A stretch of 64,000 nt of DNA, from the NCBI RefSeq assembly GCF_025628885.1, contig NZ_JAOTIF010000021.1, positions 62,001 to 126,000 of the forward strand. Reading direction: 5' to 3'. The position numbers were made by a program, and so were the translations under genes. The first letter of the stretch is position 1; the number at the start of each line of letters is the position of its first letter. This stretch comes from Paraflavisolibacter caeni (GTDB lineage: Bacteria; Bacteroidota; Bacteroidia; Chitinophagales; Chitinophagaceae). The notes under the pieces are model-generated. The model had not been told where the DNA came from and did no database searches. It was given only the letters and a program-made list of their open reading frames with translations. Below, one piece after another: positions 1 through 64,000 of this stretch.

Positions 1-3000
1 TCCTGTCATACCAAATTCCAGTTCATCACGGTACTTGTGTTTATTGAAGGTTCCTGTTATGAATACGGTCTGCCCCTGTTGCAGGTAATTACTGAAGCGA
101 ACATAATTGTCACCAAAGAGGGTTACTTCTGCTTTGCCTGAATAATCCTCAATGGTAAATATGCCGAATTTATTCCCTTGCTTCGACAATCGATGGTTGG
201 CGCCAGCAACTAGGCAAAGCAATTTCATAGCTTTGCCGGCCAGGTTGGGCGTGTTGGCTTCTTTTATTTCATTGTATTCTATAATCGTATTAATGCCGTA
301 ATGCCTGATCTCAAATTTATAATGATCCAGTGGATGCCCACTCAGGTAAATTCCTGTGATTTCTTTTTCTTTATCCAATTGTTCTACCAAAGGCCATGGC
401 GCACAAGGGGCTATCACAGGTGGCTTGATCTCCATCACGGTAGGCATATCTCCAAATAAAGTGTTGGCCGCAGAACTAGCTTCTACTTGTACCATATTAC
501 CATATTTGACGATTTTTTCAAGTCCCGTAACGCTTTCCCCGTCAGCAACACTGAAATATTGTGCACGTTGCAACTCTGTAAAGCAGTCAAATCCACCAGC
601 CAATGCCAAACTTTCCAGTGTTTTTTTATTGACAGTACGTTGGTTGATTCGGCGGATGAAATCATAAATATTTACAAATGGTCCGGACTTCATCCTTTCC
701 TCAATAATACTTTCAACAGCAGCTTCACCTACACCCTTTAAGCCGCCAAGGCCAAAGCGGATTTCACCCTTCGAGTTTACTGCAAAACCTTTCAATGATT
801 CATTAATATCTGGACCCAACACCTTAATACCCATCTTTTTACACTCTTCCATAAAGAAAGTCAGCTTTTCAATGGCATTGGCGTTGTTCAGTACCGCAGA
901 CATATATTCCCCGGGGTAGTGGGCTTTCAGGTAAGCAGTTTGATAAGCTACAAAAGCATAACAGGTAGAGTGTGATTTGTTGAACGCATATTGGGCAAAT
1001 GCCTCCCAGTCGGTCCAGATCTTTTCCAGCTTTTCCTTGGGGTGACCTTTGGTCATAGCGCCTTCAACAAACTTGCCTTTCATCTTATCCAGCGTCTTCC
1101 GGTCTTTTTTACCCATGGCTTTACGCAGTACGTCCGCATCACCTTTACTAAAGCCGGCAAGTTTTTGAGCCAGCAACATCACCTGCTCCTGGTATACGGT
1201 AATACCGTAGGTCTCCTCAAGGTATTCTCCCATTTCCTCCAGGTCAAAGGATACTTCTTCCCGGCCGTGTTTACGGTCAACGTATTGTGGGATATAAGCC
1301 ATTGGACCAGGTCGGTACAGGGCGTTCATCGCAATCAGGTCGGCAAACTGGTCAGGCTTCAGTTCTTTCAGGTATTTCTGCATACCCGGACTTTCAAACT
1401 GGAATGTTCCTATGGTTTCGCCACGTTGGTACAGTTGGTAAGACTTTTCATCATCTAATGGAATGTTATCAATGGTGATATCAACGCCATGGTTCTGCTT
1501 GATCATTTCCAGGGCATTTTTGATAATGGTGAGGGTCTTCAGACCCAAAAAGTCCATCTTGATGACGCCGGCATCCTCAATGATCTTTCCTTCAATCTGT
1601 GTTACTAAGAGATCTGAATCTTTTGCCGTACAAACCGGGATGATATTCATAAGGTCATCCGGCGCAATGATGATACCGGCAGCATGAATACCTGTATTCC
1701 GGACAGAACCTTCCAAACGTTCCGCTTCATGAAGTACAGTACTTCGAAGATCGTTTCCGTCGTAAATAGCTCGGAGCTGTTTTACGTTTTCCAGGTCGTC
1801 TGCTCCTAAGCCTTCTTTTTCTTCCAGCGATTTTTCGCCATCTTTTGCAGTGAGTGGCGCATGTAAAACTCTATCTAGTTCAATACCTGGTTTGTCTGGC
1901 ACCAGCTTCGCCATTCCGTTAGATTCAATCAACGGTAGGTCCATCACCCGTGCCACGTCCTTGATACTCATTTTGGCAGCCATCGTACCATAGGTGACAA
2001 TTTGTGCTACCTGGTTGCGGCCATACTTTTTCACTACATAGTCAATTACCTTTTGACGGCCTTCATCATCGAAGTCCGTATCAATATCGGGCATTGACTT
2101 ACGGTCTGGGTTAAGAAAACGCTCAAACAGCAGCTTATACTTGATGGGGTCAATATTGGTAATCCCGATACAATAGGCTACCGCAGATCCTGCCGCAGAA
2201 CCACGGCCAGGGCCTACAAACACGCCAAGGTCGCGGCCGGCTTTAATAAAATCCGATACGATCAAAAAGTATCCGGCAAACCCCATGGTTTTAATTGTAA
2301 AAAGCTCAAAGTCTAGCCGCTCCTGAACATCCGGTGTGATCTCGCCATAACGCTCTTTCGCTCCCTCATAAGTAAGGTATCGAAGAAACTCCCATTGATT
2401 CAGGTTACTGTCATTATGGGTCTGGAATTCTTGAGGTAAAGGAAAGGCAGGTAAAAGAATGTCCTTTTTAAGGTTTAACACTTCTACCCGGTCAACGATC
2501 ATATTGGTATTATCAATGGCTTCCGGAACATCTTTGAAGAGCGTGGTCATTTCTTCCGTGCTCTTAAAATAGAATTGATCGTTCGGAAACTTAAAGCGTC
2601 TGTTCTTGATGTTTGAATCATCATTTACAAAATCGTCAAAACCAGGTGTGTTTTGCTTTTCTCCTGTATTGATACACAAGAGGATATCGTGGGCGTTGTA
2701 ATCATCTTGATCCGTATAGTGGCTGTCATTGGTTGCAATTACCGGAACACCATATTTTTTGGCAAACTTCATCAACACCTGGTTGATGGTTTCCTGTTCT
2801 TTCATATTATGGCGCTGTAATTCAATGAAGTAGTCTTCTCCAAAGATGTCCAGCCACCATTTAAATTCTTGCTCAGCCTTTTCCTCGCTCTCGTGCAAAA
2901 TGGTTTGAGGCACATAAGCCCCAATGCAACAGGTAGTTGCGATCAGGCCTTCATGGTACTTTTCGATCAGCTGTTTATCAATCCGTGGGTATTTGCTATA

Positions 3001-3363
3001 TAATCCTTCAGTATAACCAAGCGAAGTCAATTTGATAAGATTTTGATACCCTATGCTGTTCTTGGCAAGTAACACCTGGTGGTACCGCGCATCTTTTTGC
3101 TCTTTGGTAAAGGTCTTACGGGTACGGTCAGCCACTACGTAAAATTCACATCCGACCACAGGTTTAACTTTCAGGCTGCCATCATCGTTTTTGTGCTTAT
3201 AGGCTTCCGTTACAAATTCAAAGGCACCAAACATATTACCATGATCGGTAATAGCCATGGCCGGCATATTGTTCTTAATGGCCTTTTTATATAGTGATTG
3301 GATAGACGCCGCTCCATCCAGCAAAGAATATTGAGTATGAACGTGTAAGTGAGAAAATTTCAT
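1..3363 (-). CDS. dnaE: DNA polymerase III subunit alpha, C-terminus cut by window edge
   Basis: Catalytic subunit of the replicative DNA polymerase. Reading leftward from ATG at 3363, 1121 codons stay open to base 1, so the last part of the protein lies outside the window. The start SHLHVHTQYS is the PHP domain. GPGRGSAAGS (about residue 383) and PDIDTDF (about residue 423) mark the polymerase core with its catalytic aspartates. SGHPLDHYK (about residue 1008) introduces the C-terminal part, where an OB-fold region (FGIFTIEDYSGKAEVTLFG) precedes the edge. No frameshift was seen. A perfect TAAGTTTG element sits 29 bases upstream of the start. Family membership is certain; only the C-terminal end is unknown. 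Confidence 0.97.
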   Translation of the reverse strand, partial: MKFSHLHVHTQYSLLDGAASIQSLYKKAIKNNMPAMAITDHGNMFGAFEFVTEAYKHKNDDGSLKVKPVVGCEFYVVADRTRKTFTKEQKDARYHQVLLAKNSIGYQNLIKLTSLGYTEGLYSKYPRIDKQLIEKYHEGLIATTCCIGAYVPQTILHESEEKAEQEFKWWLDIFGEDYFIELQRHNMKEQETINQVLMKFAKKYGVPVIATNDSHYTDQDDYNAHDILLCINTGEKQNTPGFDDFVNDDSNIKNRRFKFPNDQFYFKSTEEMTTLFKDVPEAIDNTNMIVDRVEVLNLKKDILLPAFPLPQEFQTHNDSNLNQWEFLRYLTYEGAKERYGEITPDVQERLDFELFTIKTMGFAGYFLIVSDFIKAGRDLGVFVGPGRGSAAGSAVAYCIGITNIDPIKYKLLFERFLNPDRKSMPDIDTDFDDEGRQKVIDYVVKKYGRNQVAQIVTYGTMAAKMSIKDVARVMDLPLIESNGMAKLVPDKPGIELDRVLHAPLTAKDGEKSLEEKEGLGADDLENVKQLRAIYDGNDLRSTVLHEAERLEGSVRNTGIHAAGIIIAPDDLMNIIPVCTAKDSDLLVTQIEGKIIEDAGVIKMDFLGLKTLTIIKNALEMIKQNHGVDITIDNIPLDDEKSYQLYQRGETIGTFQFESPGMQKYLKELKPDQFADLIAMNALYRPGPMAYIPQYVDRKHGREEVSFDLEEMGEYLEETYGITVYQEQVMLLAQKLAGFSKGDADVLRKAMGKKDRKTLDKMKGKFVEGAMTKGHPKEKLEKIWTDWEAFAQYAFNKSHSTCYAFVAYQTAYLKAHYPGEYMSAVLNNANAIEKLTFFMEECKKMGIKVLGPDINESLKGFAVNSKGEIRFGLGGLKGVGEAAVESIIEERMKSGPFVNIYDFIRRINQRTVNKKTLESLALAGGFDCFTELQRAQYFSVADGESVTGLEKIVKYGNMVQVEASSAANTLFGDMPTVMEIKPPVIAPCAPWPLVEQLDKEKEITGIYLSGHPLDHYKFEIRHYGINTIIEYNEIKEANTPNLAGKAMKLLCLVAGANHRLSKQGNKFGIFTIEDYSGKAEVTLFGDNYVRFSNYLQQGQTVFITGTFNKHKYRDELEFGMTG

Positions 3364-3391
3364 TTGATAAACCCTTCTAAATTGATTCCAG

Positions 3392-3399
3392 CAAACTTA
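3392..3399 (-). promoter_or_regulatory. Candidate dnaE promoter (-7 element)
   Basis: On the minus strand the bases read TAAGTTTG, a perfect match to the Bacteroidota -7 consensus TAnnTTTG. It ends 28 bases before the dnaE ATG. I see no clear TTG -33 element at the usual spacing, so the call rests on the -7 match and its position. Confidence 0.45.
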
Positions 3400-3534
3400 T
3401 TTTTATGAGATTAAGTTGAATGACCTTACGATCATGAATATATCCTAGCTAAAAGCTTGCAATTTATGACTGAACCTGTTAATAGTTGTTAACAAAAAAC
3501 TCCCATTTAATTCACAACTCTGAAAGAGTTGCAT

Positions 3535-3542
3535 TATTTTTG
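3535..3542 (+). promoter_or_regulatory. Candidate promoter of the NlpC/P60 gene
   Basis: TATTTTTG matches TAnnTTTG and ends 32 bases before the ATG at 3575. The 211-base gap 3364-3574 therefore seems to hold two divergent promoters. A -33 TTG at standard spacing is not evident. Confidence 0.4.
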
Positions 3543-3574
3543 CTCTCATTCAATTTTAATCCTAAAACCCCTCC

Positions 3575-4261
3575 ATGGTAAAAACCCTGATTGTATCTTT
3601 TGGTTTGCTGGGAATCACCGGTTTTAATCCTGTCTGCGCACAGAAATCCAAACAAAGTACCCACCATTCTTCTAAATCAGAGGTTAAATTTCTAGACGAT
3701 ATATTTTTAGATATTCCTCCTTCACCTACTGAAAAATTGGCAAAAGTTTCTGAACCTGTTATTGAAACAATAAAGAGTGAGCTAATTTCCTCTTCAATCA
3801 TTGAAAGCCTTTCCAAGCTTCAATTTAAATATGCCATTTTGCTGGATGCAGAAGTCGAGCAGGTCCAAAACATTGCGCTATTTCAAAATATTGATAATTG
3901 GCTGGGGACACGTTACCGCTTTGGCGGCACTACAAAAGCTGGTATTGATTGCTCGGCCTTTGTTCAGGCAATTTTCTCCGCTCATTATAAAATAGGAATG
4001 CCTCGTACTACAAAAGAGCAATATGATGCTACCATGCCTATTACCAGAGATGAATTAAAAGAAGGCGACCTGATTTTCTTTAATACGAGAGGCGGTGTTT
4101 CACATGTAGGTATGTACCTTCAGAATAATAAGTTTGTTCATGCTTCTACGTCTGACGGCGTTACCATTACCAGCCTGGAGGATAGCTATTGGAGCAAGCG
4201 CATTGTTAGATATGGCCGTTATATCAAACAGGAAAGTAATATATTGGCAATGCTCAATTAA
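3575..4261 (+). CDS. Secreted NlpC/P60 (C40) peptidoglycan endopeptidase
   Basis: Predicted cell-wall hydrolase that cuts peptide stems of peptidoglycan. The 228-residue protein begins with a signal peptide (hydrophobic stretch ending VCAQ, about residue 22), then a low-complexity linker, then one NlpC/P60 domain. The catalytic triad is visible: Cys126 in DCSAF, His177 in SHVGMY and His189 in FVHAS, together with RFGGTTKAGIDCSAF and GDLIFF, which are typical of the family. There is no SH3 or LysM targeting domain. It stands alone, divergent from dnaE and convergent with the flippase gene. Family assignment is firm; the exact bond cleaved is not known. Confidence 0.93.
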   Translation: MVKTLIVSFGLLGITGFNPVCAQKSKQSTHHSSKSEVKFLDDIFLDIPPSPTEKLAKVSEPVIETIKSELISSSIIESLSKLQFKYAILLDAEVEQVQNIALFQNIDNWLGTRYRFGGTTKAGIDCSAFVQAIFSAHYKIGMPRTTKEQYDATMPITRDELKEGDLIFFNTRGGVSHVGMYLQNNKFVHASTSDGVTITSLEDSYWSKRIVRYGRYIKQESNILAMLN

Positions 4262-4287
4262 TACAAATCATTTTCTATATTATTTGG

Positions 4288-4326
4288 AGGCGTATCATAG
4301 AATAGCTAAAGATCTGTGGTACGCCT
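4288..4326 (+). terminator. Hairpin between convergent genes
   Basis: Arms 4288-4300 and 4314-4326 form a 13-bp stem with two G-U wobbles and a 13-base loop. A CTTTTT run follows shortly after. It lies 27 bases after the NlpC/P60 stop and probably ends that transcript. Confidence 0.5.
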
Positions 4327-4344
4327 TCAGCTTTTTACATATAC

Positions 4345-5856
4345 TTATTGTTGTTTATTGCCTTTTAATTTATTGACTATTGCGTCCCATAAATGTAGCA
4401 CATCAGGAGAAAGTTTCAGGATGATCGCGCCTGCACCAAACAAAACGAGGTAAAGCAAACTACGAACGATCATCCATTCGAGTCCCCTGTAAGAGTCAAA
4501 CAACCAGAAGCAAATAATATAACAGCCCGCTGCAAGAATAATGGTATATAGGCTTTTGGCTGTAAATGGTTGCAGATTGAACCTTCTTAGTAAAAAGAGG
4601 TAACGGATAAAATTATAAGCAGTGAGTGCTACTAAGTTAGATATAGCGGGTCCAACAATTCCAAGGTGCTTGGTTAGAAAGTAATTAAGGGGTAACGAGA
4701 ACCCCAGCAATACCAGGCTGGAAATAAACTCAAACCGCCAATATGTTGAAGTGCCAATGATCTGGCTGTTCAGACCTGTTCCCATGTCAATAATGCAGCT
4801 TAAGCCAATGAACAGGAATACATGTTTTGCTTGGAGGTAGTCCGGTTGCAAATGAAAAGTAGTAATGCCATCTTCAAAGTTGAGCCAGATCAGGCAAAAC
4901 ATAGCCGTTGAAAACACAAGCTGGTTGATGGAAGACCGGTGATACACCTGGTCGATCTTCTCCATATTTTTTTCACGCCACGCCTGCGAAAGTGGACCTA
5001 TCGAAGCTGAAATGATGCCCCGTTGCGGTGCCTGGATCAGGCTGCTGATAAATTGACCAAGCGTGAAAATGGCGGCATGACCTAATCCATTGGGCAAAAT
5101 GGCTGCAATTATTAAGGTGTCAAAAACCCTTGATACATTGGAAATCAATCCTCCTGTCCAGGTAAGAGAACAGATGGATAAAATTTTATTAAAGAACTTT
5201 TCGGTAACCCTGCTGATCTTGAAAACAAGTTTGCCCTTTTTCGTAAACAGGATATAGGCAAACAGAACTAATGCAATAAATAAGTAGTTAAACGAATATA
5301 CTTTAATGAAAATATCAAATTTTGTTATAATACCAAATGTCATCGCTAATATTAAAGTTGTCGTAAATGCTCTGAAGAGAACTTCTCGAAGAAAGGTGGT
5401 GAGCACCGCTTTTCTGATCTGCCAGCCATATGATTCCAACAATGTATAAATGGTAAGACCAAAACCGAAAATAAATAACCAATTGTAATACACCTGGACA
5501 TCCGGCGAGTTGTTAAAGCGTTCAATGACAATATCCTTAAAAGCAAAGCCAAAGATGATTACAAATAAAAATCCTATACAATTAAAAAGTAAAGCAACCC
5601 CAAGCATATCATTATTGCTTCGGTCAAGTCTCGCTTTATAATATGGAAAAAACTTGCTAATAAAAGATGGCATCCCAAGGCTTGCCACCGAATGCATAAT
5701 ATTAGCTATGGCGATGAATGTGGCTGTTAAACCATACTGTTCTTTGGTAAAGCCGCCACCTTCCCTGGTAAATAGGTAAGTGTTTAAAAAGCCGAGTGCA
5801 AAGCCAAAATAAACAACAAAAGAAGAAATAATACTTTGCCTACGGATGGTACTCAT
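4345..5856 (-). CDS. Wzx-like oligosaccharide flippase (MATE/MVF superfamily)
   Basis: Integral membrane protein of 503 residues with about 12-14 hydrophobic segments spread over its length, of the polysaccharide-transporter type that flips lipid-linked sugars across the inner membrane. The start IISSFVVYFGFALGFLNTYL and the later CIIDMGTGLNSQIIGTSTYW and PLNYFLTKHLGIVGPAISN are typical of Bacteroidota oligosaccharide flippases. No glycosyltransferase or Wzy gene is adjacent, so the substrate cannot be inferred. The next gene upstream (aminopeptidase) reads the same way but is separated by a 500-base gap holding an 11-bp repeat array. Confidence 0.85.
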   Translation of the reverse strand: MSTIRRQSIISSFVVYFGFALGFLNTYLFTREGGGFTKEQYGLTATFIAIANIMHSVASLGMPSFISKFFPYYKARLDRSNNDMLGVALLFNCIGFLFVIIFGFAFKDIVIERFNNSPDVQVYYNWLFIFGFGLTIYTLLESYGWQIRKAVLTTFLREVLFRAFTTTLILAMTFGIITKFDIFIKVYSFNYLFIALVLFAYILFTKKGKLVFKISRVTEKFFNKILSICSLTWTGGLISNVSRVFDTLIIAAILPNGLGHAAIFTLGQFISSLIQAPQRGIISASIGPLSQAWREKNMEKIDQVYHRSSINQLVFSTAMFCLIWLNFEDGITTFHLQPDYLQAKHVFLFIGLSCIIDMGTGLNSQIIGTSTYWRFEFISSLVLLGFSLPLNYFLTKHLGIVGPAISNLVALTAYNFIRYLFLLRRFNLQPFTAKSLYTIILAAGCYIICFWLFDSYRGLEWMIVRSLLYLVLFGAGAIILKLSPDVLHLWDAIVNKLKGNKQQ

Positions 5857-6138
5857 GCGGTAAAAGTAAGTCAGAACAATGATTTTGATCCATTATTTGA
5901 ACTCAATCAATCTTTCAGATCTTTCCCAAAATCTTTATGCGCCATATCTATCAATTCTCCAACTTCTCTCTGAAAACAGACTTCAAACTCTGGCAAACTC
6001 GCGCCTAACTTCCTTCCAAATCCATGTTCCGATAATTCATCTCTAGTTGCAGAAGTCTACCTATCCCAATTTTCCAGACACTCCCTTCCTTTGTCCCATT
6101 CGTCATTCCGAACATTTTCCCACCCATTTGCAGTGGTT
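5857..6138. other. Intergenic stretch before repeat array
   Basis: Together with the following repeat this is a 500-base gap between two leftward genes. The 282 bases read as pyrimidine-rich DNA on the plus strand with no open frame of note, no tRNA-like fold and no clear promoter motif. Confidence 0.5.
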
Positions 6139-6304
6139 TTATAGAGCCCTTATAGTAATCTTATAGAAAACTTACAGTAAAGTTATAGTAAACTTATAGT
6201 AGAGTTATAGTAAACATTAGCCGTACCTACTCCCTAGATACTCCATATATACTCCGTATCTACTCCGTACCTAAGGCGTATCTACCATATACTTACGGCG
6301 GGGC
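6139..6304. repeat. Degenerate 11-bp tandem array, element 1 (about 15 units)
   Basis: Seven 11-base units run from 6139 to 6215 (TTATAGAGCCC, TTATAGTAATC, TTATAGAAAAC, TTACAGTAAAG, TTATAGTAAAC, TTATAGTAGAG, TTATAGTAAAC). After one extra base, eight more run from 6217 to 6304 (for example TACTCCATATA, TACTCCGTATC, TACTCCGTACC). Read on the minus strand the second half has units starting TACGG or TATGG. The period is not a multiple of three, so this is not coding. A second element with the same period and a shared 12-mer lies at 28930-29094. Function unknown. Confidence 0.9.
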
Positions 6305-6356
6305 CCTACTATGCCCTTAACTCCCCACCAACTCCAACTTCCTTTGAAAACACCCA

Positions 6357-8033
6357 CTACAACCTTTTGACCGATATATAAAAGTTCTTATCCGCAGAGA
6401 GTCCCTTTGTCAATTCTTCTTCTGTTTTCAGCTTTCTCCATTCTGTGGTAGGGTAAAGCCATAGCCCATTCGATAGTTTTACAGGCATATTGAACCCTGA
6501 AATGCAATGACTCCATTTATATTTAAGGGAGGAGTCATCTATTTTTAACTCTAAAGTGGGTACTTGTGTTGTACGCAGATATTGGTCAAATGTTTTGGAA
6601 AAATCCTTTCCGCTTTGTTTGTTGATATAATTTTCAACCTGTTTGGTCGTAACAGTTTGATGATAGAATTCCTTATTCAATCCCCTTAAAATAGATCTGA
6701 ATTGATTGTCATCATTAATAATTTGACGGATTGTATGTACCAGGTTAGCCCCTTTGTAGTACATATCACCACTGCCTTCCTGGTTGATACCATATTTCCC
6801 GATTATGGGCTTGTCGTTGAGAATATTTTTTCTTAAGCCCTGTATGTATGTGGCCCCTGCCTCTTTGCCGTAATAATATTCAGTGAATAGGGTTTCTGAA
6901 TAATCTGTAAATCCTTCATGCACCCACATATCAGCAATATCTTTTGTGGTGATGTTATTGCCAAACCATTCATGCCCGCTTTCATGCACTATGATATAAT
7001 CCCACTTCAATCCCCAACCGGTACCAGACAGATCCTGCCCTTTGTAACCATTTATATATCCATTTCCATAGGCTACGGCACTTTGGTGTTCCATTCCAAG
7101 ATGTGGAGATTCAACTAGTTTATACCCGTCTTCATAAAAAGGGTAGGGGCCAAACCAATATTCCAGGGCTTTCAATGTTTGTATACCCTGGCTAAATTGT
7201 TTCCTTGCTTTTGATTCATTATAATCTAAAACCCAATAACTACAGGCTAGTGGTCCTTTTTCTCCTTGGTAGGTCTCAGTCCAATTTATATACTTACCTA
7301 TATATGGTATAATATTATAATTATTGATTGGATTCCTGACAGTCCACTTATAGGTGGTCATTCCTGGTCTATAACTTTTTTGTTCTGCCAGTTGCCCATT
7401 GGCTACTGCAACCAGCGTATCGGGAACTTCTATTGAAATAGAAGCACTATCCGGTTCATCACTTTGGTGATCCTTACACGGGTACCAAACTGATGCGCCT
7501 AACCCTTGACAGGCAACGCTCATCCAGGGCCTTCCCAGTTTGTCTTTTGTAAAGATCCACCCTCCATCCCATGGTGGGTTATTAGCTATCCGGGGCTTCC
7601 CTTTATATTCGATAGTTACTTTTTCAATAGAACCAGGTTTCATTGCAGAAGGAAAGGTGATATGGTAAACATTCCCATTTCTAGTCATCGATAAGCCCTT
7701 ACCTCTCCAGGTGACTTTTGTGATATCCATAGGGTGTTGAAGGTCTATTTGCATGACATCACCTGGCGCTGTTACTTTAAATTGAATATCATTCTTGCCT
7801 TCAATGCTCCTGTTAGTAAAATCGGGGGTTATAGCTATATCATAAGAAACTACATCCCACCAGGCTCTTTCCCGCGTGATACTTCCACGCAACGAATCCT
7901 GATTACTATACTCTTCTTTTTTATTTAAAGGTTGGGCGCAGGAAGTTTGGATCACAAACAAAATGCAAGTGAAAAGCATCAATGGGTAAGGAATAAGTCT
8001 GGAAGAAATAGGCATAGGGAGCACTTTTTTCAT
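6357..8033 (-). CDS. M1 family zinc aminopeptidase, exported
   Basis: Metallo-aminopeptidase that removes N-terminal residues from peptides. I place the start at ATG 8033, giving 558 residues, because it is followed by a clear export signal ending TSCAQ (a possible lipobox cysteine). The longer reading frame would overlap the divergent gene starting at 8093. Zinc and catalytic residues are visible: HESGH (His350, Glu351, His354) and Glu373 in HEGFTDY, eighteen residues on. The substrate motif is HLGMEHQSA, the usual G-x-M-E-N with His in place of Asn. The protein is shorter than classical PepN (about 870) and ends soon after the catalytic domain, a common form in Bacteroidota. It faces a peptide-binding lipoprotein gene, which suggests shared peptide use. 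Confidence 0.93.
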   Translation of the reverse strand: MKKVLPMPISSRLIPYPLMLFTCILFVIQTSCAQPLNKKEEYSNQDSLRGSITRERAWWDVVSYDIAITPDFTNRSIEGKNDIQFKVTAPGDVMQIDLQHPMDITKVTWRGKGLSMTRNGNVYHITFPSAMKPGSIEKVTIEYKGKPRIANNPPWDGGWIFTKDKLGRPWMSVACQGLGASVWYPCKDHQSDEPDSASISIEVPDTLVAVANGQLAEQKSYRPGMTTYKWTVRNPINNYNIIPYIGKYINWTETYQGEKGPLACSYWVLDYNESKARKQFSQGIQTLKALEYWFGPYPFYEDGYKLVESPHLGMEHQSAVAYGNGYINGYKGQDLSGTGWGLKWDYIIVHESGHEWFGNNITTKDIADMWVHEGFTDYSETLFTEYYYGKEAGATYIQGLRKNILNDKPIIGKYGINQEGSGDMYYKGANLVHTIRQIINDDNQFRSILRGLNKEFYHQTVTTKQVENYINKQSGKDFSKTFDQYLRTTQVPTLELKIDDSSLKYKWSHCISGFNMPVKLSNGLWLYPTTEWRKLKTEEELTKGLSADKNFYISVKRL

Positions 8034-8092
8034 TTTTGTTGTTGGCCAATAAAACAAATACTTCGCTAATTTAGACGCTTGCCAGTTAAAGA

Positions 8093-9721
8093 ATGTTCCA
8101 CTCATATAAATATTTAGCATTTTTCTTTTCAATTGCCATCTTTTTGGTGTCCTGCTACAACAGTCAGAAAGAGCATGGTAGGTATTTTCATTATAATGAG
8201 GTTACTGGTATAGTGTCCCTGGACCCGGCATTTGCTAAGAACCAGTCTATTATGTGGCCTGTGCACCAATTGTACAATACTTTGGTAGAGGTAGACAGTA
8301 ACCTGGAGTTGAAACCTTCTCTTTCAAAACATTGGACAATTTCAGAAGACAGGAAAACCTATTTGTTTTATTTACGCAATGATGTATTCTTTCATAATGA
8401 TGCAGCATTTCCAAATGGCAGAGGCAGAAAATTGACGGCTTATGATGTTGTTTATAGTTTCCTGAGGTTAAGGGATCCCAAAACAGCCAGCCCGGGTGCG
8501 TGGATCTTTAATAACAAAATTGATTCCCAGGGATTTAAAGCCTTGAATGATACTGTGTTCCAGTTGAAGCTATTGCGCCCATATCAACCCATATTAGGCA
8601 TTCTTTCTATGCAATATTGCTCTATTGTGCCCCGGGAAGCGATCGAAAAGTATGGTAAAGATTTTCGTAGACATCCAGTTGGCACCGGTCCTTTTCAGTT
8701 TGTTGCCTGGGAAGAGGGGCAGGCATTGATCCTGAAAAGAAACCCGGTTTACTTTGAAAGGGATAGTCTGGGAAGACGTTTACCTTACCTTGACGGCATT
8801 AAAGTAAGTTTTAATGATAGTAGGGCAACTGAGTTCCTTTTATTCAGACAGGGAAAACTAGAATTCATTAACGATATTGATGCATCTTTTAAAGACGAGG
8901 TCTTGACCAAGCAAGGAAAATTGCGCAGGAACTGGGAGGGAAAAGTGATACTGCAGACCCACCCTTATTTAAATGTAGAATACTTTGGTTTCCTTGTAGA
9001 TTCTTCAAATGCGCTGGTAAAACAATCTCCAACCCAATATAAAAAGCTGCGACAGGCCATAAATTATGGGTTTGATAGAGGAAAAATGATCCTTTATCTC
9101 CGGAATTCTATAGGAATTCCTGCCAATTCTGGTTTTGTGCCTGCTGGTTTACCTTCGTTTGATTCTTCAAAAGTGAAAGGATATCATTACAATCCAGAAT
9201 TGGCAAGAAAGCTTTTACAGGAAGCTCACTTTGGGGCCGGCAATCCACCACCCCCTATAAAACTGGTCTCTATTCCGGTCTATGCCGAAATGGCAGATTA
9301 TGTTGCAAAGCAAATGGAAGAAATAGGAATTAGGGTTGAGGTAGAAATTGTCCAGAAGTCTTTTCTATTAGAAATGACTTCTAACTCGCGTGCACTTTTT
9401 TTTAGAGGTAGTTGGATAGCGGATTATCCGGATGCAGAAAATTATTTATCAGTATTTTATTCAAAGAATCCGGCACCGCCTAACTATACCAGGTACAGAA
9501 ACCCGGCTTTTGATGATTTGTTCGAAAAGGCTTTGGCGGAAACTAATGATACACTTCGTTATCAACTTTATAGATCTGCAGATCAGCTTGTAATAGATGA
9601 TGCTCCAGTTGTACCGCTCTGGTACGATGTGGTAATCAGACTTGTGCAGCCTAATGTTGAAGGGTTTAAACCTAATGCATTGAATCTCCTGGAGTTACGA
9701 CATGTGAGGATAATGAACTAA
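8093..9721 (+). CDS. Peptide ABC transporter substrate-binding lipoprotein (SBP family 5)
   Basis: Solute-binding protein of the OppA/DppA type, 542 residues. The N-terminus is a lipoprotein signal: hydrophobic stretch, then FLVSCYN, with the cysteine as the likely lipidation site. Family features include SLDPAFAKNQS near the start, WTISEDRKTYLFYLR, the segment TAYDVVYSFLRLRDP, HPVGTGPFQFVAW, and the C-terminal APVVPLWYDVV. No permease or ATPase gene is next to it, so the partner transporter must lie elsewhere, or it serves as an orphan binding protein. It is divergent from the M1 aminopeptidase with 59 bases between the starts, enough for a small shared promoter region. Confidence 0.92.
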   Translation: MFHSYKYLAFFFSIAIFLVSCYNSQKEHGRYFHYNEVTGIVSLDPAFAKNQSIMWPVHQLYNTLVEVDSNLELKPSLSKHWTISEDRKTYLFYLRNDVFFHNDAAFPNGRGRKLTAYDVVYSFLRLRDPKTASPGAWIFNNKIDSQGFKALNDTVFQLKLLRPYQPILGILSMQYCSIVPREAIEKYGKDFRRHPVGTGPFQFVAWEEGQALILKRNPVYFERDSLGRRLPYLDGIKVSFNDSRATEFLLFRQGKLEFINDIDASFKDEVLTKQGKLRRNWEGKVILQTHPYLNVEYFGFLVDSSNALVKQSPTQYKKLRQAINYGFDRGKMILYLRNSIGIPANSGFVPAGLPSFDSSKVKGYHYNPELARKLLQEAHFGAGNPPPPIKLVSIPVYAEMADYVAKQMEEIGIRVEVEIVQKSFLLEMTSNSRALFFRGSWIADYPDAENYLSVFYSKNPAPPNYTRYRNPAFDDLFEKALAETNDTLRYQLYRSADQLVIDDAPVVPLWYDVVIRLVQPNVEGFKPNALNLLELRHVRIMN

Positions 9722-9725
9722 AAAT

Positions 9726-9810
9726 AAAGAGAAAAAGAAAGATCAGGTTTTTATAAGAGTGAAGCCCATTGATCGAAGGGTAAATTTAACCTGACCCTCT
9801 TTTTCTCTTT
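9726..9810. terminator. Two-part hairpin terminator, bidirectional
   Basis: A 12-bp outer stem (9726-9737 with 9799-9810, AAAGAGAAAAAG against its complement) is followed by an internal loop and a 7-bp inner stem (9743-9749 with 9788-9794). It lies between the convergent binding-protein gene and the 90-residue gene. The A-rich and T-rich arms would let it work on both strands. Confidence 0.6.
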
Positions 9811-9837
9811 TAATTGTTTTTCTTGAAACGGTTTTAG

Positions 9838-10110
9838 TTATTCTTCATCCTCCTCATAATAAGCGCCTTCATTATTATTGTAATGTTTTTCCCATTCTTC
9901 CACAGCTTCATCGGTCAAACATTCAATAATATCATGAATGGGATCGCCTTTGCGCCTCCAGCCGGTTACCATTTGGTCGTCATAAGTAAAAACATACATG
10001 CAATGATCAGTCTTCATGGTCACCTTGATCAAAGAAATAGCTGAATCACTTTCTTCCTGGATTAGATAATAACAACCCGGTTCCAGCAAACCATACGAAT
10101 ACATACACAT
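9838..10110 (-). CDS. Small acidic protein of unknown function
   Basis: A 90-residue soluble protein that I do not recognise. It has no signal peptide or membrane segment. The C-terminal third is strongly acidic and aromatic (EEWEKHYNNNEGAYYEEDEE). The centre, VTGWRRKGDPIHDIIECL, looks like folded protein rather than random sequence. The start is supported by an unusually strong Shine-Dalgarno sequence for this phylum, GGAGGAG a few bases before the ATG. It is a single gene leftward, convergent with the binding-protein gene. Coding status is likely; function is unknown. Confidence 0.7.
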   Translation of the reverse strand: MCMYSYGLLEPGCYYLIQEESDSAISLIKVTMKTDHCMYVFTYDDQMVTGWRRKGDPIHDIIECLTDEAVEEWEKHYNNNEGAYYEEDEE

Positions 10111-10525
10111 CTCTCCTCCAAATTTTGGTGGTTTTATTAACTCTTACAATGGGTTTAGTCTGATATTAATGGGTAGTGGGGTAGGGGCATTACTGCCCTC
10201 TAAATAGCTGTAATCCGCGCCAAAATTAGGGTTTTTGGTTTTATTGATTCAGTGTAAATTCTAAGAAAAAGAAAAAATTTAGTTAATGGCTGATAATCAA
10301 TATGTTACATGGCTGTTGCAAAGAATGGAATTATGGTTTTAGGCTAAAATTATTAGCAATTTAACCTGTCTTTTTTGTATATTTGCATGTATTTTTAAGG
10401 TGCCTTTAGGTACCCTCCAAACTGGAAATTTTATAGTTTGTTAGTAAAAAGTAGGAGAAATAAACCAATAGATAACCTAAGTTTGGAGCTTAATTTAAAT
10501 AAACTTTTTCAGAGCGAGGATTCAA
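10111..10525. other. Regulatory intergenic region before parE
   Basis: A 415-base gap between two divergent genes. It holds the strong ribosome-binding site of the 90-residue gene at its left end and a candidate parE promoter at 10378. The remaining sequence is AT-rich. I see no small RNA or further open frame. Confidence 0.5.
10378..10385 (+). promoter_or_regulatory. Candidate promoter of the parE operon
   Basis: TATATTTG is a perfect match to TAnnTTTG, 140 bases before the parE start, implying a leader of about 130 bases. No convincing TTG lies at the -33 position. Confidence 0.45.
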
Positions 10526-12415
10526 ATGGCAGAAGTTAAAAAGCAGTTATTTGATTATACCGAGGATAGTATTAAAAGCCTCGACTGGCGGGAACACATC
10601 AGGTTGCGCCCCGGTATGTATATTGGTAAACTAGGAGATGGTTCTAGTCCCGATGACGGCATTTATGTATTAGTTAAGGAAGTGGTTGATAACTGTATTG
10701 ATGAGTATACCATGGGGAATGGGAAGACAGTTGAAATTACTATTCAGGATAAAACTGTTACAATCCGTGATTATGGGAGAGGGATTCCTTTAGGAAAAGT
10801 AGTTGATGTAGTAAGCAAGATCAACACAGGTGCCAAATATGACAGTAAGGTCTTTCAGAAAAGTGTTGGATTGAACGGTGTAGGTACAAAAGCAGTTAAT
10901 GCTTTAAGTAATTATTTTAAAGTAGCATCTGTAAGAGAGGGCAAAATCAAAGAAGCTGAATTTGAAAGAGGCTTATTGATTAAAGAGCATAAGGAAAGGG
11001 GAACAGACCAGAATAATGGTACTATGGTGACCTTTATTCCGGATGATTCTGTATTTAAGAACTTTCATTTTATTCCGGAGTACCTTGAAAAGCAAATCTG
11101 GAACTATTGCTTTTTAAATGCCGGCTTACGCATCATCTTCAATGGAAAGTCTTACGTCAGTAAGAATGGTTTACGGGACTTGCTGGAGAGGGAAGTGAAT
11201 GAGGACGAGCGCCGATATCCGATTATTCATTTAAAAGGAGAGGATATTGAAATAGCCCTTACACATAATAATGATTATGGTGAGGATTATTACAGCTTTG
11301 TGAATGGTCAGCATACAACCCAGGGTGGTACGCACCAGGCAGCTTTCCGGGAAGCTTATGTAAAAGTGATTAGGGATTTCTTCAAAAAGGATTATGATGC
11401 TTCAGATATCCGCCAGAGTATAGTTGCTGCTGTAGCAGTTAGAGTAGTAGAGCCGGTGTTTGAATCCCAGACAAAAACCAAATTAGGATCCATTAATGTT
11501 GATGAAGGTGGTCCAACCATGCGTCAGTTTATGCAGGATTTCCTGTCAAGGGAACTGGACAACTTCTTGCATAAGAACCAGCCAATAGCTGAAGCTCTAA
11601 AGAAACGTATTGAGCAAAGCGAGAGAGAACGCAAAGAACTCGCTGGCATTAAAAAACTGGCAAATGAACGGGCTAAAAAAGCTAACCTGCACAACCGTAA
11701 GCTGCGCGACTGCCGTGTGCATTTTAATGATGAACCTCCGGTAAAAGGTAAAGAGGCCTTTTTTGCTCTGCAGAAAGAATCTACCATATTTATTACAGAG
11801 GGAGATTCTGCGAGTGGTTCTATTACAAAAGCTAGGAGTGTAGAAACACAGGCCGTATTTAGCCTAAGGGGTAAACCTTTAAACTGCTATGGCCTTACTA
11901 AGAAAGTGGTTTACGAGAATGAGGAATTGAACCTGTTGCAGCACGCACTGAACATTGAAGAAGGTCTGGATGGATTGCGTTTTAACCGCATTGTGATTGC
12001 TACTGATGCCGACGTGGACGGTATGCACATTCGTTTGCTGGTGATGACTTTCTTCTTACAGTTCTTCCCTGATCTGGTAAAGAAGGACCATATTTATATA
12101 TTAGAAACGCCTTTATTCCGTGTTCGAAATAAACAAGAGACAATTTATTGCTATTCTGAACAGGAGAAGCAAAAGGCTGTCAAAAAGTTGGGTGGCAAAC
12201 CTGAGATCACCCGCTTTAAAGGATTAGGAGAGATTTCTCCTGACGAGTTTGGCAATTTCATAGGTGATGAAATCCGACTCCAGCCTGTAATTCTTGACCA
12301 TGGTGATCATATTCAGCACCTTCTTGAATATTACATGGGGAAAAATACTATGGAGCGTCAGGAGTTCATTATTAATAATTTGAAAGTTGAACTGGATGCA
12401 ACTGATGTTGCCTAA
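10526..12415 (+). CDS. parE: DNA topoisomerase IV subunit B
   Basis: ATPase subunit of type IIA topoisomerase IV, which decatenates daughter chromosomes with ParC. The 629-residue protein shows the GHKL ATPase motifs in order: [33 protein letters not shown] and [14 protein letters not shown] (roughly residues 28-135). These are followed by the transducer domain and the TOPRIM part with [10 protein letters not shown] and [13 protein letters not shown] choose ParE over GyrB because its partner two genes downstream is ParC-like and both are of the Bacteroidota topoisomerase IV type; this is inference from context. It is the first gene of a three-gene rightward group. Confidence 0.93.
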
Positions 12416-12495
12416 TGATTCCTTTTACCGCTATATGACCAAGGCTTTTAGTTAATGGGGTAAGAGAATGTCTTTTGAAATAAAATTGATCAAAA

Positions 12496-13425
12496 TTGTC
12501 TGCTCAAATCAAAAATAACAAAGAGAGCAAGGGCCGGAAACGCTCTTCCTCTGAATCAGAGGCCCCGGGTGATCATTTGTCTGCTCTCCTCCACATCGTT
12601 TTTCAGGAAGCTGATATCGATGTACTGAAAAAAGCAATTGAGCTGGATGAAAGCCTGCAAGGAGAAGTGTTGTTGATTCGTGATGATTATGCTGTAGGCC
12701 CAATTGAAAACCTGGATGAGGCAGAAGGTTGGCAGCAACGTAGGGACTGGTGGAAGGAGTTGCTCCTATATTCTCCTTATGGTGATATTACTGATATGGT
12801 AAATGATCGCCTTACTGTCCATAATCTCAAAAAGCAATTAGAAGAAGATGCGGCTTTGAACATTTGGATCTGGATGGGCCAGAATCAGCATGATGTATGT
12901 GGTTATTATTGGTTGATATCCCAATTAAAAGAATTTCAGGGACGGATCTATGTTCTGTACATGAATAATCTTCCTTTTATTAATGATAAGGGATCAATTT
13001 TTTATCCCACAGCTATTCACGAAATCCCGCCCAAAGAGTTTCTAAAAGCTAAGAAGCTAAACCGGACTATTACGCTTAGCGAATTTGAAGTGGATCCTGA
13101 TGAGTGGAGCCGTTTGTGCACAGAAAACGGGATGGTGCGTATATTAGAAGGAGGGAAAAAGATTGTAAGTAAAGAAGCCAGCTTTTATGATCAGGAAATC
13201 CTGAATGCGCTAACCCCTGAATGGCAAAAGGGCCACCGTTTTATGCATCATGTTTTAGGAAAGATGAAAATTAAAACAGGTGATGTTTTTATGCTTTGGC
13301 GCATGAAGGTATTGGCAGAGGAAGGTAAACTTGAAATTAATGGCGAGCCGGCAAAAGGTTGGAAGGAGTTCGAGGTAAAGGTGAAAACGGCATCTGACAT
13401 CTTAAACACAGTAAACTCCAATTAA
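12496..13425 (+). CDS. DUF1835 (plus DUF3658-like) domain protein
   Basis: Protein of up to 309 residues of unknown function, recognised as the DUF1835 family by LHIVFQEADIDVLKKAIEL, VLLIRDDYAVGPI and the tryptophan-rich segment that follows. The C-terminal part looks like DUF3658. No ATG is available before the domain. The frame opens just upstream and offers TTG at 12496, or TTG at 12577, which would give MSALLHIVF, the family's usual N-terminus. The extra 27 residues of the longer form are charged, low complexity and dispensable-looking. It sits between parE and parC with short gaps, so it is probably co-transcribed with topoisomerase IV. A role with topoisomerase is not known. Confidence 0.85.
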   Translation: MSAQIKNNKESKGRKRSSSESEAPGDHLSALLHIVFQEADIDVLKKAIELDESLQGEVLLIRDDYAVGPIENLDEAEGWQQRRDWWKELLLYSPYGDITDMVNDRLTVHNLKKQLEEDAALNIWIWMGQNQHDVCGYYWLISQLKEFQGRIYVLYMNNLPFINDKGSIFYPTAIHEIPPKEFLKAKKLNRTITLSEFEVDPDEWSRLCTENGMVRILEGGKKIVSKEASFYDQEILNALTPEWQKGHRFMHHVLGKMKIKTGDVFMLWRMKVLAEEGKLEINGEPAKGWKEFEVKVKTASDILNTVNSN

Positions 13426-13456
13426 AATACTAAATAGTTAATTACTAGTTACAATA

Positions 13457-15970
13457 ATGAGCACTACGAAAAACAAAAACTTCGAACACGTTCAAACAGA
13501 CAATGGCATTAATGGCCAGTATAAAACATGGTTCCTGGATTATGCATCCTATGTTATTCTTGAGCGAGCTGTACCAGCATTAGAGGATGGTCTTAAACCT
13601 GTTCAACGACGTATCCTGCATTCCATGAAGGAAATGGATGATGGCAGGTTTAACAAAGTTGCCAATATTATTGGTCAGACAATGCAATATCACCCTCATG
13701 GTGATGCATCTATTGGTGATGCATTGGTAAATATGGGGCAAAAGGACCTATTGATTGATACCCAAGGTAACTGGGGGGACATACGCACAGGTGATGATGC
13801 GGCCGCAGCCCGTTACATTGAGGGACGTTTGAGTAGGTTTGCTCTTGATGTCCTCTTCAATCCAAAAACTACTGATTGGCAATTGAGTTATGATGGACGT
13901 AAGAATGAACCTATTACACTTCCGGTTAAATTTCCGCTATTACTGGCTCAAGGTGCAGAAGGGATTGCAGTTGGTTTAGCTACCAAAATTTTGCCTCACA
14001 ACTTTGTTGAACTCTGCGAGGCCTCAATCAAATACTTAAAGGGAAAAAAGTTTGATCTCTATCCGGACTTCCTGACAGGAGCAATGATTGACGTTACAGA
14101 TTATAATGAAGGTAAACGTGGTGGTAGGGTTAAAGTGAGGGTCCATATTGAAGAAATGGATAAGAAAACGCTTCTGATCAAAAGCGTTCCTTATGGTGTG
14201 ACCACGGCTCAAATGATGGATAGTATAGTTAAGGCCAATGATCAGGGAAAGATCAAGATTAAAAAAGTTATCGACAACACTGCTGCCGAGGTAGAAATAC
14301 AGGTTGATCTTGCACCAGGTATTTCTCCAGATATTACTATCGATGCCTTATATAAATTTACTGATTGTGAAATTTCCATAGCGCCAAACACTTGTGTTAT
14401 CATTGACCAAAAGCCACATTTTGTTAGTGTAAATGAGCTGTTGCGGGTTTCTGCTGATAATACAAGGAATCTACTGCAAAGGGAATTGGAAATTAAGCTG
14501 GCTGAATTAGCAGAAAAATGGCACTATACCTCTCTTGAGAAAATATTCTTTGAGGAAAAGATTTACAAGGAATTAGAAAAGAAACATGAAACCTGGGATA
14601 AAGTAATTGATGCCATAGGAAAAGCATTTGTTCCTTTTGCTAAACAATTACGCAGGGCTATTTCCCGTGAGGATATTTTGAAACTTACAGAAAAGCCTGT
14701 TCGTCGCATTTATAGATTGGATATTGATGAATTAAACAATCAGATAAAAGGATTAGAAGATGAGATGGCCCAGGTGAATTTTGACCTGGAGCATCTGACT
14801 GATTTTACTATCAAATATTTTGATAATCTTTTAAAGAAATATGGAAAGGGTAAAGAGCGGAAGACAGAGATAAAAGTTTTTGAAGTTATTGAGGCCAAGC
14901 ATGTTGCTATCGCCAACAGTCGTATTTTCTTGAATAGGATAGAAGGTTTTATTGGAACCAGTTTGAAGAAAGACGAATTTCTCGCTGAATGCTCTGATCT
15001 TGATGATATCATTGCTTTTACAAAGCGTGGCGTTATGAAAATTGTCAAGGTTCAGGATAAAGTGTTCATTGGCAAAGACATTATTTATGCGGCCGTTTTC
15101 CGTAAAGGCGATGAACGTACTACTTATAACATGATCTACACAGATGGCGAAAGTGGTATCACTTTCGCAAAGCGTTTTAATGTTACGGGTATTACGCGCG
15201 ATAAAGAGTACGACCTTACCAAAGGAAATGAAAAAAGTAAGGTGCACTATTTTTCTGTCAATCCAAATGGCGAAGCGGAAGTGGTGAGAGTGGTTTTAAG
15301 TCCAAATTGCACTGCCCGTAATAAGGAGTTCGAATTCTATTTTGAAGAATTAGAAATTAAGAGCCGAAACAGCATTGGCAACCAGGTTACTAAATATCCT
15401 GTTCGACAAGTGAAATTTAAAGAAGCTGGTGTGGCAACCTTAGGTAGCATTAAATTATGGTTTGATGATAAGTTTGGAAGGCTCAATCATGATGGAAAAG
15501 GTATTGAGTTAGGCGACTTTAATGCCGAAGACAGAGTACTTGTTATTTATACTGATGGATCATATGAAATTACCGATCAAGAATTGACGCAACGATTCAA
15601 ACCTGAGGAAGTTTTATTGGTAGAGAAGTTTGATCCTGAGCGCATTATTACTGCAGTTTATTATGATAATGATAAATTGCAATATAATGTAAAACGATTC
15701 CGTATTGAAACTTCCTCTTTGCGTTCGCGCTTTATTTTCATTAAGGAAGGTAAAGGCAATCTTTTGGAAGCTGTTTCAACTTTGGAAGAACCAGTACTGA
15801 TTGTTCACCAGGGCAAGGGAGCGCAACTCCGCAGCACAAAATTCAAGTTAGCTAAGATGGTGGATGTAATGGGATGGAAGGCTGTTGGTGCCAAACTGAT
15901 CGATCAAAATAAGAATGTCATGATGGAATGGGAGATCAAGCTGGATGGAAAACAGCCCGAACTGTTTTAA
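13457..15970 (+). CDS. parC: DNA topoisomerase IV subunit A
   Basis: DNA-cleaving subunit of topoisomerase IV, 837 residues. The winged-helix breakage region is clear: LKPVQRRILHSM near residue 45, YHPHGDASIGDALVNM (quinolone-resistance region, with Ser at the position of GyrA Ser83), and the active-site tyrosine 120 in AAAARYIEGRL. The C-terminal third has repeated blade-like segments of a beta-pinwheel (for example FTKRGVMKIVK, KLWFDDKFGRLNHDGKG, VHQGKGAQLRSTKFKL). It lies 31 bases after the DUF1835 gene, in the same unit as parE. The transcript ends at a perfect 17-bp hairpin. Confidence 0.94.
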   Translation: MSTTKNKNFEHVQTDNGINGQYKTWFLDYASYVILERAVPALEDGLKPVQRRILHSMKEMDDGRFNKVANIIGQTMQYHPHGDASIGDALVNMGQKDLLIDTQGNWGDIRTGDDAAAARYIEGRLSRFALDVLFNPKTTDWQLSYDGRKNEPITLPVKFPLLLAQGAEGIAVGLATKILPHNFVELCEASIKYLKGKKFDLYPDFLTGAMIDVTDYNEGKRGGRVKVRVHIEEMDKKTLLIKSVPYGVTTAQMMDSIVKANDQGKIKIKKVIDNTAAEVEIQVDLAPGISPDITIDALYKFTDCEISIAPNTCVIIDQKPHFVSVNELLRVSADNTRNLLQRELEIKLAELAEKWHYTSLEKIFFEEKIYKELEKKHETWDKVIDAIGKAFVPFAKQLRRAISREDILKLTEKPVRRIYRLDIDELNNQIKGLEDEMAQVNFDLEHLTDFTIKYFDNLLKKYGKGKERKTEIKVFEVIEAKHVAIANSRIFLNRIEGFIGTSLKKDEFLAECSDLDDIIAFTKRGVMKIVKVQDKVFIGKDIIYAAVFRKGDERTTYNMIYTDGESGITFAKRFNVTGITRDKEYDLTKGNEKSKVHYFSVNPNGEAEVVRVVLSPNCTARNKEFEFYFEELEIKSRNSIGNQVTKYPVRQVKFKEAGVATLGSIKLWFDDKFGRLNHDGKGIELGDFNAEDRVLVIYTDGSYEITDQELTQRFKPEEVLLVEKFDPERIITAVYYDNDKLQYNVKRFRIETSSLRSRFIFIKEGKGNLLEAVSTLEEPVLIVHQGKGAQLRSTKFKLAKMVDVMGWKAVGAKLIDQNKNVMMEWEIKLDGKQPELF

Positions 15971-16121
15971 TCTTTTTAATCCGATAAATATTTATGATAG
16001 CAACATCCAACTAGTTAAATAAGGCTGCTGTTATCATTAATTGAAAAGTAGATGTTTCAAATACAATATGATGGAACTGAGAATTGCTTAAATGAAAATT
16101 GATTCCATGACCTACCCAAAT

Positions 16122-16161
16122 AAAAAGGGGCTGTATCAAAAGTATGATACAGCCCCTTTTT
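16122..16161. terminator. Perfect 17-bp hairpin, loop AAAGTA
   Basis: Arms 16122-16138 and 16145-16161 pair perfectly, with A and T runs at the outer ends, so it can terminate both the parC transcript and the opposing leftward transcript. The core is GGGGCTGTATCA with a six-base loop AAAGTA. The same loop and a related core recur at 29665-29704. Confidence 0.9.
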
Positions 16162-16176
16162 ATTGTCAAAAAGTGT

Positions 16177-17136
16177 TTAAGGATGTGCACCGCTTGTTGA
16201 TGATGTATTGGCAACTGGCTTGCGTTTTAACCGCACAGTAGCACTTTTTTGCAGGTTACTTGATAATCGGATATCAAATCTGTTTTTACCATCATTTACC
16301 AACATTAAAGCGGTATTTGGTGGAATAGAACCAAGGTTGTCGGCAAACATAGTTATCTCATTGACTTCCTTGGTTGGATCTAGGCCAAGTCTGAATTGAA
16401 TAGACCTGGTACTAAGCTTCCTGTTAAAAGTGATCAGTTGATCATTATAAAAAACAGAAATAGAATCTCCATCAACTTCCCCATTATCGTAAAAGTCAAC
16501 TGTCACAGAATCTGCATCAACCAAGATTTCTTTTTCTACAACCTTATCTCTTTCTTTATACTGCGCATTGACAACATAATTGACTACCGGCCGTTGAATC
16601 ACTGTGGCAGCAACTATAGTATCTTCTGGAGCAGGTTGCCAAACTTGGTAAACTTCTTTAAACTCCTTTATTGCTGTTACGACTGAGTCATGTTGTGAAA
16701 TATTTTTATCCAAAGCAAGGTTAAAGGAAATTTCAGGGCATGTCGCTCTATATTCCTTTTTACTCATAAAAGTTCCATTCAATATTGAGCCAGCTTGCGC
16801 AACACGTAGAGTCGCAATAAAGTCCATCATACAATCTACTTCCATAGTGCTGGTTGATGCAAAATAGGTGATTGGGATGTTTTGCAATGCTAACTTCCTG
16901 GTAGTAGGGTTATATGAACCATTGAGTTGTATGCTCCGGAAAGTATTGCGGAAATAATAATTTAAAATACCCTGAACGTTGCCTTGGTTTTGCTTTAGTA
17001 TTAATTCAATTAGATAATTATTAGCAGAACCACCGTTAGTGATATTAGCATTCCCATACCAGAAGCCTACAATGTTTTGACTGTAAGTAATGCTGCTCAG
17101 AAAGAGTAGGATCGGAAAGAATATTTTTATTTTCAT
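16177..17136 (-). CDS. Secreted protein of unknown function
   Basis: 319 residues beginning with a clear signal peptide (FFPILLFLSSITYSQ, cleavage near residue 19). The mature part opens with NIVGFWYGNANITNGGS, which resembles a lipocalin-like or calycin-type strand pattern. Near the middle it has YKERDKVVEKEILVDADSVT and DFYDNGEVDGDSISVFYN, which looks like a beta-rich domain exposing Asp/Asn loops. The C-terminus is basic. I do not recognise a named family. It lies 32 bases after smpB on the same strand and may be the last gene of an accD-smpB transcript, ending at the shared hairpin. Confidence 0.8.
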   Translation of the reverse strand: MKIKIFFPILLFLSSITYSQNIVGFWYGNANITNGGSANNYLIELILKQNQGNVQGILNYYFRNTFRSIQLNGSYNPTTRKLALQNIPITYFASTSTMEVDCMMDFIATLRVAQAGSILNGTFMSKKEYRATCPEISFNLALDKNISQHDSVVTAIKEFKEVYQVWQPAPEDTIVAATVIQRPVVNYVVNAQYKERDKVVEKEILVDADSVTVDFYDNGEVDGDSISVFYNDQLITFNRKLSTRSIQFRLGLDPTKEVNEITMFADNLGSIPPNTALMLVNDGKNRFDIRLSSNLQKSATVRLKRKPVANTSSTSGAHP

Positions 17137-17168
17137 TTCAGTAAGGTTTGGGTTAACCTAGTATAAAA

Positions 17169-17606
17169 TTATTTTATATAGCGTTTTAACTCTCTGTCCG
17201 ACTCTCTCTGTTTGATTGTTTCTCTTTTATCGTGTAGTTTTTTCCCTTTGGCGAGACCTATTTCTACTTTTGCAATATTTTTCTCATTGAAAAAGAGTCT
17301 AAGTGGAACTATGGTATATCCTTGTTCTTTTAATTTATTTTCTATACGTTTTAATTCGCGCTTACTCAAAAGCAATTTTCGTTCCCTTAATGGATCATGG
17401 TTATTAAATGTACCATGTGTGTATTCTGCAATGTGGAAAGATTTAATCCAAAGTTCTCCTTTTTGAAAAATACAATAGCTATCATTAAAACTGGCCTTGC
17501 CGGATCGTAAAGATTTTACTTCCGTTCCTGTAAGTACAATGCCAGCAGTATATTTATCAATTATGAAATATTCATAAAAGGCATTTCGGTTTTTAATTTC
17601 TGCCAT
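17169..17606 (-). CDS. smpB: SsrA-binding protein SmpB
   Basis: Partner of tmRNA in rescue of stalled ribosomes. The 145-residue length is typical. Family motifs are IKNRNAFYEYFI near the start, IVLTGTEVKSLRSGKASFNDSY, FHIAEYTHGTFNNHDPLRERKLLL and the basic C-terminal tail GKKLHDKRETIKQRESDREL, which in known SmpB enters the mRNA channel. No tmRNA gene was found in the window. It lies 87 bases after accD on the same strand. Confidence 0.97.
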   Translation of the reverse strand: MAEIKNRNAFYEYFIIDKYTAGIVLTGTEVKSLRSGKASFNDSYCIFQKGELWIKSFHIAEYTHGTFNNHDPLRERKLLLSKRELKRIENKLKEQGYTIVPLRLFFNEKNIAKVEIGLAKGKKLHDKRETIKQRESDRELKRYIK

Positions 17607-17693
17607 AACCTTAAACTAACAGGTTTTTTTATTGCTAACACAATTTGCAATAAAAGATAACATTCAGAAAAAACAGCATTGGATGAGCTGTTT

Positions 17694-18608
17694 TCAATTT
17701 TGGAATAATGAAAGTACTGTACTCAACTTTTGTTTCAACTCTTTCCTGTCTGCTATGAAATCAAGGAAGCCATGCTCTAAAATAAATTCACTTCGCTGAA
17801 ATCCTTCAGGCAAGTCTTTCTTGATAGTCTCTTTAATTACCCTTGGACCAGCAAAACCAATTAGAGCTCCGGGTTCCGCTATATTCAGGTCGCCAAGCAT
17901 ACCAAATGAGGCTGAAATACCGCCAAAAGTTGGGTCTGTTAACATGGAAATATATGGAAGTTTGGCATCTGATAATTGGGAAAGTTTACCACTGGTCTTT
18001 GCTAATTGCATCAGTGAAAATGCACTTTCCATCATGCGGGCTCCTCCACTTTTGCTGATTACCATATAAGGAAGTTTATGCTCAATACAGTAATCAACTG
18101 CCCGACTAAACTTTTCACCCATGACACTTCCTAATGAGCCGCCTATAAATTCAAAGTCCATGCAGGCAATTACCATTTCTATTCCATTTACTTTACCAAC
18201 AGCTACGCGCATGGAATCTTTCAGATCGGATTTTGCCCAAGTTTCCTCAAGCCGCCTTTGATAGGGTTTAAGATCTGTAAAGCCAAGAAAGTCTTTTGAT
18301 ATTATATTAACAAAGAGTTCTTGATATTCTTTGTTGTCAAATAGGATTTCATAGTATTCAGAACTACCTATCCGATGGTGGTAGTTGCATTTCGGGCATA
18401 CAAAAAGAGCTTCCCGTAAATCACTAACTGTACAGATGTAATTACAATCAGGGCATTTTGTCCATAAACCTTCAGGAGCCTCTTTCTTTTCCGAAGAGGG
18501 CGTTAAAATACCTTTCTTAATACGTTTGAACCAGCGGGTTTTCGTCTCTTCTGTTTTTCCTTCTTCCCCGGCAAGATTCGCATCAAAGTCCTCGATTTGT
18601 TGAGCCAT
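17694..18608 (-). CDS. accD: Acetyl-CoA carboxylase carboxyltransferase subunit beta
   Basis: Transfers the carboxyl group from biotin to acetyl-CoA in the first step of fatty acid synthesis, with AccA. I start it at ATG 18608 (304 residues), because the promoter-like TATATTTG lies just upstream and a longer reading frame would begin before that promoter. The four-cysteine zinc finger is present (WTKCPDCNYIC then FVCPKCNYHH). So is the crotonase-fold core SKSGGARMMESAFSLMQLAK, TDPTFGGISASF and GFAGPRVI. The partner accA is not in the window. Confidence 0.96.
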   Translation of the reverse strand: MAQQIEDFDANLAGEEGKTEETKTRWFKRIKKGILTPSSEKKEAPEGLWTKCPDCNYICTVSDLREALFVCPKCNYHHRIGSSEYYEILFDNKEYQELFVNIISKDFLGFTDLKPYQRRLEETWAKSDLKDSMRVAVGKVNGIEMVIACMDFEFIGGSLGSVMGEKFSRAVDYCIEHKLPYMVISKSGGARMMESAFSLMQLAKTSGKLSQLSDAKLPYISMLTDPTFGGISASFGMLGDLNIAEPGALIGFAGPRVIKETIKKDLPEGFQRSEFILEHGFLDFIADRKELKQKLSTVLSLFQN

Positions 18609-18627
18609 ATTACGAGTTTGGAGGAAG

Positions 18628-18635
18628 CAAATATA
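18628..18635 (-). promoter_or_regulatory. Candidate accD promoter
   Basis: The minus strand reads TATATTTG (perfect TAnnTTTG) with a TTG 22 bases upstream, inside the 17-23 base spacing known for Bacteroidota promoters. The -7 element ends 19 bases before the chosen ATG, implying a very short leader. Confidence 0.55.
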
Positions 18636-18899
18636 ATGGTGTAGTACGAACAAATTACAATGTGCAAAATTTGTATCTTTTATCAGCGGGCATTTTCACT
18701 CCTAATTTCAAATTTTGCGCATGTAAAATTTTAGATTCTTTCCTCTAAATACGGGTCAATAAATAGTCCTTCATATTATGATTGTTAAATTAAAAAAATA
18801 AATTTTTAAATGAATGGTAGAGTTTTTTAATTGTTTTTTGGTTTCTATATTTAAATTATATTAAAAAATAAGAAAAGTGGCCAAACGTCTATGAAGCTC

Positions 18900-18943
18900 T
18901 TTTACTGTAATTAAAATTAAAAATAATTTTAATTACAGTAAAA
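18900..18943. repeat. Perfect 19-bp AT-rich inverted repeat
   Basis: Arms 18900-18918 and 18925-18943 are perfect reverse complements around a six-base loop (AAAAAT). Only three G:C pairs occur per arm, so as RNA it is a weak-to-moderate hairpin. It has no G/C-rich core as normal terminators do and could be a protein-binding or cruciform-forming site. Confidence 0.75.
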
Positions 18944-19030
18944 TCAATAAAAAGCTATATAATTATTCTAATTAAAATTGTCCCGTTTCAATGGGAAATC
19001 AAGGATGTGATTATTGGTTGTTATTAAAAC

Positions 19031-19069
19031 TATTTTAGGCTCCCAATTGTTTTCTGGGAGCCTAAAATA
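19031..19069 (-). terminator. Perfect 15-bp hairpin terminator
   Basis: Arms 19031-19045 and 19055-19069 (core TTTTAGGCTCCCA) are perfect reverse complements with a nine-base loop. On the minus strand it lies 68 bases after the stop of the 61-residue gene and ends in a T-rich run. Confidence 0.8.
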
Positions 19070-19136
19070 AAATTGTTAAATCCAGAGTTAGTGTAGTCGA
19101 ACTAATTTATCATTGAAAGTTGAGTTTGACTATTCA

Positions 19137-19322
19137 CTAACCTTCTCTCTTATTTCTTTGATCTTCTCTTTTGGTTTCTTTTTTATTATGCGTTGAACTA
19201 TTTCCCTTAGCTAATTGTTCTTCGTTATTCCTACTGTCCAGGTTGTCTCTTATTTCTGGCCTTGGCCTGTGGCCAGTCACCTGTTTGTTTTGCATATTAT
19301 TGCTACTTCTTGACCCTTTCAT
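19137..19322 (-). CDS. Small hydrophilic charged protein, unknown function
   Basis: 61 residues, very rich in Asn, Glu, Lys and Arg and without hydrophobic segments, so probably unstructured. The pattern NKQVTGHRPRPEIRDNLDS followed by a charged stretch ending THNKKETKRED resembles small Bacteroidota proteins I have met without a known role; that resemblance is from memory and unverified. A strong terminator 68 bases downstream on the same strand supports a real transcript. The second methionine (residue 10) is an alternative start. Confidence 0.5.
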   Translation of the reverse strand: MKGSRSSNNMQNKQVTGHRPRPEIRDNLDSRNNEEQLAKGNSSTHNKKETKREDQRNKREG

Positions 19323-19408
19323 AACAATAAAGTTTTATGAAGGGATGTCAAAAAACCGTACCAATTGCCAAAAGCTTTATAATTATCAGTACTTTTCTAA
19401 AATTGTTC

Positions 19409-20377
19409 TTAATCTCTCATTTCCCATACCAGAGCGCTGGCACCGAGGATTGCTGCATCAGCTTCTTTCAGTTCACTAAAAATCAGCTTTACTTTATTTT
19501 GAAAAATGGGTAATAGATTTTTTTCCATGTGTTCTTTGGTGGGCTTCATAATTAAGTCTCCTGCCTTTATTACGCCCCCAAATAAAATAATGGCTTCAGG
19601 AGAGGAGAACATTACGAAGTTAGCTAACGCTTCGCCCAATATTTGCCCTGTAAAGCGATAAACTTCTTTCGAGATTTCATCCCCTTTCATTGCGCAATCA
19701 TAAACTATTTTCGAATTGATTTTCTCAGGTTGGTATGCACTTAATAGACTTGATTTATCTGAGTTTTCCAACATTTCTCTTGCAGTTATGGCAATTCCTG
19801 TTGCTGAAGCATAAGCTTCCAAAGATCCGTCAAGGCTAGTTGACCAGTGTTTTCTGCCCCCAGGGCGAATAATTGTATGTCCTAGTTCACCAGCAAAGCC
19901 ATCATGGCCATATATAAGATGACCATTTGCAACTATACCACTACCTACACCGGTTCCTAGGGTAATAACAATAAAATCTTTCATGCCCTTAGCAGCTCCA
20001 TACATCATTTCACCAACAGCAGCTGCATTTGCATCATTGGTAAGAGAACTTGGCAATCCAAATCGTTCAGAAATCAATTTTGCAAGGGGGACAATGCCTC
20101 TCCAGTGTAAATTCGGGGCATATTCTATAGTGCCGCTATAATAATTGCCATTCGGGGCACCAATTCCAATACCCTTTAAATGGTTAATACCGATTTGATC
20201 AATTGCTGGCTTTAATGCGATATATAAAGCATCTACAAAATCTTCTACTTTTTTAAAAGTATTTGTCGCTATGTCATCGCCTTTATGAGAAATGACTCCT
20301 CTGTGGTTTACTATACCAAATTTAGTCCCTGTGCCTCCTATATCAATGCCAATTGCAAACTGTTGTGTTCTTTCCAT
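19409..20377 (-). CDS. ROK family sugar kinase (probable glucokinase)
   Basis: 322-residue protein of the repressor-ORF-kinase family, predicted to phosphorylate glucose or a related sugar in the cytoplasm. The N-terminus FAIGIDIGGTGTKFGIV is the phosphate-binding motif, and VITLGTGVGSGIV is the second phosphate motif. The catalytic aspartate is expected in SLTNDANAAAVGE. Unusually, the zinc-binding segment that in most ROK proteins reads CxCGxxGCxE is here HWSTSLDGSLEAYAS, with all cysteines missing. There is no N-terminal helix-turn-helix, so it is a kinase, not a repressor. It starts six bases after the stop of the sugar importer gene, in one operon. Confidence 0.9.
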   Translation of the reverse strand: MERTQQFAIGIDIGGTGTKFGIVNHRGVISHKGDDIATNTFKKVEDFVDALYIALKPAIDQIGINHLKGIGIGAPNGNYYSGTIEYAPNLHWRGIVPLAKLISERFGLPSSLTNDANAAAVGEMMYGAAKGMKDFIVITLGTGVGSGIVANGHLIYGHDGFAGELGHTIIRPGGRKHWSTSLDGSLEAYASATGIAITAREMLENSDKSSLLSAYQPEKINSKIVYDCAMKGDEISKEVYRFTGQILGEALANFVMFSSPEAIILFGGVIKAGDLIMKPTKEHMEKNLLPIFQNKVKLIFSELKEADAAILGASALVWEMRD

Positions 20378-20383
20378 TATCTG

Positions 20384-21877
20384 TTAGTGTTTAACTATAT
20401 TAGAATCGGTTTGTCCATCGTAATCAATTCCTTGGGCTTTGAGAATAGCTTTCGCTTTTATTGCATAGAAAGCAAGGTATGCAAAGCATGCAACTCCAAC
20501 CAAAAAAGACATTTGAATGCCTAGGAAGGCATCACCTGCAAGAAAGCCTTGAAGTAAACTAATAATTCCTCCCCCCATAATCATCATGATCAAAAAGCTT
20601 GCACCTTCATTTGTATGACTTCCTAATCCAGCAATAGCTAACGTAAAAATACATGGCCATAAGGTGGAGCAAAAAAGGCCAACACTTGTAAATGCATAAA
20701 CACTTACCATTCCATCAGCTAAAATACCAATACTCAAAGAGGTAATACCTAAAAGCGATAGAATAAGCAGCAGGCGTGCAGGATTACCTCTACTGAGGAG
20801 GTCTCCAAGAATCAAAGCAATAATTATGAAAGCATATAAATAAAATGGAGAGGTATCGTGACCTGCGATTCTATTGATCAGTAAAAATACCCCAAATGCT
20901 AAGTAAGGCATGATAAAACGGAGAATAGATTTCGCTTTACTGCTGATGTCGAATGCTCCTACTGAAGTGGTCCATCTGCCCATCATAAGGCTGGCCCAGT
21001 AAAGTGAAATAAAAGGGGCAATTTTTTCAGTCGGAAATGGCTTCCCATCAGCAGTATGAACGTGCTGTTTCATAAATTCAGGCAGATTGCTGGCAGTCGC
21101 AACTTCTACGCCAACATATACAAAGATGCCAATCATCCCTAAAAGTAACTGGGTATAATTTAAAGCACTACGCTTTGTAGGCACTGCAATGGGTTCTGTG
21201 ATATCCGTAGGTGTTGCTACTTTGCTGGTATCTTGTTCCAGATTGATTTTATTGGGAACTGATGAGAATCTAAAAATAATTGCAACTAAAATAAACACAG
21301 CACCTAGCACCAGATAGGGAATCTTCACCGCGCTTATATCGGCTACTTTTTCAGCGCTGCCTGTTACTGCACCAAATATGGTTAAGCTTACCAAAATAGG
21401 CCCTAAAGTAGTGCCCAGGTTGTTAATGCCACCAGCCATGCTTAAACGCTGTGACCCTGTTTGCATGTCCCCCATAACTATCGCCAATGGGTTTGCTGCA
21501 GTTTGTTGCAATGAAAAGCCAAGCCCAACAATAAATAGCCCACTAATCATCAATAAAAAAGATTCAGCTTCTGCTGCTGGGTAAAATAACAATGTCCCTA
21601 ACGCTGAAATAATCAGCCCAAGTGAAATTCCATTTTTATACCCTAGACGGTTTAAAATGTCTCCACCGCTTGCTTTACTGATCAAAAAATAAATTATTGA
21701 ACCTACTGTATATGCAACATAAAAAGCAAAAGAGATCATTTGTGACTGCCATTGCTCCAGATGTAGCTTTTCTTTAAAAACAGGGATGAGGATATCATTA
21801 CTAGCGGCTACAAAACCCCAGAAGAAGAAAACGGATATTAATACGCTAAACTGAGGCCATTTGGTTTCTTGTGCCAT
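20384..21877 (-). CDS. MFS sugar importer, FucP/GluP type
   Basis: Proton-coupled sugar importer of the inner membrane, 497 residues, with about 12 membrane helices. The first helix FSVLISVFFFWGFVAASNDI and the later FIVGLGFSLQQTAANPLAIVMG and GGINNLGTTLGPIL are typical of the FucP/glucose-galactose transporter branch. I use ATG 21877; a TTG two codons earlier is the only alternative. It is upstream of and almost touching the ROK kinase gene, so uptake and phosphorylation of the same sugar, probably glucose, are likely coupled. Confidence 0.9.
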   Translation of the reverse strand: MAQETKWPQFSVLISVFFFWGFVAASNDILIPVFKEKLHLEQWQSQMISFAFYVAYTVGSIIYFLISKASGGDILNRLGYKNGISLGLIISALGTLLFYPAAEAESFLLMISGLFIVGLGFSLQQTAANPLAIVMGDMQTGSQRLSMAGGINNLGTTLGPILVSLTIFGAVTGSAEKVADISAVKIPYLVLGAVFILVAIIFRFSSVPNKINLEQDTSKVATPTDITEPIAVPTKRSALNYTQLLLGMIGIFVYVGVEVATASNLPEFMKQHVHTADGKPFPTEKIAPFISLYWASLMMGRWTTSVGAFDISSKAKSILRFIMPYLAFGVFLLINRIAGHDTSPFYLYAFIIIALILGDLLSRGNPARLLLILSLLGITSLSIGILADGMVSVYAFTSVGLFCSTLWPCIFTLAIAGLGSHTNEGASFLIMMIMGGGIISLLQGFLAGDAFLGIQMSFLVGVACFAYLAFYAIKAKAILKAQGIDYDGQTDSNIVKH

Positions 21878-22267
21878 AAGCAAGTCGTTTGAAGTATTTT
21901 AAATTATAAAAATTACTTCAAATTAAATACAATTTACTAAAGCAAACATTGATGAATGCTGATTATTCAAAAATGATCGGAATTGAATAAAAAAAGTTAC
22001 ATGTTTTTCATGAAATGCAAGTTTTAAATGTGTGGTAAGAAACGGATTGGATTAAACGTAAAATATTGATTATTAATTTGTAGCAATGAATGATAGGCTG
22101 TCTTTGGTATTATTTGTCTAGAATTATTTTGGATTTGGATACTAAGCAAACTCAAGAATTAGGGCATTAGGGGACTTCCTTTTCTTTATTTCTAAAGATG
22201 TAATACCTTTTTTCAATCTACATTCTTATCTTTCATTCTTTAATTATTATTGATAATTTACTTATCT
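21878..22267. other. Divergent control region between importer and glgA
   Basis: A 390-base AT-rich gap between two divergent sugar-metabolism units. No clear TAnnTTTG motif, palindrome or small open frame stands out. It must hold both promoters. Confidence 0.45.
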
Positions 22268-23773
22268 ATGGAAATAATTCATGTCACTGCTGAATGTTAT
22301 CCTGTTGCAAAAGCCGGAGGTCTAGGCGATGTTGCCGGTGCCCTGCCTAAATACCAAAATGGATTAGGGCATACTTCAAAAGTTGTTATGCCCATGTATC
22401 GAACCAAGTTCCTGTATAATAATGAATGGGATCTTGTACATGAGGGGGGGCAATATTTGGGGCACCAATGGTTCCATTATAGTATTATTAAAGAAAGAAC
22501 AAGCAAATTGGGCTTTGACTTATTTCTGGTAGATATTAATGGACTATTGGACCGGGAAAAGATTTATGGGTATGATGATGATACAGAACGGTTCGTGGGA
22601 TTTCAGATTGCTGTTTGCGACTGGATCAACAGTTGGAACAATAAACCAGATATTATCCATTGTCATGACCATCACACTGGTTTGGTTCCGTTTATGCTTA
22701 AGTACTGTTATTCTTTCAACCGCCTGGAAGATGTTCCATCCGTTTTTACTATTCATAATGCAGAGTATCAAGGTTGGATGGGATGGGATAAATCCTATTT
22801 ATTGCCATCTTACGATTCTTGGAAAAGTGGAATGCTTGAGTGGCAAAATACGATCAACCCCCTTGCTAGTGCTGTAAAATGTGCATGGGAAGTAACGACA
22901 GTAAGCCCTAACTACATGAATGAACTGCGGTATAATGCAAATGGCCTGGAAGCATTGTTTGAATATGAAAAAGGCAAGTGTAAAGGTATTTTAAATGGTA
23001 TTGATAACGTAGTATGGAATCCGGCAACAGATCCACTTTTGGTCAAGAACTATGATAATGGAGGTGTAAAAGAAGGAAAACTGGCAAATAAAATAGAAGT
23101 GTGCCAACGTTTTGGCCTTGACCCTGAAAAACCACTGTTTATATTCATTGGACGATTGGTAGGTGAGAAGGCCGCAGATGTTTTGCCTGATGCTATCCGT
23201 AGCGCTAAATACCATTATCACGGTCAGGCATGCTTTTTAATCTTAGGATCAGGTGAGTCGGAAATAGAATCAAGATTAAATGCGCTTGTACATCAATTTA
23301 GTGGATATGTAAATACATTTATTGGATATAATGAGGCGCTTGCTCATCTAATGTATGCTGGTGCTGATTTCTTGTTAATGCCAAGCCGTGTTGAGCCATG
23401 TGGTTTAAATCAGTTGTATGCGTTGAGGTATGGTACTGTCCCCATGGTACGCAACACCGGAGGTTTGAAGGATACTGTAAAGGATTTTGAAGACTTTCAA
23501 GGTTTCGGTATTTGTTTTGAACAGGCCAATATTGAAGATATCTCTGATTCAATCGGACGTGCTCTTCACCTTTACAATAACCAGTCGGAAGTATTTAGTT
23601 GGATGCGTAATTACATGATGAAAATTGACCATTCCTGGAATACATCGGCCAAAGAATACATCGAACTTTATGGATCATTGAAAAAAGATGTTGGCAAACA
23701 TTCTTTAGCAAATGTTATCGATAAAAAGGATAACACAGGTGGTGATGGAGCGCAAGAAGTGAAAACTCTATGA
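22268..23773 (+). CDS. glgA: Glycogen/starch synthase (GT5)
   Basis: Adds glucose from ADP-glucose to a growing alpha-1,4-glucan. I start at ATG 22268 (501 residues), which gives MEIIHVTAECYPVAKAGGLG, the standard N-terminus. The KAGGLGDVAG motif binds ADP-glucose. Later motifs include FTIHNAEYQG, FIGRLVGEKAADVL and MPSRVEPCGLNQLYALRYGTVP, which are C-terminal Rossmann motifs of GT5. The following gene is glgC, which makes the substrate, so the pair forms the core glycogen synthesis unit. No branching enzyme gene is nearby. Confidence 0.95.
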   Translation: MEIIHVTAECYPVAKAGGLGDVAGALPKYQNGLGHTSKVVMPMYRTKFLYNNEWDLVHEGGQYLGHQWFHYSIIKERTSKLGFDLFLVDINGLLDREKIYGYDDDTERFVGFQIAVCDWINSWNNKPDIIHCHDHHTGLVPFMLKYCYSFNRLEDVPSVFTIHNAEYQGWMGWDKSYLLPSYDSWKSGMLEWQNTINPLASAVKCAWEVTTVSPNYMNELRYNANGLEALFEYEKGKCKGILNGIDNVVWNPATDPLLVKNYDNGGVKEGKLANKIEVCQRFGLDPEKPLFIFIGRLVGEKAADVLPDAIRSAKYHYHGQACFLILGSGESEIESRLNALVHQFSGYVNTFIGYNEALAHLMYAGADFLLMPSRVEPCGLNQLYALRYGTVPMVRNTGGLKDTVKDFEDFQGFGICFEQANIEDISDSIGRALHLYNNQSEVFSWMRNYMMKIDHSWNTSAKEYIELYGSLKKDVGKHSLANVIDKKDNTGGDGAQEVKTL

Positions 23774-23915
23774 TTTTTTTATTGAAAGATAAAATGTACT
23801 CTCTAGTTATTTAAGTTTTCTTGTATTTTTATCTCAATATGAAATTGCTTCGAAAGAGTTCTTAGCCTATGGAGATTTCACCAAACTAACATCTTTTATC
23901 ATTAATAAATAAACC

Positions 23916-25193
23916 ATGAACCAGGAAATTTTATCTGTTATCTTAGGTGGCGGTGCCGGAACAAGGTTATTTCCCTTAACTGCAACTCGTTCAAAACCTG
24001 CAGTGCCAATAGCTGGAAAATACCGTTTAGTTGATATACCCATCTCTAATTGTCTTAATTCAGATATGAGCCGCATGTTTGTATTAACAATGTTCAACTC
24101 GGCATCTTTAAACAGGCATATTAAAAATACTTATCGGTTTAGTGCTTTTAGTACAGCGTTCGTGGATATTTTGGCTGCAGAACAAACGCCAGACAATCCG
24201 GCTTGGTTCCAGGGAACTGCCGATGCTGTGCGTCAATGTTTGCGACACATCAATCCTTTTCCAAGTGAATATGTGTTGATTCTTTCGGGTGACCAACTTT
24301 ATCAAATCGATTTCCAGGCAATGCTGCGTAACCATAAAGAAAGGGGTGCTGATATCACAATCGCAACAATACCAGTTTCTGAGAAAGAGGCTTCTGAATT
24401 CGGAATTCTTAAGCAAGAAGATGGAATTGTTAAATCTTTTATTGAAAAACCCAAGAGTGGGCTTGAGGACTGGGTAAGTGATACAGGCGACAGAATGCGC
24501 AGCATGGGTAAAGTGTACCTGGCTTCAATGGGTATTTATATCTTCAATCGTAAACTACTTTTTGACTTATTACAGAATGAGAATAAAGATTCTGCTGATT
24601 TCGGTAAGGAGATCATTCCCCAATCTATACACAAGTATAAAGTAGCGAGCTACCAATATGAAGGGTATTGGGAGGATATTGGAAACATCAAAGCCTTTTA
24701 TGATGCCAACCTGGCGTTGACAAACGAAATTCCAGACTTCAATTTATATGATGTTAGCCATGCTATTTACACAAGGCCACGTATGTTGCCCCCTGTAAAA
24801 TATAATGGTTCCACGCATACTTCTCATGCTTTGGTTGCTGAAGGTTCTATTATCAACTCTGCAACTATTGATCGTTGTGTGATTGGCATCCGCTCTCGTG
24901 TTGGTCAGGATTCCTATTTAAGTAATACTTATCTAATGGGTAATGATTATTATGAATCTTTAGAACATATAGCTATTGCTAAGGAAAGCGGTACTCCATT
25001 GATCGGGATCGGCGAACGTTGTGTAATCCAGGGTGCTATTATAGATAAGGACTGCCGCATTGGAAATGACGTTAAAATCTCAGGCGGGAGTCATTTGGCA
25101 GATACAGACAATAAATTATATGCTGTCAAAGAGGGTGTCGTTGTCATTAAAAAGGGGGCAATTTTACCTGATGGCTTTACCATTGGTCAGTAA
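23916..25193 (+). CDS. glgC: Glucose-1-phosphate adenylyltransferase
   Basis: Makes ADP-glucose from glucose-1-phosphate and ATP, the committed step of glycogen synthesis. 425 residues, normal length. The nucleotide-binding start is GGGAGTRLFPLTATRSKPAV, then YRLVDIPISNCLNS. Further motifs are GTADAVRQ, ILSGDQLYQIDF, FIEKP and YWEDIGNIKAFYDAN. The C-terminal part carries left-handed beta-helix repeats (SIINSATIDRCVIGIRSRVG, CVIQGAIIDKDCRIGNDVKI). It lies 142 bases after glgA and is followed by a perfect 30-bp inverted repeat. Confidence 0.96.
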   Translation: MNQEILSVILGGGAGTRLFPLTATRSKPAVPIAGKYRLVDIPISNCLNSDMSRMFVLTMFNSASLNRHIKNTYRFSAFSTAFVDILAAEQTPDNPAWFQGTADAVRQCLRHINPFPSEYVLILSGDQLYQIDFQAMLRNHKERGADITIATIPVSEKEASEFGILKQEDGIVKSFIEKPKSGLEDWVSDTGDRMRSMGKVYLASMGIYIFNRKLLFDLLQNENKDSADFGKEIIPQSIHKYKVASYQYEGYWEDIGNIKAFYDANLALTNEIPDFNLYDVSHAIYTRPRMLPPVKYNGSTHTSHALVAEGSIINSATIDRCVIGIRSRVGQDSYLSNTYLMGNDYYESLEHIAIAKESGTPLIGIGERCVIQGAIIDKDCRIGNDVKISGGSHLADTDNKLYAVKEGVVVIKKGAILPDGFTIGQ

Positions 25194-25212
25194 ATAGCAG
25201 ACCTTTATAAGT

Positions 25213-25282
25213 AAATAGGAAAAGTTCAAAGTTCATTGCCAAAAACTAGAAATTGGCAATGAACTTTGAACTTTTCCTATTT
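25213..25282. terminator. Perfect 30-bp inverted repeat after glgC
   Basis: Arms 25213-25242 and 25253-25282 are perfect reverse complements, with a ten-base loop. It starts 19 bases after the glgC stop and its right arm ends in TTTT. The length and perfection go well beyond a usual intrinsic terminator. It may instead be, or derive from, a palindromic repeat element. Confidence 0.85.
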
Positions 25283-25416
25283 TATGATTTAATCTGTTTA
25301 ATTGGGTATGCTTACTTCAAGCCAAAAATGTAAATTCAATTCTGGATGATTATTTTATGGTTATATGCATTGTGTAATAAATACACTATCTTCATTTTTA
25401 ATAATTACGATTGTTT

Positions 25417-26790
25417 ATGCCTGCATTTTCAGTTCCAGAAGGTAAACCTAAACTTCGTTTCTGGCAAATCTTCAACATGAGCTTTGGATTCTTTGGGATC
25501 CAGTTTGGATGGGACCTTCAGCGTGCCAATATGGGACCAATCTATGAATTTTTAAAAGCCTCACCGGAAGAAATCCCATTACTCTTTTTGGCTGCACCTC
25601 TTACAGGATTGCTTGTTCAACCTATAATTGGCTATTTGAGCGACCATACCTGGCATCCAAGGTGGGGTAGACGTAGACCTTATTTCTTTATTGGAGCAGT
25701 GTTGAGTACTGTTTGTCTATTTTTTATGCCAAACAGCAGTGCACTATGGATGGCTGCTGGTTTGCTTTGGATTTTAGATACTTCGGGCAATATCGCTATG
25801 GAACCATTTCGCGCTTTTGTTGCAGATAAATTGCCTGACAGCCAAAGTACTAAAGGCTTTGCAATGCAAAGTTTTCTTATTGGCCTAGGGGGGAGTATTG
25901 CTTCTGCACTTCCCTGGATACTTTCCAATATATTTCATGTTTCCAGAATTTCGGTTGGTGGAGCCATTCCCAATTCAGTTAAATACGCTTTTTATATAGG
26001 CGGTTCTATTTTTTTAATAGCCATTTTATATACTATTCTCACTTCAAATGAATACCCTCCAACTGAAGACAGCCAGGAAGAGGCAAGTGCAGGAGGTTTT
26101 AGTCATGGATTAAAAGAAATTTCAAGTTCTATTTCTAATATGCCATCAAAGATGAAGCAATTGGCTCTTGTTCAATTTTTTACCTGGCCAGGATTATTTT
26201 TAATGTGGTTCTATTATAGTACTGCTGTAGCTAGAAATATATTTGGTGCAGAGAGTGAAAAAGACGTGTTATATACACAGGGAGTGGAGTTTGCAGGTCT
26301 GACACTATCTTATTATAGTATAGTTACTTTCTTATTCGCCTTACTATTGCCAGCAATAGCAGGACGCCTCGGACGAAAGCTTACCCATTCACTTTGCCTG
26401 ATTTGTGGTGCATTAGGACTTATAGGAGTGGGGTTTGTGACTGATAAAAATATGCTTTATGTATGTATGACAGGAGTAGGAATAGCATGGGCAAGCATCT
26501 TATCAATGCCTTATGCAATGCTAGCAGGTAGTCTTCCGTCAAATAAGGTGGGCATTTATATGGGTATTTTCAATTTTTTTATTGTTCTGCCGGAGATCAT
26601 AGCCTCACTTTTCTTTGGTTGGATCATGGAGCACCTGCTTCATAATAATCGAATGACAGCTGTACAGATTGGAGGTGTATTAATGATTTTAGCTGCGGTT
26701 TTTTGTTACTTTTTTGTCAGTGAAAAACATGAGAGAGTTTCAAAATCCAAAGTTGCTAAAATTGAAATTGAGGAGCAACGTCCTATTTGA
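25417..26790 (+). CDS. MFS transporter, GPH/SUT-like (alpha-glucan or maltose)
   Basis: 457-residue membrane protein with about 12 helices. The N-terminal FNMSFGFFGIQFGWDLQRAN and the loop GYLSDHTWHPRWGRRRPYFF match the sucrose/maltose transporter branch (SUT/GPH) of the major facilitator superfamily. I start at ATG 25417; the frame also offers a TTG two codons earlier. Its position between glgC and a periplasmic GH13 amylase suggests it imports maltose or maltooligosaccharides made by that amylase. The substrate is an inference from context. Confidence 0.88.
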   Translation: MPAFSVPEGKPKLRFWQIFNMSFGFFGIQFGWDLQRANMGPIYEFLKASPEEIPLLFLAAPLTGLLVQPIIGYLSDHTWHPRWGRRRPYFFIGAVLSTVCLFFMPNSSALWMAAGLLWILDTSGNIAMEPFRAFVADKLPDSQSTKGFAMQSFLIGLGGSIASALPWILSNIFHVSRISVGGAIPNSVKYAFYIGGSIFLIAILYTILTSNEYPPTEDSQEEASAGGFSHGLKEISSSISNMPSKMKQLALVQFFTWPGLFLMWFYYSTAVARNIFGAESEKDVLYTQGVEFAGLTLSYYSIVTFLFALLLPAIAGRLGRKLTHSLCLICGALGLIGVGFVTDKNMLYVCMTGVGIAWASILSMPYAMLAGSLPSNKVGIYMGIFNFFIVLPEIIASLFFGWIMEHLLHNNRMTAVQIGGVLMILAAVFCYFFVSEKHERVSKSKVAKIEIEEQRPI

Positions 26791-26849
26791 GCTTCTTCTC
26801 CATAAGTAATTCTACATCCAACTTCAATTTTAAATTGTTTGATGACACA

Positions 26850-28709
26850 ATGAGAAAGCTTATTCTTTTATTTTTTTCCTATTTGGTTTTTGTATGGGCT
26901 AACGCTAATGAATATAAAGTTGATGGTATATATCCTTCCAATTGGTGGGTTGGCATGAAGAACCCTAAAGTGCAATTAATGGTTCATGGCTCCAATATTT
27001 CTGAAAACACATTTACGATTAATTATCCCGGGGTAAAGCTTGTAAAGGTCAATAAGGTTGAAAATCCTAACTATGTTTTTCTGGATTTGACAATTGCGCC
27101 TTTGGCTAAACCTGGACAATTGAAAATCCATATCAATGGTTTTAATGGAGATGGTGATATTTCATTTGAATTGAAACAGCGGCGAAAAGGCAAAGGAACA
27201 TTATATGCACAAGGTGTTACTTCTAACGATTTTATTTACCTGCTGATGCCTGATCGGTTTAGCAATGGCGATTATTCAAATGATAAAGTTCCTGGCATGA
27301 AAGATCAGTCGTTAAACCGTGATTCTTTGTATCACCGGCATGGGGGAGATTTGAAAGGTGTCATTAATCATCTTGATTATTTACAGGATTTGGGCGTTAC
27401 AACTCTTTGGATGACACCAGTTTTGGAAAATGATATGCCAAACAGGACAGAACATGGCTATGCTATTACTAATCATTATAAAGTAGACCCAAGGCTGGGT
27501 GGAAATGATGTTTATAAAAGATTAAGCGATGAACTACACAAACGAGGAATGAAACTTATCCAGGATGCTGTTTACAACCACACAGGACTTCAACATTTTT
27601 TTGTTCAGGATTTGCCTATGAAAGACTGGCTAAACCAGTGGCCTAAGTACACGAACACTACATATAAAGATCAGCCATTGATGGATAGTTATGCTTCAAT
27701 AAAAGATAGAGAAGTGATGAGCAATGGATGGTTTACACCACAAATGCCTGATCTGAATCAGAATAATCCCTACGTAGCTAATTTTTTAATTCAACATGCA
27801 ATCTGGAGTGTTGAAGAATTTGGTGTAGATGGTTGGCGTATTGATACTTACATCTATAATGACTTGCCTTTCATGAATCGATGCAATAAGGCTTTAATGG
27901 ATGAATATCCCAAAATAACCCTGTTTGGTGAAACCTGGGTACATGGCATGCTAGACCAGGCTTTTTTTACTCAGAACAACATGGGCAACATTCCATTTAA
28001 GAGTAATCTGCCTGGAGTAACCGATTTCCAAACCAATTTATATGGCATCAATCCAGCCTTGACTCAGAACTTTGGCTGGACGGAGGGGGTGAACAAACTT
28101 TATCAAACGCTGGCTAATGATTTCATATACGTTGACCCTATGAAGAATGTGACATTTTTGGATAATCATGATATGACACGTTTTTTGTCGCAAGTGGGAG
28201 AGGATATTGATAAATTAAAAATGGGAATTGGATGGTTGTTCACAACCCGTGGTATTCCCCAATTGTATTATGGAACTGAAATTTTAATGAAAGGAGTATC
28301 TAACCCAGATGGTTGGGTGCGTTTAGATTTCCAAGGTGGCTGGAAGGAAGATGCTCAAAATAAATTTACAAAGGAAGGAAGAACTGAGCAGGAAAACGAA
28401 GTGTTTAATTGGACTAAAACATTGGCCAATTTCCGTAAAAGGTCTTCTGCCTTAAAAACAGGGAAGCTGATGCAGTATGTTCCGGAAGATTGGGTATATA
28501 CCTATTTCCGTTATGATAACAATCAAACTGTGATGGTAATCATGAATACTGCAACAGAAGAGAAAACTATAGATGTCAGCAGGTTTTCTGAGCAAACAAA
28601 TGGTTTCCGAAAGGCTGTCAATGTAGTTACATCTTCTTCAAATGAATTTTCCAATATCAAATGGATAATACCAGCAAAGACACTCTGGGTATTAAATCTT
28701 GAAAAATAA
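26850..28709 (+). CDS. Secreted GH13 alpha-amylase/neopullulanase (SusA-like)
   Basis: Glycoside hydrolase cutting alpha-1,4-glucans outside the cytoplasm. I start at ATG 26850 (619 residues), followed by a signal peptide ending near WANANEY. An N-terminal beta domain with GIYPSNWWVGMKNPKVQLM is typical of Bacteroidota cyclomaltodextrinase-like enzymes. The catalytic barrel is complete: DAVYNHTG, nucleophile Asp332 in GWRIDTY, acid/base Glu361 in LFGETW and Asp441 in LDNHD. It starts about 60 bases after the transporter stop. The three-gene context (transporter, amylase, glycogen synthesis) suggests use of external starch. No SusC/SusD genes are present. Confidence 0.93.
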   Translation: MRKLILLFFSYLVFVWANANEYKVDGIYPSNWWVGMKNPKVQLMVHGSNISENTFTINYPGVKLVKVNKVENPNYVFLDLTIAPLAKPGQLKIHINGFNGDGDISFELKQRRKGKGTLYAQGVTSNDFIYLLMPDRFSNGDYSNDKVPGMKDQSLNRDSLYHRHGGDLKGVINHLDYLQDLGVTTLWMTPVLENDMPNRTEHGYAITNHYKVDPRLGGNDVYKRLSDELHKRGMKLIQDAVYNHTGLQHFFVQDLPMKDWLNQWPKYTNTTYKDQPLMDSYASIKDREVMSNGWFTPQMPDLNQNNPYVANFLIQHAIWSVEEFGVDGWRIDTYIYNDLPFMNRCNKALMDEYPKITLFGETWVHGMLDQAFFTQNNMGNIPFKSNLPGVTDFQTNLYGINPALTQNFGWTEGVNKLYQTLANDFIYVDPMKNVTFLDNHDMTRFLSQVGEDIDKLKMGIGWLFTTRGIPQLYYGTEILMKGVSNPDGWVRLDFQGGWKEDAQNKFTKEGRTEQENEVFNWTKTLANFRKRSSALKTGKLMQYVPEDWVYTYFRYDNNQTVMVIMNTATEEKTIDVSRFSEQTNGFRKAVNVVTSSSNEFSNIKWIIPAKTLWVLNLEK

Positions 28710-28929
28710 CCAGGATCTCGAATTTATCTGAACCTGGATTTGGGGGTTTGAGAGGAGATGACAGATGGCTAATGATAGAATGGATATTAGAAATTGGAGA
28801 TTAGGAGATTGGTGGTGTAAGGCTGGTTTTGTAACTTTAGGCACAGTTCCATTGACTCCATTTAGCCCTTTCAGGGCGTTCTGCCGATTGGTTGTTTTCC
28901 CCTTCTTGATGAGCATTTTCTGAATTTTT
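28710..28929. other. Intergenic stretch after the amylase gene
   Basis: First part of a 1290-base gap without a solid gene. An open frame on the minus strand here (74 codons) has an unnatural composition and no recognisable domain. I see no terminator-grade hairpin directly after the amylase stop. Confidence 0.4.
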
Positions 28930-29094
28930 ATCGAAGCATAGTCGAAAGATGGTCGAAGGATGGTCGAAGTAGCCTAGGCTTAGATACGGCTAATGTATAC
29001 CTAAAGTACGGTTTAAGTATGGGGAATGGAGGGATGCTGTTGGAATACTGTAGCCCTACTTTAGGTATACCGTATGTATACTGAATCTACGAAG
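28930..29094. repeat. Degenerate 11-bp tandem array, element 2 (15 units)
   Basis: Fifteen consecutive 11-base units run without a phase break from ATCGAAGCATA at 28930 to AATCTACGAAG ending at 29094. The first four are near-identical (GTCGAAAGATG, GTCGAAGGATG, GTCGAAGTAGC). The middle units start TA, for example TACGGCTAATG, TACGGTTTAAG and TATGGGGAATG. TACGGCTAATGT occurs exactly, in the same unit phase, on the minus strand of element 1. Within the array, 28995-29008 and 29057-29070 form a perfect 14-bp inverted repeat. Function unknown. Confidence 0.88.
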
Positions 29095-29664
29095 GATGTG
29101 TTTTTTCTGGTTGCTTTATTCATTTTCAGTCAATATTGATTATTATTTAAATGTTTTTGAAAAAGGGACCGGTTGGGAGTTCCTGTTGTCTTGAATTTTG
29201 TAAGAGTATAATTGTGTCCTTTTTTTGTAATCATGTAGTATAATTTATAGCGAGTGGTGAAGGTATAAATTCTGCAAATTGTACTATTTCATAGGTGGTA
29301 ATCCTACGAGTTGTTTCTGGTAAGATTTCTAGTGATTAGGGTTGGATTTCAGTAATTGCTGTATATGAAAATCGAGCAAAAGTGCAATTGCAGAGCTTGT
29401 TTTGGTTAATTATTTTTGTATTGAAGTTGATTGATGAATATCTCAATTATCCGTATCCAAAAGTCAAACCATTTTCGTAAGTAGTTATTTGAGAATCCAA
29501 TCCGAGAAAAGCCAAAAGTTTAATCCAATATCAGTCAACTTCTTTTTTCCATTTTCCATATTTAGCGAACCGTTTTTACATCCGTATCTGTATCCAGTCC
29601 TTGAAAACGAAGGCGTCCCTCTGTCCGATGAAAATTTAGAGGAAAAATTATTAATCGCCTGATA
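29095..29664. other. Long AT-rich intergenic stretch, possible gene remnant at its end
   Basis: No intact gene. The plus-strand frame 29438-29662 is open for 75 codons but lacks an ATG. Its end reads PVLENEGVPLSDENLEEKLL, which looks like real protein, and a perfect hairpin follows directly. It may be the tail of a decayed gene. I cannot name a family. Confidence 0.3.
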
Positions 29665-29704
29665 AACAAGAGGCTGACTCAAAAGTATGAGTCAGCCTCT
29701 TGTT
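29665..29704. terminator. Perfect 17-bp hairpin, loop AAAGTA
   Basis: Arms 29665-29681 and 29688-29704 pair perfectly (core GAGGCTGACTCA). The loop AAAGTA is identical to that of the hairpin at 16122-16161, and the stems differ by compensating changes. It follows no intact gene, only a possible remnant frame. Confidence 0.85.
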
Positions 29705-29999
29705 ATTCGGGTACCTGATGGAGTCTAGTACGCATTTAAGTGATTCTCAGGGGCTTCATTTACTTTTGATACGGCCTCCTTCTTATTTCTGGCAAGTGAT
29801 TAATGCTTGTTCAATTAGATGATTTTGAAAGCTTTGATATTCTTTAAGTGCCGTTTCTTTTTGATCCTTTCTATTGAGGAGAATCATATGTTTTTGAAAT
29901 TTGATTTGATTTTTTATACTATGATCGTCGTAAGTTTGGCGCTTTAATTCCCAAAATAGTTAAGGTAGACAGATTTTTATTGAAACGGAAAATCAAAAA
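29705..29999. promoter_or_regulatory. kduD upstream region with candidate promoter (29905-29938)
   Basis: TTTG at 29905-29908, a 22-base spacer and TAAGTTTG at 29931-29938 match both elements of the Bacteroidota consensus promoter at the accepted spacing. The -7 element lies 61 bases before the kduD ATG. The rest of the stretch holds no gene. Confidence 0.6.
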
Positions 30000-30770
30000 A
30001 TGAGTATACAGCGTTTATTTGACCTTTCAGGTAAAACAGCATTGGTCACCGGTTGTGCTCGTGGTATCGGTAAGGCAATGGCTGCTGCTCTGGCTGAAGC
30101 TGGGGCTGATATAATAGGGGTGTCATCAGGACTAGCAAGTTCGGGAAGTGAGGTCGAAAAAGAGGTTACTGCTTTTGGTAGAAAATTCACCGCCTATCAA
30201 TGTGATTTTAGTGACCGGAATGCCTTGTATGGATTTATTAAAAAGGCTAAAGAAGAGAATCCTCCTATTGATATTTTGATCAATAACGCTGGTATAATTA
30301 TGCGCAAGCCGGTGGAGGAGCATCCTGATGAATATTGGGACCAGGTGATTGCTGTAAATCTTGATGCACAGTTTGTCATTACCCGTGAAATTGGTAAAGA
30401 CATGTTGGTCAGGGGTTCTGGTAAAGTTATTTTTACCTGCTCGATGCTTTCATACCAGGGTGGAATCAATGTACCAGGATATACAGCAAGTAAGTCTGCC
30501 GTTGCAGGTCTTGTGAAAGCATTTGCAAATGAATGGGCTAGTCGTGGTATTAATGTCAATGGTATTGCACCGGGATATATAGAAACTGACAACACGCAAG
30601 CTTTACGTGAAGATCCTGAAAGGAAGCAGGCAATATTAAACAGGATACCTGCGGGACGTTGGGGCGCGCCGGAAGATTTTATAGGGCCAGTGGTTTTCTT
30701 GTGTTCAGAAGCCGGGAATTATGTAAACGGAACAATTTTAAATGTTGATGGGGGCTGGATGGCCCGATAA
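30000..30770 (+). CDS. kduD: 2-dehydro-3-deoxy-D-gluconate 5-dehydrogenase
   Basis: Short-chain dehydrogenase that reduces 2,5-diketo-3-deoxygluconate to 2-keto-3-deoxygluconate in breakdown of unsaturated uronates from pectin or glycosaminoglycans. 256 residues. The NAD-binding motif is TGCARGIG (residues 17-24), followed by NNAG and the catalytic Tyr161/Lys165 in GYTASKS. The N-terminal LFDLSGKTALVTG and the C-terminal NVDGGWMAR are typical of KduD. The gene is followed after 12 bases by kduI, the preceding enzyme of the same pathway, which supports the specific name over a general SDR. Confidence 0.93.
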   Translation: MSIQRLFDLSGKTALVTGCARGIGKAMAAALAEAGADIIGVSSGLASSGSEVEKEVTAFGRKFTAYQCDFSDRNALYGFIKKAKEENPPIDILINNAGIIMRKPVEEHPDEYWDQVIAVNLDAQFVITREIGKDMLVRGSGKVIFTCSMLSYQGGINVPGYTASKSAVAGLVKAFANEWASRGINVNGIAPGYIETDNTQALREDPERKQAILNRIPAGRWGAPEDFIGPVVFLCSEAGNYVNGTILNVDGGWMAR

Positions 30771-30782
30771 ATTAAATTTACT

Positions 30783-31613
30783 ATGCAAGTAAGATTTCAA
30801 ATAGGTCCGAAAGAGACAAGCCAAATGAATACGCAGGAATTGCGTGATAATTTTCTGTTGGAAAGTTTAATGAAGCCTAATTCTGTTGAGTTGGTTTATA
30901 CCCATTATGACCGGGTTATTTTTGGTGGCGCTGTACCTGTTGACGGTAAATTAGAGCTGCCAAATCATCCAGAGTTGAGGTCTGACTACTTTTTAGAGCG
31001 TCGCGAATTGGGTATCATTAATGTTGGCGGTGCCGGAACTGTAACTGTTGATGGTAAATCACAAGTTTTGACGAAGTTGGATTGCCTCTATGCTGGTAAA
31101 GGTAGCCAGGTAGTTTCTTTTGAAAGTGCTGATTCTGCTAATCCTGCCGTATTTTTCCTGCTGTCGGCTCCTGCACACCAAACTTATCCTGTTCAATTTT
31201 TGCCCAAGGAGCAAGCCTCTCCGATGAACCTAGGTGCAATCGAAACTGCCAACCAAAGGACAGTTTATAAATACATTCATGCGGACGGAATTAAAAGTTG
31301 CCAGTTGGTAATGGGGTTAACGGTGCTGAACACCGGAAGTGTATGGAATACTATTCCTTCTCATACACATACCCGCAGAATGGAAGCTTACTTTTATTTT
31401 GATATTCCTGAAAATCAAAGGGTATTCCACTTTATGGGAGAACCTACACAAACCAGACATATGTTGCTTGCCAATCACCAGGCAATTGTATCTCCGGCCT
31501 GGTCTATTCACTCTGGATGTGGTACCAGTAATTATTCCTTCATCTGGGGTATGGCAGGAGAGAACTACAATTATGCAGATATGGATGTAGTTGACATCAG
31601 AGAAATGAGATAA
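30783..31613 (+). CDS. kduI: 5-dehydro-4-deoxy-D-glucuronate isomerase
   Basis: Isomerises 4-deoxy-L-threo-5-hexosulose uronate to 2,5-diketo-3-deoxygluconate. 276 residues, normal length, cupin fold. Family motifs include the zinc-binding HTHTRRMEAYFYF region (expected metal ligands His/His/Glu), RVFHFMGEPTQTRH and WSIHSGCGTSNYSFIWGMAGEN near the C-terminus. It forms an operon with kduD. Kinase and aldolase genes for the product are not in the window, nor is a lyase. Confidence 0.95.
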   Translation: MQVRFQIGPKETSQMNTQELRDNFLLESLMKPNSVELVYTHYDRVIFGGAVPVDGKLELPNHPELRSDYFLERRELGIINVGGAGTVTVDGKSQVLTKLDCLYAGKGSQVVSFESADSANPAVFFLLSAPAHQTYPVQFLPKEQASPMNLGAIETANQRTVYKYIHADGIKSCQLVMGLTVLNTGSVWNTIPSHTHTRRMEAYFYFDIPENQRVFHFMGEPTQTRHMLLANHQAIVSPAWSIHSGCGTSNYSFIWGMAGENYNYADMDVVDIREMR

Positions 31614-31640
31614 TCTAAAATATTGTTGAATTCATTAAGG

Positions 31641-31676
31641 AAGCTGTCTCAAGACTAAAATTGAGGCAGCTTTTTT
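31641..31676 (+). terminator. Hairpin terminator after kduI
   Basis: Arms 31641-31652 and 31661-31672 form a 12-bp stem with one G-U pair, an eight-base loop and a run of six T. The core AAGCTGTCTCAA belongs to the same GCTGNNTCA type as the two AAAGTA-loop hairpins. Confidence 0.85.
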
Positions 31677-31844
31677 ATTGTTATTGACTTCAGGTCATTG
31701 TAAATGCCCTTAGATAACATTATCTTGATGTACTCATTATTTTTCGTCATATTGGTTTGATTATCATGTTTAATCAGTAATCAGAGGTAGCTGGGTTAAA
31801 TAGAAGATAACTGGAACAAAAGTCTTTAAAACAAACTGTAAGCT

Positions 31845-32852
31845 ATTGATTCCTTAACACATATCGTTTTAGGGGCTTGCATAGGTGAAGCTATAGCAGG
31901 CAAACGACTCGGCAAAAGGGCCATGCTATTTGGTGCCATTGCACAGAATATACCTGATATCGATATTATTTCGTCCCTTTGGCTAGGACCTGCTGAAAAT
32001 CTTCTTGCTCACAGGGGATTTACTCATTCCATACTTTTTGCAGTTTTAATAACTGGATTATTAGCTTTTATTGCAAAGCGATGGTATCAGCAAAGAATTT
32101 CTCTTCGAGTTTGGATGCTGCTGTTTGGTATTAATATTTTCGTTCATATTTTTATCGATGCTTTAAATGCTTATGGTACCGGGTGGTTCGAGCCATTCAG
32201 CCACCAGCGTATCTCTTTTCACACGCTTTTTGTTGTGGATCCATTATTTACTGTATGGCCGTTTATAGCCGCAATTGTATTGTTGTTTATTGTTAAAAAC
32301 CATCGAAGGAGGAGGTTTTGGTGGAAAATTGGTGTTGGTTTAAGTTCATTGTACCTTGTTTATGCAATTATTAATAGAGTAAATGTTAGTGTAGAAGTAA
32401 AGCATAGTTTATCGAAACAGGATATTCCATATCAGAAGCTTTTAATAACTCCAACGCCCTTCAACAGCTTATTGTGGTATGTAGTTGCAGGTGATGCGCA
32501 GGGATTTTATATAGGCTACCGTTCTGTCTTTGATACAAAGGAAAGAATGGATCTGACGTATTTTCCTCGCAATGATTCTTTGCTCAGTACAGTTCATGAC
32601 CAAGAAAGTTTACAGCATTTGCAACGATTTTCGCAAGGGTATTATACTATTGAAAAGTGGCATGATTCCTTAGTTTTTAATGATTTGAGATTTGGTCAAA
32701 TGGCAGGCTGGTATAATCCAAATGAGAAATTTATATTTCATTATTTTCTTCAACATCCCAATGAGAATGAGTTGGTGTTACAGCGGGGCCGGTTTGCAAA
32801 ATGGAATGAAGTAACTGTAAAATCTCTTTTAAAAAGGAGCAGGGGGAATTAG
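31845..32852 (+). CDS. YdjM-type membrane-bound metal-dependent hydrolase (DUF457), apparent ATT start
   Basis: 335-residue membrane protein of the LexA-binding/YdjM family (PF04307), function unknown. The domain starts DSLTHIVLGACIGEAIAGK, which is encoded upstream of the first available ATG (31923). The frame opens only at 31842, and ATT at 31845 sits where the family's initiator Met belongs (M-DSLTHIVLG). Metal-ligand segments are NIPDID, HRGFTHS and HIFIDALNAYGTGWFEPFS. Four to five membrane helices lie in the first 180 residues, and the C-terminal half is soluble. It ends 22 bases before the stop of the convergent phospholipase-like gene. The ATT could also be a sequencing error for ATG. 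Confidence 0.85.
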   Translation: MDSLTHIVLGACIGEAIAGKRLGKRAMLFGAIAQNIPDIDIISSLWLGPAENLLAHRGFTHSILFAVLITGLLAFIAKRWYQQRISLRVWMLLFGINIFVHIFIDALNAYGTGWFEPFSHQRISFHTLFVVDPLFTVWPFIAAIVLLFIVKNHRRRRFWWKIGVGLSSLYLVYAIINRVNVSVEVKHSLSKQDIPYQKLLITPTPFNSLLWYVVAGDAQGFYIGYRSVFDTKERMDLTYFPRNDSLLSTVHDQESLQHLQRFSQGYYTIEKWHDSLVFNDLRFGQMAGWYNPNEKFIFHYFLQHPNENELVLQRGRFAKWNEVTVKSLLKRSRGN

Positions 32853-32874
32853 TTAATTGATATGAAATACGAGC

Positions 32875-34047
32875 TTATTCCTCCTGTTTGAAATAAAATG
32901 TAAACAGATACAAGAGCAAGCGGATCAATTCGTATGAAAGCCTTTGCAGAAGGGTGCCAGGAAAGGTAACATTGTTATTTGGATGTTTTATCCTAATGCA
33001 GTCATTTATAATAATTTGGTCTAATTCATTTTGCACATGGTTTGCAAAGGGTTTGTTGCGGATATCCAAATTAAGCTCAATACTTGCATAAGCACTAATG
33101 TTGTTAATGTTATAGGAGCCGATTGTTACCCAATGATGATCGACAACAGCCATTTTTGCATGAAGTATGGTTGGCTGGTATTCATAAATTTCTATATGAT
33201 GTCGCAGCAGCCAATTGTATAAATACCGTTCTGCATGTTTGACGAACACCACGTCTGAAGGACCCGCCAGAATGATTCTTACTTTAACTCCTCTCTTAAC
33301 GGCTTTGCTCAGTGCTTTGCGTAGTTCCTGACCAGGCAAAAAGTAGCTGCACATTATTGTAATGCTCTCCATAGCGTTATTGAAAAGGCAGAAATAGGTT
33401 TTCCAGATTTCCCGCTTTGCCTTTATCCAGTCATTACGCCTTACACGGACAGAGCATTTTTCATTATAGGGTATTAGGTGATGCAATTTTTCATAGTAAG
33501 GGGGCAGCGTGGTTGGTTCCTTTTCTTTACTCCATAATGAATAGCAATAATGATAGAGTTCGGCAGCAGCTTCACCTTCAACCATAATAGCCATGTCCAA
33601 CCAGGCTCGACTGTTTGGAAGATCATTATATCGATTAGCAATATTTAATCCTCCTACCAAAGCGAACTGCGCATCAATAACAACCACTTTATGGTGGAGT
33701 CTCCGGCCGAAGTAGAAGTAATTGCTTTTAAGGATAGGCTCGAAAAACCGGAAGTTGATTCCTGCATTTTTCATTCTGGCAATTAAAGCGACCGGAATAT
33801 GTCGAGAAGCATAACCAACAACAAGCAGGTAAACAGGTATCCCTCTTTTAGCCGCTTTTATCAAAGCTGCAGCAATTGTATTTCCTGTCTCATCAATGTT
33901 GAAAATGTAAGTTTGGATGTGTACTGAGTGGATAGCGGCATCTATCAATTGTTCTAATAGAGAAAAGTACTCCTTTCCACCATTAACCAGTTGAACTCTG
34001 TTGTTTTTATAATAGTTGCCATTGCTCTGTTTTGGGGTCCGATGCAT
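32875..34047 (-). CDS. Cardiolipin synthase-like phospholipase D protein
   Basis: 390-residue protein with two phospholipase D (HKD) motifs: HHKVVVID (His118, Lys120, Asp125) and HAKMAVVD (His296, Lys298, Asp303). Each is followed by the expected Gly-Ser/Gly-Gly segment (LVGGLNIANRY and TIGSYNINNISA). It most likely joins two phosphatidylglycerols into cardiolipin. It lacks the two N-terminal membrane helices of the long ClsA type, so it resembles the ClsB/ClsC type. The C-terminus ends in a hydrophobic helix (LIRLLLYLFTFYF). It is divergent from a small gene of unknown function. Confidence 0.88.
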   Translation of the reverse strand: MHRTPKQSNGNYYKNNRVQLVNGGKEYFSLLEQLIDAAIHSVHIQTYIFNIDETGNTIAAALIKAAKRGIPVYLLVVGYASRHIPVALIARMKNAGINFRFFEPILKSNYFYFGRRLHHKVVVIDAQFALVGGLNIANRYNDLPNSRAWLDMAIMVEGEAAAELYHYCYSLWSKEKEPTTLPPYYEKLHHLIPYNEKCSVRVRRNDWIKAKREIWKTYFCLFNNAMESITIMCSYFLPGQELRKALSKAVKRGVKVRIILAGPSDVVFVKHAERYLYNWLLRHHIEIYEYQPTILHAKMAVVDHHWVTIGSYNINNISAYASIELNLDIRNKPFANHVQNELDQIIINDCIRIKHPNNNVTFPGTLLQRLSYELIRLLLYLFTFYFKQEE

Positions 34048-34145
34048 ATGTCCTACTATTATTCTTGCAATTATTCAATAGTAGTGTTTCAAAAAAAATG
34101 ACGAACTGATGTTTGTCAGTTTGCTGTATGATGGTGATCAATTCG

Positions 34146-34188
34146 GAGTGCATTAAAAAATTTGTAAATTACATAAGAGTGCATTAAA
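34146..34188. repeat. Two 12-bp direct repeats 31 bp apart
   Basis: GAGTGCATTAAA occurs at 34146-34157 and again at 34177-34188. The spacing of 31 bp is about three turns of the helix, in the divergent promoter region between the cardiolipin synthase-like gene and the gene at 34260. It could be a two-site operator. Confidence 0.5.
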
Positions 34189-34259
34189 GCTCTGGTAAAA
34201 AGGGTATTGTTTTCTATTGCATAAGTTTTAGGACTATCCATTAAAAAACTTAGGAATCT

Positions 34260-34631
34260 ATGATTTTACGCATTGATGACAATAAGAGTATTTCAGATTT
34301 ACAGGAAAAGTTTGAATTATGTTTTCCTGGACTGAAAATCGAATTTTACCGCAAGCCTCATAATTGGTACGAGGCAACTTCATCCAAATACTTATATCCA
34401 AGCGAAAGCTTAATAGGTGATATAAGAAAGATACATGATCGTGGGGAGTTGGAAATCAAATCATGGTTCAAGACTGGCAAAGTTGAACAAGACTTTAAAG
34501 AAGGGTTTGGTTTATATGTACAGGTTTTTCGATATAAGAATAATAAATGGGTACAAACTACATTATGCGATAATCTTACATTGGCGCAATTAGTTGGTAA
34601 TGTTTTCGAAAGTAAGAGCGCGGTAAAATGA
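34260..34631 (+). CDS. Conserved-looking protein of unknown function
   Basis: 123-residue soluble protein that I cannot assign. It has no signal peptide or membrane segment. The sequence is well mixed and natural-looking, with ISDLQEKFELCFPGLKIEFY, a basic central part, and a C-terminal LTLAQLVGNVFESKS helix. ATG start, divergent from the cardiolipin synthase-like gene, 208 bases before the baeRF-type gene. It may belong to the stress group that follows. Confidence 0.75.
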   Translation: MILRIDDNKSISDLQEKFELCFPGLKIEFYRKPHNWYEATSSKYLYPSESLIGDIRKIHDRGELEIKSWFKTGKVEQDFKEGFGLYVQVFRYKNNKWVQTTLCDNLTLAQLVGNVFESKSAVK

Positions 34632-34839
34632 TCTGCTAAAAATTATATGTAGTTATTAATAATTTAAAATGATGATTTTCGTTTTGGGGTGAGGAAGCGT
34701 CATCTTGAATTGATCACCTAATGAAATCTTAACGAATTTCTAAATTATAGATAACCACAATGGTGGAGATATATTAAGGTAAAACTAGATTAAATTTATA
34801 TACTGTTTCCGATTGAAAAACACCTTAAACCCACGTACC

Positions 34840-35922
34840 ATGCAGTCAAATGTATTAAAAAATGAAATGGCTGTTATTCGAGAATTGAAGGTTCAGCCTT
34901 TTATTACCCTCTTACTACCATTTGAGCCTAAAATGACTCCAAAGTACATTTTAGAGAAACGTATAAAGTCTACCCTAGAAAAGATTAAAAATGAGCTTTT
35001 TGAGCATTATTCTTTTGTGTCTGCAAAGGAAGTCAATGACAAGTTAGTGAGTATTATCAGTAATCTTGATTATAACACCCATAAAAAAAGCGTTGCAGTC
35101 CTGGTATCCTCTGAAGAGTGTAAAACCTTTTACATGGATGTGAATGTTGAAGAAAAGTTTTTTGTAACTACTTCTTTTCAATACAGGCAATTGGTAGGGC
35201 ACCAAAAAGATGATAAAGAATATCTTTTGGTTGTTATGAATGACGATTATGCTGCTGTTTACAGAGGGCAGGGAGAAACAATATCAAAAATTTTACATAA
35301 TGTTCCTGAATATAAAAGACAGGGAACATTATTGGATAAAAGTCATTCAAAGGATGCGGGAATTAAGGATCAACAAACATCATATTACAATTTTATACGC
35401 TTGATAGACAAAAGTTTGTCAATTTTGCTCAATGCATTTCCATTACCTGTATTTCTACTTGCACCCACAAAAATTGCTGAAAATTTCGGACAATTAACTC
35501 ATAATAATGATTTTATTGTTGCAACTATAGAAGAAAATTTTTACAATATTTCAGAAGACGAAATTGAAAAATTTATTCAGCCTTTCATCAGTCATTGGCA
35601 AATCTTAAAAGATCGTTTTTGGTTACATCAATTAGGGAGTGCTCTGGAGAATGGAACACTTGAAGTAGGGATCGAAGATGTTTGGAGCCTGGCCAAAAGA
35701 AAAAATATAAAAATGCTTGTAGTAGAAGAGGATTATGAATATAAAGCATTTTTAGGAAAGGATCTCATTATCAGTGCTGAAGAAGCTGCCAATAATATTT
35801 ATATCAAAGATGCTGTAGAGGATGTCATAGAAAAAGTATTGGCTGATGGAGGGAAAGTTACTTTTGTTTCAGGTGCAGCACTCCATAACTTTATGCATAT
35901 TGCAGCCATCAAGAGTTACTAA
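34840..35922 (+). CDS. baeRF3-type protein (bacterial aeRF1-like)
   Basis: 360-residue protein resembling the baeRF families, bacterial relatives of archaeal/eukaryal release factor 1. Typical features are the N-terminal FITLLLPFEP, the central VVMNDDYAAVYRGQGE followed by a region ending QQTSYYNFIRLIDKSL, and the C-terminal segment LAKRKNIKMLVVEEDYEY. I use ATG 34840; a TTG nine codons earlier is less likely. The catalytic GGQ of true release factors is absent. In Bacteroidota such genes occur with stress proteins, as here. A role on ribosomes during stress is suggested for the family but not proven. Confidence 0.8.
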   Translation: MQSNVLKNEMAVIRELKVQPFITLLLPFEPKMTPKYILEKRIKSTLEKIKNELFEHYSFVSAKEVNDKLVSIISNLDYNTHKKSVAVLVSSEECKTFYMDVNVEEKFFVTTSFQYRQLVGHQKDDKEYLLVVMNDDYAAVYRGQGETISKILHNVPEYKRQGTLLDKSHSKDAGIKDQQTSYYNFIRLIDKSLSILLNAFPLPVFLLAPTKIAENFGQLTHNNDFIVATIEENFYNISEDEIEKFIQPFISHWQILKDRFWLHQLGSALENGTLEVGIEDVWSLAKRKNIKMLVVEEDYEYKAFLGKDLIISAEEAANNIYIKDAVEDVIEKVLADGGKVTFVSGAALHNFMHIAAIKSY

Positions 35923-35969
35923 CGTAATATTGATATAAAAGCGTTTCAATAAAGTTATATTTTTCAGTA

Positions 35970-35993
35970 TACTTGATTTATACTGATCAAGTA
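35970..35993. promoter_or_regulatory. Candidate operator palindrome upstream of the flavin-protein gene
   Basis: TACTTGAT (35970-35977) and ATCAAGTA (35986-35993) form a perfect 8-bp inverted repeat with an eight-base spacer, 27 bases before the start of the next gene. The half-site resembles the TTGAT of Fnr-type sites but with a wider gap. The nearby receiver-Crp/Fnr regulator is a candidate binder. Confidence 0.35.
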
Positions 35994-36019
35994 CATACAT
36001 AGCTGTAAAATCAAACAAT

Positions 36020-36487
36020 ATGGTAGGAAATTTGACAGAGGAAGAAATGAAGGAGGTTTTGAGAAACAATATTATTGGGAGAATTGGATGCAATGATGGC
36101 GAGAGGACCTATGTGGTACCTGTTAGTTATTTATTTGATGGAGATAATATCATAGCTCATTCTTTAGAAGGGATGAAAATCCATATGATGCGTAGAAATC
36201 CTGAAGTATGCTTTGAAGTGGATGAAATGACAAGTTTTACCAATTGGCGTAGTGTTATATTATGGGGCCAGTATGAAGAAATTAAAGACGAAAGGGAAAG
36301 AGTAGAGGCAATGGATTCATTTGTGCACCGTATGCTTCGGTTAAAAATAAGCGAGACAGCTCAAACACCTGAAACATCCCGAATAAGATTGCATCCTCGA
36401 ACAGGGAAACTGAGAACAATTGTTTACCGAATAGTTGTTAATAAAATGACGGGGAAATTTGAAGATGATATTGAAAGGGTTGATTAG
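36020..36487 (+). CDS. Pyridoxamine 5'-phosphate oxidase-like flavin protein
   Basis: 155-residue protein of the split-barrel FMN-binding fold, in the NimA-like/PNPOx-related group. Motifs are IIGRIGCNDGERTYVVPVSY near the start, HSLEGMKIHMMRRNPEVCFE, and WRSVILWGQYEEI. Members reduce small molecules or bind flavin or heme; the substrate is unknown. Within Bacteroidota and Actinobacteria they are often found in low-oxygen or dormancy gene sets, which fits the neighbours. It ends 18 bases before the stop of the convergent regulator gene. Confidence 0.85.
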   Translation: MVGNLTEEEMKEVLRNNIIGRIGCNDGERTYVVPVSYLFDGDNIIAHSLEGMKIHMMRRNPEVCFEVDEMTSFTNWRSVILWGQYEEIKDERERVEAMDSFVHRMLRLKISETAQTPETSRIRLHPRTGKLRTIVYRIVVNKMTGKFEDDIERVD

Positions 36488-36505
36488 AGAAAAAAGGGCA
36501 GTTTT

Positions 36506-37564
36506 TTAATTCATAAGTTTTATTAATTTTTCTCTTTCCAGGATAATTACATTTCCTTCCCTGATATCAATCAGTTTTTCGTTTTTAAAATCAGAAAGTG
36601 TCCTTATTAAAGATTCTGCTGCAGTACCAGCAATGGCTGCCATATTTTCACGGCTGATATGAATGGGTGCATTCTCATTTTTTTCTTCAATCAACTTGTC
36701 TTGTATCATGATCAAAGCATCTGCTACTTTTTTGCGAAGTGAGTTGTAAGCAATATTCAGTAATTGCTGTTCTTTATCGGTTACATTTTTTGCCAGCATT
36801 TTAATAAACTTATTTGAAACAGCCTGGTTTTTATTGAGCAGGTTTTCAAAATCAGCCTTTGGAATAATGGCTATTTCGCATTCTTCCATTGTCTCAGCTG
36901 TTTCCTTGTAAGAAGATACTTCCATTAAGGCAACATATCCAAAAAAGTCTCCAGCATGATATAACTCTGTAACAAATTCTTTACCATCTTCATTTCTCTT
37001 ATAAGTTTTTACCTTTCCCCTGATCAGGTAAAATAAGTACATAGGCCTGTTTCCTTCATAATATATGATCTGTTTTTTCTTGTATTTATTCAGGTTTCTT
37101 CCCTCCAGGAATAAGTTTAGTGTTTCTGTATAACCTTCAGAAAATATAGAACTGTTATTACTGTAATTTCCTGAAGTAAAATCCTGCATGATCAATTCAT
37201 GTTTTTTTATTTGGGATTCTACAGCTTGTAATAATTCGGTAGCGCTGAAAGGTTTAGTTATAAAATCATCTGCTCCTTGTTCCATTGCAGCCCTGAAATC
37301 GCTGCGTTCCGTTTTAGCTGTTAAAAAGATCAGAGGCGTATGTTTTACTTCAGGATTTCTTCGCAGCATGTGTAATACCCCATAGCCATCCATTTCTGGC
37401 ATGGCAATATCACACAAAATAAGATCAGGTTTTGAAAGAAGAATCTGTTTAATTCCCTGCATGCCGTCTTCTGCAGTAGTTACATTGTAGCTGGATAGTT
37501 CTAGAATTTCAGCAATGTTTTCTCTAACTGCTGCATTATCTTCTATAACAAGTATTTTTTTCAT
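36506..37564 (-). CDS. Receiver-Crp/Fnr fusion transcription regulator
   Basis: 352-residue regulator joining a two-component receiver domain to a Crp/Fnr-type regulator. Receiver: phosphoacceptor Asp52 in LILCDIAMPEMDG, Thr82 and Lys104 (FITKPF). Cyclic-nucleotide-binding-like barrel: about residues 155-265, with FYLIRGKVKTYKR and HAGDFFGYVALM; I do not see the classical RxS cAMP-binding motif. C-terminal helix-turn-helix: ISRENMAAIAGTAAESLIRTLSDF (shown in part; about residues 300-325). It probably controls the surrounding stress genes. No histidine kinase gene is in the window, so its input signal is unknown. Confidence 0.93.
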   Translation of the reverse strand: MKKILVIEDNAAVRENIAEILELSSYNVTTAEDGMQGIKQILLSKPDLILCDIAMPEMDGYGVLHMLRRNPEVKHTPLIFLTAKTERSDFRAAMEQGADDFITKPFSATELLQAVESQIKKHELIMQDFTSGNYSNNSSIFSEGYTETLNLFLEGRNLNKYKKKQIIYYEGNRPMYLFYLIRGKVKTYKRNEDGKEFVTELYHAGDFFGYVALMEVSSYKETAETMEECEIAIIPKADFENLLNKNQAVSNKFIKMLAKNVTDKEQQLLNIAYNSLRKKVADALIMIQDKLIEEKNENAPIHISRENMAAIAGTAAESLIRTLSDFKNEKLIDIREGNVIILEREKLIKLMN

Positions 37565-37694
37565 ATGGAATGATCCCTATGAAATTACAACTATATTGTT
37601 TTATCTTATTATGATTTGCATCAATTGTACTTCTAAAGAACCGGGAGTGGAACTGCCTTTATCTGGATAATTTGCTGAAACAAGGTTGAAAAAA

Positions 37695-37748
37695 AATATT
37701 CTTATTTCAGGTATCATCTTGAATAACAACACCTGAAATAAGAATATT
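37695..37748 (-). terminator. Perfect 18-bp hairpin
   Basis: Arms 37695-37712 and 37731-37748 are perfect reverse complements around an 18-base loop. On the minus strand it starts 16 bases after the stop of the 62-residue gene and ends in an A/T-rich tail, so it probably terminates that short transcript before the regulator's own promoter. Confidence 0.75.
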
Positions 37749-37763
37749 ATACCAAGAGTCTAT

Positions 37764-37952
37764 TTATTTTTTGTCTTTTACTACAAAAAACTTCCAACCT
37801 GGCATACCTAAAAACGATGGTCCCATTTGAATTATTTGCACTTCCATGTCAGGTTTATCATTGGAAGCTTCCATTGTGGTGTTTTTTCGAGGGGCTGAAT
37901 CGTTTTCTATTCTGACATACTCACTACTCTTTTTTTCAATAGTAGTTTTCAT
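37764..37952 (-). CDS. Small protein of unknown function
   Basis: About 62 residues from ATG 37952 (a longer frame starts seven codons earlier). The N-terminal half is charged and low complexity (KTTIEKKSSEYVRIENDS). The C-terminal half, PDMEVQIIQMGPSFLGMPGW, looks like a short folded or peptide-like segment. I do not recognise it. A perfect hairpin right after the stop supports that it is transcribed. It sits inside the stress group, divergent from the DUF892 gene. Confidence 0.5.
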   Translation of the reverse strand: MKTTIEKKSSEYVRIENDSAPRKNTTMEASNDKPDMEVQIIQMGPSFLGMPGWKFFVVKDKK

Positions 37953-38197
37953 GCTATTTTTTTTACAAAGCACTAAAGAAAAAACATTTTGTACAATGAA
38001 AGTGATCAGTACTAATTGTGATAATTGTCAATAATACATCAATATGTTATAAAGCGTTATTAATAAAGACTTTATTATACGAATTGAAGAGGTTATAAAA
38101 TAATCAGTGAGGTCCATCAAAGAAATTGCTGATAGCGATCATTGCTTCTCCTTTTAAAGAAGTTATAAATTAGAATAATGCTTATAATTATCTAACT

Positions 38198-38710
38198 ATG
38201 AAGCTGCATAACCAAGTTATTGTTTCATTACGTGATATGCTTTTAATAGACGGGAAAAAGATTGTTGATGTCGAAAACAATATAGAAGAAGTGTTGCCCG
38301 AATGGATATCAAAGATTAGTTCGAAGATTTTAAAGGAAGAGTTAGAGCACTATCTTTCTGATATACGATCTCACCAAAAGGAAATGAAGGACTGTGAAAA
38401 AAATGATAGTTCTATTCCAGATGAGTATAATAGCAGAATTGTGAAAGCATATTTAGATGAAGCAAATGATAAGCTAAGTGCCTGTGCCGATGCCAAGATT
38501 TTTGATGCCTACCTGATCTATGCTATACAAGCTATTAACCATTATAAAATAAATATCTATGGAACTTTAGCTACTTATGCTGATTCCCTCGGGCAACAAA
38601 AAACAGCAGAGATATATCATAAAGCAATGCTTGATGAAAAGGTTTCAGATATGCGCCTTTCAAATATTGCAGAAAGAAATATCAATGTGATCGCTACACT
38701 AACCTGTTGA
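38198..38710 (+). CDS. DUF892 (YciE/YciF-like) ferritin-like protein, degenerate ligands
   Basis: 170-residue, all-helical protein of the DUF892 family, stress-induced ferritin-like four-helix bundles. The family signature is the C-terminal half FDAYLIYAIQAINHYKINIY followed by TLATYADSLGQ and the closing AMLDEKVSD. In usual members this segment carries metal-ligand Glu residues around the HY pair (EHYE); here the sequence is NHYK, so a metal site may be lost. It precedes Hsp20 on the same strand. A stress role is inferred from family and neighbours. Confidence 0.8.
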   Translation: MKLHNQVIVSLRDMLLIDGKKIVDVENNIEEVLPEWISKISSKILKEELEHYLSDIRSHQKEMKDCEKNDSSIPDEYNSRIVKAYLDEANDKLSACADAKIFDAYLIYAIQAINHYKINIYGTLATYADSLGQQKTAEIYHKAMLDEKVSDMRLSNIAERNINVIATLTC

Positions 38711-38845
38711 AAAATCATTGTTTAAGACTTGATAATGTAAATTACTGATTACGCTCATGATTTTTGGTGATGGCGGTCTTTGGAATGCTCTTGTGTATTT
38801 ATGTAGGTTTATAATGTCAAAATAATCCTTAACCAACATTTTAAT

Positions 38846-38852
38846 AAGGAGG
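38846..38852 (+). promoter_or_regulatory. Strong Shine-Dalgarno before Hsp20
   Basis: AAGGAGG lies five bases before the ATG at 38858. Most genes here have no such site, so this one is exceptional and fixes the start. Confidence 0.75.
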
Positions 38853-38857
38853 TCTAT

Positions 38858-39304
38858 ATGACAACTAAAGCATTATCAAGACCTGTAACATCCATTCCTG
38901 CTTTGTTTGAAGATTTTTTTAAGCCTTTAGATACCTGGTTAGATTACACAGGAACAGTTAGTAAAATGACAACTATACCTGCTGTAAATATTGTTGAGCT
39001 ACCAAAAGAATTTAAAGTTTCACTTGCAGTGCCAGGCATGAAAAAGGAAGATTTTACTATTGATGTGGAAGATGATATGATCACTATCAGCTCCCAAAAC
39101 GAAGAAAACAAGGAAGTGAAGGATGAAAAGTACACCAGGAAGGAATACAATTATTCTTCATTTTCCCGCAGTTTTACTTTGCCTGAAAATGTAAAGCAAG
39201 ATGCCATAGAAGCAGTATATACGGATGGTGTTTTGCAATTGGTATTGCCCAAAAAAGCAGAGGCAAAAGCAACAGTAGCCACACGTAAAATCCCTATTAA
39301 ATAA
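38858..39304 (+). CDS. Small heat-shock protein (Hsp20/alpha-crystallin)
   Basis: 148-residue holdase chaperone that keeps unfolding proteins soluble. The alpha-crystallin domain covers about residues 40-135: IPAVNIVELPKEFKVSLAVP, KEDFTIDVEDDMITISS, YSSFSRSFTLPENV and the dimer/groove strand DGVLQLVLPKK. The C-terminal ATRKIPIK carries the I-x-I motif that links subunits. A very strong ribosome-binding site precedes it. It ends at a perfect 15-bp terminator and is followed by a membrane protease gene. Confidence 0.95.
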   Translation: MTTKALSRPVTSIPALFEDFFKPLDTWLDYTGTVSKMTTIPAVNIVELPKEFKVSLAVPGMKKEDFTIDVEDDMITISSQNEENKEVKDEKYTRKEYNYSSFSRSFTLPENVKQDAIEAVYTDGVLQLVLPKKAEAKATVATRKIPIK

Positions 39305-39345
39305 TGCCGGTATATTAATGCGTGTATGGCTTTCAGGCTAGTTTT

Positions 39346-39379
39346 CAATAGCCCTGTTGCTACTGCAACAGGGCTATTG
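39346..39379 (+). terminator. Perfect 15-bp hairpin after Hsp20
   Basis: Arms 39346-39360 and 39365-39379 (core AATAGCCCTGTTGC) are perfect reverse complements with a four-base loop TACT. It is followed by a T-rich stretch and lies 42 bases after the Hsp20 stop. Confidence 0.85.
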
Positions 39380-39419
39380 TTGTTTTATAATATATTATTC
39401 TATTTTAAAATTCAAGGTT

Positions 39420-40541
39420 ATGCGTGGTTCAATTAAAATAGCGACTCTAAAAGATATCCATGTTTACATACATTGGACTTTTTTGCTTTTAGTAGGATGG
39501 GTGTTGATTACGAGTTTAATTGCTGGTTTTACTACTATGCAATTTTTATGGGCAATTATTTTATTACTTGGAGTTATTGCATGTATATTGCTGCATGAAT
39601 TGGGCCATGTTCTTATAGCTGCAGGATATGGTATTTTTTCTAAAAGCGTCATTTTCTTACCTATAGGTGGAATAGGCTGTATTGAAAAGTTTCCGGATAG
39701 TCCAAAACAAGAATTAGCTATCAGTTTTGCGGGGCCTATTGTAAATATACTTATAGCTATGAGTATATCGGCATTTCTTCCATCGCATGTTCAATTTTGG
39801 GGTAAGGATGGATTCGAGGGAATTGTTCATAAGGATAACATTTTATCTTACTTGTTTGTTGTTAATATATTTCTTGCCATTTTCAATTTATTGCCTGCGT
39901 TCCCTTTAGATGGAGGAAGAATCCTACGTGCACTTTTGGGATTTAAGTTCAATTATATAAAAGCCACTGCTTTGACTACACATGTCAGTAAAATAATTGC
40001 CTGGTTATTGGTAGCAGCGGGCATTTTATTAATTAATCCATTCATTCCAATTGCAGGTGTATTTATCATTTTTCTTGCCAATACCGAAGAAAATTATTTA
40101 CGCATCAACTCTTTAATTAAAGATATTCAATTGAAAGATGTTTTGATGTATGATTACAACAGCCTGGACGCCAATATGACGGTTGCAGAAGCTTCAAATT
40201 TCATATTGAATAACCATAGCAAATATTATATTTTAATGGAAGGAGCAGAACCTTATGGCAATATTAGAAGGTGGGAGATCATCAGAGCTATAGCTGATAT
40301 GAATTACAATGCGAAACTGAAGGAACTGAAAAATAAGGACTTGAAATTTTTCGATGGGAACCAAACATTAGAAGATGTTCTTGGAAAAATGTCTGCTGAC
40401 GAAGAAAAGATATACCCGGTTTTAGTCAATCATCAGTTTTCTGGGATAATCAGCTTTCAGCATATACTTGAATATTTATTGATCCATCAACATAAAACAA
40501 CTGAATACCATAGGATAAGATCATTAGCAGGGTTGCTTTAA
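39420..40541 (+). CDS. Site-2 protease (M50) with C-terminal CBS region
   Basis: 373-residue intramembrane zinc protease. I start at ATG 39420 (a longer frame runs back through the Hsp20 terminator). The active site is HELGH (His59, Glu60, His63) with the third ligand Asp164 in AFPLDGGR. About six membrane helices fill the first 230 residues. The last 120 residues look like a degenerate CBS pair (DANMTVAEASNFILNNHSKY and EDVLGKMSADEEKIYPVLVN), the arrangement of SpoIVFB-like/Rv-type proteases. It may cleave an anti-sigma factor or other membrane substrate; none is adjacent. The stress neighbours suggest a stress role. Confidence 0.92.
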   Translation: MRGSIKIATLKDIHVYIHWTFLLLVGWVLITSLIAGFTTMQFLWAIILLLGVIACILLHELGHVLIAAGYGIFSKSVIFLPIGGIGCIEKFPDSPKQELAISFAGPIVNILIAMSISAFLPSHVQFWGKDGFEGIVHKDNILSYLFVVNIFLAIFNLLPAFPLDGGRILRALLGFKFNYIKATALTTHVSKIIAWLLVAAGILLINPFIPIAGVFIIFLANTEENYLRINSLIKDIQLKDVLMYDYNSLDANMTVAEASNFILNNHSKYYILMEGAEPYGNIRRWEIIRAIADMNYNAKLKELKNKDLKFFDGNQTLEDVLGKMSADEEKIYPVLVNHQFSGIISFQHILEYLLIHQHKTTEYHRIRSLAGLL

Positions 40542-40573
40542 TAGATAGAGTTCTACTATTTACAAAAATAAAA

Positions 40574-42151
40574 ATGGCTTATGTGAAACGTGCCATATTG
40601 TTGTATTTCTTACTTGTTACTTTAATAAATGCACTGAGCCAAATATCAACTGATGGTATGCGGCAATTTGTGTTCAGTGCAGAATACCAATCTTTAAGCC
40701 TTCAATTTCCTGACCTGGTAAAATCTTTTTATGAGCAGCATCAATTTACACCTGTTTGGATGAAACCTGAAGGCCTAACAAGAAGAAATGCGATGTTTAA
40801 ATTGTTACAGTCTGCTCCTGATCTTGGATTGTGCACCAGAGATTATCTTCCCAGGCGATTTTCTGGTTTAGGTTCGTATATTTCTTTTCTCAATGACCAG
40901 CCTGATTCCATTAGAACAGAAATCATTCTAACTGATGCCATCATTCATTTTTTACATGATGTAAAAAATGGAAATAATAAACCAATGTTAGATTTTGATG
41001 GCTTACAGTACACTCCATCTGATTCCGGTTTAATTTCCTGGCTAACCCTCGGCATTCGTCTTGACAGGTTTGATACCGTTGTTGAAAGACTTGAGCCCAA
41101 TAATAAAATATACCGGCAGATGAAAATGAAGCTAATTGAATGGAATAAAGTTGTGGAGGATACCAATTTCCAGGAAGTCGTCATTGAATCTGATGATGTC
41201 AATTCCAGCAATAACATTCTAATGATAAAGCTGAAGCAATTGGGTTTTCTAAGTGCAAGTGATAAAATAGAGCAAAAGTTGATAATTGAGCGGTTAGTAG
41301 AAGCTCAAAGGTTCTTTGATTTATTGAGTGATGGCAATTTGGGTAAATATACACTGAGTGCCTTAAATGTGCCTCTGAAAACCAGGATATCTGAATTGAG
41401 CTTAGGAATCAACTGTTTTCGTTGGATTCATGAGATGAAAGAAAATGGAAATGTAGCCCTGTTGAATATACCCTCTACCCAGTTATTTATATTTAAGAAG
41501 GGTAGATTGATTTTCGACTCTAAAATTATTGCGGGAAAACCATCCACACCTACTGCAACATTAACCAGCTCCATAAACGAAGTTATTGTATATCCATATT
41601 GGAATGTACCATATTCCATTGCTACTAAAGAACTCTTACCTCAAATTAAAAGGAATATTGGGTACCTGAGTAGGAATAATTACCAGGTGCTCAACCAGAG
41701 AGGAGAGATCGTAGATCCTTATACAATAAAATGGAATGCATTGAGTGAGGCATATTTTCCTTACCAAATCCGTCAGTCAACTGGTTGTGATAATGCTTTA
41801 GGCATATTGAAGTTTAATTTTTATAATCCTTTTTCCATGTACCTACATGACACACCAGGCAAAAGTTTATTTTTATTGAACAGGCGTTTTTTTAGTCATG
41901 GATGCATGCGTGTAGAAAAGCCTGTAGAGCTTGCCAGATTATTATTGAAAGAAAAAATTTCCTCGGTTGAAGCATTAATCAATCAGTGCCTTGAAAATCA
42001 AAAACCCGTAACTATCCAATTGGAAAATCCGTTGCCAATAATTGTTTTGTACAGTACAGTTTGGTTTAATTTAAAAGGCCAGGTTAAATTTTATCCGGAT
42101 ATTTATCATAAGTTGATTCAGTCTGAGCTGTGTTACGATGCATTACAATGA
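40574..42151 (+). CDS. Periplasmic L,D-transpeptidase (YcbB-like)
   Basis: 525-residue exported enzyme that makes 3-3 cross-links in peptidoglycan or anchors proteins to it. It has an N-terminal signal-like helix (AILLYFLLVTLINALSQ), then a long scaffold region with a degenerate peptidoglycan-binding part (around residues 215-270), and the YkuD catalytic domain with Cys444 in FSHGCMRVEKP. Length and layout match the YcbB/LdtD type rather than small Ldt enzymes. It starts 32 bases after the site-2 protease gene on the same strand. Confidence 0.92.
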   Translation: MAYVKRAILLYFLLVTLINALSQISTDGMRQFVFSAEYQSLSLQFPDLVKSFYEQHQFTPVWMKPEGLTRRNAMFKLLQSAPDLGLCTRDYLPRRFSGLGSYISFLNDQPDSIRTEIILTDAIIHFLHDVKNGNNKPMLDFDGLQYTPSDSGLISWLTLGIRLDRFDTVVERLEPNNKIYRQMKMKLIEWNKVVEDTNFQEVVIESDDVNSSNNILMIKLKQLGFLSASDKIEQKLIIERLVEAQRFFDLLSDGNLGKYTLSALNVPLKTRISELSLGINCFRWIHEMKENGNVALLNIPSTQLFIFKKGRLIFDSKIIAGKPSTPTATLTSSINEVIVYPYWNVPYSIATKELLPQIKRNIGYLSRNNYQVLNQRGEIVDPYTIKWNALSEAYFPYQIRQSTGCDNALGILKFNFYNPFSMYLHDTPGKSLFLLNRRFFSHGCMRVEKPVELARLLLKEKISSVEALINQCLENQKPVTIQLENPLPIIVLYSTVWFNLKGQVKFYPDIYHKLIQSELCYDALQ

Positions 42152-42273
42152 TTGTTTCAATACAGGTTTACCGATTCTGCTTTAATGTATGTTTTAACCT
42201 TTTCTTTAAATAGATCTCCAGCCTGATGTAGCGTGTATTTTTACATTTCCCTTATCTTACCGGCCGGAATACT

Positions 42274-44073
42274 ATGATACAAACTATTTCTGCCGAGACT
42301 ATCTACCGGGAACAATTACATGATCTCAACAGCAAACTAGCTACTTACAAAAAGAAGCAAAACCTGTTTGGATGGCTACGCCTTTCACTTTTTATTATTT
42401 CAGCAGTCATTGCTTTCAGTCTTTTTACATTTTCAATAACAGGAGGCGTTGTCAGTATTGTTTTAACCATTATTAGTTTTATTATCCTTGTTTCTGTTGA
42501 CGCAGATAACAATAAAGAAATCATCAATACCAGGAACCTGATCCTGATCAATGAAGAAGAATTGTTGATATTAAAAGATGAATACAGTAATCGATACGAT
42601 GGTAGTTCATATGCCCCATCTGTACATGATTATGCTAATGATCTTGATATTTTTGGTCCTTCATCCGTATTCCAATACATTAACCGGTGCAGTAGTGAGC
42701 AGGGAAGGGCTTTATTAGCAAACAACTTCTTAATTCCTTTAGATAAAAAAGAAATATTAGAGCGGCATGAAGCTATCAAGGAATTAGCGCCAATGCATCA
42801 GTGGCGACATCAGTTGGCTTCCTACCTACTGAAAACGCCTGTGACTGTAAAATCTCAAGAAAGGATTGAATCATGGATCGATGATCCTGACGAAATGTTT
42901 ATACATAAAGCATGGGATTGGATTGTTCCTGTTTACTCCATAATATCGGTTAGTATTGGCCTGGCAACTATATTCGGCTTCATCAGCATCACTGTTTTTT
43001 CATTGTTTTTTATTTTATTTTTTCTTGTTTCGGGAAATTTCAGCAGGAAGGCGAGCAAAACATATTCACTATTAAATGGTGTTGCCAAGGAGATCGACAC
43101 TATACAAGAGATTGTTGCCTGGGCTGAAAACAAAGAGTTTAAGGCTTCTCTACTATTGCAACTGCAGCAATCAGTAAAATCAAATGAAAAAACGGCATCC
43201 TTTCAGATCAAGCAGTTAAAAGATATATTAAACAGGTTTGACATCAGATTAAATTGGCTTGCTTTTATTTTTCTGAATTCCTTTTTACTATGGGATGTAC
43301 GCCAGGTGAGAGCGTTGAATAGCTGGAAACATAAAAACAGATATAAAGTAAGAGGCTGGTTTTACTTTATAGGGCAATTTGAAGTTCTTCATAGTCTTGC
43401 TACACTCTTTTTCAATAACCCTCAATGGTCATGGCCTCTCTTCGAAAATTATTTTCAATTGAAAGGGAAGGCCATCGGGCATCCTTTAATTCCTGTATCA
43501 AAAAGAGTGACCAGTGATTTTAGTCTGAAGGGTTCTCCTAAAATAGCTATTATAACGGGGTCCAATATGGCAGGTAAAAGTACATTTTTACGTAGCCTCG
43601 GTGTTAATGTATTGTTGGCTCAAATGGGCGCTCCGGTTTGTTGCGAAAGTTTTTGCTTATCACAAATGCGTTTATTGAGCAGCATGCGCATTGAAGACAA
43701 CCTGGCAGAAAGTACATCGACATTCTATGCAGAACTTAAAAAGTTGAAGACAATTGTTGATGCCGTAAATCGACATGAACCTGTCTTTATACTTCTGGAT
43801 GAAATCCTTCGTGGCACCAATTCACTGGACAGGCACCAAGGTTCAAAGGCATTAATCAGACAGATGATCAGAAAGCGAGGTGTGGCTGTATTAGCAACAC
43901 ATGATGTCGAGTTGGCAAAAATGGAAGAACTGTTTACTGACGGAATTGAAAATTATCATTTTGATGTACAGGTGAAGGGAGAGGAACTATATTTTGATTA
44001 CCTTCTTAAAAAAGGAGTTTGTACCAATTTAAACGCAACGATTCTTATGAAGAAGATAGGAATTGAACTTTAA
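42274..44073 (+). CDS. Membrane-anchored MutS-like ATPase
   Basis: 599-residue protein with the MutS ATPase domain at its end: Walker A TGSNMAGKST (about residue 430), RLLSSMRIEDNLAESTSTFY, Walker B VFILLDEILRGTNS and ATHDVELAKM. There is no mismatch-recognition domain I and no MutS2 Smr domain. In its place are two membrane helices near residues 34-75 and two more near 213-255, flanking a lever-like helical part. The family occurs in Bacteroidota as 'MutS-related protein' with unknown role. Position on a membrane makes classical mismatch repair unlikely. It is followed by a 10-bp hairpin. Confidence 0.88.
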   Translation: MIQTISAETIYREQLHDLNSKLATYKKKQNLFGWLRLSLFIISAVIAFSLFTFSITGGVVSIVLTIISFIILVSVDADNNKEIINTRNLILINEEELLILKDEYSNRYDGSSYAPSVHDYANDLDIFGPSSVFQYINRCSSEQGRALLANNFLIPLDKKEILERHEAIKELAPMHQWRHQLASYLLKTPVTVKSQERIESWIDDPDEMFIHKAWDWIVPVYSIISVSIGLATIFGFISITVFSLFFILFFLVSGNFSRKASKTYSLLNGVAKEIDTIQEIVAWAENKEFKASLLLQLQQSVKSNEKTASFQIKQLKDILNRFDIRLNWLAFIFLNSFLLWDVRQVRALNSWKHKNRYKVRGWFYFIGQFEVLHSLATLFFNNPQWSWPLFENYFQLKGKAIGHPLIPVSKRVTSDFSLKGSPKIAIITGSNMAGKSTFLRSLGVNVLLAQMGAPVCCESFCLSQMRLLSSMRIEDNLAESTSTFYAELKKLKTIVDAVNRHEPVFILLDEILRGTNSLDRHQGSKALIRQMIRKRGVAVLATHDVELAKMEELFTDGIENYHFDVQVKGEELYFDYLLKKGVCTNLNATILMKKIGIEL

Positions 44074-44140
44074 TAGCCAATCTACCCCCTTTAGCTGGTA
44101 TAATTCTAAAGTAAACACTTATTCAGTGCAATTTTAGTTT

Positions 44141-44181
44141 AAAGTTTCCCGTTAAGCATATGACGTTTTATGGGAAACTTT
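44141..44181 (+). terminator. Hairpin after the MutS-like gene
   Basis: Arms 44141-44150 (AAAGTTTCCC) and 44172-44181 are perfect reverse complements with a 21-base loop, followed by TATTTTTGG. It lies 68 bases after the stop. Confidence 0.6.
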
Positions 44182-44263
44182 TATTTTTGGATAAGCCGTT
44201 ACTGCAAATAGTTATGGCCCGTAATCCTGACCATTGAAAACTATATAAAAATAACTAGTATCC

Positions 44264-45283
44264 ATGCGTAAATTTATTTTGACAGCTGCTTTCGCTGGTA
44301 TATCTACTGTGATGTTTGCTCAAAGTGATAGCGCTGCTATCTTTCTCCAGAAAGGATTAGAAGAAAAGCAAAAGGGACGCCAAATGGAGTCTCTGAAACA
44401 CCTGGAGAAAGCTTATCAATATAACTCATCTGATAAGCAGGTTGTGATGGCATTAGCTGCTGCTTATTACGATTTACGCCGCTATGGACAATCACGGGAA
44501 AAGTACCAGAAACTGGAGCAGATGGGAGAAAACTCTGCAGCTACTTACAAGCAATTGATGCTTCTTTCATTTAATATGCGCCAGTTTGATGATGCCATCA
44601 AGTACGCTAACCTCTTAAAAAAGGTTGATCCTTCCGAGAAGGTTGCATTTTACATCGGTAAGGCTCATTATGAAAATGAAAATTATGGAGAGGGTATCAA
44701 GCAACTGGATATAGCAGCTAAGGAAGATCCCAATAATGCAGAAATTCCATATATGGTTGCACGTGCTTATGCCGATATGTTGAATTATAAGCAAGCTGTG
44801 CCTTACTTCCAAAAAGCGCTTACTTTAAACCCAACACAAAACAGGTGGATTTATGAATTAGCGTTGATGTATTATGGCATGCACGATGACCAAAACTCCC
44901 TTAAATATATGTTAGAGGCTGCAGAAAAAGGTTATAAAAGGGATAATGAGTACCTCGAAAATTTGGGAATAGCCTATTTGAATGCTAAGAAGTTTGATGA
45001 GGGTACTGCTATTTTAAAAGAAGCACTTCAAAGACGTCCAAGCGATATGAATTTGCTGAATATGCTGGCTGAAGCTCATTATGATGCCAAGAAATACGTG
45101 GAAGCTATTGATTATTGGGATCAAATTTTGGGACTGGATAAAGAAAATGCATCTGCTTTATACATGATAGGCCTTAGCTATCAAAAGAAAGGAGAAAAGG
45201 AAAAAGGAGTTGCATTATGCGATAAAGCTATCGAAATGGATCCAAGCCTTGCTAAGAACAAGAAAAAGATCGAAATGCCTTAA
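44264..45283 (+). CDS. Periplasmic TPR-repeat protein
   Basis: 339-residue protein with signal peptide (LTAAFAGISTVMFAQ) and about eight tetratricopeptide repeats covering nearly all the rest, for example AVPYFQKALTLNPTQNRWIY and GTAILKEALQRRPSDMNLLN. TPR arrays bind other proteins; the partner is unknown. It is a single gene with its own strong terminator at 45307. Confidence 0.88.
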   Translation: MRKFILTAAFAGISTVMFAQSDSAAIFLQKGLEEKQKGRQMESLKHLEKAYQYNSSDKQVVMALAAAYYDLRRYGQSREKYQKLEQMGENSAATYKQLMLLSFNMRQFDDAIKYANLLKKVDPSEKVAFYIGKAHYENENYGEGIKQLDIAAKEDPNNAEIPYMVARAYADMLNYKQAVPYFQKALTLNPTQNRWIYELALMYYGMHDDQNSLKYMLEAAEKGYKRDNEYLENLGIAYLNAKKFDEGTAILKEALQRRPSDMNLLNMLAEAHYDAKKYVEAIDYWDQILGLDKENASALYMIGLSYQKKGEKEKGVALCDKAIEMDPSLAKNKKKIEMP

Positions 45284-45306
45284 TTCTCTGCAATTAGTTT
45301 AATAAT

Positions 45307-45339
45307 AAAAAATGGTCCGCCAGAGGCGGACCATTTTTT
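45307..45339. terminator. 15-bp hairpin between convergent genes
   Basis: Arms 45307-45321 and 45325-45339 (core AATGGTCCGCC) pair perfectly with a three-base loop and T/A runs at both ends. It serves the TPR gene and, on the other strand, argS. Confidence 0.9.
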
Positions 45340-45362
45340 ATTCATTACATGTTTTTTTCACA

Positions 45363-47273
45363 TTACATCCGTTCTGGGACTTTGATGCCTAATAATTGCA
45401 TGCTGCTCTTGATCACATTTGCTGTCAGCTGGCAAAGTCTAAGCCTTAGTAGTTTCTTTTCTTCTGATTCTGCATTCAATACAGAATGTTCTGTATAGAA
45501 AGTGTTGTAAGCTTTCGCTACATTAAAGACATAAATGGCAATAACAGATGGATTATGTTCATCGGCTGCCTGTTGAATGATGCCAGGATATTGTTCTAAT
45601 AAATGCAGCAATTCTTTTTCCAACTTCAGCAATCCTCCAGTTCCCGGGGCTAATGGCTTCTGTTCGTTTACAGGCTCTTTTCTTAGGATAGACTTGATCC
45701 TGGCATGTGTATACTGAATGAAAGGTCCTGTAAACCCATAAAATTCGATAGATTCTTCAGGGTTGAAGATCATTTTCTTTTTAGGGTCAACTCTTAAAAG
45801 GAAATATTTAAGCGCACCTACGCCAATGGTTTCATACAACTCTTTCAATTCTTCTGGTGTAAAATCCTCAATGCGGCTGTGTTCCTTTGTTTTCTTCTCT
45901 GATTCGGATGCCATTTCTTCAACCAAATCATCCGCATCAACAACAGTACCCTCCCGGCTTTTCATACGACCGCTGGGAAGCTCCACCATTCCATAGCTTA
46001 GGTGATAAATGCCATCAGCATAAGGCATTCCCAACTTTTTGAGGATCAGTTGTAAGACCTTCATATGATAGTTCTGTTCGTCAGCAATCACATAAATGCT
46101 TTGATCATATGGGAAGTCTTCATATTTCTGTTGCGCAAGACCCAGGTCTTGTGTAATGTAAACGGAGGTGCCGTCCCGGCGCAGGAGTAGCTTTTCATCC
46201 AACCCTTCATCTGTAAGATCTATCCAGACACTACCATCTTCCTTCCGATAAAGGATTCCTGTTTCCAATCCTTTTTCCACAAATTTTTTGCCTGGCAGGT
46301 AAGTTTCGCTTTCAAAATAAGTTTTATCAAAATCAGAACCGATGCGGTGATATGTTTCATCGAATCCTGCATATACCCAACTATTCATTTTTTTCCACAA
46401 CTCGATCACTTCAGGTTTGCCCGCTTCCCAATCTATCAGCATTTTTTGGGTTAGTTTCATTATCGGAGTGTTTGCGCGCAGCAGATCTGTACGCTCCTCA
46501 TTCAATTTTTTCCTTTTTTCGTTTTCCTTTTCTCCATTTCCGATAATGGCGCTGATTTGCGCGTGTAAACCCATCAGTTTTTCCCTTGCATCGTCATCAA
46601 AATCATCATAGTCACCCTTTTCTGATTTTGCTGCAAGTTCAGCTGCTTGTTTCTTGATTTCATTTTCGCAACGAACGTAATAGTCCCCAACAAAATGATC
46701 ACCTTTCACTCCTGTGCTTTCGGGGGTTTCTCCGTTGGAAAATAATTGCCAGGCGATCATGCTTTTGCAAATGTGCACGCCGCGATCATTAACGATACAG
46801 GTTTTTAATACGTTATTTCCAGTAGCTTTCAGGATCTCAGAAACACTCCATCCTAAAAAGTTGTTGCGCAGGTGGCCCAAGTGAAGTGGTTTATTGGTAT
46901 TAGGAGAGGAGTACTCGACTATTATTTTCTTACCATTAGCTGGCGACTTGCCAAGCAAAAGGTTATTGAAATGTTGTTCAAGAAAATCAGTGTAAAATGA
47001 ATCGCTAATGGAAAGATTTAAAAAACCTTTAATAACATTAAAGCCAGTGAATAAAGCCTGCTGTTTGTCAACAAGGTATTGTCCTATTTCATTGCCAAGT
47101 TGTTCAGGTGATTTTTTTAATTGTTTTACATAAGAAAACAGAACTACAGTATAATCACCTTCAAATTCCGGTTTTGTGGTATTTACCAAAACATCATCTG
47201 CAAAGGCTGGAATCTTGTAAATTTCTTCAATTGCTTTGGCTGTTTCGGCTTTAATCTGGGCTACAATACTCAT
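45363..47273 (-). CDS. argS: Arginyl-tRNA synthetase
   Basis: Charges tRNA-Arg. I start at ATG 47273 (636 residues); an earlier in-frame Met would add 12 residues unlike the family. The class I signature is YSSPNTNKPLHLGHLRNNF, the HIGH motif being HLGH. The catalytic loop is GMVELPSGRMKSREG in place of KMSKS, as is usual in ArgS. The C-terminal anticodon-binding domain is present (YTHARIKSILRK onward). The GtrA gene lies divergent 109 bases away. Confidence 0.97.
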   Translation of the reverse strand: MSIVAQIKAETAKAIEEIYKIPAFADDVLVNTTKPEFEGDYTVVLFSYVKQLKKSPEQLGNEIGQYLVDKQQALFTGFNVIKGFLNLSISDSFYTDFLEQHFNNLLLGKSPANGKKIIVEYSSPNTNKPLHLGHLRNNFLGWSVSEILKATGNNVLKTCIVNDRGVHICKSMIAWQLFSNGETPESTGVKGDHFVGDYYVRCENEIKKQAAELAAKSEKGDYDDFDDDAREKLMGLHAQISAIIGNGEKENEKRKKLNEERTDLLRANTPIMKLTQKMLIDWEAGKPEVIELWKKMNSWVYAGFDETYHRIGSDFDKTYFESETYLPGKKFVEKGLETGILYRKEDGSVWIDLTDEGLDEKLLLRRDGTSVYITQDLGLAQQKYEDFPYDQSIYVIADEQNYHMKVLQLILKKLGMPYADGIYHLSYGMVELPSGRMKSREGTVVDADDLVEEMASESEKKTKEHSRIEDFTPEELKELYETIGVGALKYFLLRVDPKKKMIFNPEESIEFYGFTGPFIQYTHARIKSILRKEPVNEQKPLAPGTGGLLKLEKELLHLLEQYPGIIQQAADEHNPSVIAIYVFNVAKAYNTFYTEHSVLNAESEEKKLLRLRLCQLTANVIKSSMQLLGIKVPERM

Positions 47274-47382
47274 TAGGCTATGTTTGCAGCGCAAGATAGA
47301 TGATAGCAAGGATATATTTTTTCAAAACAGTTAACGAAAAATCGGCCTTTAAAATTCAAGAAGGATTTAATTTCGCCATTTT

Positions 47383-47922
47383 ATGCATAAAATTCACCAT
47401 CAAATAAGGAAAGGAATATTAGGGTTGGTAGACTTTTTTTACCCGGTATTCCGCAGGTTTATGCCTTTGCAAACATACCGCTATGCGGCCTGTGGTGGTG
47501 GAAACACAGTATTAAATATTTTTATTTTCTTCTTTGCTCACAATTTTATTCTTCAAAATAAGGTAGTTGAATTGGGCTTTATAGCAGTGAGCTCGCATAT
47601 AGCGGCCTTCATTATTGCTTTTTGTATCACTTTCCCAATTGGTTTCTACCTGAGTATGTATGTAGTGTTTCAGGGCTCATTTTTACGCCGCCGGACCCAG
47701 TTTGTACGTTATTTTATGGTTGCCATGGCATGCATAGGGCTGAATTACTTTTTTTTGAAGCTATTTGTTGACGTTTTTGGTTTGTATCCTACGCCATCTA
47801 TGATTCTCAATACTGCTATAGTAGTGATATTCAGTTATTTATCACAGAAATACTTCTCCTTTCGAACACAAAAGGTTAATGTTCCTATTCAGGTAGAGGC
47901 TCCATCAGAATTAAGGGCATGA
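47383..47922 (+). CDS. GtrA-family membrane protein
   Basis: 179-residue protein with four membrane helices and the start LQTYRYAACGGGNTVLNIFI, which is the GtrA signature (RY..GG..NT). Members help move lipid-linked sugars or take part in cell-surface polysaccharide decoration. No glycosyltransferase gene is adjacent. The stop lies 48 bases before that of the convergent DUF4403 gene. Confidence 0.88.
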   Translation: MHKIHHQIRKGILGLVDFFYPVFRRFMPLQTYRYAACGGGNTVLNIFIFFFAHNFILQNKVVELGFIAVSSHIAAFIIAFCITFPIGFYLSMYVVFQGSFLRRRTQFVRYFMVAMACIGLNYFFLKLFVDVFGLYPTPSMILNTAIVVIFSYLSQKYFSFRTQKVNVPIQVEAPSELRA

Positions 47923-47970
47923 TTTCCAATCCATAGCCCGTTTTAACATTAATGAGCGAATTCAATAAAC

Positions 47971-49395
47971 TTATAGTGCCCAATTCAACTCATTAATCTT
48001 TAAAGTAAGATTCCCTGTGCAATTACTCCTGATTATTAAGTGTTGAGGTTTTACAAATACATCTGTCAATTTCAATTCAGCTACGCTTCCCGAACTCTGC
48101 ATCCCTTTTCTCCATTCCTTGTTCAACCAGGTATTCAAGGTTTTTGATGCGGTGTCATAGTATTGGGAAAGATTAAAAGATGTATATTTAGATAATTCAT
48201 TTATTATACGCTTATTATAAAGCCATTGTGCAGTTTTGAGTAAAAAGTCACGGGTTTGCAAGTCGTAATGCAGGTTGTGAACAACTAATGATTGTTGAGC
48301 GCTATCATAAACAGGGTTTCCAACGAAATAGACGATTCCTTTGTGCGAGCCTGAAAAATCTACTTTGATTTTTAACCTGCCGTCCTCATTTCCAGATAAT
48401 TGGCAGTTTTGAATCACAACATATTTTTTTATAAATCCTTCCTGGAAATTAAATCTTTTGCCTTTCAAATACTGGTTGACTATTTTACTGAGCGAATCAT
48501 ATTGCAATACCGCATCCAAATAAATGTTGAAGTTGTTTTTTGTTACAGCAGGCGTTAGCTCTGGTACCGGGGCTTCATTAACTTCAGGTATTTCAAAGCT
48601 GACCAGGGGGGTAGCTGTGATTCCAATATTTATATTTAATAAATCGTCTTTGGCATCCATATTTTGTATATATATTTTTCTTGGGTAAAGTGAAAAGTAG
48701 CCTAAGTTCCCCACAGCAAAAACATCATTTAATTGGTCCCAGGCTTTTTGTAAGTATGGCTTTAAGTCAACCACTCTAAATGAATCCTGTAGCGTTTTCC
48801 GGGCCAGATCAAGCTGTACTTGTATTTGTTTCATAATTTGTGCCGTAATGTCTTGCTGCCAAAAGCAAATAGTACATTTATTTAGAGCAATTGGTTTCGC
48901 CTGATCAATTTTCATACTTAAGCTATGTCTCGGAAGGATATTGAACCTGCTTTTGAAACCTATTTTTACCTGTCGGTCTCCCTCGGTGAAACCGCATTTG
49001 CAGGGAGGTGTCCAGATTGATAAAATTTTGTCTGCAATGCATACCCTTGTAGCCCCTACCATTTTATAATTTCCTGTAAATGTTATATTCAACTCATTTC
49101 CTGAAGCAGAAATACTGAAAGGGGAACGGTGGAAAAAGTATTTATAACGTGTAGCGCAATCTGCTTCTACCCAACCCTCTGGCCAATTTGGGGTAGAGAA
49201 GACAGTGTCTACTTTATTTTCAACTAAAGAAAAAATAGGTTTCAGATCAATTTGGATTGGCACATTGATTTCAGATTCTGGCATTGAGTCCAGAGCTGTT
49301 ACAGAATAGGTAGACTGATTGTGTTCTGCATCAATCCCACCGCTGCAGGAAATCAGGAAGGGGAGCAGTATTAAAAAAGTTATTAAAGCTTTCAT
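47971..49395 (-). CDS. DUF4403 lipoprotein
   Basis: 474-residue exported lipoprotein: signal peptide with lipobox LISCSGG (Cys at about residue 17). The mature part fits DUF4403, with NVPIQIDLKPIFSLVENKVD and VDLKPYLQKAWDQLND, and a C-terminal ELKLTDVFVKPQHLIIRSNC. The fold is thought to resemble lipid- or BPI-like tubular proteins, function unknown. It is a single gene, divergent from dnaK across a 300-base gap. Confidence 0.88.
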   Translation of the reverse strand: MKALITFLILLPFLISCSGGIDAEHNQSTYSVTALDSMPESEINVPIQIDLKPIFSLVENKVDTVFSTPNWPEGWVEADCATRYKYFFHRSPFSISASGNELNITFTGNYKMVGATRVCIADKILSIWTPPCKCGFTEGDRQVKIGFKSRFNILPRHSLSMKIDQAKPIALNKCTICFWQQDITAQIMKQIQVQLDLARKTLQDSFRVVDLKPYLQKAWDQLNDVFAVGNLGYFSLYPRKIYIQNMDAKDDLLNINIGITATPLVSFEIPEVNEAPVPELTPAVTKNNFNIYLDAVLQYDSLSKIVNQYLKGKRFNFQEGFIKKYVVIQNCQLSGNEDGRLKIKVDFSGSHKGIVYFVGNPVYDSAQQSLVVHNLHYDLQTRDFLLKTAQWLYNKRIINELSKYTSFNLSQYYDTASKTLNTWLNKEWRKGMQSSGSVAELKLTDVFVKPQHLIIRSNCTGNLTLKINELNWAL

Positions 49396-49695
49396 GACAG
49401 TGAGTGGTTCGTCTAAAAATCAAATCTGTTTCTACTCTATTAAATTAATACAGCCTGATCATAAGTAAAACGATTCTGACATATAAAAATTTTCTAGTTG
49501 AAAACTCTATTTTTACTGTAGTTATTTCAGTATAAGTATGACATTTAAGTGATATATTGAGTTGATCAGCACTGATTTAAGCCATTCTGTTCGTCCTGAA
49601 AATTCTCTCGGCAAAGGCTACTGCCAAAATTTCATATTTATCCTCCGCGGCATAATCATTGATAAACCCTATGTAAACATTAAATTCATTAATCA
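49396..49695. other. Divergent control region DUF4403/dnaK
   Basis: 300 bases between divergent starts. I see no CIRCE element (TTAGCACTC pair) before dnaK and no perfect TAnnTTTG motif near the dnaK ATG. Heat control, if any, is not visible. Confidence 0.45.
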
Positions 49696-51600
49696 ATGGG
49701 AAAAATAATTGGTATTGATTTAGGCACTACCAACAGTTGTGTGGCTGTTATGGAAGGTAATGAGCCGGTAGTAATTGCCAACGATGAAGGAAGGCGTACC
49801 ACTCCTTCGGTTGTTGCTTTTTTGAAAAATGGTGAGCGAAAAGTAGGTGATCCCGCAAAACGTCAGGCCATTACCAATCCTCATAATACGATTATGAGTG
49901 TGAAACGTTTTATGGGCCGCAGGTTTGATGAAGTGACAGAAGAGATCAGCCACTGGAGTTATAAGGTTGTAAAAGGTGACAATAATACCCTTCGTATCGA
50001 TATAGATGGCAGATTGTATACTCCACAGGAAATTTCTGCCATGGTACTTCAGAAGATGAAAAAAACTGCTGAAGATTATTTAGGACAGGAAGTTACCGAT
50101 GCGGTGATCACTGTTCCTGCTTATTTTAATGATGCTCAGCGCCAGGCTACCAAAGAAGCTGGTGAGATTGCTGGATTGAATGTTCGTCGTATTGTGAACG
50201 AACCTACAGCCGCAGCACTTGCTTATGGTCTGGATAAAGGTGGCAAGGATCACCATATTGCTGTGTTTGACCTTGGTGGTGGTACATTCGATATTTCTAT
50301 TTTGGAATTAGGTGATGGGGTATTTGAAGTGAAATCTACCAACGGTGATACGCACCTGGGTGGTGACGATTTTGATAAAGTAGTCATGGATTGGTTGGCT
50401 AATGAGTTCAAGGCTGATGAAAACGTAGACCTTCGTAAAGATCCGATGGCTTTACAACGCCTTAAAGAAGCCGCCGAGAAGGCTAAGATTGAATTGTCGT
50501 CTTCTTCAGAAACAGAGATCAACCTGCCTTATATCACAGCAGTAGATGGTGTTCCTAAACACCTGGTGAAGAAATTGACACGTGCCAAATTTGAACAACT
50601 GGCAGACACTTTGTTCGATCGTTGCCTGAAACCATGCGAACAAGCTTTGAAAGATGCTGGTTTGTCTACCTCTCAAATTGACGAAGTTATTTTGGTGGGT
50701 GGTTCTACCCGGATCCCAAAAGTTCAGGAAATAGTTGAAAGATTTTTTGGCCGTAAACCCCATAAAGGCGTAAACCCTGACGAAGTAGTAGCTGTAGGTG
50801 CTGCAATTCAAGGGGCGGTCTTGACCGGTGAAGTGAAGGATGTATTGTTGCTTGACGTTACTCCGCTGAGTCTGGGTATTGAAACCCTGGGTGGTGTGAT
50901 GACAACATTGATCCCGTCTAATACAACAATTCCTACTAAAAAATCAGAAACTTTCTCAACAGCTTCTGACAACCAGCCTGGCGTACAGATACATGTACTT
51001 CAAGGAGAGCGCCCCATGGCTAGCCAAAACAAGAGCCTGGGTATCTTCAACCTTGATGGTATCCCACCAGCCCCACGCGGTGTTCCTCAAATTGAAGTCA
51101 TTTTTGATATCGACGCCAACGGTATCCTCCATGTAACTGCAAAAGACAAAGGAACTAGTAAAGAGCAAAAGATCAGAATTGAGGCTGGTAGTGGCTTGAC
51201 TAAAGAAGAAATTGAAAAAATGAAAGCCGAAGCCAAGGCAAATGAATCCCTGGACAAAGCTGAACGCGAAAAAGTTGAGAAAATCAACCAGGCAGACAGT
51301 CTGATCTTCCAAACTGAAAAGCAGTTAAAAGAGTTTGGTGATAAAATCCCTGCAGATAAGAAGGCTCCAATTGAATCTGCTTTAAATAAGTTAAGAGAAG
51401 CTCATAAGTCTCAGGATATAACACAGATCGATGCAGCTGTTGCTGAAATGAATAATGCATGGACAGCAGCCAGCGAAGAAATCTATAAAGCTACTCAACA
51501 AGCTGGTGGAGAACCTGGAGCTGAAGGCGGTCAACAACAAAATGCCGGAAGCACTGGTTCAGAGAATGTTACAGATGCTGAGTACGAAGAAGTAAAATAA
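49696..51600 (+). CDS. dnaK: Chaperone DnaK (Hsp70)
   Basis: 634-residue ATP-dependent chaperone. The N-terminal ATPase shows [50 protein letters not shown] and [14 protein letters not shown]. The substrate domain begins at about residue 385 with [19 protein letters not shown], and the tail ends in [11 protein letters not shown], close to the usual EEVK end. grpE and dnaJ are not adjacent. A good terminator follows. Confidence 0.97.
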
Positions 51601-51635
51601 CCCTGATCTTTCAGGATCGATTGAAGTTAATAAAT

Positions 51636-51668
51636 AAAAAGCCCACAGTCATTACTGTGGGTTTTTTA
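51636..51668. terminator. Terminator after dnaK
   Basis: A stem of GCCCACAGT against ACTGTGGGT (arms 51641-51649 and 51654-51662, loop CATT), extended by A/T runs on both sides. It lies 36 bases after the dnaK stop and could also end the leftward 51-residue gene. Confidence 0.85.
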
Positions 51669-51736
51669 TTTGGACTGCCTGCGCTTCAGGCCGTGGTTTA
51701 ATCTTTGCATCCACGGTCATAAAGACAAATCCGTAG

Positions 51737-51892
51737 TTATATGATATCCATTGCCAGCACAAAGAATGTGGTTACAAAAGGAATAATTAAAGTAAGCCAA
51801 GGCCAATGTGTAAAAATGGCAAATAAAAAAAGAGCTGTAGAAATAAAGAATAATAACCAATATAAGCCCCTTGATTTTCTTTGTACTTCCAT
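51737..51892 (-). CDS. Small two-helix membrane protein (51 residues)
   Basis: A short leftward gene with ATG at 51892 and stop at 51737. The sequence starts MEVQRKSRGLYWLLFFISTA, continues as a first membrane helix, then FTHWPWLTLIIPF as turn and second helix, ending LAMDII. The basic N-terminus, two clean helices and sensible codons look like a real gene. The plus-strand frame covering the same bases (51741-51953) is lysine/asparagine-rich and unnatural. Function unknown; it lies between the dnaK terminator and malQ. Confidence 0.6.
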   Translation of the reverse strand: MEVQRKSRGLYWLLFFISTALFLFAIFTHWPWLTLIIPFVTTFFVLAMDII

Positions 51893-52058
51893 GTCTGTAA
51901 TTTTGAACGCAAAAATAGGAGGAGCTTTTGAAATTATGAGTAAAAAAATCTAATCCAGGCTTTTCTAGTCAATAGTTCATTTTAGGTTTCTTATATTCGT
52001 TACCTAATGTGTTCTTGATACATAAAACAACTTGCCTTAACCCTTTAATTCAGCTTGA

Positions 52059-54788
52059 ATGAAAATAAATTTTCTCATACGCTTCAGCACAAAGTTTGGC
52101 CAAAATCTTTCTATTACGGGTAATATACCTGCCCTTGGTCTAAATAAGCTGGAGAATGCCCTACCTATGAGCTATTTGAATGAGAACTACTGGCAGGCAA
52201 CTATAGAACTTAAATCCGGAGGACAGGAATCTATTCAATACCGCTACATTTTTCAAACAGAAACTGGTGAAAATATATTAGAAGGTGAACAGGAGCGGAT
52301 TCTTTTCCTTGATAAAAATTCAAAAATTATAACCGTCATCGATACTTGGGTTTATGCCGGTTCTTATGAGCTTGTTTTTCATACCTCACCTTATCAGAAA
52401 ATTTTCTTTAAAGAATTTAAAGGGCTTTCTAAAGAAACTTCAGGCGAGTATACTCATTTATTTAAAGTAAAGGCTCCATTGCTTTCGGAAAATGAATGTG
52501 TATGCCTGTTAGGCAGTTCGCAAAGTTTCGGAAATTGGCAGACAGAACGGCCGGTCTTATTAGAAAGGAAGGACAAGTGGTGGCAAGTTGGTTTAGACTT
52601 CTCTAGTGACCAAACACCTGTGTCATATAAATATGGGATATTCAATATAAAGGATAAAAAATTTGTTCGCTGGGAAGATGGAGGTAATCGCATACTCAAT
52701 CTAAACCATCCGGCAGATCAGCCAGTTGTGCTTCATGATGGTTTTGTACGCCTGCCTGCTAATACCTGGAAAGGTGCTGGTGTAGCCATTCCAGTTTTTA
52801 GCTTACGGAGTCAAAATAGCGGCGGGATCGGAGAGTTCTCTGACTTAAAATTGCTAGCCGATTGGGCCGCTGATACTGGACTGAAATTAATCCAGGTCCT
52901 GCCTGTAAATGATACAACAGCAACTTTTACACCCAAGGATTCTTATCCCTATTCGGCGATATCAGCCTTTGCCCTCAATCCTGTTTATATCAACTTACAA
53001 CAGGTTGCTGGTAATCAATATGCTGCAGCCTTGAAGGCATACGCTAATCAGTTGCAAAATCTGAACAGCCTTAGCGAAGTGGATTATGAGGCTGTTATCG
53101 AATTGAAACTAAAGGTGTTACGCGAATTGTTTGACATTCAAACAAATGACTTCACAAAGGAAAAAGAATACCAGATGTTTTTCGAGGACAATAAGCACTG
53201 GTTACAACCTTATGCTGCTTTTTGTGTTTTCCGGGATCAATTTGGTACTTCTGAATTTCAAAAGTGGAAGCATAGTGGCACATTCAATAAAAATGAAGTG
53301 GAGAAGCTCTCAACTAAGAGTTCTGAATATTCTAATAAGATTGATTTCTGGTTCTTTGTCCAATACCACTTGCATCTGCAATTAAAGGATGCTGTAGCTT
53401 ATGCTCATAGTAAAGGTATTGCTATTAAGGGTGATATTCCAATTGGAATATACAGATACGGGTGTGATGCCTGGACCGCTCCGGAACTTTATAATATGGA
53501 ATGGCAGGCAGGTGCGCCTCCAGATGATTTTGCCGTAAAAGGTCAAAATTGGGGATTTCCAACTTACAACTGGCATAGAATGCAAGAGGACGGTTTTAAA
53601 TGGTGGCATCAACGTTTTCACCAAATGAGCAACTATTTCGATGCCTTCCGAATCGATCACATTCTTGGGTTTTTCCGTATTTGGAGTATTCCTATTCATG
53701 CTGTTGAGGGTATATTGGGCCGGTTTGTACCTGTTCTGCCTATTCATGTAAGCGAATTTAGTAATAGAGGTATTGACTTTAACTATAACCGCTTCTTCAA
53801 GCCATTTATCAATCAGAATGTTCTTAAGCAGATATTTGGCGATAAGGCCGATTATGTAGCTAAAGAGTTTTTAGAACAACAATCTGACGGATCTTTTGCA
53901 TTAAAAGATGATTTCAATACACAGCAAAAAGTGGAAAGTTATTTTGCTGGTAAAGAAAAAAGCGAATATAACCGGCAACTTAGAGAAGGATTATTTGATC
54001 TTATTTCCAATGTTCTTCTTTTTGAACAGGAAGGTTCTAACGGGCAGGAGTTCCATTTCAGGATATCTATAATGGATACTCCATCTTATATGTATCTTGA
54101 TGATCATGTGAAATACCATATTTATGAATTATATGTCGATTATTTCTATCAACGCCAGGATGAGTTCTGGAAGCAGGAAGCCTTAAGAAAACTACCAGCT
54201 CTAAAAGAGGCCACCAATATGTTGATCTGTGGTGAGGATCTCGGAATGGTGCCTCATAGTGTGCCTGAGGTAATGAAGGACCTGGGAATATTGAGTTTAG
54301 AAATCCAACGTATGCCCAAAAATCCCAGAACCGAGTTCTTCCATCCCAAAGATGCTCCCTATTTATCCGTCGTTACGCCTTCTACCCACGATATGAGTAC
54401 TATCCGTGGTTGGTGGGAAGAATCTCCTGAGAAAACGCAGCGTTTTTTTAATATCATATTAGGCGAACATGGGCAAGCTCCTCTGAAATGTGAGCCCTGG
54501 ATCAACAGGAAAATTGTATTACAACATTTGAATTCGCCAGCAATGTGGAGCATTTTTCAATTGCAGGATCTATTAAGTAACAACGAAACGTTGCTCAGGC
54601 CAAATCCACATGAAGAACGAATCAATAATCCGGCAGATCCCAATCATTATTGGAATTACAGGATGCATCTCACACTAGAGCAATTGCTAAAAGAAAAGGA
54701 GTTTAACCATGATCTAAGGTCATATTTAGAAAATTGTGGAAGAGCTTCCAATAAAACAAATGAAGTCGAAAACAGGATTACAGCATGA
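52059..54788 (+). CDS. malQ: 4-alpha-glucanotransferase with N-terminal CBM20 domains (DPE2-like)
   Basis: 909-residue GH77 enzyme that moves glucan segments between maltooligosaccharides. The first about 260 residues hold two starch-binding CBM20-like domains (FLIRFSTKFGQNLSITGNIP and VCLLGSSQSFGNWQTERP). The GH77 barrel follows: RSQNSGGIGEFSDLKLLADW, nucleophile Asp533 in DAFRIDHILGF, LICGEDLGMVP with the acid/base Glu, and TPSTHDMSTIRGWW. Length and layout match the plant DPE2/bacterial type II enzymes acting on maltose and glycogen, not the short MalQ. Its stop overlaps the next start by four bases (ATGA). Confidence 0.94.
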   Translation: MKINFLIRFSTKFGQNLSITGNIPALGLNKLENALPMSYLNENYWQATIELKSGGQESIQYRYIFQTETGENILEGEQERILFLDKNSKIITVIDTWVYAGSYELVFHTSPYQKIFFKEFKGLSKETSGEYTHLFKVKAPLLSENECVCLLGSSQSFGNWQTERPVLLERKDKWWQVGLDFSSDQTPVSYKYGIFNIKDKKFVRWEDGGNRILNLNHPADQPVVLHDGFVRLPANTWKGAGVAIPVFSLRSQNSGGIGEFSDLKLLADWAADTGLKLIQVLPVNDTTATFTPKDSYPYSAISAFALNPVYINLQQVAGNQYAAALKAYANQLQNLNSLSEVDYEAVIELKLKVLRELFDIQTNDFTKEKEYQMFFEDNKHWLQPYAAFCVFRDQFGTSEFQKWKHSGTFNKNEVEKLSTKSSEYSNKIDFWFFVQYHLHLQLKDAVAYAHSKGIAIKGDIPIGIYRYGCDAWTAPELYNMEWQAGAPPDDFAVKGQNWGFPTYNWHRMQEDGFKWWHQRFHQMSNYFDAFRIDHILGFFRIWSIPIHAVEGILGRFVPVLPIHVSEFSNRGIDFNYNRFFKPFINQNVLKQIFGDKADYVAKEFLEQQSDGSFALKDDFNTQQKVESYFAGKEKSEYNRQLREGLFDLISNVLLFEQEGSNGQEFHFRISIMDTPSYMYLDDHVKYHIYELYVDYFYQRQDEFWKQEALRKLPALKEATNMLICGEDLGMVPHSVPEVMKDLGILSLEIQRMPKNPRTEFFHPKDAPYLSVVTPSTHDMSTIRGWWEESPEKTQRFFNIILGEHGQAPLKCEPWINRKIVLQHLNSPAMWSIFQLQDLLSNNETLLRPNPHEERINNPADPNHYWNYRMHLTLEQLLKEKEFNHDLRSYLENCGRASNKTNEVENRITA

Positions 54789-55813
54789 AATTATTGTACA
54801 AATCATTTAATCTTCCATTTCAATATCCATTCACTATTTCAAAAGGCACTAAAACGCACCAGCCCACGCTGGTTGTTGCGTTGAGCCATTTAGGTCAAAC
54901 TGGTTTTGGGGAGGCGCCGGCAATCAGTTATTATCAAATAACAGTTGAAAAAATGATAGAGGACCTTGAAAGGAAAAAAATGTTTGTTGAAAAGTTTGCA
55001 TTTACTGAACCCCAACGCTACTGGCATTATTTACATCATCTTTTTCCTCAAAACAATTTTCTGGTTTCCGCTTTGGACATGGCAGGTTGGGATTTATGGG
55101 GGAAAATAAAACGGAAAGGGCTAGCTGAATTTTGGGATGCCGCTCAAAAGCCGTTACCGCTTACCGACTATACAATTGGCCTTGACTCCATTGAGCAAAT
55201 GGTGCAAAAGTTAAAGGCTCATCCTTGGCCTATTTACAAAATTAAATTAGGTGTAGAACAGGATATCGAAATAGTAAGCGAATTGAGAAAGCATACAAAT
55301 GCCCTGTTTCGCGTAGATGTAAATGCCGCCTGGACGCTTGAAGAGGCACTAAGGAAAATACCTTTGTTGGAAGCTCTGGGAGTAGAGTTAATTGAACAGC
55401 CCTTAAATGCTGGCGACTGGGAAGGCATGCAGCATCTCTACAAACAAACTTCAATACAGTTAATCGCAGATGAAAGTTGCGTTACAGAAGGTGATATAGA
55501 AAAATGTGCTGGACATTTTCATGGTATCAATATCAAGTTAACCAAGTGTAGTGGCATTACACCTGCACTTCGCATGATCGAAAGGGCAAGGCAGTTGAAC
55601 TTAAAAATTATGCTGGGCAGCATGAACGAGTGCTCAATAGGTTCAGCGGCTCTTGTTCATCTTTCACCACTTGTAGATTATCTGGATGCAGATGGTCCTT
55701 TGCTATTGGAACAAGATCTTGCAATTGGTTTAGAATATAACAAAGGTGGGGTAAGCTTGCCTGTTGGCTATGGCTTAGGTGTACAGCCAAACGAAAGTAT
55801 TTTTTTAAGCTGA
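54785..55813 (+). CDS. Dipeptide epimerase (L-Ala-D/L-Glu type), enolase superfamily
   Basis: 342-residue enzyme of the muconate-lactonising/enolase superfamily. The catalytic residues are visible: K-x-K in YKIKLG, the metal ligands Asp in RVDVNAAW, Glu in ELIEQPL and Asp in ADESC, and the second catalytic lysine in INIKLTKCSG. LGSMNECSIG is typical of L-Ala-D/L-Glu epimerases, which help recycle cell-wall peptides. Substrate specificity cannot be proven from sequence. It overlaps malQ by four bases, so they are translationally coupled although their pathways differ. Confidence 0.88.
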   Translation: MKLLYKSFNLPFQYPFTISKGTKTHQPTLVVALSHLGQTGFGEAPAISYYQITVEKMIEDLERKKMFVEKFAFTEPQRYWHYLHHLFPQNNFLVSALDMAGWDLWGKIKRKGLAEFWDAAQKPLPLTDYTIGLDSIEQMVQKLKAHPWPIYKIKLGVEQDIEIVSELRKHTNALFRVDVNAAWTLEEALRKIPLLEALGVELIEQPLNAGDWEGMQHLYKQTSIQLIADESCVTEGDIEKCAGHFHGINIKLTKCSGITPALRMIERARQLNLKIMLGSMNECSIGSAALVHLSPLVDYLDADGPLLLEQDLAIGLEYNKGGVSLPVGYGLGVQPNESIFLS

Positions 55814-55858
55814 TCCTTAAAATTTTACAAAGTTTTTAACCAACCCTAAATATGGTCT

Positions 55859-55866
55859 TAATTTTG
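55859..55866 (+). promoter_or_regulatory. Candidate promoter of the DUF6089 gene
   Basis: TAATTTTG matches TAnnTTTG exactly and ends 28 bases before the ATG. A -33 TTG at standard spacing is not seen. Confidence 0.4.
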
Positions 55867-55894
55867 CAAAGCGTTTTGCATTTAAAGAATTAAA

Positions 55895-56740
55895 ATGCGT
55901 AAACTCTTTTTTTTATCTGTACTCATCTGTAGCTCTTTCTTATCTTTTTCTCAATGGCAGGCCGGTTTATTTGGTGGCATATCAACATATCGGGGAGATA
56001 TAAACGGAAAATCAATATTTCAAAAACAGCTTATTAAACCGGCAATAGGCGCAATTGTTAGATACGAATGGAGTGATCTGGTTCATTTCCGTGCAGGCTT
56101 GACATATGCAAAAGTCGCTGGAAATGATCAATATAATGAGAAAGAATATTTACGCATCAGGAATCTAAACTTTGAATCTTCTTTATTTGAATTAAGTCTA
56201 TTAGGTGAAATTCACACCTTTGATTTAAATGTAAAAAGGTGGTCTCCTTACGCCTTTGGAGGAATAGCAATTTATCATTTCAACCCATATACAAAAGATA
56301 CTGCAGGCCAAAAAGTTTATTTAAGACCTTTATCTACTGAAGGTCAAGGTTTGCCGGGGTATGGAAAACGCTATTCTTTAACTCAATTCGCATTGCCATT
56401 TGGCGCTGGTATAAAATTCAAGCTTACCGACCGTCTATTACTTGGGGCCGAAATGGGTTTTCGTAAATTATTTACAGATTACCTTGACGATGTTAGTAGC
56501 AATTATGCTGATGCTGCGGATCTGCTTGCATCTCGGGGCCAGCAGGCCGTTGATTTAGCTTACCGTAGTGATGAATTGCCGGGAGGTAATCCAAATTACC
56601 CGGAAAAAGGTGCTCAAAGGGGTGGTTCATTGCAAAAAGACTGGTATTATTTCACTGGGCTTCATCTTTCCTATCGTTTGGGTTCAGGTTTCAGCAGTGG
56701 AGGCCGGTCAAGACTGGATTGTCCTAAAGTTCCCCTGTAG
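55895..56740 (+). CDS. DUF6089 outer-membrane beta-barrel protein
   Basis: 281-residue exported protein with signal peptide (VLICSSFLSFSQ) and a predicted small outer-membrane barrel. The family pattern is GLFGGISTYRGDIN at the start, VRYEWSDLVHFRAGLTYAKV, WSPYAFGGIAIYHFNPY, and QFALPFGAGIKFKLTDRLLL, with a long acidic/serine loop before the final strand. Function unknown. It ends at a perfect 18-bp terminator. Confidence 0.85.
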   Translation: MRKLFFLSVLICSSFLSFSQWQAGLFGGISTYRGDINGKSIFQKQLIKPAIGAIVRYEWSDLVHFRAGLTYAKVAGNDQYNEKEYLRIRNLNFESSLFELSLLGEIHTFDLNVKRWSPYAFGGIAIYHFNPYTKDTAGQKVYLRPLSTEGQGLPGYGKRYSLTQFALPFGAGIKFKLTDRLLLGAEMGFRKLFTDYLDDVSSNYADAADLLASRGQQAVDLAYRSDELPGGNPNYPEKGAQRGGSLQKDWYYFTGLHLSYRLGSGFSSGGRSRLDCPKVPL

Positions 56741-56766
56741 AATTTTATCTAAAACCATATTTCCTG

Positions 56767-56809
56767 AACGTCATTTGTAAAAGCAGGACCAGCTTTTACA
56801 AATGACGTT
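56767..56809 (+). terminator. Perfect 18-bp hairpin after DUF6089 gene
   Basis: Arms 56767-56784 and 56792-56809 (core GTCATTTGTAAAAGC) are perfect reverse complements with a seven-base loop. It is followed by TTTAGCTTTT and lies 26 bases after the stop. Confidence 0.85.
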
Positions 56810-56886
56810 TTAGCTTTTAAAAACATTCGCCTGACATTCTTCATTACCTTTTGCAAAGAATCATCTTTATTTTACATTTCCCAAGG

Positions 56887-56894
56887 TACCTTTG
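56887..56894 (+). promoter_or_regulatory. Candidate promoter of the UbiD-type gene
   Basis: TACCTTTG matches TAnnTTTG and ends 13 bases before the ATG, implying an almost leaderless mRNA. Confidence 0.4.
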
Positions 56895-56907
56895 TCCAAT
56901 TTAGAAT

Positions 56908-58836
56908 ATGACGTACAAAAACCTGCAGCACTTTATAGATGTGCTGGAAAAAGAAGGGGAGCTCATCCGGATTAAGGAATATGTTGATCCTAAATTGGAA
57001 ATAGCTGAAATTACAGACAGGATTTCGAAAACACCTGGGGGAGGCAAAGCCCTTTTGTTTGAAAATACAGGTTACGATTTCCCGGTATTAATGAACGCCT
57101 ATGGAAGTGAAAGACGGATGTGTCTTGCTCTGGGTGTTAATGCTTTGGATGATGTAGCTAAAGATATAGAATCTCTTTTTCACATGCTGTCGGCTCCTAA
57201 AGAGAGCATCATTGATAAATTAAAAATGCTGCCAAAACTTGGACAGTTTGCCAGCTGGATGCCCAAAGTGAGGAGTGGAAAGGGGGAATGTCAACAAGTT
57301 GTTTGGCAAGGTAAAGATGCTGATATTACAAAACTCCCTGTAATTACTTGCTGGCCTAAAGACGGCGGGCCTTTTGTAACGCTTCCTATTATACACACAA
57401 AAGATCCCATTTCGCAAACACGTAATGTTGGCATGTATCGCATGCAGATATTTGGTCCACAACTTACCGGCATGCATTGGCATAAACATAAGGTTTCTGC
57501 AAAGCATTTCAACGAATACAAAAAGCTAGGCAAAAAAATGCCTGTAGCTGTTGCTCTGGGCGGCGATCCTGTTTATGCATATTCTGCAACAGCACCATTG
57601 CCGGAGAACGTTGATGAATATATGTTGGCCGGATTTCTCCGAAAGAAAAAAGTAGAACTGGTTAAATGTATCACAGTTCCTGAAATTGAAGTGCCTGCAG
57701 ATGCCGATTTTGTGATTGAGGGTTATGTTGATCCAAATGACGATTTGATTTGGGAAGGACCTTTTGGTGACCATACTGGCTATTATTCACTTCCTGATTG
57801 GTATCCTCGTTTTCATATTACCTGCATTACTCATAAAAAAGACGCCATTTATCCTGCTACTATTGTAGGTATTCCGCCCCAGGAAGACGCCTGGTTAGGA
57901 AAAGCCACCGAACGGATTTTCCTGGCGCCAATGAAAATGACGATGATTCCAGAAATCATTGACATGGACATGCCAATAGAAGGCGTATTTCACAACCTGG
58001 TGATTGCACAAATTAAAAAAGAATACGCCGGCCAGGGACAGAAGGTAATGAATGCTATGTGGGGGGCAGGGCAGATGATGTTCAATAAAATTCTGGTATT
58101 AGCTGATGAAGGAGTAAAAATTCAAAATTATGAGGAGCTAACCCGTTATGCTTTGCAAAACCTGAACCCGGCAACAGATATATATTACACTCAGGGGCCA
58201 ATGGATGTGCTGGATCATAGTTGTAATAAATTAGGATTTGGTGGGAAAATGTGCCTTGATGGAACAAAAAAATATGAAGAGGAAATAGATGATACTTATG
58301 ACCTGGAAAACACAATAAGCGAAATCAATGATGACGATATCATTCAGCGTTTTCCTGAAATCATGAAGGTTAATAGTTCTTTACTTCAAAAAGGAATTCC
58401 AGTTTTGGTCATATCTGTTGAAAAGAATAGAAAGGGACATGTGCAGGAGCTACATCAAAACATCTGTCAATTGACTGAAGTTGAAGGTATAAAGCTCATT
58501 CTATATGTAGAGCATAGTGTAGATGCAGGTGATTTAGCTGTTGCCTTATGGCGTTTCTGCAATAACTTAGATCCAAAGAGAGATCATATTTTAGTCAATC
58601 GTCCCTCCGTTAGAAATCCTAATAAAAATTTTACCTGTATGGGATTAGACGGTACGCGGAAAACCAAAGACCTGGATAATTTTCAGCGTGACTGGCCAAA
58701 CATTATCGTTGCTGACGATGAAACGATCCGGTCTGTGGATGAAAAGTGGAACAGGCTAGGATTAGGAGCTTTTCTGCCATCACCATCACTGAAATATAAA
58801 AGCGGTGTTTACGGTAATGAAGCAACCGTAAGTTAA
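56908..58836 (+). CDS. UbiD-family prenyl-FMN decarboxylase (menaquinone type)
   Basis: 642-residue decarboxylase. The UbiD signatures are present: the central WEGPFGDHTGYYSLPDWY with catalytic Glu/Arg neighbourhood, MYRMQIFGPQLTGMHWHKH, and KMTMIPEIIDMDMPIEGVFH. Its length and C-terminal extension match the menaquinone-pathway decarboxylase group rather than short ubiquinone UbiD (about 490). Menaquinone is the usual quinone of this phylum. The partner prenyltransferase UbiX/MqnP is not nearby. Confidence 0.9.
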   Translation: MTYKNLQHFIDVLEKEGELIRIKEYVDPKLEIAEITDRISKTPGGGKALLFENTGYDFPVLMNAYGSERRMCLALGVNALDDVAKDIESLFHMLSAPKESIIDKLKMLPKLGQFASWMPKVRSGKGECQQVVWQGKDADITKLPVITCWPKDGGPFVTLPIIHTKDPISQTRNVGMYRMQIFGPQLTGMHWHKHKVSAKHFNEYKKLGKKMPVAVALGGDPVYAYSATAPLPENVDEYMLAGFLRKKKVELVKCITVPEIEVPADADFVIEGYVDPNDDLIWEGPFGDHTGYYSLPDWYPRFHITCITHKKDAIYPATIVGIPPQEDAWLGKATERIFLAPMKMTMIPEIIDMDMPIEGVFHNLVIAQIKKEYAGQGQKVMNAMWGAGQMMFNKILVLADEGVKIQNYEELTRYALQNLNPATDIYYTQGPMDVLDHSCNKLGFGGKMCLDGTKKYEEEIDDTYDLENTISEINDDDIIQRFPEIMKVNSSLLQKGIPVLVISVEKNRKGHVQELHQNICQLTEVEGIKLILYVEHSVDAGDLAVALWRFCNNLDPKRDHILVNRPSVRNPNKNFTCMGLDGTRKTKDLDNFQRDWPNIIVADDETIRSVDEKWNRLGLGAFLPSPSLKYKSGVYGNEATVS

Positions 58837-59033
58837 ATATACCGTAATTTGAATGTATTGAGTTAAGGGGTTACCGCCCGGACCATTAATTTGAGCCAGG
58901 AAGTTGCTAATTATTTGCTGTCGAGTTGTGATCTATTTGGTAACCCTTTCCCCAATTTCTACATTTTTGGTTTGGCAAGCTTTTAGTCTTGATAATTTAA
59001 GAGCTCTTTTCATCATCTCAGAAACCATTTTAT

Positions 59034-59939
59034 ATGAAAAAGACAGTTTTAGGGTTGCTGTTTTGTTTAGCGGGAATTTTTTCCTTTTCACAAGAAATTG
59101 AAAACACACTACTCTGGCGAATAAGCGGTAAATCTCTCTCAAAACCCTCTTACTTGTTTGGTACTATTCACCTCCTTTGTTCGGATGATATACAACTTAG
59201 CGACAGCCTGAAAACTGCCATCCAGCAGAGTGATAAAATTTACCTCGAGTTGGATATGGATAATCTTTTCGAAGTAATGAGCGCCATGAATAAGATGAAG
59301 ATGCGGAATGATACTACTCTTTCAGATCTGTTAACCAGCACTGAATATGAAAAGGTCAAATCTTATTTTAAGAGAAACGGAAGTATGATCCCATTTTCAA
59401 TGCTAGAGACTTATAAGCCTATGCTTACTGCTTCAACTTTGATGCAATCGAATATGAATTGCAAGGCCGTGGCTGTTGAACAAATGGTGATGAAGGAGGC
59501 CAAGGAAAACAGGAAAGAGATTAAAGGGCTCGAAACTATGGCCTATCAATTAAGCATATTTGATAGTATACCTTATAAGTTTCAGGCGCAACAATTATTG
59601 CATTTTGTGGAAAATCTAGATACCTCTTCAGAATCCAGTGCAAAGGAATATGAAGAGCTGGCTATGGCATATAAAGCACAAGATCTGAATAAGATGGAAA
59701 TGCTTACTGGTAAAGATGTTATGGGCTTTGGTAACTTTACAGAGGTACTTTTATACAACCGGAATAAAAACTGGGTTTCTAAACTTGCTGGACTAATCAA
59801 TAACCAGTCATTGGTAATTGCCGTAGGCGCAGGGCATTTGCCAGGAGAAAAAGGATTAATTAATCTCTTACGGTTAGCTGGTTATAGGGTAGAACCTATG
59901 GAGAATAAAATGAATAGGTGGAAAGAAAGGACTCTGTAA
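59034..59939 (+). CDS. TraB/GumN family protein, exported
   Basis: 301-residue protein with signal peptide (LLFCLAGIFSFSQ) and the TraB/GumN fold. Family motifs are LWRISGKSLSKPSYLFGTIH (the GxxH motif), IYLELDMDN with conserved Glu, and AVGAGHLPGEKGLINLLRLA with the second conserved Gly-His. These residues resemble those of Tiki metalloproteases, so peptidase activity is possible. It is a single gene between the UbiD-type and rhamnosidase genes. Confidence 0.88.
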   Translation: MKKTVLGLLFCLAGIFSFSQEIENTLLWRISGKSLSKPSYLFGTIHLLCSDDIQLSDSLKTAIQQSDKIYLELDMDNLFEVMSAMNKMKMRNDTTLSDLLTSTEYEKVKSYFKRNGSMIPFSMLETYKPMLTASTLMQSNMNCKAVAVEQMVMKEAKENRKEIKGLETMAYQLSIFDSIPYKFQAQQLLHFVENLDTSSESSAKEYEELAMAYKAQDLNKMEMLTGKDVMGFGNFTEVLLYNRNKNWVSKLAGLINNQSLVIAVGAGHLPGEKGLINLLRLAGYRVEPMENKMNRWKERTL

Positions 59940-60092
59940 ATATCTCTCTATCAACCCTTTCATACCAGAAGTTAAAATTAATTGGTAACAGAATAATCCA
60001 TCAAGCTAGTAAGACTTTGCATTGTCAGGTATGAGCGAATGCCTAATTTTAGCCGCTTTGAACGCTCATCATATATCAATTTGTTTTGCCAG

Positions 60093-62891
60093 ATGTATAA
60101 AGTTTCTGTTACAGCTTTATTTTTATTGCTTTCAACTCTGGGTTTTGCTCAAAAATTATATATTGTCAATCTCAAATGTGAAAGCCGCAATAATCCATTA
60201 GGTATTGAATCCCCTTCACCAAAATTGAGTTGGGAACTGAAGTCCGATCAGCGCAATGTCTTGCAAACAGCTTATCGCATCCTGGTTGCTGATCATCCAG
60301 ACTTGTTACAAAACGCTTCAGGAAATATTTGGGACTCGAAGAAAGTAACCTCAAATGCCTCCATCCAGGTAGCGTATTTAGGTAAAAAATTGCAACCTGC
60401 GAAAACATATTACTGGAAAGTAATGGTTTGGGACAATAAAGGAAATGCATCTACCTGGAGTAAAGAGGGGACATGGCAAATGGGATTGCCTGCTACTACA
60501 GATTGGAAAGGCGCTCACTGGATTGCTTACGAAAAACTTCCGGCTTCTAATAAAGTGATCCTGCCAACAAGCGAGATGAAAGACAAGTACAATGGGAATA
60601 ATGTATTGCCTTTGATCCGCAAGAGTTTTACAATTCAGAAGCCCGTAAAAAAAGCTACACTTTTCATTTGTGGCCTTGGCCATTTTGAAGCAAGCCTGAA
60701 CGGAAACAAAATTGGTGATCACTTTCTCGATCCTGGTTGGACCAAATACAATCAACAGGCATTATACGTTCCCTTTGATGTAACGCAACATCTGAAACAG
60801 GGTACAAATGCATTTGGTGTCATGCTGGGTAATGGTTTTTATTATGTTCCGCCTGTAAAAGGACGTTACCGTAAACTAAAAACAGGTTTTGGATATCCCA
60901 AAATGATTTGTCGTTTAGTAATTGATTATAAGGATGGTACACAGGATAACATAGTCAGTGATGCGTCATGGAAAACTGATCAAAGTCCTATTGTTTTCAC
61001 AAGCATCTATGGTGGAGAAGATTATCATGCAACACTTGAACAACCAGGTTGGAATACTTCTTCTTTCAATGACATTTCCTGGAAACAGGTCTTGGTTGTT
61101 GATGGTCCGCCAGTGCTGAATTCGCAAATGGCTGAACCTGTAAAAGTGATGGAAACATTCGCTCCCAGGAGGATTAACAAAATTCAGCCAAATATTTGGG
61201 TTTATGATATGGGGCAAAATGCTTCAGGCATTCCTATGATAAGTGTACAAGGAAAGAAAGGCGACACAATCCGTATTTATCCTTCAGAATTATTGCAGGA
61301 AGATGGTACTCCTAACCAAAGACCAACAGGAAGTCCATATTATTTTGAATATGTGCTTAAGGGAAATGGAATTGAAACCTGGCAACCTCGTTTTACTTAT
61401 TATGGATTTCGCTATCTGCAGGTGAAAGGCGGTATTCCTAAAGGAGAAAACAATCCTGGAAACCTGCCAGTTATAAATGAGTTGAAAAGTCTGCACATAC
61501 GCAATGCTGCCAATAGGGTAGGAACATTTACTTCTTCTAATGAATTATTTAATCGAACAAATTTTCTAATTGACTGGTCTGTAAAAAGCAATATGGTTAG
61601 TCTTTTTACCGATTGTCCTCATCGTGAAAAATTAGGTTGGCTGGAACAAGCACATCTAATGGGCAATTCTGTACAATTTAATTACGATGTGGCCAATTTG
61701 AATAAAAAGATACTGTCAGACATGATGTTTTCTCAGACGGACAGTGGACTTATACCAGAGATCGCCCCGGAATACGTAAAATTTGAATGGGGCGGCAACA
61801 TGTTCCGTGATTCACCAGAATGGGGTAGTACCAGTATTATATTGCCTTGGTATATGTATCAGTGGTATGGTGACAAACAAGTACTTAAAGATTGTTATCC
61901 CATGATGCAGCGGTATATTAGTTACCTGCAAATGAAAGCCAAAAATCATATACTTTACCAGGGCTTAGGTGATTGGTACGATTTAGGGCCAAAGCCTCCT
62001 GGCGTTTCTCAATTGACGCCAATGGGTGTTACTGGTACTGCTATTTACTATTATGATTTAAATATACTTAGTAAAATTGCCAGGATGCTCGGCAAATCAA
62101 ATGATGCAGCTAAATATGATCAATTGGCGGTAGAAGTAAAAAATGCCTTCAACAATAAGTTTTTCAATAAAGAGACCAAACAATATGCTACTGGTAATCA
62201 GACTGCTAATGCAATGGCTGTTTATATGAAACTGGTGGAACCCCGGTATAAAAATGCAGTCGTAGAGAATATTGTGAAAGATATCCGTAATCGAAATAAC
62301 AGCTTATCTGCAGGGGATATCGGCTACCGGTATTTACTTCGTGTATTAGAAGAAGAAGGACGATCTGATGTGATTTTCGATATGAACAACCGGTCAGATG
62401 TGCCGGGATATGGTTATCAGTTGGCTAAAGGCGCCACTGCGCTTACAGAATCCTGGCAGGCTTTACCTAATGTTTCTAACAATCACTTGATGCTGGGACA
62501 CCTTATGGAATGGTTTTATAGCGGTCTAGCTGGGATCAATCAGTCAGAACAGTCGATTGGTTTCAAAGAAATAATTATTAACCCGCAGGTTGTTGGTGAT
62601 GTTGACTATGTGAATAGCTCATATCAAACACCTTTTGGCATGGTGCGCAGTGAATGGAAAAAAAAGGACAGTGAATTTTCGCTCATTGTTAGCATACCTG
62701 TTAATACAACTGCAGTCGTTTATTTACCTGCTTCAGCTCAAAACAAAATTTCGGCAAATAATCTTCCGTTGAACAAGTTAAAAGATGGTAAGTTTCTGGG
62801 CTACAAAGGCAAGAAAGCAATGGTGAAGATAGGCTCTGGTAACTATTTGTTTTCAGTTTCTGGTGATTATCAATACGCAGTTCAACAATAG
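60093..62891 (+). CDS. Secreted GH78 alpha-L-rhamnosidase
   Basis: Removes terminal alpha-L-rhamnose from plant or bacterial glycans. I start at ATG 60093 (932 residues), followed by a signal peptide ending LGFAQ; the longer frame adds 18 non-signal residues. Domains in order: N-terminal fibronectin-like part (GIESPSPKLSWELKSD), a beta-sandwich (FICGLGHFEASLNGNKIGDH), the (alpha/alpha)6 barrel (FTDCPHREKLGWLEQAHLMG, SPEWGSTSIILPWYMYQWYG) with acidic catalytic residues, and a C-terminal beta domain. A sugar isomerase-like gene starts 30 bases downstream. Confidence 0.94.
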   Translation: MYKVSVTALFLLLSTLGFAQKLYIVNLKCESRNNPLGIESPSPKLSWELKSDQRNVLQTAYRILVADHPDLLQNASGNIWDSKKVTSNASIQVAYLGKKLQPAKTYYWKVMVWDNKGNASTWSKEGTWQMGLPATTDWKGAHWIAYEKLPASNKVILPTSEMKDKYNGNNVLPLIRKSFTIQKPVKKATLFICGLGHFEASLNGNKIGDHFLDPGWTKYNQQALYVPFDVTQHLKQGTNAFGVMLGNGFYYVPPVKGRYRKLKTGFGYPKMICRLVIDYKDGTQDNIVSDASWKTDQSPIVFTSIYGGEDYHATLEQPGWNTSSFNDISWKQVLVVDGPPVLNSQMAEPVKVMETFAPRRINKIQPNIWVYDMGQNASGIPMISVQGKKGDTIRIYPSELLQEDGTPNQRPTGSPYYFEYVLKGNGIETWQPRFTYYGFRYLQVKGGIPKGENNPGNLPVINELKSLHIRNAANRVGTFTSSNELFNRTNFLIDWSVKSNMVSLFTDCPHREKLGWLEQAHLMGNSVQFNYDVANLNKKILSDMMFSQTDSGLIPEIAPEYVKFEWGGNMFRDSPEWGSTSIILPWYMYQWYGDKQVLKDCYPMMQRYISYLQMKAKNHILYQGLGDWYDLGPKPPGVSQLTPMGVTGTAIYYYDLNILSKIARMLGKSNDAAKYDQLAVEVKNAFNNKFFNKETKQYATGNQTANAMAVYMKLVEPRYKNAVVENIVKDIRNRNNSLSAGDIGYRYLLRVLEEEGRSDVIFDMNNRSDVPGYGYQLAKGATALTESWQALPNVSNNHLMLGHLMEWFYSGLAGINQSEQSIGFKEIIINPQVVGDVDYVNSSYQTPFGMVRSEWKKKDSEFSLIVSIPVNTTAVVYLPASAQNKISANNLPLNKLKDGKFLGYKGKKAMVKIGSGNYLFSVSGDYQYAVQQ

Positions 62892-62921
62892 CTAATATTG
62901 ATCATGATTTAAACAGAAAAA

Positions 62922-64000
62922 ATGCGGCTTATGCAATCAAGCAAATTAGACCGTTTCACTCAATCTCATATTAAGATTGGTCTATTTGGAATTGGCCTTG
63001 ATACCTACTGGCCTCAATTTGCAGGTCTGAAAGAAAGACTGGAAGGATACTTGTCAACAGTGCAGCAAAAACTTTCTGCCATTCATCCTCAGATTGTGAA
63101 TGCTGGTCTTGTAGATTCTGCTGATAAAGCTTTTGAGGCCGGCCGTATGTTTAAAAAAGAGGATGTTGATATTATCTTCCTTTATGTGACTACTTATGCA
63201 TTGTCCTCCACTGTATTACCTGTGGTGCAGCGAGCAAAGGTTCCGGTAATTATCTTGAATCTTTCACCTGAAGCGGCTATTGATTATACTGCTTTTAATG
63301 CTATGACCGACCGCTCCAAAATGACCGGTGAATGGTTGGCTTATTGTTCCGCATGTCCTGTACCAGAGATTGCCAATGTGTTCAATAGGGTGGGAGTAAG
63401 GTTTCACCAAATCACAGGCATGCTGCATGACGATCCGGAAGGCTGGAAGGAAATTACAGAATGGGTAGAAGCTGCAAAGGTTGCCAACATTATGGCTTAC
63501 AATCGCCTTGGATGTATGGGACATTATTACAGTGGTATGCTCGATATCTATACAGACCTTACTACACAGTATGCACACTTCGGAGGGCATATTGAGCTAC
63601 TTGAAGTAGAAGAACTCGCTTCCTTAAGAAAAGAAGTGACAGAGTCAGAAATGAGTGAAAGGATCAACCTGTTTTATGAGACTTTTGATGTTCAATCAGA
63701 TTGCTCAGTGGAAGAGTTGGAGAAGGCCGCCATTACTTCTGTTGCATTAGAAAGATTAGTGGCGCGACACAAATTGGGCTCGATAGCATATTACTATAAA
63801 GGGACAGGAAACCAGGAGAACGAAGAAGCTATTGCTTCTATTATTCTTGGTAATTCATTGCTTACTGCTAGCGGTGTACCTGTTGCCGGCGAATATGAAA
63901 TCAAGAATGTACAAGCCATGAAGATCATGGATTCATTTGGTGCAGGTGGTTCCTTTACTGAATATTATGCAATGGATTTCAAGGATGATGTCGTGCTGAT
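62922..64000 (+). CDS. L-arabinose/L-fucose isomerase-family protein, 3' end cut by window edge
   Basis: An open frame from ATG 62922 (or ATG 62931) to the right edge, about 359 codons. It shows the isomerase-family pattern: IKIGLFGIGLDTYWPQFAGL near the start, VDIIFLYVTTYALSSTVLPV, VPVIILNLSP, GEWLAYCSACPVPEI, and VQAMKIMDSFGAGGSFTEYY near the edge. It is likely to bind a manganese ion and act on an aldose. It is not a canonical RhaA, and its true substrate is unclear. Close spacing to the rhamnosidase suggests one transcript. Confidence 0.85.
   Translation, partial: MRLMQSSKLDRFTQSHIKIGLFGIGLDTYWPQFAGLKERLEGYLSTVQQKLSAIHPQIVNAGLVDSADKAFEAGRMFKKEDVDIIFLYVTTYALSSTVLPVVQRAKVPVIILNLSPEAAIDYTAFNAMTDRSKMTGEWLAYCSACPVPEIANVFNRVGVRFHQITGMLHDDPEGWKEITEWVEAAKVANIMAYNRLGCMGHYYSGMLDIYTDLTTQYAHFGGHIELLEVEELASLRKEVTESEMSERINLFYETFDVQSDCSVEELEKAAITSVALERLVARHKLGSIAYYYKGTGNQENEEAIASIILGNSLLTASGVPVAGEYEIKNVQAMKIMDSFGAGGSFTEYYAMDFKDDVVL

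Follow-up and report, generated by a model that had tools for sequence, protein, structure and literature searches.

Array 2, a row of 11-bp units at positions 28930 to 29094 of the window (by which we mean the whole stretch of 64,000 nucleotides that was analysed, from the genome of Paraflavisolibacter caeni), is part of a longer leader in which a promoter-like box and a 110-bp module, here called module A, precede the array, and this leader belongs to a multicopy gene. Comparison of the leader with its copies in this genome and with the upstream regions of homologous genes in other genera suggests, at what we regard as about an even chance, that the arrays are operator rows on which the adjacent gene's product, or a partner of this product, would bind side by side, and that they were copied around the chromosome as orphan leaders.

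As the first-pass annotation had described, array 2 is an unbroken array of fifteen in-register units on the plus strand (165 bp). Its units are, in order, ATCGAAGCATA, GTCGAAAGATG, GTCGAAGGATG, GTCGAAGTAGC, CTAGGCTTAGA, TACGGCTAATG and TATACCTAAAG, followed by further units up to the last one, AATCTACGAAG, after which the sequence, read from 28930, continues with GATG. Four units of array 2 (28930 to 28973, plus strand) are of the CGAAG type, which is common to other genera. Array 1, recognised from its self-match at a lag of 11 bp together with its matches elsewhere in the genome, lies at 6138 to 6291 on the minus strand, and its 14 units of 11 bp run from TATATGGTAGA through TACGGCTAATG and TTTACTATAAC to GGCTCTATAAA. 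When the lag-11 self-match was scored in segments of 132 bp, array 2 peaked at 80/132 (at 28938) and array 1 at 93/132 (at 6139), compared with a mean of 35.1 (SD 6.2) over the window and with 60/132 at the next-best place. TRF called just 3.5 copies in array 2 (28931 to 28969), because its units differ from one another. The 12-mer TACGGCTAATGT, which had been reported as shared and in phase, does begin a unit in both arrays, on opposite strands (28985 to 28996, plus; 6214 to 6225, minus), and both arrays occupy long gaps between co-directional genes (28710 to 29999, +/+, for array 2; 5857 to 6356, -/-, for array 1). The two arrays look like two parts of one composite, array 1 being of its 3' type, because at locus L028 module A, its array, a spacer and an array of the array-1 type stand in a row.

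The proposal that these arrays represent a dispersed repeat family was borne out, and neither outcome that the first-pass annotation had named as refuting it (absence of additional copies, a 12-mer shared by chance) was observed. The window belongs to contig C14 of the 7.01-Mb genome. In this genome the 12-mer was found at 14 places compared with 1 in the reversed control, which is not what chance would give, and seven of the eight places fetched outside the window sit in an 11-bp array, the exception being L008. BLAST searches of the genome returned 42 matches for the array-1 region and 60 for the array-2 region, each number including the query itself. In 800 kb of contig C1, a lag-11 self-match reaching 55/99 was found at 22 places, from which we extrapolate a total of about 190 arrays in the genome, whereas lags of 8, 9, 10, 12 and 13 gave none; lags of 14 and 22 gave 4 and 15 places, respectively. 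Predicted ORFs cover 88% of the sequence, and 21 of the 22 arrays lie outside them. None of the C1 arrays was found in a convergent gap, but just 8 of the 98 gaps of at least 300 bp are convergent, so that their absence from such gaps says little.

The array family is nearly private to the P. caeni genome. When array-2 DNA was compared with 57 other genomes, 2 of them yielded a single weak match apiece, and a pattern of paired CGAAGGAT units, with one mismatch allowed, occurs at 111 places here as against 7 in 17 genus-mates together, 3 of which carry it. In the genus-mate G007 (84% complete), the array L112 has CGAAGGAT units followed by TAYG units, that is, the same order of types in other letters; a search for copies of the associated gene described below detected none in this genome despite the array. 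The complete genome G015, of the same genus, also carries 11-bp arrays. For one protein compared, the closest relatives were a Flavisolibacter MAG (69%) and Segetibacter sp. (66%), which places the genome in Chitinophagaceae. Arrays of a 7-bp period were also seen, at 9 places in the 800 kb of C1 when scanned at lag 7 (L071 to L110; e.g., AACTCCAAACCCCTAACTCCAAAC), as well as in G012 (L134, L135) and G015.

Array length differs among copies mainly by whole 11-bp units. In the 22 of 31 copies whose array end was on a hand-written list of variants, lengths were exact multiples of 11 in 13 (165 to 242 bp), and the remaining nine left a remainder of 7 in three cases (128, 139 and 150 bp), of 8 in three, of 10 in two and of 5 in one. 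Such lengths, like the 7-bp arrays of the same genome, are what would be seen if the arrays were functionless and replication slippage had merely expanded 11-bp units in intergenic DNA. We consider this explanation very improbable, as slippage leaves unexplained both the absence of periods 8 to 10, 12 and 13 and the recurrence, in many genomes, of the same core and period at the same upstream place before one gene family.

The promoter-like box lies at 28809 to 28839 on the plus strand and consists of TTG (28809 to 28811), a spacer of 20 nucleotides and TAACTTTA (28832 to 28839). By its sequence it resembles a Bacteroidota -33/-7 promoter, for which the available portions of two reports give the consensus TAnnTTTG/TTTG (PMC7366714, PMC2483708), and it may function as one. 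Module A, a conserved leader segment without array units, extends from 28820 to 28929 on the plus strand, and at least 40 matches to it were found among the 60 array-2-type places. A genome scan for the box pattern, run one base off so that the module copies registered with 2 mismatches, hit 47 places, namely 32 module copies with the box, one of which has its TTG shifted by one base, and 15 unrelated places, compared with 23 in the reversed control. Array-2-type copies keep the order promoter-like box (TTG-N20-TAnCTTTA), module A, array. Their units likewise come as an ordered set of types, in keeping with the mosaic that had been noted in the window: repeats of GTCGAAGGATG are followed by CTAGGCTTAGG, TACGGCTGATG, TATACCTAAAG, TACGGCTTAGG, TATGGAGTAAG and so on, and the array often closes with a unit like TACGAAGGATG. 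The upstream neighbour of the module A copies was oriented '-' in 23 of 31 rows (one a duplicate), which we did not judge to be above baseline. Inspection of the 31 copies by eye revealed no shared terminal repeats, and the module A DNA pattern was not found in the GTDB genomes, a set that may not include the genome studied here. A hammerhead-like reading of module A was dropped because Rfam did not support it, and a series of overlapping mini-ORFs, with an ATGA stop/start every 11 nucleotides, was also rejected, many units (e.g., CGAAGGATATA) having no ATG.

Because the promoter-like box of the window copy stands ahead of the array, the array could act as RNA. Under this alternative, a transcribed leader would carry the 11-nucleotide units, which would either pair into an extended hairpin or be recognised by an RNA-binding protein, 11 nucleotides being one turn of an A-form helix. 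Beyond the box, which other module A copies also have upstream of the array, such a role is favoured by the predicted fold of the array 2 strand, more stable than dinucleotide shuffles (z = -2.7), in which the inverted pair of units TATACCTAAAG (28996 to 29006, plus strand) and CTTTAGGTATA (29059 to 29069, plus strand) is paired, and by inverted arms in some other genera. However, the fold was unremarkable when module A was included (z = -1.1, against mononucleotide shuffles), and a 10-bp spacing, found in some members described below, suits the B-DNA repeat. The position of promoter-like sequences in other loci speaks on both sides: the best -7-like box, which scores only modestly above shuffles (7.3 vs. 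6.5), is found 12 to 33 bp ahead of the start codon at 16 of the 28 loci, and relative to the recognised units it comes before them in 8 of 23 loci but after them, between array and gene, in 15. Taken together, we judge a function as RNA to be quite unlikely. An Rfam search of positions 28000 to 30000 gave no match near the gathering score. A terminator-like hairpin, GGCTGACTCA..TGAGTCAGCC, followed by T-rich DNA is present at 29667 to 29702, in the same gap as array 2; there, Rfam returned only sub-threshold microRNA matches.

The gene to which the leader belongs was recognised from loci at which arrays stand before it. Of 394 genomes of the family Chitinophagaceae, 15, from 10 of its 101 genera, contain a pattern of three CGAAG units at 11-bp spacing, and at L273, L275, L282, L285 and L289 the next gene, some 40 to 150 bp downstream, encodes one and the same small protein. 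At most other fetched CGAAG loci the next gene is a different one, and L277 is cut by a contig end. The small-protein gene is present in 65 of the 394 genomes overall as against 11 of the 15 with the CGAAG pattern. A strict pairing of gene and array is weakened by the remaining 4 of these 15 genomes and by the complete genome G015, in which arrays are present and the gene was not detected.

In P. caeni the gene has about 24 copies, in 98-residue and approximately 200-residue forms. Searches found 24 homologues with a relative's protein as query and 29 with the genome's own form, and 22 of these 29 matches extend over 158 or more of the 199 residues and are free of internal stops; for two of these 22 (C34 and C35) the C-terminal part falls in a second match, which suggests a frame change. 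Leader and gene are linked at 23 of the 24 gene loci, where CGAAGGAT is accompanied by a lag-11 stretch scoring 38/77 or more, the exception (L307) lying at a contig edge. At L044, module A, array and gene stand in a row, and at L294, which encodes the 98-residue form, a homologue of module A is followed by CGAAGG units and TACGG units, the latter stopping some 35 bp before the start codon. Among 21 comparable paralogues of the 22, dN/dS was 0.07 in the conserved domain (median dS 0.59), 0.41 in the tail and 0.21 overall; the gene copies are thus old and have been kept.

At neither array of the window was such a gene found. A tblastn search at an E value of 0.01 detected no fragment of the family protein beside array 1 or array 2, the sole match being a spurious ORF across module A that was itself among the queries, and both arrays are therefore regarded as orphan leaders. 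Many orphans, together with some 24 gene copies here and a single copy in each of the 2 genus-mates out of 17 that have the gene, would also be expected of a selfish chromosomal population resembling REPINs and RAYTs, in which the protein and host enzymes spread the arrays and the orphans are non-autonomous. Such a population would account for the multiplication of the gene in several other genomes (at least 8 copies in seven of them), for the long-term purifying selection on the gene and for the inverted arms in part of the arrays, which were seen, as rows inverted about a centre with at least 22 of 33 positions matched, in 19 of 87 upstream regions as against 2 of 180 controls. On the other hand, Pfam and NCBIfam gave no nuclease or transposase match for the adjacent protein, and the family was not found in phage and plasmid records searched with one 103-residue member, nor in viral contigs searched with this member or with alignment A2. 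In addition, identity to the nearest genomes does not exceed 73% in the neighbouring cyclomaltodextrinase, so that they are too distant for an empty-site comparison. A selfish population is thus, in our judgement, unlikely. In PHROGs there were only weak matches to single members, the strongest of them (7e-4) with an unknown-function family. One viral-contig match, L350, was discarded as a false positive, being part of a 717-residue ORF unlike the family.

Rows of 11 bp recur upstream of the gene in other genera. In a set of 30 loci, one per genome, in which L343 was kept in the count although its start is misplaced, 11 was the best of lags 8 to 20 within the 200 bp upstream of the gene in 24 loci as compared with 3 downstream, and an exact CGAAGGAT occurred within 300 bp upstream in 17. 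Sixty further copies were chosen mostly by score rank, and in the 55 of them with a clear start lag 11 was best upstream in 35 (downstream, 4 of 54). Over both sets, which amount to 90 non-independent copies drawn from 55 genomes, lag 11 was best in 59 of 85 upstream regions, 7 of 84 downstream regions and 40 of 411 random noncoding windows taken from eight related genomes. Among genomes with the short form of the protein, 37 of 43 have at least one copy with lag 11 as the best lag. The core AGGAT was found in 68 of 86 upstream regions compared with 111 of 298 control windows, which are mostly coding. Pairs of AGGAT are spaced by 11 bp (41 pairs), 22 bp (18), 10 bp (11) or 20 bp (7), with only 2 pairs at any other spacing between 5 and 24; the controls have 3 pairs in all, at 18, 21 and 23, and none at 10, 11, 20 or 22. 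Cores with a partner 11 bp away stand mostly in the contexts CGAAGGAT (36), CCCAGGAT (9), CCTAGGAT (7), CGGAGGAT (6) and CGTAGGAT (3), whose common core is CNNAGGAT. The sequence of the unit varies between genera, and its position before the gene is kept. At L279 (G144) we observed long inverted 11-bp arrays, in which CCTTCGT.. and CCTAGGT.. units face eight CGAAGGAT units in a row.

Outside Chitinophagaceae, eight loci were fetched, seven of them with a clear start; lag 11 is best in L381 and ties in L384, and neither holds in the other five. L381 (G797, from another family of the class), which encodes a distant homologue, has six 11-bp units of a different sequence (..CACAAC) about 180 to 250 bp upstream, the one clear 11-bp row among these seven loci. 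L382, a short-type member outside Chitinophagaceae, has no 11-bp row.

The short members of the family, of about 97 residues, are mostly strongly positively charged. Those tried gave no Pfam or NCBIfam family above the cut-off, no relative in the PDB and no recognised DNA-binding domain. Longer members of other genomes were sorted by motif into three C-terminal types. In the winged-helix type, HTH_DeoR scored above the Pfam cut-off in L346 and below it in L345, and in four other members it was at the cut-off in one, weaker in two and absent from one. The one beta-type member scanned had no Pfam match. In the nucleotidyltransferase type, L457 matched NTP_transf_2 at 4e-5; both L457 and L458 have the small domain followed by a nucleotidyltransferase-like domain such as some antitoxins have, and their upstream 11-bp rows are partly inverted. 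No receiver family was matched in the adjacent protein, and a winged helix was found in the fused subset only.

The rows were compared by protein form in the 90 copies, of which 8 have no usable start and one, L320, was classed apart. Among the 59 short members, lag 11 was best in 45 and phased AGGAT pairs were present in 31; the corresponding numbers were 6 and 6 for the 11 winged-helix members, 2 and 1 for the 2 nucleotidyltransferase members, and 3 and 0 for the 9 beta-type members. The 28 of 59 short members lacking a phased AGGAT pair weaken the reading that we prefer, described below. All 11 pairs spaced by 10 bp come from five loci of the winged-helix type, and a single genus accounts for four of these loci. 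Genome G366 contains both spacings, lag 10 being best for its winged-helix copy L412 and lag 11 for its short copies L348 and L449. That the form of the protein strictly sets the spacing was nevertheless rejected, as lag 11 is best in six winged-helix members, lag 10 in four and lag 19 in one.

This loose correspondence bears on another explanation, namely that a different, host-wide regulator of the OmpR/PhoB type binds the arrays and simply counts the gene among its targets. ArcA sites likewise consist of direct repeats with 11-bp spacing, arrays also precede genes unrelated to this one and occur in genomes that lack it, and the spacing tracks the form of the adjacent protein uncleanly, all of which would be expected of such a regulator. 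It accounts less well for a unit sequence that shifts by genus while the place before the gene stays, for the 10-bp row of L412 beside the 11-bp rows of L348 and L449 in one genome, and for beta-type members whose upstream regions have no phased pairs. We hold this explanation to be rather unlikely.

In the reading that we prefer, binding by the adjacent gene's product or its partner, the usual form in relatives would be a short row of CNNAGGAT sites, about one helical turn apart, near the promoter of a gene for a small, mostly basic protein. The product, alone or with a partner, would occupy neighbouring sites of such a row along a single face of the helix, and this binding would control the protein's own gene. 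The sites would lie 11 bp and sometimes 10 bp apart, and each of these distances is about one turn of B-DNA; the observed spacings of 10 and 11 bp and their doubles fit this prediction of side-by-side binding on one face. The first-pass annotation had also suggested a binding platform; the conserved 11-bp period, the CNNAGGAT core and the upstream place make a platform likelier, and binding itself is a prediction from sequence. In P. caeni both have multiplied, the gene to about 24 copies and the leader, by extrapolation, to nearly 200 arrays, of which many lack a gene; arrays grow and shrink mainly by whole 11-bp units, and array 2 with module A and the promoter-like box would be one orphan copy of the upstream region. 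A more far-reaching version, which we put forward only tentatively and think less probable than binding near the gene, is a self-reading gene-array system of Chitinophagaceae, not described before, in which the small proteins, by themselves or as fusions with a winged helix or nucleotidyltransferase, would read CNNAGGAT rows set one helical turn apart, and in P. caeni about two dozen variants with nearly 200 combinatorial arrays would make up a dispersed nucleoid or regulatory network.

In their way of working, the arrays appear most like the multi-site operators of OmpR/PhoB-type regulators, and as a population they recall REPINs and RAYTs. According to the accessible parts of the reports, ArcA sites contain 2 to 5 direct repeats 11 bp apart (PMC3798270), and the boxes of Mycobacterium tuberculosis PhoP combine a 7-bp motif with a 4-bp spacer (PMC4832192). 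The arrays share with the operators of this family (ArcA, PhoB, PhoP) direct repeats that are 11 bp apart from centre to centre. Unlike those operators, they are tied to an unrelated small-protein gene family with no response regulator implicated, reach 15 or more units in this genome, exist as dispersed orphans with a fixed 110-bp module, have the core CNNAGGAT and are in some cases inverted or spaced by 10 bp. In REPIN/RAYT populations, as here, relatives flank one type of gene. REPINs are described, in the part of the source available to us, as dispersed, intergenic, non-coding repeats that are maintained over long times (PMC8049555), and the arrays resemble them in being dispersed, intergenic, non-coding and numerous. 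They differ from REPIN/RAYT systems in that the adjacent protein has no Y1/HUH transposase match in Pfam or NCBIfam, the gene has many copies and the unit is an 11-mer direct repeat rather than a short REP palindrome. NIMEs and BIMEs are mosaic, modular intergenic repeats of longer, partly palindromic units; the arrays are mosaic too, but made of phase-locked 11-mers. Heptamer direct repeats of TAACTGA occur in Beggiatoaceae, Cyanobacteria and some Bacteroidetes, where they are abundant and often lie just upstream of genes, and the arrays are similar to them in abundance, shortness of the repeat and sporadic taxonomic spread, as far as the available text of that report goes (PMC4679880). The heptamers, however, have a 7-bp period and one sequence, whereas the arrays have a period of 11 and another sequence; the same portion of the report mentions no associated gene family (PMC4679880), and the arrays have one. 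Neither the arrays nor the gene family were found described in the literature searched, whose coverage was limited, and there is a real chance that together they constitute a new kind of system.

If the proposed binding is right, an uncharacterised protein family would gain a concrete, testable ligand, and a seemingly junk repeat family would be linked to a protein family. Units that differ between genera while keeping the helical phase would then offer a natural experiment on the evolution of binding specificity and spacing, and the regulatory DNA of one gene would have populated a bacterial chromosome with no transposase in sight.
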